Assembly: GCA_026984515.1 (NCBI GenBank)
Contig: JALSRZ010000157.1
Coordinates: 1-37,700 of the forward strand
DNA: 37,700 nucleotides
Direction: 5' to 3'
DNA from: Thiohalobacter sp.
Lineage (GTDB): Bacteria > Pseudomonadota > Gammaproteobacteria > DSM-19610
A program made the translations under genes and the position numbers. Under the pieces are notes generated by a model, which was given only the letters and a program-made list of their open reading frames with translations, had not been told where the DNA came from and did not search any database. Positions 1 through 37,700 of the stretch are shown here, in pieces. How positions within the stretch are numbered: the first letter of the stretch is position 1; the number at the start of each line of letters is the position of its first letter.

Positions 1-78
1 TCAAGCCCACCCAGCTCAAGGCTCTGATCAGGCTCCCGCCTCAGACCTTGACCTAAAATCCGCGCTGCGGCCAAGGCT

Positions 79-110
79 GTGAGAAATTCGGGCTAGCCCG
101 CATTTCTCAC
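79..110. repeat. Near-perfect 32-bp palindromic repeat (REP-like), copy 1
   Basis: Two 16-base arms abut with no spacer: GTGAGAAATTCGGGCT followed by AGCCCGCATTTCTCAC, with one mismatched pair. Read on the minus strand, the element begins about 20 nt after the stop codon of the CopD-like gene. The 19-base core TCGGTGAGAAATGCGGGCT (minus strand of 95-113) occurs again at 6571-6589 just after trpC. A recurring palindrome in 3' untranslated regions fits the REP class of intergenic repeats. No T-run follows on either strand, so a simple intrinsic terminator is less likely. Confidence 0.6.
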
Positions 111-131
111 CGACTTCCTGCTGCGGCGGCG

Positions 132-596
132 TTACAGGTAGCGCCCGCCTGCGGCAATGGCAATGACGAGCAGGCCGAGGCTGAGGTTGATGCCTACGAT
201 GAGCCGGATCTGGTTGAGTCGCTTGCCGGCTTCCGGCCACTGTTCGGTGACCACGGCTTCCTTCAGGCGCCGGAACGGTGCGAAATAGAGGTGCAGGAAC
301 AGCAGGATCATCAGCCACCCGAGCCCCTGCATCAGGTGAATGTGCAGGCCGACGTTAGCCATGCCGCCAAACAGGCTGAATACCATCCAGTAGCCGCTCA
401 GTGGCAGCAGCAGGATGCACACCCATACCCAGGGGAAGAAACGCCTGAATACCTGCGTCCAGAGTTTCAGGCGCTGCGGTGGTTCGAACTGCTGAACGGC
501 TACCGGGCGCAGGACCTGGTGGGCAAAGAACATCCCGCCCACCCACAGCACGGCGGACAAAATGTGTACAACGATGGCCAGGCTGGCTGTGGTCAT
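132..596 (-). CDS. CopD-like four-helix integral membrane protein
   Basis: This 154-residue protein is mostly hydrophobic, with about four predicted membrane segments (near residues 5-25, 55-77, 83-103 and 132-152). The N-terminal pattern VVHILSAVLWVGGMFFAHQV and the later HIHLMQGLGW resemble the small CopD-type membrane domain family, in which histidines in the helices are thought to bind metal or haem. The start is ATG at 596, with no clear alternative. It is transcribed away from the rpe operon, and its 3' end is followed after about 20 nt by the palindromic repeat at 79-110. A role in copper handling is only inferred from the family; a haem-binding inner-membrane protein is an alternative. 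Confidence 0.8.
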   Translation of the reverse strand: MTTASLAIVVHILSAVLWVGGMFFAHQVLRPVAVQQFEPPQRLKLWTQVFRRFFPWVWVCILLLPLSGYWMVFSLFGGMANVGLHIHLMQGLGWLMILLFLHLYFAPFRRLKEAVVTEQWPEAGKRLNQIRLIVGINLSLGLLVIAIAAGGRYL

Positions 597-994
597 GTCG
601 GGTTACTCTGGTTCGTGGTGAGGGCGGCATTGTACCCAGTGGCACCCGCAGCGGCTACGTATCCCTGCCGGGTTTCGGGTGGGCAAAACAAAGGGGGCAG
701 GGTGATTCCTTACACGGCATCACGGTGAAGGCTGGACGAAAGCGCCTGCACGTTGAACGCTGCAGGCGGCCCGAAGGGCGAGCGGAACGGGTCATGTGGC
801 GCTCCCGGGAATTGGCGTGGTTTAATAAAGCCTTCCATAACAACTAATTACTAATGCCCCACCGGCTATGGTCCGGGTGCTTTCCCGACGCGCCACCCGG
901 CGTAGTCGCCGCCGGGCTGCAAACCGTTCGCTGTTCGGGTAAAGTGCGCGATCTTGATTTTACCCGCAGTTTCCAATTTAAAGAGGCCCGGATT
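597..994. other. Gene-poor gap upstream of rpe with two adjacent inverted repeats
   Basis: I see no convincing gene here; the reading frames have no family match and poor starts. At 744-767 there is an inverted repeat, GCCTGCA and TGCAGGC, around a 10-base spacer. It is followed at 769-779 by GCCC-GAA-GGGC. Neither is followed by a T-run. The region must hold the promoters of the CopD-like gene and of the rpe-gph-trp run, but I could not find a convincing -35/-10 pair. Confidence 0.5.
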
Positions 995-1684
995 ATGCCA
1001 GATTACAAGATTGCCCCGTCTATTCTGTCCGCGGACTTTGCCCGCCTGGGCGAAGAAGTGGATAACGTGCTCAAATCCGGAGCAGACATCGTGCATTTCG
1101 ATGTCATGGACAACCACTACGTCCCCAACCTGACGATCGGCCCGCTGGTATGTGATGCGCTGCGTAAACACGGCGTGACCGCCGAGATCGATGTACACCT
1201 GATGATCAAGCCGGTGGATGCACTGATTCCCGATTTCGCCAAAGCGGGTGCCAGTTACATTACCTTTCACCCGGAAGCCAGCGAGCACATCGACCGCACC
1301 CTGCAGTTGATAAAGGGCGAGGGGTGCAAGTCGGGCCTGGTATTCAACCCGGCCACGCCGCTGGACTACCTGACCTATGTGCTCGACAAGGTGGACATGG
1401 TATTGCTGATGTCGGTCAACCCCGGTTTCGGCGGCCAGAGTTTTATCCCGGCTACGCTCGATAAATTGCGTGAAGCGCGCAGGATCATCGATGCATCCGG
1501 GCGGGATATCCGCCTGGAGATCGACGGTGGCGTGAAGGTTGACAACATCCGTGCAATCGCCGAGGCGGGCGCGGATACGTTCGTGGCCGGCTCCGCGATT
1601 TTCGGTGCTGCCAGCGACAGCGACGCCAATACCTATGACAGTGTCGTCAAGGCGATGCGCGATGAGCTGGCCAAAGCCGGCTGA
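995..1684 (+). CDS. rpe: Ribulose-phosphate 3-epimerase
   Basis: This enzyme interconverts ribulose 5-phosphate and xylulose 5-phosphate in the pentose phosphate pathway. The 229-residue product has the usual length and TIM-barrel layout. The expected metal and acid/base residues are visible: His34 and Asp36 in [12 protein letters not shown], His68 in DVHLM, and Asp177 in EIDGGV. The phosphate-binding [10 protein letters not shown] loop is near 139-148. The frame is open back to 854, but the ATG at 995 has an AAAGAGG ribosome-binding site (980-986) and fits the family start. It is the first gene of the rpe-gph-trp run, with gph beginning 19 nt after its stop, as in pseudomonads. Confidence 0.97.
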
Positions 1685-1703
1685 GTAAACCGGGTACCGT
1701 CCA

Positions 1704-2384
1704 TTGGCTATCCGCAAACCGGATATGATTCTCATCGACGTGGACGGCACGCTGGTCGACAGCGTGCCGGACCTGGCGTTTTGCGTGGACGAGATGATGC
1801 GCCGGCTGGGGCGAGCGCCCCGGGGGGAAAGCCGGGTGCGCGACTGGGTCGGCAACGGTGTCGAGCGGCTGGTGCGTCGTGCGCTGATCGGTCAGCTGGA
1901 CGGAGAGCCGGACGAAGCGGAATTCCAGCGGGCCTACCCGGTTTTCCTGGAACTGTATGCCAAGAACACGTCGAAACGTTCCCTGCTGTACCCGGGTGTG
2001 CCGGAAGGGCTCGATTACCTTCGGTCGGCCGGTTATGCGCTTGGCTGTGTTACCAACAAGGCGGAACGGTTCACGATTCCGCTGCTCAGGGACCTGGGAA
2101 TATACGATTATTTCAGCATCGTGATTTGCGGGGATACGCTGGAACACAAAAAACCGCACCCCGCGCCATTGCTGCACGCGGCAGAATTCTTTAAGGTTGA
2201 GCCTGCCAGGTCGCTGATGGTGGGTGACTCTATTAGTGACGTCAGGGCTGCACGTGCGGCGGGTTTCCAGATAGCCTGCCTGCCCTACGGCTACAATCAT
2301 GGCGAGGACATCCGCGTCGCAGAGCCGGATGTCATCATAGAAACCCTCGCTCACCTGAAAACCGAACTGGAACAGGCTGCATGA
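1704..2384 (+). CDS. gph: Phosphoglycolate phosphatase (HAD superfamily)
   Basis: It hydrolyses 2-phosphoglycolate, a product of DNA 3'-end repair and of oxygenase side reactions. The 226-residue protein shows all HAD motifs: the nucleophile motif DVDGTLVDS (Asp12 and Asp14), motif II Thr117 in CVTNK, motif III lysine in HKKPHP (149-150), and motif IV GDSISD (174-179). The start used is TTG at 1704; ATG at 1725 is possible and would still keep the nucleophile motif, so the start is uncertain. The gene lies 19 nt after rpe. Its stop codon overlaps the start of the Trp-Trp leader ORF (ATGA at 2381-2384), so leader translation may be coupled to gph. Confidence 0.95.
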   Translation: MAIRKPDMILIDVDGTLVDSVPDLAFCVDEMMRRLGRAPRGESRVRDWVGNGVERLVRRALIGQLDGEPDEAEFQRAYPVFLELYAKNTSKRSLLYPGVPEGLDYLRSAGYALGCVTNKAERFTIPLLRDLGIYDYFSIVICGDTLEHKKPHPAPLLHAAEFFKVEPARSLMVGDSISDVRAARAAGFQIACLPYGYNHGEDIRVAEPDVIIETLAHLKTELEQAA

Positions 2385-2437
2385 ACTTCACCGCAGAGAC
2401 TGATTTACACGCACACAGGGAACGATGGTGGTCCTGA
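2381..2437 (+). CDS. trpL: Candidate trp leader peptide with tandem Trp codons
   Basis: An 18-codon ORF encodes MNFTAETDLHAHRERWWS. Two adjacent tryptophan codons (2426-2431) come just before Ser and the stop. The ATG overlaps the gph stop codon as ATGA, so ribosomes finishing gph could reinitiate here. It ends 54 nt before the trpE start. Tandem Trp codons near the end of a short ORF directly ahead of trpE are the hallmark of a trp leader peptide used to sense charged tRNA-Trp. The surrounding RNA can form a long hairpin (2389-2485). I could not test conservation, so the call rests on position and codon content. Confidence 0.7.
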   Translation: MNFTAETDLHAHRERWWS

Positions 2438-2485
2438 TCCGCTGTCTGTCTGTGTGGCTCGTGCATAGTAAATGTCTCAACGGTG
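2389..2485 (+). promoter_or_regulatory. Long interrupted hairpin in the trpE leader covering the trpE ribosome-binding site
   Basis: Five colinear helices pair the leader ORF with the region before trpE: CACCG 2389-2393 with CGGTG 2481-2485; GAGAC 2396-2400 with GTCTC 2474-2478; ATTT 2403-2406 with AAAT 2470-2473; CACG 2408-2411 with CGTG 2460-2463; and CACACAG 2412-2418 with CTGTGTG 2450-2456. That is 25 Watson-Crick pairs with small internal loops, and the Trp codons sit in the apical loop. The 3' arm includes most of GGTGA (2482-2486), the likely trpE Shine-Dalgarno. No T-run lies between the leader and trpE, so control would more likely act on translation than through an intrinsic terminator. 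Confidence 0.5.
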
Positions 2486-2491
2486 AAGACC

Positions 2492-3973
2492 ATGACTCCT
2501 GAACACGTTAAAAAACTGGTCGGCGAAGGGTATAACCGCATTCCGGTAACCCGCGAAGTGCTGGCCGACCTCGACACTCCCTTAAGTACCTACCTGAAGC
2601 TGGCCAACGGTCCGTATTCCTACCTGTTCGAGTCTGTGCAGGGGGGCGAGAAATGGGGCCGCTATTCGATCATCGGGCTGCCGTGCCGTACCGTGGTGCG
2701 TGTGTATGGTGAGAAAATCCAGGTGCTCACGGATGGTGAGCCGGTCGAGGAAGTGCAGCACACCGACCCGCTGCAGTGGATAGAGGAATTCCGGCAGCGC
2801 TACCGGGAGCCACAGCTTGACGGGATGCCGCGTTTTGCCGGTGGGCTGGTCGGTTATTTCGGCTACGACACCGTGCGTTACATCGAACCCAGGCTCAGGG
2901 ACGGGGTGAACGAAGATACCCTGCAGACGCCCGATATCCTGTTGATGGTGTCCGACGAGGTAGTGGTATTCGACAACCTTACCGGCAAGCTGCAGCTGAT
3001 CGTGCACCTCGACAGCGCCGACGCGTGGGATGCAGGACAGGAGCGCCTCGACCAGCTGATGGAAGCCATGCGCCGGCCGGTGACAATCCCGGGCGCGCTG
3101 GAAAAATCACGCCAGGTGAGCGAAGACGATTTTGTGTCCGGCTTCACGCGTGAGGGGTTTGAGGCCGCGGTAGCCCGGATCAAGGAGTATATCGTCGAGG
3201 GTGATGCCATGCAGGTCGTGTTGTCGCAACGCCTGTCAGTACCCTTTCATGCACCGCCGCTGGACCTGTATCGCGCCTTGCGCGGGCTGAATCCGTCACC
3301 GTATATGTTCTACCTGGATCTCGATGATTTTCACGTAGTGGGCTCGTCGCCGGAAATCCTGGTGCGCCTGGAAGACGGGGTGGTCACCGTGCGCCCCATC
3401 GCCGGCACACGGCCGCGCGGCCGGGACGAGGCCGAGGATCAGGCGCTGGAGGCCGAATTGCTGGCCGATCCGAAGGAACTGGCCGAACACCTGATGCTGA
3501 TCGACCTGGGGCGTAACGATGCCGGACGGGTCAGCCGGATCGGCAGCGTGGAGCTGACCGAGCGGATGATTATCGAGCGCTATTCACACGTCATGCACAT
3601 CGTGTCCAATGTCACGGGGCGTATCCGGGACGGCCTGTCGGCCATCGACGTACTGCGGGCCACGTTTCCCGCCGGGACTGTCAGCGGTGCGCCGAAGATC
3701 CGGGCCATGGAAATCATCGATGAACTGGAACCGGTCAAACGCGGTGTGTACGCCGGTGCCGTGGGTTACCTGTCCTGGTCCGGTAATATGGATACCGCGA
3801 TTGCGATTCGAACCGCAGTGATCAGGGACGGGACGCTGAATATACAGGCGGGTGCCGGTATTGTGGCCGACTCCGTGCCGGCAAACGAATGGGCCGAGAC
3901 CATGAACAAGGGGCGGGCCATTTTTCGCGCCGTGGCACTGGCACAGGCCGGCCTGGACGGGAAACACCGCTAG
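2492..3973 (+). CDS. trpE: Anthranilate synthase component I
   Basis: It converts chorismate, with ammonia supplied by TrpG, to anthranilate, the first committed step of tryptophan synthesis. The 493-residue product is of usual length. The N-terminal regulatory domain has LFES at 45-48, in the position of the LLES motif tied to tryptophan feedback inhibition. The C-terminal chorismate-binding domain has [37 protein letters not shown] and [19 protein letters not shown] at 2492 was chosen over the in-frame GTG at 2483 because it places [19 protein letters not shown] level with family starts and has GGTGA 5 nt upstream. trpG follows after 12 nt. Expression is probably set by the leader at 2381-2485. 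Confidence 0.97.
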
Positions 3974-3985
3974 GGGGTCTATGCC

Positions 3986-4591
3986 ATGTTATTAATGATC
4001 GATAACTATGATTCCTTCACCTATAACCTGGTGCAGTACCTGGGTGAACTGGGCGCGGAGGTACAGGTGTACCGTAATGACCAGCTCAGTGTGGCCGATA
4101 TCGAGAAGCTGGCGCCGGAACGTATCGTGGTATCGCCGGGACCCTGTACACCCAATGAAGCCGGTGTCTCGGTAGAGGCGATCAGGGCTTTCGCAGGCAG
4201 GATACCGATCCTCGGTGTCTGCCTGGGGCACCAGAGTATCGGCCAGGCATTCGGCGGCCGCATTGTCCACGCGGGAAATATCATGCACGGCAAGACCTCG
4301 ATGATTCATCACCGTGATAGCGGGGTATTCAGGGGGCTGGAAAATCCGCTTGAAGCCACCCGTTATCATTCCCTGGTCATTGAGAAAGACAGCCTGCCCG
4401 AGTGCCTGGAGATCACGGCCTGGACGGCCTCTGCAGGCGGAGAGATGGATGAGATCATGGGTGTGCGTCACCGCACACTCCCCGTTGAGGGGGTGCAGTT
4501 CCACCCGGAATCCATACTTACCGGGCAGGGTCACGAGCTGCTGAAAAATTTCCTGGAAACACCGGTCGGTACAGCGGGAGGGCAGGGCTGA
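3986..4591 (+). CDS. trpG: Anthranilate synthase component II (glutamine amidotransferase)
   Basis: It supplies ammonia from glutamine to TrpE. The 201-residue class I amidotransferase has the full triad: Cys79 in GVCLGHQ, and His173 and Glu175 in FHPESI. The oxyanion region is [11 protein letters not shown]. The ATG at 3986 has AGGGGGT a few bases upstream; an ATG at 3981 is out of frame. Its stop TGA is directly followed by the trpD start ATG, so translation is probably coupled. The homologous PabA role in folate synthesis cannot be excluded from sequence alone, since one amidotransferase can serve both, but the operon context supports TrpG. Confidence 0.96.
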
Positions 4592-5623
4592 ATGGATATG
4601 CAGGGCGCTATTCGCAGCGTGACCGGGCACCGGGACCTGGGCGCCGAAGACATGGCTGCGGTCATGCGGCTGATCATGACCGGGCAGGCCACCCCGGCGC
4701 AGATCGGTGGTTTTCTCATTGGCCTGCGCATGAAGGGAGAGAGCGTCGATGAAATAGCTGGCGCCGCACAGGTCATGCGTGAACTGGCAACCAGGGTACC
4801 GGTGGGCGGTGAGCACCTGGTGGATACCTGCGGCACGGGTGGCGACGGGGCCTCGACCTTCAATATCTCCACGGCCAGTGCACTGGTCAGTGCAGCCGCC
4901 GGTGCGCGGGTCGCCAAGCACGGCAATCGCTCGGTTTCGTCCAGCTGTGGCAGCGCCGATGTACTGGAAGCCGCCGGGGTCAACCTGGATCTGGACGCAG
5001 AGCAGGTGGCTGCCTGCGTGGAGCGGATCGGGGTCGGTTTCCTGTTTGCGCCCAGGCATCACAGCGCCATGAAACACGCCATCGGGCCGCGCCGGGAAAT
5101 GGGCGTGCGCACCCTGTTCAACCTGCTGGGTCCGCTGACCAATCCCGCCTCCGCACCTAACCAGGTGCTGGGTGTATTCAGCGCCGAATGGCTGGAACCG
5201 CTGGCGCAGGTGCTGGGCCGGCTGGGCAGCCGTCATGTGCTGGTGGTGCACGCCGACGACGGGCTGGATGAAATCAGTATCGGCAGCTCGACGCAGGTGG
5301 CGGAACTCTGCGATGGCAACGTTTCCTGCTACCGCATTGCACCACAGGATTTCGGCATGGAAGCGGGCAGCATTGAAAGCCTCGCCGTCCATGATGCGCA
5401 GGGGAGCCTGGCGATGATTCGCCGGGTGTTCGACAATGAAGCCGGTGCGGCGCGCGATATCGTACAGCTGAACGCTGGTGCGGCCATCTACGCGTCCGGT
5501 GTGGCAGACAGCCTGGAGGCCGGTATCCGGCTGGCCGGAGAAGCGATCGCTTCGGGCGCCGCCAGGGAAAAATTTTCCCGCCTGATCGAAGTCAGTAACG
5601 ATTTCCGGGGTGGCGCTGGCTAA
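4592..5623 (+). CDS. trpD: Anthranilate phosphoribosyltransferase
   Basis: It transfers the phosphoribosyl group of PRPP to anthranilate. The 343-residue product has the family signatures: CGTGGDG at 80-86 (PRPP diphosphate loop), STFNIST at 88-94, and KHGNRSVSS at 109-117. [20 protein letters not shown] follows further along. The start ATG is immediately after the trpG stop, and a purine-rich GGGAGGGCAGGG stretch just upstream acts as ribosome-binding site. The gap to trpC is unusually long (124 nt) for this otherwise tight cluster. Confidence 0.97.
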
Positions 5624-5747
5624 AGTGGAATTCACTGCATTGCGAGTACTCCACCACCGCCTGCAGTGTTGCACAGGTATTTCCTGCGCTACGGTGTGCG
5701 GGGCACGGTAATTTCAGGCAAAAACGAATCAATCAGAGGTTGCCCAG

Positions 5748-6548
5748 ATGTCAGACACGCCGGATATCCTGAAAAAGATCCTGCAACGCAAGGCGGAGGA
5801 AGTAGCCGAACGTTGCGTGAAGGTTTCCCGCCAGGAGCTTGACCAGCGTATTGAAGCCGCCGGCGAAGTGCGTGGTTTCATCCATGCCTTACGGGAGAAA
5901 ATCGGAAGCGGTGCTGCCGCAGTCATTGCGGAGATCAAAAAGGCGTCGCCGAGCCGGGGTGTGATCCGTGCCGATTTCGACCCGGCAGCCATCGCTGCGA
6001 GTTATGAGCGCGGCGGTGCTGCCTGCCTGTCGGTGCTGACCGACGTGGACTATTTCCAGGGTGCCGACGCATACCTGCAGCAGGCACGCGCCGCTTGCGA
6101 CCTGCCGGTGCTGCGCAAGGATTTTATGATCGATCCTTACCAGGTCTACGAGGCACGCGCACTGGGTGCGGACTGCATTCTGCTGATCGTTGCGGCGCTG
6201 GATGACACCCTGTTGCTGGAGCTGTTACAGCTGGCCACCCACCTGCAGATGGATGCGCTGGTAGAAGTGCACGACGCACGTGAAATGGAACGGGCGCTGG
6301 CGCTCCCGGCGCCGCTGGTCGGGGTCAACAACCGTGACCTGAGAAGCTTCGAGACAGCACTCGATACCACCTTCGAACTGATGCAGGATTTCCCCGAAGA
6401 CCGCCTGCTGGTCACGGAAAGCGGCATTCATACGCGGGACGATGTGCAACGGATGCGCCGCAACGGTGTGCATGCCTTCCTGGTGGGGGAGGCGTTTATG
6501 AAAGCCGACCAGCCGGGCGACAGGCTGGCCGAGCTGTTCCGGGACTGA
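5748..6548 (+). CDS. trpC: Indole-3-glycerol phosphate synthase
   Basis: It cyclises carboxyphenylaminodeoxyribulose phosphate to indole-3-glycerol phosphate. The 266-residue single-domain TIM barrel carries AEIKKASPS (61-69, catalytic lysine), [12 protein letters not shown] (121-132, second lysine), GVNNRDL and VTESGI phosphate loops. It is not fused to TrpF, unlike the E. coli enzyme. The ATG at 5748 has AGAGG about 8 nt upstream. The 124-nt spacer after trpD may hold a separate promoter. trpF and trpBA are not in this window. The core of the palindromic repeat starts 22 nt after the stop, and the next gene converges from the minus strand. Confidence 0.97.
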
Positions 6549-6570
6549 AGCGGCAGGAGCGCTCCGGTCT

Positions 6571-6589
6571 TCGGTGAGAAATGCGGGCT
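6571..6589 (+). repeat. Copy 2 of the palindromic repeat core
   Basis: TCGGTGAGAAATGCGGGCT matches the minus strand of 95-113 at all 19 positions. Both copies lie in the same orientation to the gene before them, about 20 nt after the stop, and both are preceded by a GC-rich segment containing GCAGGA-like sequence. Here the second arm is not conserved. Instead GGGCTC-TAGC-GAGCCC (6585-6600) forms a hairpin that overlaps the last codons of the convergent crp-like gene. No T-run follows. Confidence 0.55.
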
Positions 6590-7240
6590 CTAGCGAGCCC
6601 CGAACACTACCATGGTCTTGCCGCGCGCCGTAATCAGGCCCTGCTCTTCGAGCGACTTCAGTACGCGCCCGACCATCTCGCGCGAGCAACCCACGATACG
6701 CCCGATTTCCTGGCGGGTGATCTTGATCTGCATGCCGTCCGGGTGGGTCATGGCATCCGGCTGTTTGCACAGATCCAGCAGGGTGCGGGCCACGCGGCCG
6801 GTGACGTCGAGGAAGGCCAGGTCGCTGACCTTGCGGCTGGTGTGGCGCAGGCGGGTCGCCATTTGCCCGGCCAGCGCAAACAGGATGCCGGCGTCTTCTT
6901 CGGCCAGCTGCCGGTAGCGGCTGTAGCTGATCTCCGCCAGTTCGCACTGGGTGCGGGTGCGGATCCAGGCACTGCGGTTGCTGTCTTCGCCGAACAGTCC
7001 CATTTCACCAAAGAAGTCACCCGGATTGAGGTAGGCCAGCACGATTTCGTGGCCGTCCTCGTCCTCGATCAATACCGTGACCGACCCTTCCACGATGTAA
7101 TACAGCACATCGGACTGGTCGCCGGCGTAGATGATGACGCTCTTGGCCGGGTAACGCCGCCGGTGGCAATGTTCCAGGAAATCATCAACGGTCGAATCGC
7201 CGACCGGGGGTGGTGTAACGGGTATTGTATTTGGCATCAT
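6590..7240 (-). CDS. crp: Crp/Vfr-type cAMP-responsive transcription regulator
   Basis: This is a global regulator of the CRP/FNR family, very similar to Pseudomonas Vfr. The 216 residues comprise a cyclic-nucleotide domain, with [10 protein letters not shown] (74-83) and Arg89-Ser90 matching the cAMP phosphate-binding site, a dimerisation helix, and a C-terminal winged helix. In the recognition helix, CSREMVGRV places Arg187, Glu188 and Arg192 like the DNA-contacting residues of E. coli CRP, so a TGTGA-N6-TCACA target is expected. The frame is open to 7273, but ATG at 7240 has GAAGG about 9 nt upstream and fits family length; a second ATG follows directly at 7237. A candidate CRP site lies 90 nt upstream. 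The gene order trpC, regulator, osmC-like, speD, coq7 matches pseudomonads. Confidence 0.93.
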
Positions 7241-7329
7241 CAGAATGTACCTTCGCGGGCCCTTGTCCCACATATAGCGTTTGATTGGCGTGATTCATTA
7301 GCTTATGCAAGCAATGGGCCAGCCTGATT

Positions 7330-7345
7330 TGTGACAGGGGTCTCA
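7330..7345. promoter_or_regulatory. Candidate CRP/Vfr binding site
   Basis: TGTGA-CAGGGG-TCTCA matches TGTGA-N6-TCACA at 9 of 10 defined positions. It lies in the divergent region, 90 nt upstream of the crp-like start (7240) and 27 nt upstream of the osmC-like start (7372). Autoregulation of crp, and control of the osmC-like gene, are inferred from position and from the conserved DNA-contact residues of the regulator. Confidence 0.5.
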
Positions 7346-7371
7346 TTGTTGCCGGTTGAGCGGGGAAGTGG

Positions 7372-7785
7372 ATGAAAGCGCGAATCAAATGGGTCCAGGA
7401 CGCCACCTTTATGGGCGAATCCGGAAGCGGTCACGCAGTCGTGATGGACGGTCCGCGGGACCACGGAGGACGTAATCTTGGCGTCCGGCCGATGGAGATG
7501 CTGCTGCTGGGTATGGGAGGCTGTACGGCGTTTGACGTGGTCAGCATCCTGAAGAAATCCCGCCAGGATATCAGCGACTGTGTGGCCGAGATCGAGGCCG
7601 GCCGTGCGGAGCAGGAACCGAAGGTATTTACCCGCATACACGTGCATTTTATCGTTACCGGCAGGGACTTGAGCGAAAAGCGGGTAGCGCGCGCTGTGGA
7701 GCTGTCGGCGCGGAAGTATTGCTCCGCATCCATCATGCTGGGCAAGACGGCGGCTATCACGCACGATTTCGAAATCAGGACCTAA
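7372..7785 (+). CDS. OsmC/YhfA-family protein
   Basis: The 137-residue protein belongs to the OsmC/Ohr superfamily, of the YhfA type. Two cysteines sit in the positions of the family's redox pair: Cys51 in GMGGCTAFDVV and Cys117 in RKYCSAS. OsmC and Ohr proteins reduce organic hydroperoxides; the YhfA branch is less well characterised, so the substrate is uncertain. The ATG at 7372 is preceded by GGGGAAG. It is divergent from the crp-like gene with a candidate CRP site between them. The next gene begins 3 nt after its stop, so the two are probably co-transcribed. Confidence 0.88.
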   Translation: MKARIKWVQDATFMGESGSGHAVVMDGPRDHGGRNLGVRPMEMLLLGMGGCTAFDVVSILKKSRQDISDCVAEIEAGRAEQEPKVFTRIHVHFIVTGRDLSEKRVARAVELSARKYCSASIMLGKTAAITHDFEIRT

Positions 7786-7787
7786 TC

Positions 7788-8180
7788 ATGCAGCGTCCGT
7801 TGTCAACCGCCGGATTGCGGCACGTTGCCTTGCAGGTGCGGGATATGCGGGCTGCGGAGCACTTTTATGTGGACCTGCTGGGCATGCAGGTCGAGTGGCG
7901 ACCGGATCCGGACAATCTCTACCTGTCGTCCGGTAACGACAACCTTGCGCTGCACACAACGGATACGTCATTCGGAGTCGACCAGGTCCTGGACCATATC
8001 GGTTTCATCCTGAAGACGCCCGAAGACGTGGATGCCTGGCACGCCTGGCTGCTGGCGAACGACGTGGAAATGAAGTCCGCGCCGCGCGCTCACCGTGATG
8101 GTGCGCGCAGCTTTTACTGTGTCGGTCCTGACCAGGTGACCGTGCAGATGATTTACCATCCTCCGATTGCAGACCGGTAG
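7788..8180 (+). CDS. VOC-superfamily (glyoxalase/dioxygenase fold) protein
   Basis: This 130-residue protein carries one glyoxalase/bleomycin-resistance/dioxygenase domain. The opening [20 protein letters not shown] and the later DQVLDHIGF and [12 protein letters not shown] are typical. Possible metal ligands are His12, His70 and Gln120. The frame extends upstream into the previous gene, but ATG at 7788 has AGGA 7 nt before it and lies 3 nt after the osmC-like stop. The substrate cannot be told from sequence; detoxification of an aldehyde or a glutathione/cysteine adduct would fit the company of an OsmC-like protein. Confidence 0.85.
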
Positions 8181-8212
8181 AGCGGGGGGTCGATGTGCCG
8201 GTAAGCTCCGCC

Positions 8213-9007
8213 ATGAAAAAAATCAGCCTGGAAGGGTTCAACAACCTGACCAAGACGCTGAGCTTCAATATCTATGACATCTGTTACGCCAATACGCCTG
8301 CGCACAAGCGTGAGTACATCGAGTACATCAACGGAGCCTACAATGCCGAGCGCCTTACCCAGATCCTGACCGACGTCTGCAACATTATCGATGCCACCAT
8401 CCTCAATATCGCCCGCCAGGACTATGAACCGCTGGGCGCCAGCGTCACCATGCTGATTGCCGAGGAAGAGGTCGGTCCGTCCGGGATGCCCAACACAGCC
8501 AGTCCCGGCCCCTTGCCGGAAACCGTGGTGGGACACCTGGACAAAAGCCACGTGACGGTGCATACCTATCCCGAGAGTCACCCCGATAACGGCATCAGTA
8601 CCTTTCGTGCCGATATCGATGTGTCGACCTGTGGACGGGTATCCCCCCTGAAGGCACTGAATTACCTCATCCACAGTTTCGAGTCCGATATCGTAATCAT
8701 GGATTACCGGGTGCGGGGCTTTACACGCGATGTGCGCGGCAGAAAGCATTTTATCGACCACAAGATCAATTCCATCCAGAATTTCCTGTCGCGCGATACG
8801 CGCGAGCGCTACCAGATGGTGGACGTCAACGTGTACCAGGAGAATATCTTCCACACCAAGATGCGGCTCAAGGACCTGGCACTGGACGACTACATGTTCG
8901 GCGGCGGGGAAAAGGCGCTGAAGGATGCCGAAAAGCGGAAAATCAGCCGCCAGGTCGAACACGAAATCATGGAAATATTTTCCGGTCGAAACTTGCCGAA
9001 ACGGTGA
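8213..9007 (+). CDS. speD: S-adenosylmethionine decarboxylase proenzyme
   Basis: It makes decarboxylated AdoMet, the aminopropyl donor for spermidine. The 264-residue length equals that of the E. coli-type enzyme. Self-cleavage is expected between Lys111 and Ser112 in [13 protein letters not shown], giving the pyruvoyl cofactor on the alpha chain. [15 protein letters not shown] near the N-terminus is highly typical. ATG at 8213 gives the usual length and N-terminus but has a weak ribosome-binding site; the in-frame GTG at 8195 has GGGGGG at good spacing and would add 6 residues. No speE lies nearby. The following coq7 starts 20 nt after the stop. Confidence 0.96.
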
Positions 9008-9027
9008 TTTGGGGGGAAACTCGGCCT

Positions 9028-9675
9028 ATGGAAATACGTCAGTACAGTCCACTGGACCGCCTGGTCATGAATGTCGACCAGGCCCTGCGCACCCTGGTGG
9101 GCAAACCGCTGGTGACCGAACGCCCCAACCCGGCCCGCGACTGTGTCGAGGAGACGGATCTCAGCGCGGCCGAAAAAGACCGGTCGGTCCGGTTGATGCG
9201 GGTAAACCACAGTGGCGAGGTCGCCGCGCAGGCGCTGTACCAGGGGCAGGCGTTGACGGCGCGGCTGGACGGTGTTCGCGAGCGCATGGAACGTGCGGCC
9301 GACGAGGAAAACGATCACCTTGAATGGTGTGAGCAACGAGTCAGGGAACTCGGCGGACGCCTCAGCCTGCTCAACCCGGTCTGGTACCTGGGCTCGTTTG
9401 CCATCGGTGCCGGTGCCGGTCTGGTCGGTGACCGGTGGAGTCTCGGTTTTGTGGTCGAAACCGAAAAACAGGTGGTCGATCACCTCGACAAGCACCTGGA
9501 ACAGATTTCGGAAAAAGACGTGAAGAGCCGCGCTATCCTGGAGCAGATGAAGCAGGATGAGGCGCGGCACGGTGCGGCCGCCAGGCTGGCCGGTGGCGCC
9601 GACCTGCCGCCGCCGGTACGGAAACTGATGCGGCTGACATCGAACATCATGACCGGCACGGCTGCCCTGGTCTAG
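9028..9675 (+). CDS. coq7: 5-demethoxyubiquinol hydroxylase (di-iron)
   Basis: It performs the last ring hydroxylation in ubiquinone synthesis. The 215-residue protein has the carboxylate-bridged di-iron ligands in two ExxH repeats: Glu64 in NHSGEVAAQ, Glu94 and His97 in EENDH, Glu144 or Glu146 in VVETEKQVVDHL, and Glu178 and His181 in DEARH. The hydrophobic stretch around 118-134 fits membrane association. ATG at 9028 has GGGGGGAAA upstream; the frame also opens at a GTG overlapping the speD stop, which is less likely. The speD-coq7 pairing is the same as in pseudomonads. Confidence 0.96.
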   Translation: MEIRQYSPLDRLVMNVDQALRTLVGKPLVTERPNPARDCVEETDLSAAEKDRSVRLMRVNHSGEVAAQALYQGQALTARLDGVRERMERAADEENDHLEWCEQRVRELGGRLSLLNPVWYLGSFAIGAGAGLVGDRWSLGFVVETEKQVVDHLDKHLEQISEKDVKSRAILEQMKQDEARHGAAARLAGGADLPPPVRKLMRLTSNIMTGTAALV

Positions 9676-9680
9676 CACGG

Positions 9681-10214
9681 ATGTCGGTGCGCAGTTTCGA
9701 GGGTATTCAGCCCGATCTGCACCCGACGGCGTACGTGGACGAACTGGCGCTGGTTTCCGGTGCCGTGAAAATCGGTGCGGACAGTTCCGTCTGGCCGATG
9801 AGCGTGGTGCGTGGTGACGTGAACCATATCGAAATCGGGGCGCGCACCAATATCCAGGACGGTTGCGTGCTGCACGTTACGCACGACAGCGAGTTTGCCG
9901 AAGGTGGCATGCCGTTGCGTATCGGTAGTGAAGTGACCGTGGGACACAGGGCTGTGCTGCATGCCTGCACTATCGAGGACGCCTGCCTGATTGGCATGGG
10001 TGCGATCGTCCTGGACGGCGCGCTGGTGCACAGCGGCGCCATTGTCGGTGCCGGCGCGCTGGTAGCGCCTGGCAAGGACCTGGAAGGCGGGTACCTGTAC
10101 GTTGGGTCACCGGCCAGGCAGGTGCGCGAGCTGACGGTGAAAGAAAAGCAGTTCCTGGCCTATTCGGCCGAACACTATGTGAACCTGAAGAACCGGCACC
10201 TGCAATCCGGCTGA
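9681..10214 (+). CDS. Gamma-carbonic-anhydrase-like left-handed beta-helix protein (YrdA type)
   Basis: The 177-residue protein shows hexapeptide repeats of a left-handed beta-helix (for example VKIGADSSVWPMSVVRGDV). Three histidines have the spacing of the gamma-class metal site: His68 in HVTHDS, and His89 and His94 in VGHRAVLHAC. A C-terminal helix (KEKQFLAYSAEHYVNL) is typical. YrdA-type proteins bind metal, but carbonic anhydrase activity is not always shown, so the function is uncertain. It begins 5 nt after coq7 and is probably translated with it. It converges on rho. Confidence 0.9.
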   Translation: MSVRSFEGIQPDLHPTAYVDELALVSGAVKIGADSSVWPMSVVRGDVNHIEIGARTNIQDGCVLHVTHDSEFAEGGMPLRIGSEVTVGHRAVLHACTIEDACLIGMGAIVLDGALVHSGAIVGAGALVAPGKDLEGGYLYVGSPARQVRELTVKEKQFLAYSAEHYVNLKNRHLQSG

Positions 10215-10252
10215 TGGTTTTCGCGGTCACGGGACCGCTCCTGCGGACGGGG

Positions 10253-11506
10253 TCAGCGCTTCATTGAGTCGAAGAACTCGTCGTTGGTTTTGACGGCCTT
10301 GAGTCGGTCGAGCAGGAATTCCATCGCCGCCAGGTCTTCCATCGGGTGCAGCAGCTTGCGCAGCACCCAGATTTTCTGCAGTTCATCCGGCTTGGTAAGC
10401 AGTTCCTCGCGCCGTGTGCCGGAGCGGTTGATGCTGATGGCCGGGTACACGCGCTTTTCGGCAACCTTGCGGTCCAGGTGGATCTCCATGTTACCGGTAC
10501 CCTTGAATTCTTCGTAGATCACGTCATCCATGCGCGAACCGGTTTCCACCAGTGCGGTGGCGATGATGGTGAGCGAACCACCTTCCTCGATATTGCGCGC
10601 GGCACCGAAAAACCGTTTGGGACGATGCAGTGCGTTGGCATCGACACCACCGGTGAGTACCTTGCCCGAAGACGGTATCACGGTGTTGTAGGCGCGCGCC
10701 AGGCGGGTGATGGAATCCAGCAGGATCACGACGTCGTGCTTGTGCTCCACCAGGCGTTTGGCTTTTTCGATCACCATTTCCGCCACCTGCACGTGGCGGC
10801 TGGCGGGTTCGTCGAAGGTCGAGGAGACTACTTCGCCCCGTACCGAGCGGGCCATCTCGGTCACTTCTTCAGGACGTTCGTCGATGAGCAGGACGATCAG
10901 ATAGCATTCCGGGTGGTTGGCGGTGATCGACTGCGCAACATTCTGCAGCAGCATGGTCTTGCCGGCCTTGGGTGGTGACACGATCAGGCCGCGTTGCCCC
11001 TTGCCTATGGGGGAGGCCAGATCGATCACGCGTGCGGTGATGTCTTCGGTACTGCCGTTGCCCAGTTCCAGTTTGAGCCGCTCGTCCGGGTGCAGCGGTG
11101 TCAGGTTTTCAAACAGCACCTTGCCCTTGGCGTTTTCCGGTTTGTCGAAATTGATTTCACTGACTTTCAGCAGGGCGAAATAGCGCTCGCCCTCCTTGGG
11201 CGGCCGTATTTTCCCGGATACCGTGTCGCCGGTGCGCAGGCCGAAGCGTCGAATCTGGCTGGGCGAGACATAGATGTCGTCGGGTCCGGCCAGGTAGGAG
11301 CTGTCAGCGGAGCGCAGGAAGCCGAAACCATCCTGCAGTATTTCCAGTACGCCATCCCCGAAAATATCCTCGCCGCTTTTGGCGTGGGATTTGAGGATGG
11401 AGAAAATCACATCCTGTTTGCGTGCGCGGGTGCCTTCGATGCCCATGCCTTGCGCAATGGTGATCAGTTCGGTGGCAGGTTTTTGTTTCAGTTCAGTCAG
11501 GTTCAT
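10253..11506 (-). CDS. rho: Transcription termination factor Rho
   Basis: A hexameric RNA-dependent ATPase that ends transcription at C-rich, untranslated RNA. The 417-residue protein has the N-terminal helix bundle, the primary RNA-binding cold-shock domain with RNP1-like DGFGFLR (59-65), the Walker A SPPKAGKT (177-184), the Walker B region [16 protein letters not shown], and the Q- and R-loop regions ([15 protein letters not shown]). The start [10 protein letters not shown] matches the family. No Shine-Dalgarno is visible before the ATG; the upstream 30 nt contain only one G. A leader of about 160 nt separates it from trxA. The C-terminus [10 protein letters not shown] is typical. Confidence 0.98.
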
Positions 11507-11666
11507 AGTAGTTTTTGGTCTTTGATGTTGTATTGGCTTGCCACTGGAATGGTCGGCAGTGGTGCTTGCGGATGCGCTGCTGTTGCAACAGCGCGTACCT
11601 GGTCAATATGTCGGTTTTACGTCCTGGTTCCTCTGCAGGTGAATCCGGTAATGCAGGCGGCGGCAA
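11507..11666 (-). promoter_or_regulatory. rho leader with two hairpins and a G-poor, C/A-rich stretch
   Basis: In the transcript direction (minus strand), the leader first shows GCTGTTGCAACAGC, a perfect 14-base palindrome (11579-11592) inside a GCGCTG/CAGCGC stem. Next is a CCACTG/CAGTGG stem with a 10-nt loop (11541-11562). The last 30 nt before the rho ATG (11536-11507) have 9 C, 16 A, 4 T and 1 G. Such unstructured, C-over-G RNA resembles a Rho-loading site. Autogenous Rho attenuation in the rho leader is known in E. coli; its use here is inferred. Confidence 0.4.
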
Positions 11667-11993
11667 TCACAGGTTGGTGTCGATAAATGCTGTCAGCTGG
11701 GACTTGGATAATGCGCCAACCTTGGTGGCTTCAACATTGCCGTTCTTGAACAGCATCAGCGTGGGAATGCCACGAATACCGTACTTCGGCGGCGTCTGCG
11801 GGTTCTCGTCGATGTTCAGCTTGGCCACCTTGATCCTGCCCTGGTACTCGCTGGCAATCTCGGTCAGGATGGGGGCGATCATTTTGCACGGGCCGCACCA
11901 TTCGGCCCAGTAATCCACCAGTACCGGTTCGGCGGATTCGATGACTTCATTTTGAAAGGATTCGTCGGTTAGAAAAACGATACTATCGCTCAC
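11667..11993 (-). CDS. trxA: Thioredoxin 1
   Basis: A general cytoplasmic protein disulfide reductant. The 108-residue protein has the active site WCGPC (32-36) and the cis-proline in [11 protein letters not shown] (Pro77). The open frame runs further upstream to 12230, but the thioredoxin domain starts at [12 protein letters not shown]. The GTG at 11993 has AGGAG 8 nt before it and gives the usual length, so I chose it. rho follows on the same strand, and rhlB diverges, an arrangement like that of E. coli. The 230-nt divergent region probably holds its promoter. Confidence 0.96.
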
Positions 11994-12223
11994 GCTATGG
12001 GCTCCTGGCCATCTACTGTAAATTTGTGTTGAATCGAAATGGGAGTGTTGAAATTGAAACGCGGGCCTTCTCGGACTGCGCTGCCTGTACGCCCGCACCT
12101 GTAGTCGAAATTGACAAAACCGGCGTGCCTGCAATGCAGCGACGCCAATTTCAGCCCAAATGACAGAAGATTGCAAGCCTAAAGCGGAGAATATGTTGAT
12201 TAAATTCGTTATGCTTCGCACCC
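11994..12223. promoter_or_regulatory. Divergent trxA/rhlB promoter region
   Basis: This 230-base non-coding region separates the trxA and rhlB starts and must contain both promoters. On the plus strand TTGCAA (12171-12176) and TATGTT (12192-12197) are 15 nt apart, a weak candidate for rhlB. The trxA side is AT-rich near 12010-12060, but I could not settle a -35/-10 pair. The rhlB start has no clear Shine-Dalgarno. Confidence 0.3.
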
Positions 12224-13507
12224 ATGACACAGGAACACTTGAGTAATTGCAGCTTCAGCAGTTTTGATTTGCCGGAAAGTCTGATGCAAGGCATTGAGGA
12301 GTCAGGCTTTATTGCCTGCACCCCGATCCAGGAGAAAACCTTGCCGCTTACCCTCGCGGGCAAGGACGTCGCCGGTCAGGCACAAACGGGTACCGGTAAA
12401 ACCGCCGCATTCCTGATTGCGACCTTTAATCACCTGCTGCGTAACCCCGTCGAGGAACCGCGTAAACCGAACCAGGTCAGGGCGCTGATACTGGCCCCCA
12501 CGCGCGAACTGGCCATTCAGATCCACAAGGACGCGCTGACACTGGGGCGCCATACCGGGCTTGTCCTGGGACTGGCCTATGGCGGGACCGATTACGACCT
12601 GCAACGCAAGCGGCTGAGTGATGGCGTGGATGTGCTGATTGGTACACCCGGGCGCATTATCGATTATTTCAAGCAACATGTATTCGACCTGCGCAAGGCA
12701 CAGGTCGTGGTGCTGGATGAAGCGGACCGGATGTTTGACCTGGGCTTTATCAAGGATGTGCGCTTTCTGCTGCGGCGTTGCCCGCCGCCGGAACAGCGGC
12801 TGGGCCTGTTGTTTTCGGCAACCCTGTCGTTCCGGGTCAGCGAACTGGCCTACGAGCACATGAACCACCCGGAATCGGTGGAGGTCGAATCGGAACAGGT
12901 AACGGCACAGCACGTCCGCCAGGTGCTGTATCACACCGCCAACGAAGACAAGATTCCCCTGTTGCTGGGGCTGATGGGGCGCATGGATGCCCACCGCAGC
13001 ATCGTTTTCGTCAATACCAAGCGGGACGGGGAAAAGGTATGGAGTTACCTGGAGGGGAACGGGTTCCGCTCCGCCATCCTGTCCGGGGATGTGCCGCAGA
13101 AAAAGCGCCAGTCGCTGCTGGCAAAATTCCAGGCGGGTGAGCTGGATATCCTGGTGGCTACCGATGTCGCCGCACGCGGCCTGCACATTCCCGACGTCAG
13201 TCATGTATTCAACTATGACCTGCCGCAGGATGCCGAGGACTATGTGCACCGTATCGGCCGCACGGCGCGGCTGGGTTCGGACGGTGACGCCATCAGTTTC
13301 GCCTGTGAGCGCTTTGTGTATTCGCTGCCTGAAATCGAGGAATATATTGGTGAATCCATCCCGGTGGCGCCGATCGAGGAAGACCTGATGGTAAAGCCGG
13401 CCCCGCCGGTGGCCCGGCCGAAAAGAAAGTTCGCGGCCAGGAAACGCGGCGGGGGGCGTGGTGGCGCCCCGGGAAAGGGTTCCCGGAGGCGGAGATCCGG
13501 CACCTGA
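12224..13507 (+). CDS. rhlB: ATP-dependent RNA helicase RhlB (DEAD-box)
   Basis: A DEAD-box helicase that in enterobacteria feeds structured RNA to the RNase E degradosome. The 427-residue protein has the Q motif region ([10 protein letters not shown] to CTPIQ), Walker A AQTGTGKT (53-60), [22 protein letters not shown] (165-168), SAT (198-200), [12 protein letters not shown] and HRIGRTAR. The C-terminus is a basic Arg/Gly/Lys-rich tail (about 394-427), as in RhlB. Position opposite trxA-rho, as in E. coli, supports RhlB rather than another DEAD-box helicase. No rne gene is in this window, so degradosome membership is inferred from the family. Confidence 0.93.
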
Positions 13508-13681
13508 TGTGCTGCGGACGGGTGTACGGGGGTTTATAGTGCTGAACCCGTGGGGGATACCGCTGTCAAATTGGGCTACAATAAGAAAACTTGATAAAAT
13601 AACGGATTAGTGTCAGGCATTTAAGTTATTTACCAGCCGGCCGCGGTTACTTATTCAGCGATATAGCGAATTTTTCATTCC
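13508..13681 (+). promoter_or_regulatory. Probable gspC promoter region
   Basis: This 174-base stretch before gspC is more AT-rich than its surroundings. TACAAT at 13577-13582 is a good -10 match, but I see no matching -35. A TTGATA at 13591-13596 lacks a partner at the right spacing. There is no Shine-Dalgarno before the gspC ATG. An imperfect inverted repeat (ACGGG near 13526 and CCCGT near 13547) follows rhlB without a T-run, so it is not a clear terminator. Confidence 0.3.
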
Positions 13682-14596
13682 ATGGTCAGCCTTGCCTTGC
13701 CACAATCTGCGCTTTTGAACCGGCTTCGCCCGCTACCGACAGGCCGGCTGGTGCAGGTGGTCAATGGTGTCCTGATTGTCTGGCTGGCCTGGTTGCTGGC
13801 GGGGCTGAGCTGGGTGTTGCTGCCCGGCGACAACAGTGACGTAGCACAGCAGCAACCGGTTGCCGCCGTTCCGGCGCCGGTCGTGCAGCGCGCGCCCCGC
13901 ATCGATGAGCGGCAGATTGCCAGCTGGCACCTGTTCGGTGAGGCCGGGAAAGACAAGCCGGTGAAGCCATCGGCGGTGAATGCACCGGAAACGCGTCTGA
14001 AACTGACGCTGCGGGGTGTGTTTGCAGAAAGCGGGGACAGCAGCGCGAGCAGCGCCAGGGCGATTATCGGCGACCCCAGAGGCAAGGAAAACAGCTATGC
14101 GCCGGGGGATCCCCTGCCGGGTGGTGCGAAGCTTGCAGAGATTTATCCGGACCGGATAATTCTCGAGCGCAACGGTCGTTTTGAGACACTGCGCCTGCCC
14201 AAGAAAATCATGAAACTGGGCTCCGGCGGGGCGGTTTCCCGTGGTTCTGTACGCAATACGTCTTCAGGTAGTGCCGCTGCGTTCAGCCGCTATCGAAGCG
14301 AGATTAAACGGAACCCGGCCTCGATGATGAATTACGTGCGGGCGACCCCGGAACGCAAGGGCGGGAAATTTATCGGTTTCCGCCTGCAGCCGGGCAAGGA
14401 CCCCGCTGCCATGAAGGAACTCGGACTGAAATCCGGGGATGTAGTAACGAGTATCAACGGCGTACGGATCGACTCTCCTGCCAAGGGTATCAAGGCCATG
14501 CAGGCACTGGGTGAGGGCGACAGCGTTGATATCACACTGTTGAGAGGCGGTCGGGAAACGTCAATGAGTCTGACGTTACCGTTGTCCGGCCGGTAG
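13682..14596 (+). CDS. gspC: Type II secretion system inner-membrane protein GspC
   Basis: GspC links the inner-membrane platform to the secretin. The 304-residue protein has one membrane segment (about 26-47, VVNGVLIVWLAWLLAGLSWV), a Pro/Ala/Val linker, the homology region starting at SWHLFGEAG and running through LRGVFAE to about 190, and a C-terminal PDZ domain (about 225-300) with KSGDVVTSINGVRIDSPAKG. The ATG at 13682 has no clear Shine-Dalgarno. It opens a gspC-D-E-F run; gspD starts 17 nt after its stop. The HR domain in known systems binds the N0 domain of GspD. Confidence 0.92.
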   Translation: MVSLALPQSALLNRLRPLPTGRLVQVVNGVLIVWLAWLLAGLSWVLLPGDNSDVAQQQPVAAVPAPVVQRAPRIDERQIASWHLFGEAGKDKPVKPSAVNAPETRLKLTLRGVFAESGDSSASSARAIIGDPRGKENSYAPGDPLPGGAKLAEIYPDRIILERNGRFETLRLPKKIMKLGSGGAVSRGSVRNTSSGSAAAFSRYRSEIKRNPASMMNYVRATPERKGGKFIGFRLQPGKDPAAMKELGLKSGDVVTSINGVRIDSPAKGIKAMQALGEGDSVDITLLRGGRETSMSLTLPLSGR

Positions 14597-14613
14597 CGCA
14601 GGAGTAGATTGAA

Positions 14614-16632
14614 GTGGGATCCCGGAGTAGTACACAAAAGCACTGGCTGCAAGGCCTCTGGGTGCTCTGCCTGGTCTGGGCAGGTCCGCTGTTTGCGCAA
14701 ACCATCACCCTGAATCTGAAAGACGCGGATATCAATGCCCTGATCGGTACCGTTGCCGAGGTGACGGGGAAAAACTTTATCGTGGATCCGCGCGTCAAGG
14801 GCAAGGTGACGGTAATTTCCTCGCGCGCCATGGACAGTGACGAGGTGTATCAGGTATTCCTGTCCATCCTGAAAGTGCATGGTTTTGCCGCGGTGCCCAG
14901 CGGTCCGGTGATCAAGATTCTGCCGGATGTCAGCGCCAAGCAGGACTCCATCCCCAGTGTGAGTGATCAAAACCCGGGGCACGGTGACGAAATGGTGACG
15001 CGCGTCGTGCAGGTCGACAATGTGGCGGCAGCCCAGCTGGTGCCGATCCTGCGGCCACTGGTGCCGCAGCAGGGTCATCTTGCCGCCTACCCGGCTACCA
15101 ACGTGCTGATCATGTCGGACCGCGCTGAAAATGTCTCGCGGCTGGTCAGCATTATCCGCCGTATCGACAAGGTCAGTGACAGCGAGATCGAGGTCATTCG
15201 TCTGGAGTACGCGTCGGCCGCGGAGGTGGTGCGTATCCTGAATGCTATCAGCCGCGCACAACCGGCCCAGGCCAAGGGCGGCATTGCCCAGTCGCAGGCG
15301 CTGGTGGCCGATGAGCGTACCAACAGTGTGCTGCTCGGCGGGGACCGCTCCAACCGGTTGCGGTTGCGCGCCATTATTTCGCACCTGGACACACCGCTGG
15401 AACGCGGTGGGAACACCAAGGTGATCTACCTTAAATACGCCAAGGCGGCCGATCTGGTAGATGTGATCAAAGGCGTCGGCAAAACCCAGGGTGAGGAGGC
15501 CAAAAAAGGCGCAGCAGCGGCTGCCAACAAGAATATCGACAAGCAACTGGATATCCAGGCGGACGAGTCGACCAATGCCCTGGTCATCACGGCACCGCCG
15601 GCGCTGATGCGCTCGCTGGAAGCGGTGATTCGGCAACTCGATATTCGCCGTGCACAGGTGCTGGTGGATGCCATCATCGCGGAAATCGGTGAAAACCGTG
15701 CCCGCGAACTGGGTGTTAAATGGGCGGTGTTCGATCTGAACGGAAGCACGGCGCCCATCGGTGGAACCAATTTCACCAATACCGGTAACACGCTTACCGA
15801 GATTGCACAGGGCGTAATCGATAAACAGCTACCGGCGCTCACCCCGGGCCTGTCGTTCGGTGTCGGCAAAATCGGTGGCAATGGCGTGAACTTTGCCGCG
15901 GTGGTCAATGCGCTGGCGGGTGACTCGGATGTGAATATTCTGTCCACGCCGTCCCTGGTCACCCTGGATAACGAAGAGGCCGAGATCATCGTCGGCCAGA
16001 ATGTGCCCTTTGTTACCGGCTCCTTTACCAACACCGGTGCCGCAGCCGGATCGGTCAACCCGTTCCAGACGGTTCAGCGTGAAGACGTGGGTATTACGCT
16101 CAAGGTGAAGCCGCAAATCAACGAGGGGAACTCCATCATCATGGAAATTACCCAGGAGGTGTCCACCATTTCCAATGACGCGCAGGCGGTGGACCTGATT
16201 ACCAACAAGCGCAACATCAAGACCAACGTGCTGGTGGATGACAACCATATCGTGGTGCTGGGCGGGCTGATCGAGGACCGGGTGCGTGAGAGTGAACAGA
16301 AAGTGCCGCTGCTGGGTGACATTCCCTACCTGGGCGTCCTGTTCCGTTCCAAGAGCGTCAACCGGGACAAGGTGAACCTGATGGTTTTCCTGCACCCGAC
16401 CATACTGCGAGACAATGAAACGGCCGACCGGTATACCGGTGCCAAGTACAACTATATTCGTGCCATGCAACTCGAAAAAGACAATGAGGGGGTTCCCCTG
16501 ATGTCCGGCAAGGGTGCGCCGCTTATGCATTCCACGGACGATTTACTGGAATTGCCGCCCCCGTTCCACGGACCTTCTGGCGCGCCGCCCTCGGGAGAGC
16601 ATGCGGCCGAATCTGAAGCCGATGAGCCATAG
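14614..16632 (+). CDS. gspD: Type II secretion system secretin GspD
   Basis: It forms the outer-membrane channel of the type II secretion system. The 672-residue protein begins with a signal peptide (1-28, cut after LFA), then the N0 domain ([20 protein letters not shown]), N1-N3 domains, and the secretin core ending in [17 protein letters not shown] Lys/Ala-rich insert ([15 protein letters not shown]) lies in the N3 region. The start is GTG at 14614 with CAGGAG 9 nt upstream; no ATG fits. The tail after about 620 is short and acidic/Pro-rich, in the place of the S-domain that binds a pilotin in some systems. gspE overlaps its end by 11 nt. Confidence 0.95.
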
Positions 16633-18151
16633 TGAAACCGACAGTATTGCCGAGACGCCCGAAGTCGAACCGGCCGGGCTGGCCGATCGGCGTCCACCGT
16701 TTATGTTTGCCAGGCGGCACCGCATGCTGGTGTCGGAATCGGCCGGAGGCCGGGCCGAAGTCGTGCTGACCCGCGATGCCGATCCACAGGCGCTGGTCGA
16801 GTTGCGCCGCTTCCTGGATCGACCGCTGCGGTTGCGCGAGGTGGACGAAGAAGAGTTTGACGCCCTGCTGGCGACCACCTATGAGCAGGGTTCCAATGAA
16901 GCCATGCAGATGATGGAAGGTCTCGGTGATGACATGGACCTGTTCCAGATTGCCCAGGCCCTGCCCGAGACCGAAGACCTGCTGGAAAGTGAAGACGACG
17001 CTCCCATCATCCGCCTCATCAATGCCCTGCTGACCGAGGCGGTCAAGGAAAACGCCTCGGATGTTCACATCGAACCGTTTGAAAACAGGCTGGTGGTGCG
17101 TTTTCGCGTCGACGGCGTACTGCGCGAGGTGTTACAGCCGCAACGCGTGCTGGCGCCGATACTGGTGTCGCGCATCAAGGTAATGGCCAAGCTCGATATC
17201 GCGGAAAAGCGCCTGCCGCAGGACGGGCGGATTTCCCTGCGCGTGGCCGGGCGTGCGGTCGATGTGCGCGTATCGACCCTGCCTTCCGGTCACGGTGAAC
17301 GCGTGGTATTGCGCCTGCTGGACAAGCAGGCGGGACGGCTGGACCTGGAACACCTGGGCATGGCGGCCGAGACCCGCGATCGTATCGATGAACTGATCCA
17401 GAAGCCGCACGGTATCGTGCTGGTCACCGGTCCTACCGGGTCGGGCAAGACCACGACCCTGTACGCGGCGCTGGAACGCCTCAACAACAAGCGCCGCAAC
17501 ATCATGACGGTGGAAGATCCCATCGAGTATTACCTGGATGGTATCGGCCAGACCCAGGTCAACACCAAAGTGGAGATGAGTTTTGCGCGCGGCCTGCGTG
17601 CAATCCTGCGCCAGGACCCGGACGTGGTCATGGTAGGTGAGATACGCGACCTGGAAACCGCGGAGATTGCCGTGCAGGCCAGTCTTACCGGTCACCTGGT
17701 GTTTTCAACCCTGCACACCAACAGCGCGGTGGGCGCCGTCACGCGCCTGCGGGATATGGGTGTGGAACCCTTCCTGCTGTCATCCAGCCTGATCGGTGTG
17801 CTGGCGCAGCGCCTGGTGCGTGTGCTGTGCGACAACTGCAAAAAACCCTACACGGCATCGACTGCCGACTGTGAAGTGCTGGGTGTTGACGCATCCAACC
17901 CGCCTACCCTGTATCACGCAGCCGGTTGTGCCGAGTGTAATCAGCTCGGTTACCGGGGGCGAACCGGTATCTATGAGCTGGTGGTCGTGAATGACGAAAT
18001 GCGAGCCAGGATACACGACGGCGACAGTGAGCACGCACTCGAAGCCTACGCGCGACAGCATTCTCCCGGTATGCGCCAGGATGGCTGGCGGCGTGTGCTG
18101 GCGGGTGAAACGACGGTCGAAGAAGTGTTGCGGGTCAGCCGGGAAGGCTGA
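16622..18151 (+). CDS. gspE: Type II secretion system ATPase GspE
   Basis: This is the cytoplasmic hexameric ATPase that powers pseudopilus assembly. From ATG 16622 it has 509 residues: an N1E-like N-terminal domain, then the N2E and ATPase domains. It has Walker A GPTGSGKT (270-277), the Asp box VEDPIEY, Walker [10 protein letters not shown] (336-344), the His box [10 protein letters not shown], and a four-cysteine zinc site (CDNC at 403-406 and CAEC at 436-439) that marks GspE. The frame opens upstream within gspD, but 16622 fits family N-termini best. gspF follows after 14 nt. Confidence 0.95.
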
Positions 18152-18165
18152 CCGCACCGGTTATC

Positions 18166-19383
18166 ATGGGCGCTTTTGAATACGTCGCGCTGGATGACAG
18201 CGGCAAGGAAAAGAAAGGGGTACTGGAAGGTGACACCGCACGCCAGGTTCGCCAGCAGTTGCGCGACCAGGGCTGGATGCCGCTGGATGTCAGTGAGTCC
18301 CGCGAGCGTGCCAGCCAGCCGGGTGAGAAAAAAGTAAAAATCCGCCGCAGCGTCAGTGCCACCGACCTGGCGCTGATTACCCGCCAGCTGGCCACGCTGG
18401 TGCGTGCCGGACTGCCGCTCGAAGAGACCCTGCAGGCCGCCGCGCAGCAAACCGAGAAAGCCCGCCTGCAAAGTATGTTGCTGGCGGTACGTTCGCGCGT
18501 CATGGAAGGGCACACACTGGCGACCGGGCTGGGCGATTTCCCGCACGTGTTCCCGGAAATCTACCGCACTACTGTATCGGCGGGCGAGCAGTCCGGCCAC
18601 CTCGAAGTGGTGCTGGAGCGCCTGGCCGACTACACCGAAAACCGGCAGCAGATGCAGTCAAAGATCCAGCTGGCACTGTTTTATCCCGCCTTGCTCACGC
18701 TGGTTGCGGTGGGTGTGGTCATTGGCCTGATGACTTTTGTGGTGCCGCAGGTGGTCCAGGTGTTCGACAATATCGGGCAGGAGCTGCCCGCGCTGACCCG
18801 AACCCTGATCGCGATGAGTGACTTTCTGCGCAGCTACGGCCTGCTGATGCTGGTGTTGCTGGTGCTGGCCGGTGGCGGAATAGCCTGGGTGCTGAAAAAA
18901 GAGGGGCCGAAACGGCGCTTTCACGAAATCCTGCTGCGCCTGCCCCTGATCGGCCGGCTGGAACGCGGTGTCAACGCGGGGCGTTTTGCGCGCACCTTCA
19001 GTATCGTTACCGCCAGTGGTGTGCCGGTGCTCGACGGTTTGCGTATCGCCTCGGAAGTCATGTCCAACCTGCCGATGCGGGAGTCCGTGGAAGAAGCGAC
19101 GCGCAAGGTGCGCGAAGGCGCGAGTATTCATGCGGCGCTGGAGAAGAGCGGATATTTCCCGCCCATGATGGTGCACCTGATTGCCAGTGGTGAAGCCAGT
19201 GGCAAGCTGGAAGAAATGCTGGAACGGGCGGCGACCAACCAGGAGCGGGAAATCGAAACCCTGATTTCCGCGGTCATGGGCCTGTTCGAACCGATCCTCA
19301 TCCTGGTGATGGGCGCCGTGGTACTGATTATCGTGCTGGCGATCCTGTTGCCGATCTTTAACCTGAACCAGCTGGTTAGTTGA
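18166..19383 (+). CDS. gspF: Type II secretion system platform protein GspF
   Basis: A polytopic inner-membrane protein at the base of the pseudopilus. The 405-residue protein has the family layout: an N-terminal FEYVALDDSGKEKKGVLEG, two homologous cytoplasmic T2SSF domains (about 70-190 and 275-395), and three membrane segments (about 170-195, 220-242 and 375-398). Motifs include LITRQLATLVRAGLPLEE and FARTFSIVTASGVPVLDGL, each with IASGEASG/VSAGEQSG-type segments. It is the last gsp gene here; no gspG follows, and a gene converges 51 nt later. Confidence 0.95.
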   Translation: MGAFEYVALDDSGKEKKGVLEGDTARQVRQQLRDQGWMPLDVSESRERASQPGEKKVKIRRSVSATDLALITRQLATLVRAGLPLEETLQAAAQQTEKARLQSMLLAVRSRVMEGHTLATGLGDFPHVFPEIYRTTVSAGEQSGHLEVVLERLADYTENRQQMQSKIQLALFYPALLTLVAVGVVIGLMTFVVPQVVQVFDNIGQELPALTRTLIAMSDFLRSYGLLMLVLLVLAGGGIAWVLKKEGPKRRFHEILLRLPLIGRLERGVNAGRFARTFSIVTASGVPVLDGLRIASEVMSNLPMRESVEEATRKVREGASIHAALEKSGYFPPMMVHLIASGEASGKLEEMLERAATNQEREIETLISAVMGLFEPILILVMGAVVLIIVLAILLPIFNLNQLVS

Positions 19384-19434
19384 GTGGGGGAAACGTAAAC
19401 GGTGCGTGGTTCAACGTTGCCCCGGTTCCCGTCC

Positions 19435-22400
19435 TCAGTGAAAATCCCGCGATCGCGTCACCAGTCGCCCCAGTAAATGACTGTGGTCCTCCAGTCGCCC
19501 GGCAATCAGGTGCAGTACCTCGCCTTCACGCTGCAGCCTGCCTTCTACAACCAGCAGCCTGGCGTTTAACAAAAGCCGGCGTTGGCGTTGTGCCAGTTGC
19601 GGCCAGACAATGATCTGGGTGATGCCGGTTTCGTCCTCGATCGTGACAAAAATCACGCCGGATGCATTGCCGGGACTTTGCCGGCCGGTGACGATGCCGC
19701 CGGTGCGGACGAGACTGCCGTGCGTGCGCAGGTGCAGCTGACAGGCCTGCAGCAGGCCGAGGCGTGACAGCCGGTGACGCAACAACGTCAGTGGATGGCG
19801 TCCCAGGCTGAGACCGGTGCTGGCGTAGTCGGCAAGCAGTTGCTCGCCTTCGCCGGGCGCCCTGAGCATGGGGATGGCTTCTCCGGGGTGGTTGCCTTCC
19901 AGCAAGGGGCTTGCCGGTTCAATGCCGGCGCAGGCCCAGCGTGTCTGGTGGCGGTGTCCGCCCAGTGAGGCCAGGGCATTGGCGGCGGCCAGTGCTTCCA
20001 GGTCGCCACGATCGGGCCGGGCGCGCCGGGCGAGGTCGGGGATGTCGCGAAAAGGACGCTGCTTGCGGGCTTCAACCAGGCGTTTTGCCGCACCGCGGGA
20101 CAGGCCCTTGATCTGTTGCAGGCCGAGACGCAATCCTTTTTTTTCCAGGGTGCACTCCCACTCGCTGCAGGCCACATCGATCGCCAGCACGTTGCCGCCA
20201 TGCCGGCGCAGGTCGTCGACCAGCTGGCGCGGGCTGTAAAATCCCATGGGCTGACTGTTGAGCAGTGCACAGGTGAAAGCTTCCGGGTAGTGGTGTTTTA
20301 GCCAGGCCGAGACATAGACCAGCAGGGCAAAGCTGGCCGCGTGTGATTCCGGAAAGCCGTATTCACCAAAGCCCAGTACCTGTTGAAAGACCTGCTGCGC
20401 AAAGGCCCGCGAGTAACCGCGTGCACGCATACCGTCGATCAGCCGCTGTTCGAAAGCCATGATCCGGCCGTGTTTGCGCCAGCTGGCCATGGAGCGGCGC
20501 AGTTGATCGGCTTCGCCGGGCGAGAATCCGGCGGCCACCATGGCCAGCCTGATGACCTGCTCCTGGAAAAGGGGGATGCCCAGGGTGCGTTCCAGTACCT
20601 CGCGGACGGCTGGCGAGGGATACGCCACGGCTTCCAGGCCCTGCCGCCGGCGCAGGTAGGGGTGCACCATATCGCCCTGGATCGGGCCGGGCCGCACAAT
20701 AGCGACCTCGATTACCAGGTCGTAGAAACAGGCTGGCCGCAGGCGCGGCAGCATGGACATTTGGGCGCGCGATTCGATCTGGAAGACCCCGATGGTATCG
20801 GCACGGGAGATCATCGCGTACACCGCGGGGTCTTCGGCCGGTATGCTGTCCATGTCCAGCCGGATGCCGTGGTGTCGCCTGACCAGGTCGAAGCAGCGGT
20901 GGATGGCGCTCAGCATGCCCAGTGACAGGCAGTCTATTTTCAGCAGTCTCAGGGCATCGAGGTCGTCCTTGTTCCATTGAATGACCGTGCGACCGGGCAT
21001 GGCGGCATTTTCAACCGGCACCATGCGTTCGAGTACATCCCGGGTAATGACAAAGCCCCCGACATGCTGTGACAGGTGGCGCGGGAAGCCGGTCAGTTGC
21101 TGTGCCAGTTGACGCAACTGCCGCAGGGCCGGGTTGTCGGGGTCGAAACCGGCCTCACGCAAACGACTGAATAAAACAGTCGAGTCTCGTGACGCCGGGT
21201 TTTTCCCCCTGTGGCCATCCGGCGATTCTTCGGAGGGGCCGCGGAAAAACGATGCCGAACCGGTCAGTTTCAGTACGGCTCCCAGGCGGTCGATCTGGTC
21301 CGGGCTGAATCCCAGTGCCTTGCCGACATCGCGCAGGGCGCTCCTGGGCCGGTAGCGGATGACCGTGGCGGCCAGGGCCGCGTGTTTGCGGCCGTATTTG
21401 CTGTAGATGTACTGGATGACCTCTTCACGCCGCTGGTGTTCGAAGTCCACGTCGATATCAGGGGGCTCGCTGCGCTGCCTGGAAATGAAACGTTCAAACA
21501 GGGTTTCAATGCGCGCGGGGTCTACTTCCGTAATACCCAGGCAATAGCAAACGGCGGAATTGGCCGCCGAGCCGCGGCCCTGGCAGAGGATGTTGCGCGA
21601 ACGGGCGAAACGGACAATATCGTAGACCGTAAGAAAATAGGGTTCATAGTGCAGTTCGGCAATCAGTGTCAGTTCGTGTTCCACCAGGGTGCGGACCCTG
21701 TCGGGGGCTCCGCGTGGCCAGCGTCGCTGCATGCCGGTAGTGGTGAGCCGGCGTAACCAGTCGCGCGGGGAAAGATGGTCCGGCGCCTGCGGTTGTGGAT
21801 ATTCATAGCGCAGTTCGTCCAGCGAGAAATGGCACAGGCCGGCGATATGCAGGCTGGTATCGAGCAGGGAACGGGGATACAGCCTGCCCAGGCTGTTGCG
21901 GTCACGCAAAAAGCGTTCGCCATTGGCGTGCAGGGAAAAGCCGGCATCCTGAAGGGGTACACCGAGGCGGATGGCCGTGAGCGTATCGTGCAGCGAGCGG
22001 CGTTCGCGTGTATGCATGTGAACTGCCCCGCAGGCAACCAGTGGCAGCCCGGACTGTTGTTCCAGGGCCTGCAGGGTTTGCAGGCGCAGCTGGTCCCGGC
22101 CGTCCAGCCTGCAGGTGAAACCGATCCAGGCGCGTTGTGGAAAACAGGACTGCAGCCAATACGCAGTGCGCCTGCGCATGGCAACAGGCTGCCGGTCTGC
22201 GTGTATCCAGATCAGCAGGCAGCCATCCACCTGTCCCGGTAACGAATGACGGTGCAGGCAGTACGCACCCTTGGGGGCTCGTCGCCGGGCCCGGCTGATC
22301 AGCGCGGACAGGTTGCCATAGGCCTTGCGGCTGGTTGCCAGCAGCACCAGCTGAAGCCCGTCATCCAGCCGGAATTTACTGCCCGTGATCAGGGGCAGGC

Positions 22401-22590
22401 CGATCTCTCCGGCGGTCGTGTAGGCGCGCACGATACCGGCCAGGGAACACTCGTCGGTGAGTGCCAGGGCACTGTAGCCAAGTTGATGCGCGCGGGTCAC
22501 CAGTTCTTCCGGGTGGGAAGCCCCGCGCAGGAAACTGAAGTTGCTGATGCAGTGCAGCTCGGCATAGCCGACCTGGTCGGATGCGTGCAT
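19435..22590 (-). CDS. dnaE2: Error-prone DNA polymerase DnaE2 (ImuC)
   Basis: This is a C-family polymerase used in SOS-induced translesion synthesis. The 1051-residue protein has the PHP domain start YAELHCISNFSFLRGASHP, typical of DnaE2 rather than DnaE1, then GRGSAANS (338-345) and the catalytic aspartates in PDIDVDFEH (about 377-385). The fingers, helix-hairpin-helix (IKGLSRGAAKRLVEAR) and a C-terminal OB fold (VRTGGIVTGRQSPGNASGVIF) follow. ATG at 22590 has AGGTGA 5 nt upstream; a GTG three codons earlier is also in frame. An SOS box ends 13 nt before the ATG. No imuA or imuB is next to it, unlike the usual cassette. Confidence 0.96.
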   Translation of the reverse strand: MHASDQVGYAELHCISNFSFLRGASHPEELVTRAHQLGYSALALTDECSLAGIVRAYTTAGEIGLPLITGSKFRLDDGLQLVLLATSRKAYGNLSALISRARRRAPKGAYCLHRHSLPGQVDGCLLIWIHADRQPVAMRRRTAYWLQSCFPQRAWIGFTCRLDGRDQLRLQTLQALEQQSGLPLVACGAVHMHTRERRSLHDTLTAIRLGVPLQDAGFSLHANGERFLRDRNSLGRLYPRSLLDTSLHIAGLCHFSLDELRYEYPQPQAPDHLSPRDWLRRLTTTGMQRRWPRGAPDRVRTLVEHELTLIAELHYEPYFLTVYDIVRFARSRNILCQGRGSAANSAVCYCLGITEVDPARIETLFERFISRQRSEPPDIDVDFEHQRREEVIQYIYSKYGRKHAALAATVIRYRPRSALRDVGKALGFSPDQIDRLGAVLKLTGSASFFRGPSEESPDGHRGKNPASRDSTVLFSRLREAGFDPDNPALRQLRQLAQQLTGFPRHLSQHVGGFVITRDVLERMVPVENAAMPGRTVIQWNKDDLDALRLLKIDCLSLGMLSAIHRCFDLVRRHHGIRLDMDSIPAEDPAVYAMISRADTIGVFQIESRAQMSMLPRLRPACFYDLVIEVAIVRPGPIQGDMVHPYLRRRQGLEAVAYPSPAVREVLERTLGIPLFQEQVIRLAMVAAGFSPGEADQLRRSMASWRKHGRIMAFEQRLIDGMRARGYSRAFAQQVFQQVLGFGEYGFPESHAASFALLVYVSAWLKHHYPEAFTCALLNSQPMGFYSPRQLVDDLRRHGGNVLAIDVACSEWECTLEKKGLRLGLQQIKGLSRGAAKRLVEARKQRPFRDIPDLARRARPDRGDLEALAAANALASLGGHRHQTRWACAGIEPASPLLEGNHPGEAIPMLRAPGEGEQLLADYASTGLSLGRHPLTLLRHRLSRLGLLQACQLHLRTHGSLVRTGGIVTGRQSPGNASGVIFVTIEDETGITQIIVWPQLAQRQRRLLLNARLLVVEGRLQREGEVLHLIAGRLEDHSHLLGRLVTRSRDFH

Positions 22591-22635
22591 TCGGATCACC
22601 TGTACTGTACAAATATACAGTATAGGTGATCCGAA
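22590..22635. repeat. 46-bp near-perfect palindrome around the dnaE2 SOS box
   Basis: The 20-base arms 22590-22609 and 22616-22635 are inverted copies with one mismatch (22602 against 22623) around a 6-base centre. The palindrome contains the SOS box, and each arm also carries GGATCACCT or its complement, so an AGGTGA ribosome-binding sequence is present on both strands. On the minus strand it leads to the dnaE2 ATG; on the plus strand the mirrored codon is ATA. Confidence 0.85.
22603..22622 (-). promoter_or_regulatory. LexA (SOS) box of dnaE2
   Basis: On the minus strand TACTGTATATTTGTACAGTA matches the gammaproteobacterial LexA consensus CTG-N10-CAG exactly at the defined bases and nearly throughout. 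It lies 13 to 32 nt before the dnaE2 start codon. TATATT inside it could serve as the -10, so LexA would block the promoter directly. SOS control of dnaE2 is established in many bacteria. Confidence 0.88.
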
Positions 22636-22736
22636 TAATCACTGGAAAGGGGGCGGGAGGGCTGATACATTGGGGGTGTAGTGAAAAACAGCGCCGCTGC
22701 GGGATTTCGGCGAAAATCCGGTGGGGGAGATACTGA

Positions 22737-23135
22737 ATGACAGATGCTGAAACGGAGGTTTGGCTGGACGGTAACGGCATCGTCCGAATCCGCTACCCGC
22801 AGAACTTCAACCTGACGCTGCAGGTGATGCAGGAGGTGAACCGGCAGCATCGCCAGCTGACGACGGAAAAGCGGCCGGTCCTGGTCTATGCCGAGTCCGT
22901 GGCTTCAGCGGAGTATGAAGCCCAGCAGTTTGCCTCGACACAGCAGGCGATCGAACTGACCACTTGCCTGGCGATCATCGTACGATCCTTTTTTACCCGC
23001 GCCATGGCGGAATTGTTCATGAAGTTTCACAAGCCCCCCTATCCTACGCGCATATTCAATGACGAGCAGGCCGCGTTGGCCTGGCTGGAGGACTGTGCAG
23101 GGGACGGGACGGAAGCAACCGGCGGGCGCCGGTAA
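22737..23135 (+). CDS. Small unknown protein, possibly STAS/SpoIIAA-like
   Basis: I do not recognise a characterised family with certainty. The 132-residue protein is soluble, with alternating strands and helices (TEVWLDGNGIVRIRYPQNFN, then a helix LTLQVMQEVNRQHRQL, then RPVLVYAESV). This layout recalls small STAS or SpoIIAA-like proteins whose members set a strand against a helix, but the match is by impression. ATG at 22737 has GGGGGAGA about 7 nt upstream. It lies divergent from dnaE2, 101 nt from the palindromic SOS box, and is followed after 15 nt by a uracil-DNA-glycosylase-family gene. Whether it belongs to the SOS response is open. Confidence 0.75.
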   Translation: MTDAETEVWLDGNGIVRIRYPQNFNLTLQVMQEVNRQHRQLTTEKRPVLVYAESVASAEYEAQQFASTQQAIELTTCLAIIVRSFFTRAMAELFMKFHKPPYPTRIFNDEQAALAWLEDCAGDGTEATGGRR

Positions 23136-23150
23136 CTCGTTCCCCGGGCA

Positions 23151-23780
23151 GTGGCTGAGCGGAAGGCAGAAGCAGGTGACCAGGCACGCCGGCTGGAGCG
23201 CCTGCTGAAAGAGGTGCGTGCCTGCCGGATCTGCGCGTCGGAACTTCCGTTCGAGCCCCGACCGGTATTGAAGGCAAAGGCCTCAGCCCGCCTGCTCATC
23301 GTCGGTCAGGCGCCGGGCACCCGGGTTCATGCTACTGGAATTCCCTGGAACGATCCCAGCGGTGACCGCTTGCGCAGCTGGCTGCAGGTGGGCCGGGAAT
23401 TTTTTTATGATGACAGCCGGGTTGCGATTATTCCCATGGGTTTCTGTTACCCGGGCAAAGGACGTTCCGGGGATTTGCCGCCACGCCAGGAATGCGTGCA
23501 GCAGTGGCGGGAGCAACTGCTGGCCTGTTTGCCCTGTATTGAATTGACGTTGCTTATCGGGCAGTATGCCCAGCAGTATCACATTCCGGAGGCAGGGAAG
23601 TCAGTAACGGGAACTGTTCAAAGGTGGCGGGAATTTGCACCCGCGTACATTCCGACACCGCATCCTTCGCCACGCAACCAGCTGTGGCTGAAACGCAATC
23701 CGTGGTTCGAACAGGAACTGGTGCCCGACTTGCGTCGACGCATAAGGGAAATATTTCCGGAGCTTCCGGACATTGAATAA
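23151..23780 (+). CDS. Uracil-DNA glycosylase superfamily protein
   Basis: The 209-residue protein fits the UDG fold used in base excision repair. It has GQAPGTRVHATGIPWNDPSG (52-71), corresponding to the GEAPG active-site motif of family 4/5 enzymes, and HPSPRN (171-176), the conserved second motif. CRIC at 25-28 may bind an iron-sulfur cluster with later cysteines, but the full ligand set is not obvious. The start is GTG at 23151, 15 nt after the previous gene, with a weak ribosome-binding site. Substrate range is unknown; some members of this group are not proven glycosylases. It sits next to the SOS polymerase gene, which fits a repair role. Confidence 0.85.
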   Translation: MAERKAEAGDQARRLERLLKEVRACRICASELPFEPRPVLKAKASARLLIVGQAPGTRVHATGIPWNDPSGDRLRSWLQVGREFFYDDSRVAIIPMGFCYPGKGRSGDLPPRQECVQQWREQLLACLPCIELTLLIGQYAQQYHIPEAGKSVTGTVQRWREFAPAYIPTPHPSPRNQLWLKRNPWFEQELVPDLRRRIREIFPELPDIE

Positions 23781-23903
23781 CCGGGTTTACCGGTGTAATG
23801 GGGGATTGCAGAAAGAGAAAAACAATAACCGGCAAAAAGTAGTTTCATGGATGGATGGTCGGTACAGGATGCGTACCATTAACACACGCTACAAGGAGAC
23901 GCC
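23781..23903 (+). promoter_or_regulatory. Promoter region of the HemN-like gene
   Basis: This 123-base region is AT-rich in the middle. GGTAC at 23861-23865 and GTACC at 23872-23876 form an inverted repeat 27 nt before the start codon, a possible operator. AAGGAGA (before 23904) is a strong ribosome-binding site. No clear -35/-10 pair was found. Confidence 0.3.
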
Positions 23904-25421
23904 ATGAAACAATACAGTGGAAGTTTTAACAAACGCTCCCGTTTGCTGCAGGTGCCCGGGCTGGCAGGCACACCGGCCGGGAAGCTGAAGCCACTGGAAC
24001 CCGATACGCTGGTCGACCACCTGGGCAGGGTACTGCAGGTCCAGAACGACTTCTTTCCCTGCTTCGACTGGGCTTTCCCGCCCCCCCTGCTCAACAAGCA
24101 TGAACCCCCGGAGACCGCCGCCGAGCTGTTTGCCAGGCCCTCGGTAGAGCCCGGAAAGTACAGTCTTTACCTGCACATCCCTTTCTGCAAGACCCTGTGC
24201 AGTTTCTGTTACTACACGGTATTGCCGGGGCGCGGCATCGAGCAGTCCGAAACCTATGTCGATTACCTGGTCAGGGAAATGGCGCTCTATGCGCCGGTCG
24301 TGCAGGGGCAGTGGTGTGAATCCGTCTATATCGGTGGCGGAACGCCGACCTACCTGGACGATGCGCTGCTGGTGCGGCTGCTGGAAGCCATTCGCAGCCA
24401 CTTCCACTGTACCGAAGACGTCGAGATCAGCATGGAAGCGGCGCCCGGTACACTGCCGCGCAGCAAGGCGCGCCTGCTCCGGCAGCTGGGCGTCAACCGG
24501 CTCAGTTACGGCATCCAGACGCTGGATGAAGCGCTGCTGTCGACCATGAACCGGCACTACAGCGTCGCCGAGGCAGAGCAGGAACTGCAGGGAGCGCTGG
24601 AAGAAATACCCAACATCAACGTGGATACCATGTACGGATTCGAGGGTGAACCCGGCGATGCCCTGCGCAGTACCCTGGAGCGCTTCAACGCCCTGGGGAT
24701 CCCGAGCCTGTCGATCTACGCGCTCGATTCCCAGCGCAGCCGCTCCGGAAAATCCCTGTTTGGCCCGCCGCTCGATGAGCAGTACGAGCACAAGATCCAC
24801 ATGTTCGCGGAAGCTACCGATATCCTGGGCGGGCTGGGTTACGAACCGGTGTTGCAGAATGTGTTCGTGCAGCCTGGCAAGGCTTCCTACCGCCACCAGG
24901 TGCGGCGCTGGGATAATCTGCCACTGATCGCACTGGGCCTGGCCTCCCAGGGGTATGCGCCGGCCACACCGTACCAGAATGTCGGTGCGATCAAACCTTA
25001 CTACCAGTTGCTCGATGACGGCCGGTTGCCGATTGCAACGATCGATATCCTGACGCCGGAACTGGAGCTGATCCGGGAAGTGGCCAGCAGGCTGCGCTTT
25101 ACACAGGTTGAAGTCGGCGCCATCCAGCGCAAGTACGGTGTGGACCTGGATTACGTATTCGGCGACCTGATTGCTGCGCTGATGAAAATCGGTTACCTGC
25201 AACGCGAGGGCGACACCCTGTCCCTGACCGGCAAGGCGGCCTATTACAACAACATCATTCCCATGCTGTTTGCACCGGATGCATTCAAGGAGCAGCTGAT
25301 GGCGCTTCCGGAGGAGTACCTGTCTGAGTACCCGGTGCCCTATGTGATGACCCAGGCCGGCTGTACCCAGAGTGCGGCGATCCGGGTGCAGGCGCCGCAG
25401 GCGGAAACACCGTTGCCCTGA
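23904..25421 (+). CDS. HemN/HemW-like radical SAM protein of unknown substrate
   Basis: The 505-residue protein has a radical SAM core with the iron-sulfur ligands Cys95, Cys99 and Cys102 in HIPFCKTLCSFCYYTV. GGGTPT follows at 144-149, then SMEAAPGTL, RLSYGIQTLDE and a HemN-like C-terminal domain (about 380-480). The first 85 residues are an extension not seen in HemW. In HemN/HemW the residues after the third Cys are usually Phe-rich (CxYCxF); here they are YYT. It may be a diverged coproporphyrinogen dehydrogenase or a different radical SAM enzyme, such as the HemN-like haem-degrading or methyl-transferring types. It stands alone between the UDG and ybeD-lipB genes. Confidence 0.88.
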   Translation: MKQYSGSFNKRSRLLQVPGLAGTPAGKLKPLEPDTLVDHLGRVLQVQNDFFPCFDWAFPPPLLNKHEPPETAAELFARPSVEPGKYSLYLHIPFCKTLCSFCYYTVLPGRGIEQSETYVDYLVREMALYAPVVQGQWCESVYIGGGTPTYLDDALLVRLLEAIRSHFHCTEDVEISMEAAPGTLPRSKARLLRQLGVNRLSYGIQTLDEALLSTMNRHYSVAEAEQELQGALEEIPNINVDTMYGFEGEPGDALRSTLERFNALGIPSLSIYALDSQRSRSGKSLFGPPLDEQYEHKIHMFAEATDILGGLGYEPVLQNVFVQPGKASYRHQVRRWDNLPLIALGLASQGYAPATPYQNVGAIKPYYQLLDDGRLPIATIDILTPELELIREVASRLRFTQVEVGAIQRKYGVDLDYVFGDLIAALMKIGYLQREGDTLSLTGKAAYYNNIIPMLFAPDAFKEQLMALPEEYLSEYPVPYVMTQAGCTQSAAIRVQAPQAETPLP

Positions 25422-25449
25422 GCGGCGGTATTTCCCGGCCCGTCGTGAG

Positions 25450-25472
25450 GGGTAATCCGGGAGGAATTACCC
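25450..25472 (+). repeat. Inverted repeat before the ybeD-like gene with GGAGG in its loop
   Basis: GGGTAAT (25450-25456) and ATTACCC (25466-25472) flank a 9-base loop that contains GGAGG. This GGAGG is about 20 nt from the ybeD ATG, too far for direct use, but 12 nt from an ATG at 25477. That ATG opens a three-codon ORF (ATG GGT GTA TGA) ending on the ybeD start codon. Confidence 0.4.
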
Positions 25473-25484
25473 TATTATGGGTGT

Positions 25485-25751
25485 ATGAAAGAGCGTGACA
25501 CGCTGCTGGAGTTTCCCTGTGATTTTCCCGTCAAGGTGATGGGGCGCAGCGATTCCGGGTTCGAGGCGAAGGCGCTGGCCATTGTGCGCAGCAGGCTGCC
25601 GGATTTCGATACGGACGGCATGCGCAGTGCGGTCAGCGGCAAAGGCAACTATATCTCCGTCACCTTTGACCTGCGCGTCACCAGCCAGGCACAGCTGGAC
25701 GACGTCTACCGGGCGCTGACCGCCTGTGAAGAATTCCTGATGGTGTTGTGA
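25485..25751 (+). CDS. ybeD: YbeD/DUF493 family protein
   Basis: A small (88-residue) ferredoxin-like-fold protein of the YbeD family, whose members resemble ACT-type regulatory domains and lie next to lipB across gammaproteobacteria. The typical [24 protein letters not shown] and [11 protein letters not shown] segments are present. The molecular role is not established. Its TGA overlaps the lipB GTG by 4 bases, so the pair is translationally coupled. The start lacks a well-spaced Shine-Dalgarno; see the hairpin just upstream. Confidence 0.92.
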
Positions 25752-26416
25752 CCGGGGTGGCAGGCAACACTACCCCGCGTTCCCGTGCGCTGCGGGTTCG
25801 GTGTCTTGGTATTGCCGAGTATCGGCCGGTGTGGGAAGCGATGCAGGCATTCACCCGGCAACGCACTGGCGATACCGGGGACGAACTCTGGCTGCTGGAG
25901 CACCCGGCGGTGTTTACCCAGGGCATGAACGGCAAGCCGGAGCACCTGCTGGCGCCGGGGGATATTCCCGTGGTCGCAGTTGACCGGGGTGGGCAGGTGA
26001 CCTATCACGGCCCCGGACAGCTGCTGGCCTACACGCTGCTGGACCTGGCGCGGCTGGGGATCGGTATCCGTGGGCTGGTGGAGGCGCTGGAGCAGTCGGT
26101 GGTCGAGTGGCTGGCTGCGCAGGGCATCACCGCACGGGCGCGGCACGATGCCCCGGGGGTGTACGTGGATGGCGCCAAGATTGCGGCCCTGGGGCTGCGT
26201 GTCCGGCGTGGTTGCAGTTATCACGGCCTGGCCCTGAACGTGGACCTGGACCTGGAGCCGTTTTCGCGCATAAACCCCTGCGGTTATCAGGATATGCCGG
26301 TTACCCGGCTGGTTGATCTGGGGATTTCGCTGTCGGTGGCGGAAGTCGGCGAGAGCTGGCTGCCGTATCTTGCTGCGCAGTTGCGATACACTACAGGGCC
26401 TGGTCGTTCCGCCTGA
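25748..26416 (+). CDS. lipB: Octanoyl-[acyl-carrier-protein]:protein transferase
   Basis: It moves octanoate from acyl carrier protein to the lipoyl domains of the 2-oxoacid dehydrogenases and GcvH. The 222-residue protein has [12 protein letters not shown] (80-91), the catalytic Lys144 in DGAKIAALG and Cys178 in NPCGYQ. Start GTG at 25748 overlaps the ybeD stop; an N-terminal extension of about 12 residues precedes the domain, so a slightly later start is possible. lipA follows after 134 nt. Confidence 0.95.
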
Positions 26417-26550
26417 TTTCTTTGCCGTTGGTCCGGTACCGGTCAGAGCAACGCTTTTCCCCTGGAACGTAGCCGGAACCGCCGGGGGATACATGGCAGG
26501 AATCAGTAGAGCCGGGAGTTCATCAGGGTAATCAGGGGTTGTACACCGAA

Positions 26551-27495
26551 ATGTCCGAGAGCAACGAAAAATACCAGCGTGGGGCAGCGAAAACGGCACG
26601 TATACCGGTGAAAATCGAGCCTGCCGGCAAACCGCTGCGCAAGCCGGCCTGGATCCGTGCCCGATCCACGGCCGGTCCGGAAATCCAGCGGCTGAAGAAA
26701 GTGTTGCGTGAAAACAGCCTGCATACGGTGTGTGAGGAAGCATCCTGCCCCAACCTGGGAGAGTGTTTCGCGCACGGTACCGCGACCTTTATGATCATGG
26801 GCGATATCTGCACGCGGCGCTGTCCGTTCTGCGATGTGGCGCATGGCCGGCCTGACCCGCTGGACAATGACGAGCCGCATAACCTGGCGCACACCATCCA
26901 GGCGATGGGCCTGCGTTACGTGGTGGTGACCTCGGTAGACCGGGATGACCTGCGCGATGGCGGTGCGGGACATTTTGCCGCCTGCATAGCAGCGGTCCGC
27001 GACCTGAATCCGCACACGCAGATTGAAATACTGGTGCCGGATTTCCGCGGTCGCATGGATCGTGCCCTGGAGCTTCTGCAACGGGCACCGCCGGATGTAT
27101 TCAACCACAACCTGGAAACCGTACCCCGCCTGTACCGCAAGGTTCGCCCCGGGTCGGACTACCAGTGGTCGCTGGATCTGCTGCAGAAGTTCGGGCAGTT
27201 GTACCCGGCACTGCCGACCAAGTCGGGCCTGATGCTGGGCCTGGGTGAAACCCTGCAGGAGGTCGAACAGGTCATGCAGGATTTGCGTGCGCACGACGTG
27301 GATATGCTGACTCTCGGGCAGTACCTGCAGCCCGGTAAGCATCACCTGCCGGTGGACCGCTTTGTACACCCGGACGAATTCGAATCCCTGCGTGAAATCG
27401 GTGAGGCACTGGGTTTCAGCCAGGTGGCCAGCGGGCCAATGGTGCGCTCGTCCTACCACGCTGACCAGCAGGCTGCCGGTCTGCTCCAGGGCTGA
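26551..27495 (+). CDS. lipA: Lipoyl synthase (radical SAM)
   Basis: It inserts two sulfur atoms into the octanoyl chain to make lipoate. The 314-residue protein has both iron-sulfur sites: the auxiliary cluster ligands Cys61, Cys66 and Cys72 in [12 protein letters not shown], and the radical SAM cluster in CTRRCPFC (Cys87, Cys91, Cys94). The C-terminal RSSYHAD carries the conserved serine that ligates the auxiliary cluster. ATG at 26551 was chosen; an in-frame TTG at 26539 is possible. AGGGG lies 12 nt before it, a rather long spacing. It completes the lipoate pair with lipB. Confidence 0.96.
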
Positions 27496-27517
27496 AGTCT
27501 GACTGGTCCCGGATCAC

Positions 27518-28618
27518 ATGCATCTTCTGGTTGCGATTACCTCGCACGGGTTCGGTCATGCCGCGCAGGTAGCGCCGGTGCTCAATGCCTTGCGTGCGCA
27601 GTTGCCGGCATTACGCGTGACCCTGCTGAGTGACCTGCCGGCATCGTTGCTGAAAGAGCGCATCCAGGCAGATTTCCGGCAGATCGGACATGCACCCGAT
27701 TTCGGACTGGTCATGCACTCTGCGCTGGCGATCGACCTGGAGGCCAGCGCCGCCGCGTATGCGAAACTGCATGCGCACTGGCAGCAAGCGGTGGCCGAGG
27801 AGGCCGGTCGGCTGGCTGACCTGGCGCCCGACCTGGTGCTGGCCGACGTGCCCTACCTGACACTGGCCGCCGCCGGGAAGGCAGGTATTCCGGCCATGGC
27901 GCTGTGTTCTCTCAACTGGGCGGATATCTATCGCCATTATTTCGGGGAACGTCCGGAAGCGCCGCGGATACTGGCGGACATGGAATCGGCGTACCGCAGT
28001 GCGCGCGCCTTCCTGTGCCCGGAGCCGTCGATGCCGATGCCGTTTCTCGACAACCGGGTATCGGTCGGGCCTATTGCCGTGCAGGGGCGCGCACGTCGCG
28101 ATGAACTGATCCGGCAGCTGGACGTGTCCCCCGATTGCCGGCTGGTGCTGGTGGCGCCGGGCGGTGTCGCGACCCGCTTCGATATGGAAGCGTGGCCGCA
28201 GGACCCGGCTGTCCACTGGCTGGTCAGTGCCTCCTGGCGGGTGCGACATCCTGGCGTCAGTTCGTTCGAAGCGACCGGTTTCGATTTTCCCGACCTGGTG
28301 CGTTCCTGTGATGCGGTACTGGGCAAGTGCGGTTACGGTACGGTGACCGAATGTGTGCTGAATGGCACCCCGCTGCTGTATATCCCGCGCCCGGACTGGC
28401 CCGAGGAACAGTCACTGCGGACCTGGCTGGCTGCGCACGGCGCGGCCATAGAGGTGGCGCCAGGGCTGCTGGAAAGCGGTGAATTGACAGCGCTGGTTGC
28501 CCGGGCGGGTGCAGCGACAGTGCGTTCGCCTGCGGCTACCGGTATCGACCAGGTGGCTGTCTGCCTGGGTGGTTTGTTGTCTGGCGGGGTTTCCCGCGAA
28601 CAGGGATATGGCCGATAA
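27518..28618 (+). CDS. Glycosyltransferase-like protein, GT-B fold (MurG/UGT-like)
   Basis: The 366-residue protein looks like a GT-B-fold transferase. The N-terminal TSHGFGHAAQVAPVLNAL (about 8-25) matches the GxGH acceptor-side motif. The C-terminal half has the GKCGYGTVTECVLNGTPLLY motif (269-288) used by MurG and related enzymes for the sugar-nucleotide donor, and PDWPEEQ. No signal peptide or membrane segment is seen. Donor and acceptor are unknown. It starts 22 nt after lipA, probably in the same transcript, and overlaps or abuts the next gene. A sugar kinase N-terminal domain of the arabinokinase type has the same look and is an alternative. Confidence 0.78.
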   Translation: MHLLVAITSHGFGHAAQVAPVLNALRAQLPALRVTLLSDLPASLLKERIQADFRQIGHAPDFGLVMHSALAIDLEASAAAYAKLHAHWQQAVAEEAGRLADLAPDLVLADVPYLTLAAAGKAGIPAMALCSLNWADIYRHYFGERPEAPRILADMESAYRSARAFLCPEPSMPMPFLDNRVSVGPIAVQGRARRDELIRQLDVSPDCRLVLVAPGGVATRFDMEAWPQDPAVHWLVSASWRVRHPGVSSFEATGFDFPDLVRSCDAVLGKCGYGTVTECVLNGTPLLYIPRPDWPEEQSLRTWLAAHGAAIEVAPGLLESGELTALVARAGAATVRSPAATGIDQVAVCLGGLLSGGVSREQGYGR

Positions 28619-29033
28619 TTGGCCCATGAATGACGTATCTGACAGCCGGGACTACCCGGCGCTGACCATACTGGTCGACCAGCAGCCGCAGCTGGAGTTT
28701 GATCGCAGCCAGGGGTTGCCTGACCACCAGCTTGCCGGTCTGGAACGCATGGATGTGCAGATGGATACCGGTATCCAGGCCGGTGATCGATGGCTGGAAC
28801 AGCCCGATCGCCTGCAGCGCGCACAGTTTGTGGCGGTTCAGCTGGTCGAAGCGCTGCAGCAGGGGAATGATGCGCTGGCGGCGGCGTCCTGCGCGTACCT
28901 GGCCACGCGGTTGCCGGATCTGCAGCAGGTGAAGGCAGTACGGATAGACGGCGGTTTTTCGCTGGAACTGGTGTTCGATGAACCTTATGTTCCGGAAACC
29001 GTGGTCGAATTCACGGCGCGGCCGGTGTCCTGA
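28608..29033 (+). CDS. Hypothetical protein between the GT-B gene and the YcgL gene
   Basis: I do not recognise this 141-residue protein. It is acidic and soluble, with a helical middle (RLQRAQFVAVQLVEALQQGNDALAAASCAYLATRL) and a predicted strand-rich C-terminus. ATG at 28608 overlaps the previous stop by 11 bases and has AGGG too close for good use; ATG at 28626 is a fair alternative giving 135 residues. The TGA overlaps the YcgL-domain ATG by one base (TGATG), so the three genes are likely co-translated. The reading frame is well kept and codon use is like its neighbours. Confidence 0.75.
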   Translation: MADNWPMNDVSDSRDYPALTILVDQQPQLEFDRSQGLPDHQLAGLERMDVQMDTGIQAGDRWLEQPDRLQRAQFVAVQLVEALQQGNDALAAASCAYLATRLPDLQQVKAVRIDGGFSLELVFDEPYVPETVVEFTARPVS

Positions 29034-29287
29034 TGCAATGCGTGGTGTACAAGAGCCTGCGGCAGTTTGACTACTACCTGTTTGTGAAAAAGGAGGATGG
29101 CTTCAGCCGCCTGCCGGACGGTTTGAAGCAGATACTCGGCGGGCTCGAAAAAGTGATCGAGCTGGAGCTGGACGAACAGCGCACCCTGGCACAGGCGGAT
29201 GTACGCGAAGTGATGCAGCTGATCGAGGAAAAGGGCTACTTCCTGCAGATGCCGCCGCGTGCTGAATCTGTATCGCCGGTAGCGTAG
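29033..29287 (+). CDS. YcgL-domain protein
   Basis: The 84-residue protein matches the YcgL family (DUF709), small proteins mostly restricted to gammaproteobacteria. MQCVVYKSLRQFDYYLFV, FSRLPDGLKQILG, ELELDEQRTLAQADV and EKGYFLQMPP are the usual conserved blocks. In pseudomonads YcgL is commonly next to rnd; that gene is not here. The function is not firmly established. Its last 52 bases overlap the end of the minus-strand gene at 29236-29529. Confidence 0.93.
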   Translation: MQCVVYKSLRQFDYYLFVKKEDGFSRLPDGLKQILGGLEKVIELELDEQRTLAQADVREVMQLIEEKGYFLQMPPRAESVSPVA

Positions 29288-29529
29288 TCAACGGCAAAAC
29301 GCAGGGCGCGATACAGCGTAAAGGGGTCCGGTAACCGTTCGGCGTCAAGATTCCTGCGCACGGAGTTGACCGCCATTTCCAGCGTCACGATGGGAATATC
29401 GCGGATAATCAGACCGCGCATACGCTCCCACAAACACTGATCGGGTTGTCTCAGCAGCTGTTCCAGCAGCATTTTGCGGCTTTTCGACAGCGCCCCGTAC
29501 GGGCCGCGGCATTGGTCGATAATATACAT
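29236..29529 (-). CDS. Small hypothetical protein
   Basis: This 97-residue protein has no family that I recognise. A good ribosome-binding site (AGGAG, about 4 nt before the ATG at 29529) and a regular helical make-up (KSRKMLLEQLLRQPDQCLWE, TLEMAVNSVRRNL) argue that it is real. It is basic and soluble. Its 3' end overlaps the YcgL gene by 52 bases in the opposite direction, an unusual amount, so the true C-terminus or the gene itself is open to doubt. Confidence 0.55.
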   Translation of the reverse strand: MYIIDQCRGPYGALSKSRKMLLEQLLRQPDQCLWERMRGLIIRDIPIVTLEMAVNSVRRNLDAERLPDPFTLYRALRFAVDYATGDTDSARGGICRK

Positions 29530-29612
29530 GATCTCCTGTCCTTCCCGTTTTGCAGGGTTTGTGACAGAAATAATGCATAAATCAGGCCAGTAATGGGCCT
29601 GGCCGGGGTGGA

Positions 29613-30380
29613 CTACCTGGCAACGGCAGGTTTAATGACGTTGATATCGGTATTCGCGACCGGTTCGTCGGGAGCGATGGTTTCGGGAAGTTCGACTTCG
29701 CCCTTGCGGTTGCGTTCGGCAAGCTCCGCGATGAGACCGTCTATACCCACCTTGCGGATTCTCTCGCCCATGCTGGTACGGTAGGTCATGGCAAGGCTGA
29801 CGCCTTCAATGCGGATATCGTAGATCTTCCACTCGCCCTTGTAATACAGCTGGTACTGGACATCGGCGGTTTGCCCGCCTTCCAGCGGGATCGTGGCGCG
29901 TACCGAGGTTTTGCGGTCGCCGGGCCTGTACCGGGAAGGGTAATATTTCGTGCCTTTCTGCTGTGCCACGATCTGGTCCACGTAGGTGATCATTGCTGTG
30001 ACGTAAGAACGTGTCAGCAGGTCTTCGATTTCCTTGATCAGCTGCTTGCGCTGCGACTCGCTGGCGTCACGCCAGTATTTGCCAATGATCAGGCGGGCGA
30101 TGCGCGGGAAGTCGATATGCGGGGCCATCAGTTCGTCGCTGATCCGGTAGGCGATGCCCGGGTCCTTGCGAATCTGCTCAGCCTGGTCTCCGAGCTGCTT
30201 GACCAGCTCGTCGAGCCGTTTGATTACCAGTGGCTGTGGGTCGGCGAATACGGTCGGGTCGTCCAGCGATGGCTCGTTGCCGGATGCCATGGTAGCCTGT
30301 GCAAGCGAGGACAGGACGGCCAGCAGCAGGCTCAACAGTGCCTTCCACGTACTTTGGGGGTTGATGACAGCGCGAATCAT
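29613..30380 (-). CDS. MlaC/Ttg2D-family periplasmic phospholipid-binding protein
   Basis: The 255-residue protein has an N-terminal signal sequence (about 1-33, WKALLSLLLAVLSSLAQA) and the Tol/Ttg2 (MlaC) domain: ELMAPHIDFPRIARLIIGKYWR, YVTAMITYVDQ, KTSVRATIPLEGGQTADVQYQL, WKIYDIRIEGVSLAMTYR. MlaC carries phospholipids between the outer-membrane lipoprotein MlaA and the inner-membrane MlaBDEF transporter. None of those partners is in this window, so the gene is detached from its usual operon. The C-terminal 40 residues are charged and look unconserved. The ATG at 30380 has no clear Shine-Dalgarno. Confidence 0.88.
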   Translation of the reverse strand: MIRAVINPQSTWKALLSLLLAVLSSLAQATMASGNEPSLDDPTVFADPQPLVIKRLDELVKQLGDQAEQIRKDPGIAYRISDELMAPHIDFPRIARLIIGKYWRDASESQRKQLIKEIEDLLTRSYVTAMITYVDQIVAQQKGTKYYPSRYRPGDRKTSVRATIPLEGGQTADVQYQLYYKGEWKIYDIRIEGVSLAMTYRTSMGERIRKVGIDGLIAELAERNRKGEVELPETIAPDEPVANTDINVIKPAVAR

Positions 30381-30432
30381 GCGGCGATTGTACCGTCAGC
30401 GCTTGGCAGGAATAAAGTGCCGGCGGCAAATC

Positions 30433-31251
30433 TCAGGAAATATCGAACTCCGCCCAGACCGGGCAGTGGTCGGACGGTTTCTCCATGCTGCGAATGGAAT
30501 AGGATATTCCGGCATCCACGCACAATTCGGCCAGCGGCGGCGTGGCCAGTACCAGGTCAATACGCAGGCCTCGCCTGGGATCCCGCTCGAATCCCCGGCT
30601 GCGGTAGTCGAACCAGCTGAATGTATCGTCGGTATGCGGGTGGCAGGCGCGCCAGGTGTCTACCAGTCCCCAGTCCTGCAGCTGCTGCAGCCACTCGCGC
30701 TCTTCCGGCAGAAAGCTGCACTTGCCGTTTTTCAGCCAGCGTCTGGCATTGTCGGCACCGATGCCGATATCCAGGTCCAGCGGCGCCACGTTCATGTCAC
30801 CCATGACCACCAGCAGCTGTGCCGGGTCGTAGTGTTGCTGCAGGTGTTCCCGCAGGTCGCGGTAGAATTTCAGTTTGGCGGGAAACTTGGACGGGTGGTC
30901 CCGGCTTTCACCCTGCGGGAAATAGCCGTTCAGGACAGTCAGCGAGCGGCCGTCGGACAAGGGATACACCGCCGTAATCAGGCGTCGCTGGGCATCGGCG
31001 TCATCGTGCGGAAACCCCTTCTGTACTTCCAGTGGCATCTGTCTGGACAGCAGTGCTACCCCGTAGTGGGCTTTCTGGCCGTGGTAAACGGCCTGGTAGC
31101 CGAGTTCCTCGATCATGGTCACGGGAAAATCGATGTCCTGCACCTTGGTTTCCTGGATGCCGATGATGTCCGGCCGGTGCCGCTCCACCAGCTGTTTCAG
31201 CTGGTGTGGCCGGGCGCGTATGCCGTTGGTATTAAAAGAGACTATTTTCAT
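30433..31251 (-). CDS. xthA: Exodeoxyribonuclease III (AP endonuclease)
   Basis: It cuts abasic sites and removes 3' blocking groups in base excision repair. The 272-residue protein has the Xth active site: Asn7 in [10 protein letters not shown], Glu34 in IQETK, Asp152 and Asn154 in GDMNVAP, and Asp261-His262 in SDHCPVW. The frame extends upstream to 31350, but [10 protein letters not shown] at 31251 is the family start. The ribosome-binding site is weak. The gene lies divergent from the M16C peptidase gene; the 116-nt spacer must hold both promoters. Confidence 0.96.
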
Positions 31252-31367
31252 TAAGGTTTTCCGGTTCATAGTAAGAGTTAACTGGTGTACCGGCAATCGT
31301 AGCCTAAGGTGTTCACGGCGCGCTACAATCGGGCCTGAAAAATTCCGCAACGGGAAACCAGCCTATT
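31252..31367. promoter_or_regulatory. Divergent xthA / M16C peptidase promoter region
   Basis: TACAAT at 31324-31329 on the plus strand is a good -10 match for the peptidase gene, 39 nt before its ATG, but no -35 is evident. AGTTAACT at 31278-31285 is a small palindrome. A similar CTACAAT lies before gspC. Confidence 0.3.
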
Positions 31368-34334
31368 ATGAGCAGTGCAGTAGCCGGAGATACCACGCGG
31401 GGCACGACGCCCGCAGCAAGCCACGAAGCCTTTGAGTGGGTTCGCAGCGAGTCCATCGATTCCCTCAAACTGGTTGTGGAGGAGTACCGGCACCGGGTTA
31501 CCGACACGCCGCACTACCATCTCCGCGCCGACAATCCTGAAAACGTGTTCCTGGTCGGGTTGCGTACCGTCCCGACCGACTCCCGCGGTGTAGCCCACAT
31601 CCTGGAGCACACGGTGCTGTGCGGCAGTGAGCACTACCCGGTGCGTGACCCCTTTTTCATGATGATCCGGCGTTCACTGAACACCTTCATGAACGCGTTC
31701 ACCAGCAGCGACTGGACGGCGTACCCGTTCGCGAGCCAGAGTAAAAAGGATTTCAACAACCTGCTGGACGTGTACCTGGACGCGGTATTCTTTTCGCGCC
31801 TGCACGAACTGGACTTTGCCCAGGAAGGCCACCGCGTCGAGTTTGCAGAGCCGGACAATCCGCAGACAGAGCTGGTGTACAAGGGCGTGGTGTTCAACGA
31901 AATGAAAGGCGCCATGAGTTCGCCGGTAAGCACCGTGTGGCATACGCTGGGCAAATACCTGTTCCCGACTACGACCTACCATTATAACAGCGGCGGTGAT
32001 CCCGAAGCGATTCCTGACCTGAGCTACCGGCAGTTACGGGATTTTTACCAGACTCACTACCATCCTTCCAACGCGATCATCATGACCTACGGCGATATTC
32101 CGGCTGCCGAGCACCAGGCGCGCATCCATGAGCGGGCCCTGGCGCGTTTTGACCGGCTGGACGTTCACATTGCTGTCGAGGACGAGCAACGTTACCTCGC
32201 GCCGGTGCGTGTGCAGGAATATTATGCCTTCGATGAGCCGGATGAGGCGGCCGAGAAGACCCATATCGTGCTGGGCTGGTTGCTGGGACCGAGTATCCAC
32301 CTGAAGGAACAGCTGGAAGCACAGTTGCTGGAAGGCGTGTTGCTGGATGACAGTGCTTCACCGCTGCGCCAGGCACTGGAAACCACGGAGCTGGGTAGCG
32401 CGCCCTCGCCCCTGTGCGGGCTGGAGGCGTCCAACCGCGAGATGAGCTTTGTCTGCGGTCTCGAAGGCAGCCGGCCGGAACACGCCGATGCGCTGGAGGC
32501 GCTGGTGCTGGAGGTGCTGCAGAAGGTGGCCGACGAAGGGGTTCCTGAAGAGCGGGTCGAGGCGGCCCTGCACCAGCTGGAACTCAGCCAGCGCGAGATA
32601 TCCGGTGACGGTTACCCCTACGGGCTGCAATTGATCCTGGAAGGTCTGTCCAATGCCATTCACCGTGGTGACCCGGTGGCACTGCTGAACCTCGATCCGG
32701 TGCTCGAGGAGCTGCGCGCGCTGATCCGGGACCCCGGTTATATTCCGGGACTGGTGCGTAATCTGCTGCTGGAAAACCAGCACCGGGTACGCCTGACCAT
32801 GGTGCCGGACACCGGCCTGTCGGAACGCCGGGAGCGGGCCGAGGCACAGCGCCTGGCCAGGATCAGGGCCGGTTTGTCCGGGCAGGAGCAACAGGACATC
32901 GTCAGGCTGGCCAGGGAACTGGCGGCACGCCAGGAGCAGGAAGACGATCCGGACGTCCTGCCCAAGGTCGGTCTTGACGACGTGCCGGCCGAATTGCATA
33001 TCGCAGCAGGGGAAGAGGACCGCGTGGCCGGACATACGGTCAGCTTTTATCCCCAGGGCACGAATGGCCTGGTCTACCAGCAACTGGTCGTGGAACTGCC
33101 GGCGCTCGATGAAGCCTTGCTGGACACGCTGCCCTACTACAGCAACGCCCTGGCGCAGCTGGGATGTGGCGGTCGTGACTACCTGGCCACCCAGGCATTG
33201 CAGACCAGCGTGTCGGGCGGCGTGCACGCGAGCAGCAGCCTGCGCGGCGGCATCGAGGACGTACAGGCGTTGCGGGGGTTCTTCGTGCTGTCCGGCAAGG
33301 CATTGACCCGTAACCACGCCGCCCTGAGCAGCCTGCTGGTGGATACCATCGAGGCGCCGCGTTTCGACGAACTGGAACGTATCCGTGAACTCATCGCGCA
33401 GCAACGCGCACAGCGCGAACAGAGTGTCACCGGTAACGGGCACGGTCTGGCCATGCTGGCGGCGTCCTCCGGGCACAGTGCCGGCGCCGCGCTCTCGCAC
33501 CGACTGCGTGGTCTGGCAGGTATCCGCTACCTGAAGGCTCTGGATGATCGTTTCAATGCCGGCGAAGGGCTGGCTGAACTGGCTGAGCGTTACGCGAACC
33601 TGCATACGCAGATACAATCGGCGCCGCGCCGATTCCTGTTGATCGCCGAAGCCGAACACCGTGCCCGGACACTGCAGGATATGGCGCAGGCCTGGTCACA
33701 GGCGGGAGAAGAAGATACCGACGGTTTCTCCGCTTTCACTGTGCCACCGGTCCAGCGGCAGGTAAAGGAAGCCTGGCTGACCAATACCCAGGTGAACTTC
33801 TGTGCCATGGCTTACCCCACCGTGTCGCCCGAACACCCCGATTCGGCGCCCCTGTCAGTACTGGCGGGATTTCTGCGTAACGGCTACCTGCACCGTGCGG
33901 TCCGCGAACAGGGCGGTGCCTACGGTGGCGGCGCCACGCATGATACAGACAACGCCAGTTTTCGATTTTTCTCCTACCGCGACCCGCGACTGGAAGGTAC
34001 CCTGGAAGATTTTGACCACTCTATACGCTGGCTGCTGGAGGAAAAGCACGAATGGCGTAACGTAGAAGAAGCCATTCTGGGTGTCATCAGCAGTATCGAC
34101 AAGCCGGGTTCACCGGCCGGGGAGGCCAGGGATGCGTTCTACAGCGCGCTGTACGGCCGTACGCCGGAACAGCGACGGCGTTTCCGCCAGCGTGTGCTGG
34201 AAGTCACCCTGCAGGACCTGCAGCGGGTAGGTGAAATCTATCTCAAACCCGGGCAGGCCAGTGTAGTGGTAATCAGTAATCCACACGCCGAAGCGCAATG
34301 TCGGGAGCTGGGCCTGGAAATACAGCCACTGTGA
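31368..34334 (+). CDS. M16C metallopeptidase (PreP-like)
   Basis: The 988-residue protein is a clamshell zinc peptidase of family M16C, like presequence protease. The inverted zinc motif HILEH (77-81) is followed by the third ligand Glu178 in NEMKGAMSS; Glu80 would be the catalytic base. DPFFMMIRRSLNTFMNAFTS and TYHYNSGGDPEAIPDL are typical. The second half has the inactive partner domains and GGAYGGGATHD. No signal peptide is seen, so it should be cytoplasmic and probably degrades peptides. The ATG has only a weak GGGAAA site upstream. zapE follows after 4 nt. Confidence 0.93.
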   Translation: MSSAVAGDTTRGTTPAASHEAFEWVRSESIDSLKLVVEEYRHRVTDTPHYHLRADNPENVFLVGLRTVPTDSRGVAHILEHTVLCGSEHYPVRDPFFMMIRRSLNTFMNAFTSSDWTAYPFASQSKKDFNNLLDVYLDAVFFSRLHELDFAQEGHRVEFAEPDNPQTELVYKGVVFNEMKGAMSSPVSTVWHTLGKYLFPTTTYHYNSGGDPEAIPDLSYRQLRDFYQTHYHPSNAIIMTYGDIPAAEHQARIHERALARFDRLDVHIAVEDEQRYLAPVRVQEYYAFDEPDEAAEKTHIVLGWLLGPSIHLKEQLEAQLLEGVLLDDSASPLRQALETTELGSAPSPLCGLEASNREMSFVCGLEGSRPEHADALEALVLEVLQKVADEGVPEERVEAALHQLELSQREISGDGYPYGLQLILEGLSNAIHRGDPVALLNLDPVLEELRALIRDPGYIPGLVRNLLLENQHRVRLTMVPDTGLSERRERAEAQRLARIRAGLSGQEQQDIVRLARELAARQEQEDDPDVLPKVGLDDVPAELHIAAGEEDRVAGHTVSFYPQGTNGLVYQQLVVELPALDEALLDTLPYYSNALAQLGCGGRDYLATQALQTSVSGGVHASSSLRGGIEDVQALRGFFVLSGKALTRNHAALSSLLVDTIEAPRFDELERIRELIAQQRAQREQSVTGNGHGLAMLAASSGHSAGAALSHRLRGLAGIRYLKALDDRFNAGEGLAELAERYANLHTQIQSAPRRFLLIAEAEHRARTLQDMAQAWSQAGEEDTDGFSAFTVPPVQRQVKEAWLTNTQVNFCAMAYPTVSPEHPDSAPLSVLAGFLRNGYLHRAVREQGGAYGGGATHDTDNASFRFFSYRDPRLEGTLEDFDHSIRWLLEEKHEWRNVEEAILGVISSIDKPGSPAGEARDAFYSALYGRTPEQRRRFRQRVLEVTLQDLQRVGEIYLKPGQASVVVISNPHAEAQCRELGLEIQPL

Positions 34335-34338
34335 GGGA

Positions 34339-35439
34339 ATGACGCCACAGCAACGCTACCAGGCCGACCTGGGCCGGGCGGGTTTTCACGCGGATGAGGC
34401 ACAGCGGCAGGCCGTCGCCGCGCTGCAAGCCCTGTTCGACGCGTTGCTCGAACCGCCGCCGGCGCTTTCTTTCCGCGAACGTTTGCTGGGTCGGCGCCCG
34501 CCGCCGGTGCAGGGACTGTACCTGTGGGGCGGGCCGGGACGCGGCAAGACCTGTCTGATGGATGGCTTCTACGACAGTCTGCCGCTGGCCGGCAAACGGC
34601 GCGTCCACTTCCATCGCTTCATGCTGGAGATTCACCAGGCGCTGGAAGCGCTACCGCAAACCGCCGATCCGCTGCAGCTGGTTGCCGGGCAGATAGCCGG
34701 GCGCAGCCGGGTGTTGTGCCTGGACGAATTTCACGTCACAGACGTAGCCGATGCCATGTTGCTGGCCGGTCTGCTGAAGAGTTTGTTCGAGCACCGTGTC
34801 ACCCTGGTGGCAACCTCCAATAGCGCGCCCGAACAACTGTACCGGGACGGCCTGCAGCGGGAACGGTTCCTGCCGGCAATCGACCTGTTGCAACGGTATA
34901 CGCGCGTACAGCCGCTACAGGGTTGCAGGGATTTTCGTCTCGAACTGTTGCAGCACGGGGGTAGCTACCTGGTGGCGGACGGCGATACCGCGCGAAGCTG
35001 GCTGCAACGTCACCTGGATGAGCTGGCGCCCGGGGATTCGTTCGCTCGGCAGCCTGTACGGCTGCAGGGCCGGGAATTGCAGGCGCGCGCACTGGCCGGT
35101 GACCTTGTATGGTTCGATTTTGACGAACTCTGTGTGCAACCGCGATCGGCAGGGGATTACCTGCAGCTGGCCTGCGAGTATCACACCCTGTTGCTGGAGG
35201 GTGTGCCGGAATTCCGTGATGGCCTGGACGAAGCGGCGCGGCGCTTTATTCACCTGGTCGATGCGCTGTATGATCATGGGGTGAAACTCATCGTGACAGC
35301 AGCAGCAGTGCCGCAACAGCTGTATCCGCAGGGTCAGCTGGAGGCATTGTTCCGGCGCACCGCCAGCCGCCTTACGGAAATGTCCAGTACGTCTTACCTG
35401 GCGCAGCCACATCACCCTGATCCGGAACCTGCCCGATGA
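34339..35439 (+). CDS. zapE: AFG1-like ATPase ZapE
   Basis: A cytoplasmic AAA-type ATPase known as ZapE in E. coli, where it affects Z-ring stability. The 366-residue protein has YLWGGPGRGKTCLMD (Walker A, 64-71), FHRFMLEIH, LCLDEFHVTDVADAM (Walker B, 126-131), ATSNSAPEQLY and RTASRLTEMSSTSYL near the end. The start is ATG at 34339, 4 nt after the peptidase stop, with GAGGGA just before it. Its stop overlaps the next gene's ATG (ATGA), so the two are coupled. Confidence 0.94.
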   Translation: MTPQQRYQADLGRAGFHADEAQRQAVAALQALFDALLEPPPALSFRERLLGRRPPPVQGLYLWGGPGRGKTCLMDGFYDSLPLAGKRRVHFHRFMLEIHQALEALPQTADPLQLVAGQIAGRSRVLCLDEFHVTDVADAMLLAGLLKSLFEHRVTLVATSNSAPEQLYRDGLQRERFLPAIDLLQRYTRVQPLQGCRDFRLELLQHGGSYLVADGDTARSWLQRHLDELAPGDSFARQPVRLQGRELQARALAGDLVWFDFDELCVQPRSAGDYLQLACEYHTLLLEGVPEFRDGLDEAARRFIHLVDALYDHGVKLIVTAAAVPQQLYPQGQLEALFRRTASRLTEMSSTSYLAQPHHPDPEPAR

Positions 35440-35897
35440 CCAGGCGATTGCACCAGGGGTGGCCGGTACTTCTCCTGCTGTGGGTGCAGGCCGCCGTTGC
35501 AGAGCTGCCGGTCCCGGACCCGGACTGGGCGGTTGCGCGTGCGCAGTTCACCAGCGGGATCAGGAATCGCGAACCGGTCGACAAGGTGGTCGTGCTGTCA
35601 CCACCGTCCCGCGAAATCTATTTTTTTACCGACCTGCGCCACCTGGAAGGCCGCGAGGTACAACACCGCTGGTCGTACCGTGGACGGGTGGTTTCGATGA
35701 AGCCGTTCGAGGTCAAGGGGGCGCGCTGGCGGGTGTATTCTAAAAATGTAATCGAGCCGGAACAGACCGGTGAGTGGTCGGTGACGGTATATGACCAGAG
35801 TGGCTGGCCGCTGCATACCGAACTGTTTCTCTATGAGCCGGCGCAGACCGGCGCGCTTTCAACGCCGGTTGCGCGGCCGGAAGATTCCTCAGAATAA
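35436..35897 (+). CDS. Secreted DUF2914-domain protein
   Basis: The 153-residue protein begins with a signal peptide (about 1-22, WPVLLLLWVQAAVA, cut before ELPVP) and then a DUF2914 domain: FTSGIRNREPVD, IYFFTDLRHLEGREVQHRW, YSKNVIEPEQTGEWSVTVYD. The domain is found in periplasmic or membrane-linked proteins of proteobacteria; the role is not known. It starts inside the zapE stop (4-base overlap). Its 3' end overlaps the minus-strand gene that follows by 9 bases. Confidence 0.85.
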   Translation: MTRRLHQGWPVLLLLWVQAAVAELPVPDPDWAVARAQFTSGIRNREPVDKVVVLSPPSREIYFFTDLRHLEGREVQHRWSYRGRVVSMKPFEVKGARWRVYSKNVIEPEQTGEWSVTVYDQSGWPLHTELFLYEPAQTGALSTPVARPEDSSE

Positions 35898-37463
35898 GGG
35901 ATTATCTGCGTCTGCGGCGACCGGTTCTGCTACTGCGGGTTCCGTCGTCGTGGCGTCGTTGCCTTCCGCTGCGGGATTGCCGGTTCCCGGTAGCGGCTCG
36001 ATGGCGGGTCCGGTATCGGCATGCGCGGGTACCGCGAGTGCCGCTGTGCCGGGCGGAGATTCTTCTCCGCTTTCAGCAGGCATGGCCTGGACGGGTGTCG
36101 GTGTGATATCCGCCGGTTCCAGGGAAGACACCTCAGGCGTCTCGGGCTGAACCGCCTCGAACGCTGTAGCAGCCGGTGAAGCGGGCGCGGTGACGGTTGA
36201 TTCAGGACCTGTTTCAGGAAGCTCCAGAGGCACTGTTGTTGCAGGAGTTGTTACAGTGTCCATTTCGGCCGCCGCCGGAGTCGATGTGACGGCAGGATCG
36301 TTTGCCGGGTTCGCTGCGGGGGTGGCGGTCCGGACCTGCGGGACCGCGGGTGCTTCCACATCCGTGTGACCGGCTGCCGGGGCATCTCCGTGTGCCTGGG
36401 TCGCGACCGCTGCCGGTCCGGGCGCGCTGACAAGCGGTGGTGCCTGTACAGCTTCTGCCACCGGCACCCTGTCCGGCTTCGGCACTGCGGGCAGTCGTTT
36501 CTGTTGTTGCGCGATGTCTTCATCCAGGCGTTGTTTTGCGGCGCTGTGCAGCTGTTGCTCCCGGGCTTGAATGGCTGCCTGCCAGTCGGCACGTTCCTGT
36601 GCATTCATTTTCTTCTCTTTTGCCGCGGATGTGGCTGGTGCGGTGGTATGCGTCACCGGCTTGCTTCCGGTTTGCGCCTGCGCCGGCCGGTCTGTGCTTA
36701 CCGATACGGGTGCTTTCTGTGCTTCCGTAGCAGCAGGCTGCAACCAGAACAGGTAGCCGGATATAACCATGCCGGCAACGGCGCCGGCTACCAGGGCGGG
36801 TACCAGTAAGCCGGAACGCCCGTTATCGAAGGCCTGTGGTGCTTCGCAGCGTTCATACTGGATGCTGCGGTTGACCGGGCTGAGCGTCTGTTCCGCCGCC
36901 TTTTCGGTTTCCGGCAAGCGGGTTTTCGGTTCATCGGCAGCTTCTGTTTGTGGTGTCCCGGTCTGCTTCAGACTGGCAGGCGGGCGCGGTTTCCTGGTCC
37001 TGGATTTACGGATTTTTTTGCTTTCCATGCCCAGCAGACGGATCAGCTGCTCCGGTGGCAGCTCCATGGAGGGATGCAGCGGATTGAAGTTCATCTGTTT
37101 CCCGCCGCTTGCGGACCTGTCCTGTGCCCTGCGTTGCAGACGCTGTGCGTGGCCGGGGTCAACGATGGTCGAGTCTGTCATGGCGTGTTTCCGCTTGCGT
37201 TTGTATGCCGCGGTTCCCTGCGACAGGTTTTCAATGTGTTCTGCCAGCCGCCGGGCCTGGACCGCATCACTGCGCAGTTTGGCCATCTGCCGTTCGGTTT
37301 GCTGGCGCTGGCGATCGCGTACGTGATCCCTGTTTTCATCCCGTACATCAACGGGTTCCGTAAGCGCTTCGGCGCGGCGGCGAACTTTCTCGGCATGACT
37401 GCGGTGGATCGGCTGTGCCGGTCGGGCCGTTGTTCCGGCTTGCTTGCGTTTACGAATTTCCAT
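35889..37463 (-). CDS. Single-pass membrane protein with long Ala/Pro/Thr-rich tail, unknown
   Basis: I do not recognise a family. The 524-residue protein has a basic N-terminal part (1-220, with helical KVRRRAEALTEP and RQRQQTERQMAKL segments), one membrane segment (about 219-241, LLVPALVAGAVAGMVISGYL) and then a 280-residue tail rich in Ala, Pro, Thr and Glu. A charged helix in the tail (KKMNAQERADWQAAIQAREQ) may form a coiled coil. The layout, basic cytoplasmic head and long periplasmic Pro-rich arm, recalls proteins that span the periplasm. ATG at 37463 was used; an in-frame TTG at 37472 has a better ribosome-binding site (AAGGGA). Confidence 0.7.
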   Translation of the reverse strand: MEIRKRKQAGTTARPAQPIHRSHAEKVRRRAEALTEPVDVRDENRDHVRDRQRQQTERQMAKLRSDAVQARRLAEHIENLSQGTAAYKRKRKHAMTDSTIVDPGHAQRLQRRAQDRSASGGKQMNFNPLHPSMELPPEQLIRLLGMESKKIRKSRTRKPRPPASLKQTGTPQTEAADEPKTRLPETEKAAEQTLSPVNRSIQYERCEAPQAFDNGRSGLLVPALVAGAVAGMVISGYLFWLQPAATEAQKAPVSVSTDRPAQAQTGSKPVTHTTAPATSAAKEKKMNAQERADWQAAIQAREQQLHSAAKQRLDEDIAQQQKRLPAVPKPDRVPVAEAVQAPPLVSAPGPAAVATQAHGDAPAAGHTDVEAPAVPQVRTATPAANPANDPAVTSTPAAAEMDTVTTPATTVPLELPETGPESTVTAPASPAATAFEAVQPETPEVSSLEPADITPTPVQAMPAESGEESPPGTAALAVPAHADTGPAIEPLPGTGNPAAEGNDATTTEPAVAEPVAADADNPLF

Positions 37464-37472
37464 AGCTGGCAA

Positions 37473-37700
37473 TAGTTTGTCCCTTCAGAGATAACGTCAG
37501 CCGCCGCGCTTTATTGAGGGCGCAGAGCGGAAATCCGCCGATTTACGGGTTTTACCTGCGTACCAGTGGGTGAAAATCTGAACCGGTTCACGCTTTCTGC
37601 TCGCCGGGCGGCGGTGCGCGGGGGTAGTGACGGATTCCGGAAAGGGGTTACACTTGCCCGCGGGCGACAGAATCTGCTGTTGAAGTTCGCTGTCGGAGCA
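37473..37700. other. Intergenic end of the window
   Basis: No gene is supported in the last 228 bases. The region should contain the promoter of the minus-strand gene ending at 35889. GAACCGGTTC at 37579-37588 is a perfect 10-base palindrome and a possible operator half. Anything further depends on sequence outside the window. Confidence 0.4.

Follow-up and report, generated by a model that had tools for sequence, protein, structure and literature searches.

The window (here, the whole 37,700-nucleotide stretch of Thiohalobacter sp. DNA that was analysed, from contig JALSRZ010000157.1) holds a small leader ORF set among larger genes in the order rpe-gph-leader-trpE-trpG-trpD-trpC. Its two neighbours are readily identified: gph matches TIGR01449 at 211 bits (cut-off 180) and trpE matches TIGR00564 at 580 bits (cut-off 518). 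Relatives conserve the ATG at 2492 as the trpE start, and not the GTG at 2483. The features to which the argument refers are the following:

1704 to 2384, plus strand: gph, encoding phosphoglycolate phosphatase (TIGR01449/NF009695, NCBIfam); its stop codon overlaps the leader ATG.
2381 to 2437, plus strand: the leader ORF, encoding MNFTAETDLHAHRERWWS and then a stop, read from the sequence; its position and Trp ending are kept in relatives.
2386 to 2408, plus strand: arm A, the leader ORF's 5' portion, whose predicted partner is the trpE ribosome-binding site (MFE fold, RNAalifold consensus, swap tests).
2412 to 2431, plus strand: arm B, the 5' side of the predicted inner hairpin, holding CGA (2423-2425) and both Trp codons (MFE fold, B:C swap test, GGUGG/CCGCU helix).
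2423 to 2431, plus strand: CGA TGG TGG, a rare Arg codon followed by Trp-Trp, the proposed stall site (from the occurrence of CGA before Trp in leaders).
2439 to 2456, plus strand: arm C, the 3' side of the predicted inner hairpin; the window lacks a U-tract here (MFE fold; no terminator-like site).
2468 to 2488, plus strand: arm D, the trpE upstream region with the Shine-Dalgarno sequence GGTGAAG (2482-2488), predicted to pair with arm A (fold, swap tests, RNAalifold, covariation).
2492 to 3973, plus strand: trpE, encoding anthranilate synthase component I (TIGR00564); its start codon is common to relatives.

The leader ATG (2381-2383) overlaps the gph TGA (2382-2384); its 18 codons include TGG TGG at 2426-2431, and the peptide, with the ending RWWS, stops at the TGA at 2435-2437, leaving a gap of 54 nt to the trpE start. 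The initial annotation had described just such an 18-codon ORF with paired Trp codons, lying between gph and trpE and starting on the gph stop, and the sequence confirms it: the leader ORF is real, and it is placed as first described.

How widespread is this arrangement? Loci carrying trpE were gathered from named genome contigs, from the same family and from a class-wide sample; 222 could be placed, and in 136 of these the spacer between gph and trpE measures 70 nt or more. To be counted, a small ORF needed a Trp codon among its final six and a stop located 40-80 nt ahead of trpE, with dinucleotide shuffles of the spacers as the control for chance. Small ORFs ending in Trp codons are found in 104 of the 136 gammaproteobacterial spacers (the shuffles average 6.1), and 53 spacers have at least two Trp codons in the small ORF, as against 0.45 after shuffling: the earlier judgement that a Trp pair would be unlikely here by chance was sound. 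At the placed loci in which gph abuts trpE there is no leader. The distance from leader stop to trpE start is held within narrow bounds across the class (median 54 nt, quartiles 50-57), and the peptide endings most frequently met are RWRG, RWRR, RWWR, RWRW and SWRW. The ending in the window is likewise of the R-W-(R/W) form, its stop falls in the range of about 45-75 nt before trpE and gph lies upstream; the window element is part of a class-wide leader family that includes Pseudomonas. A search of Rfam with the window and 17 relatives matched no leader family.

At closer range, an alignment of 14 sequences of the genus (minus-strand loci reoriented) has WW at the same column in 12, while one W is left in the other two. 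It had been suggested that aligning the spacers of relatives would disclose a conserved start, length and Trp pair: Trp codons, frame and length are indeed kept, but the tandem pair is not strictly so. Because the class-wide endings are mostly R-W-(R/W), the tandem pair is not the conserved core; judged from the peptides, WW is a local variant of a class-wide ending consisting of RW and then R, W or stop. At the level of sequence, then, the ORF reads as a conserved Trp-codon leader. One further genome of the genus (L088, at G017:C205) has lost the middle of the leader, Trp codons included, either by natural deletion or through an assembly error. It retains both strands of the outer helix, and its shortened ORF, MIAVETERSQR*, ends inside the trpE Shine-Dalgarno sequence.

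The Arg codon that immediately precedes Trp is nearly always CGA: counted without any bonus for CGATGG in the choice of leader, 87 of 94 R-W pairs have it, compared with 26 of the 181 other Arg codons of the same leaders, 64 of 1149 Arg codons in the neighbouring gph genes and 17 of 83 Arg codons followed by TGG in long ORFs. CGA is poorly read in his-leader assays in Salmonella, where it raises stalling (PMC4046918); a slow CGA ahead of UGG could sensitise the stall, and the preference is compatible with slow decoding. CGA is not indispensable, since Pseudomonadaceae have CGC or CGT in its place before Trp. Might CGATGG instead be conserved for the ATG that it contains, as the start of an overlapping ORF, rather than for its Trp codon? 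Some members of the genus do have purines upstream of this ATG; the frames that it opens, however, end at scattered sites relative to trpE, and its predicted anti-SD binding, at -2.7 kcal/mol, is no better than that of shifted controls. On these two grounds the overlapping ORF was rejected, and with extra Trp codons accumulating in the leader frame (the 53 loci with two or more) the idea is scarcely credible.

Which ribosomes would read the leader? The initial annotation had them arriving from gph, so that the leader would need no promoter of its own. Within the genus this is plausible, since the leader most often begins at the gph stop or right next to it, and a promoter scan of 800-2700 found no plus-strand sigma-70-like site, which agrees with transcription from upstream (such scans being weak evidence). 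As a general rule it fails: the leader overlaps the gph stop in only 17 of 91 cases with a located gph and begins more than 40 nt beyond gph in 30, so that coupling to gph must be regarded as optional. E. coli trpL has its own promoter; the window leader, in that respect different, can be fed from gph. The genome has no match to the TrpR family.

Coupling of this kind could in principle be the whole story, with ribosomes from gph translating the leader merely to melt a hairpin or to reinitiate at trpE, and with no sensing of Trp at all. The overlap or abutment with gph in the genus is what one would then expect, L088 keeps its outer helix with no Trp codons, and leader genes that boost expression by reinitiation have been proposed (PMC4833913). 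That proposal, however, involves a distance of 10-11 bp, and here some 53 nt separate the leader stop from the trpE start; overlap with gph is absent from most leaders, and Trp codons at the leader's end are far above chance. Constitutive coupling is very unlikely, and sensing of Trp by the leader is likely.

The RNA of the window is predicted to fold (MFE) into a single long nested hairpin (-46.8 kcal/mol, z -3.0), in which the leader segment CUUCACCG pairs with CGGUGAAG at the trpE ribosome-binding site. RNAalifold applied to the 14 genus sequences returns the A:D helix together with a GGUGG/CCGCU hairpin over the Trp codons. Five pairs have changed on both sides, the covariation score is reached by none of 500 shuffles, and 92% of cells in the genus alignment are paired, as against 31-54% in slid versions. 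Sequences within a genus are related, however, and a class-wide comparison is for that reason the more independent test. This took the form of GC-matched partner swaps of ten segment pairs at 97 non-redundant loci. The native A:D duplex gains 5.4 kcal/mol over its swaps (p 4e-15) and B:C gains 2.1 kcal/mol (p 2e-6); none of the other eight pairs gains significantly at these loci. A:D also beats windows taken from the same genome's gph (p 7e-13), and outside the genus (n=84) it lies in the best 5% of swapped partners at 51% of loci (KS p 2e-24), while about 37% of these duplexes fall outside the best 10%. Several other pairings were entertained and dropped. A:C, B:D and C:D, as alternative helices, are no better than swapped partners at the 97 loci; an A:C pairing that had been spotted by eye in the window and in locus L089 did not generalise; and pairing of CGATGG with CCATCG of arm C is present in only 6% of loci. 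Since only A:D and B:C beat their swap controls, the element is best modelled as a hairpin that would hide a ribosome-binding site, without a competing antiterminator. Among the papers searched, none was found that describes a hairpin between leader codons and the trpE ribosome-binding site.

Textbooks use tryptophan attenuation as their standard example of a translating ribosome that controls transcription, and likeness to enterobacterial leaders had been part of the initial reading of this locus. The likeness extends to sensing: as in enterobacterial trpL, a short leader with tandem Trp codons stands before trpE. It does not extend to output, no terminator/antiterminator helix having been found: the window leader has neither a U-tract terminator nor an antiterminator helix, and sequesters, by prediction, the ribosome-binding site instead. 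Classical transcription attenuation of the E. coli trpL kind, where stalling favours an antiterminator at the expense of a Rho-independent terminator ahead of trpE, would account for Trp codons near the leader's end, and trpE of Pseudomonas is reportedly under attenuation, to judge by the title of a 2001 paper by Olekhnovich and Gussin on P. putida (cited in PMC8297930). By a loose criterion, at least 5 T in the 8 nt that follow the inner hairpin, 11 of 93 relatives qualify; a strict scan, on the other hand, picks out terminator-like sites in only 5 of the 93, the shuffled controls giving 0-1. In the window interval there is no terminator-like site, and no U-tract follows either helix; none of A:C, B:D and C:D stands out as the alternative helix that such a switch needs; and the conserved feature is the hiding of the trpE ribosome-binding site. 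As the common mechanism, transcription attenuation is unlikely. In three members of the genus (L005, L093 and L096) the hairpin near the Trp codons is followed by a U-rich stretch and resembles a Rho-independent terminator, unlike the window. With U-rich tails in 11 of 93 loci, transcription termination may have been added in some lineages, these three among them, without being the shared feature.

Termination could also be left to Rho: trpE mRNA that is blocked and untranslated beyond the leader stop would be open to Rho-dependent termination, which a ribosome stalled for want of Trp would prevent. The first 15 nt after the leader stop are on average C-rich and relatively G-poor (C about 0.38, G about 0.24), and the window has no intrinsic terminator, both of which suit such a scheme. 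Rho could be the sole output or act as a consequence of a translational block; the covariation between arm A and the trpE ribosome-binding site is left unexplained by Rho, and we consider control of this kind quite unlikely. The output of the leader is probably translational rather than a stop to transcription.

The reading favoured here, to which we assign a probability of roughly two in three, is that the leader is a ribosome-controlled translational attenuator of trpE. Its outer helix (A:D) would pair the leader's first codons with the trpE Shine-Dalgarno region and its inner helix (B:C) would span the leader stop as well as the Trp codons. Where Trp is plentiful, ribosomes would leave the leader fast, the hairpin would refold and initiation at trpE would be blocked. 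Where it is scarce, a ribosome would halt at CGA-UGG-UGG, hold B:C open and, most likely with a second ribosome waiting behind it on arm A, prevent A from pairing with D and leave the trpE start accessible. Translation of the leader, stalling at its Trp codons, the part played by queueing and the direction of regulation are what we infer in this scheme. What the computations show is the ORF and how well it is conserved, the two covarying helices, the absence of a terminator from the window and how much energy it takes to open the trpE start.

That last quantity is instructive. Opening the trpE start costs a median of 12.2 kcal/mol at loci with a leader and 6.8 kcal/mol at those without one, where gph is close to trpE (p 2e-11). 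With a single modelled ribosome on the first Trp codon the median falls to 10.1 kcal/mol, and with two in a queue to 5.6. For the window the modelled cost is 20.5 kcal/mol whether the RNA is free or carries a ribosome positioned on the stop codon, and it drops to 11.9 with a stalled ribosome and to 8.3 with a queue. In these calculations a lone stalled ribosome opens the start by more than 3 kcal/mol at only 44% of loci, two ribosomes do so at 78%, and the proposal consequently leans on the second. Measured from the first Trp codon, arm A lies for the most part 15-45 nt upstream, where a second ribosome would stand behind a stalled one; it is this position, together with the modelled costs, that suggests that a stall, probably with a queue, would keep trpE open.

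A more specific version of the proposal can be offered, tentatively and at well under even odds: that in many non-enteric Gammaproteobacteria the leader's first codons are the anti-RBS strand, that release requires both a ribosome stalled at a slow CGA-UGG and another queued behind it, and that the Pseudomonas leader should be re-read accordingly. In such a two-ribosome device, initiation on the leader and repression of trpE would compete for the same segment of RNA.

Translational attenuators of the cat and erm type keep the 5' arm that hides the target ribosome-binding site in or next to a leader ORF, and a stalled ribosome opens the helix. The trpE leader resembles them in having, by prediction, an RBS-hiding arm within the leader ORF, in a helix that a stalled ribosome would open; it differs in that the signal would be a lack of charged tRNA-Trp instead of an antibiotic, and in its two helices, one nested inside the other, with arm A formed by the first codons. 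Among published cases, the closest one found in which a leader pairs with an amino-acid gene's SD box is the actinobacterial LEU element of leuA, whose Leu codons pair with the SD box; a pseudoknot was proposed, and codon mutations did not support attenuation (PMC1262725). The likeness lies in leader sequence that pairs with the Shine-Dalgarno sequence of an amino-acid biosynthesis gene (PMC1262725); the Trp codons of the trpE leader, unlike the Leu codons there, would sit in a separate inner helix.

The Pseudomonas trpE leader is closer to home. In all 30 loci that we take to be Pseudomonadaceae (the assignment rests on an OprI query sequence) the leader ends in RWRWR and an A:D duplex is predicted. 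As in the window, gph lies upstream (it was located in 28 of the 30), and the 5' part of the leader is complementary to the trpE ribosome-binding site, typically GATCAG..CGTGG with CCACGAGGCTGATC. The differences are a GTG start in most loci, CGC or CGT where the window has CGA, and an additional GC-rich hairpin. Distinct from the anti-RBS pairing, this hairpin stands just past the leader stop in loci L229-L258 and is followed by CGTTTGC or a similar sequence.

Should the proposal hold, a large share of the Gammaproteobacteria, Pseudomonas included, would sense Trp by means of a similar leader and act on translation initiation. The family would also serve as a natural test, sampled many times over, of the way in which leader sensitivity depends on codon context (CGA before UGG) and on ribosome queueing; work on this question has until now used engineered his leaders (PMC4046918).

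A minor observation concerns the genes downstream: an open frame of 560 codons runs antisense across trpG and trpD (3992-5674, minus strand), and is probably a by-product of codon composition.
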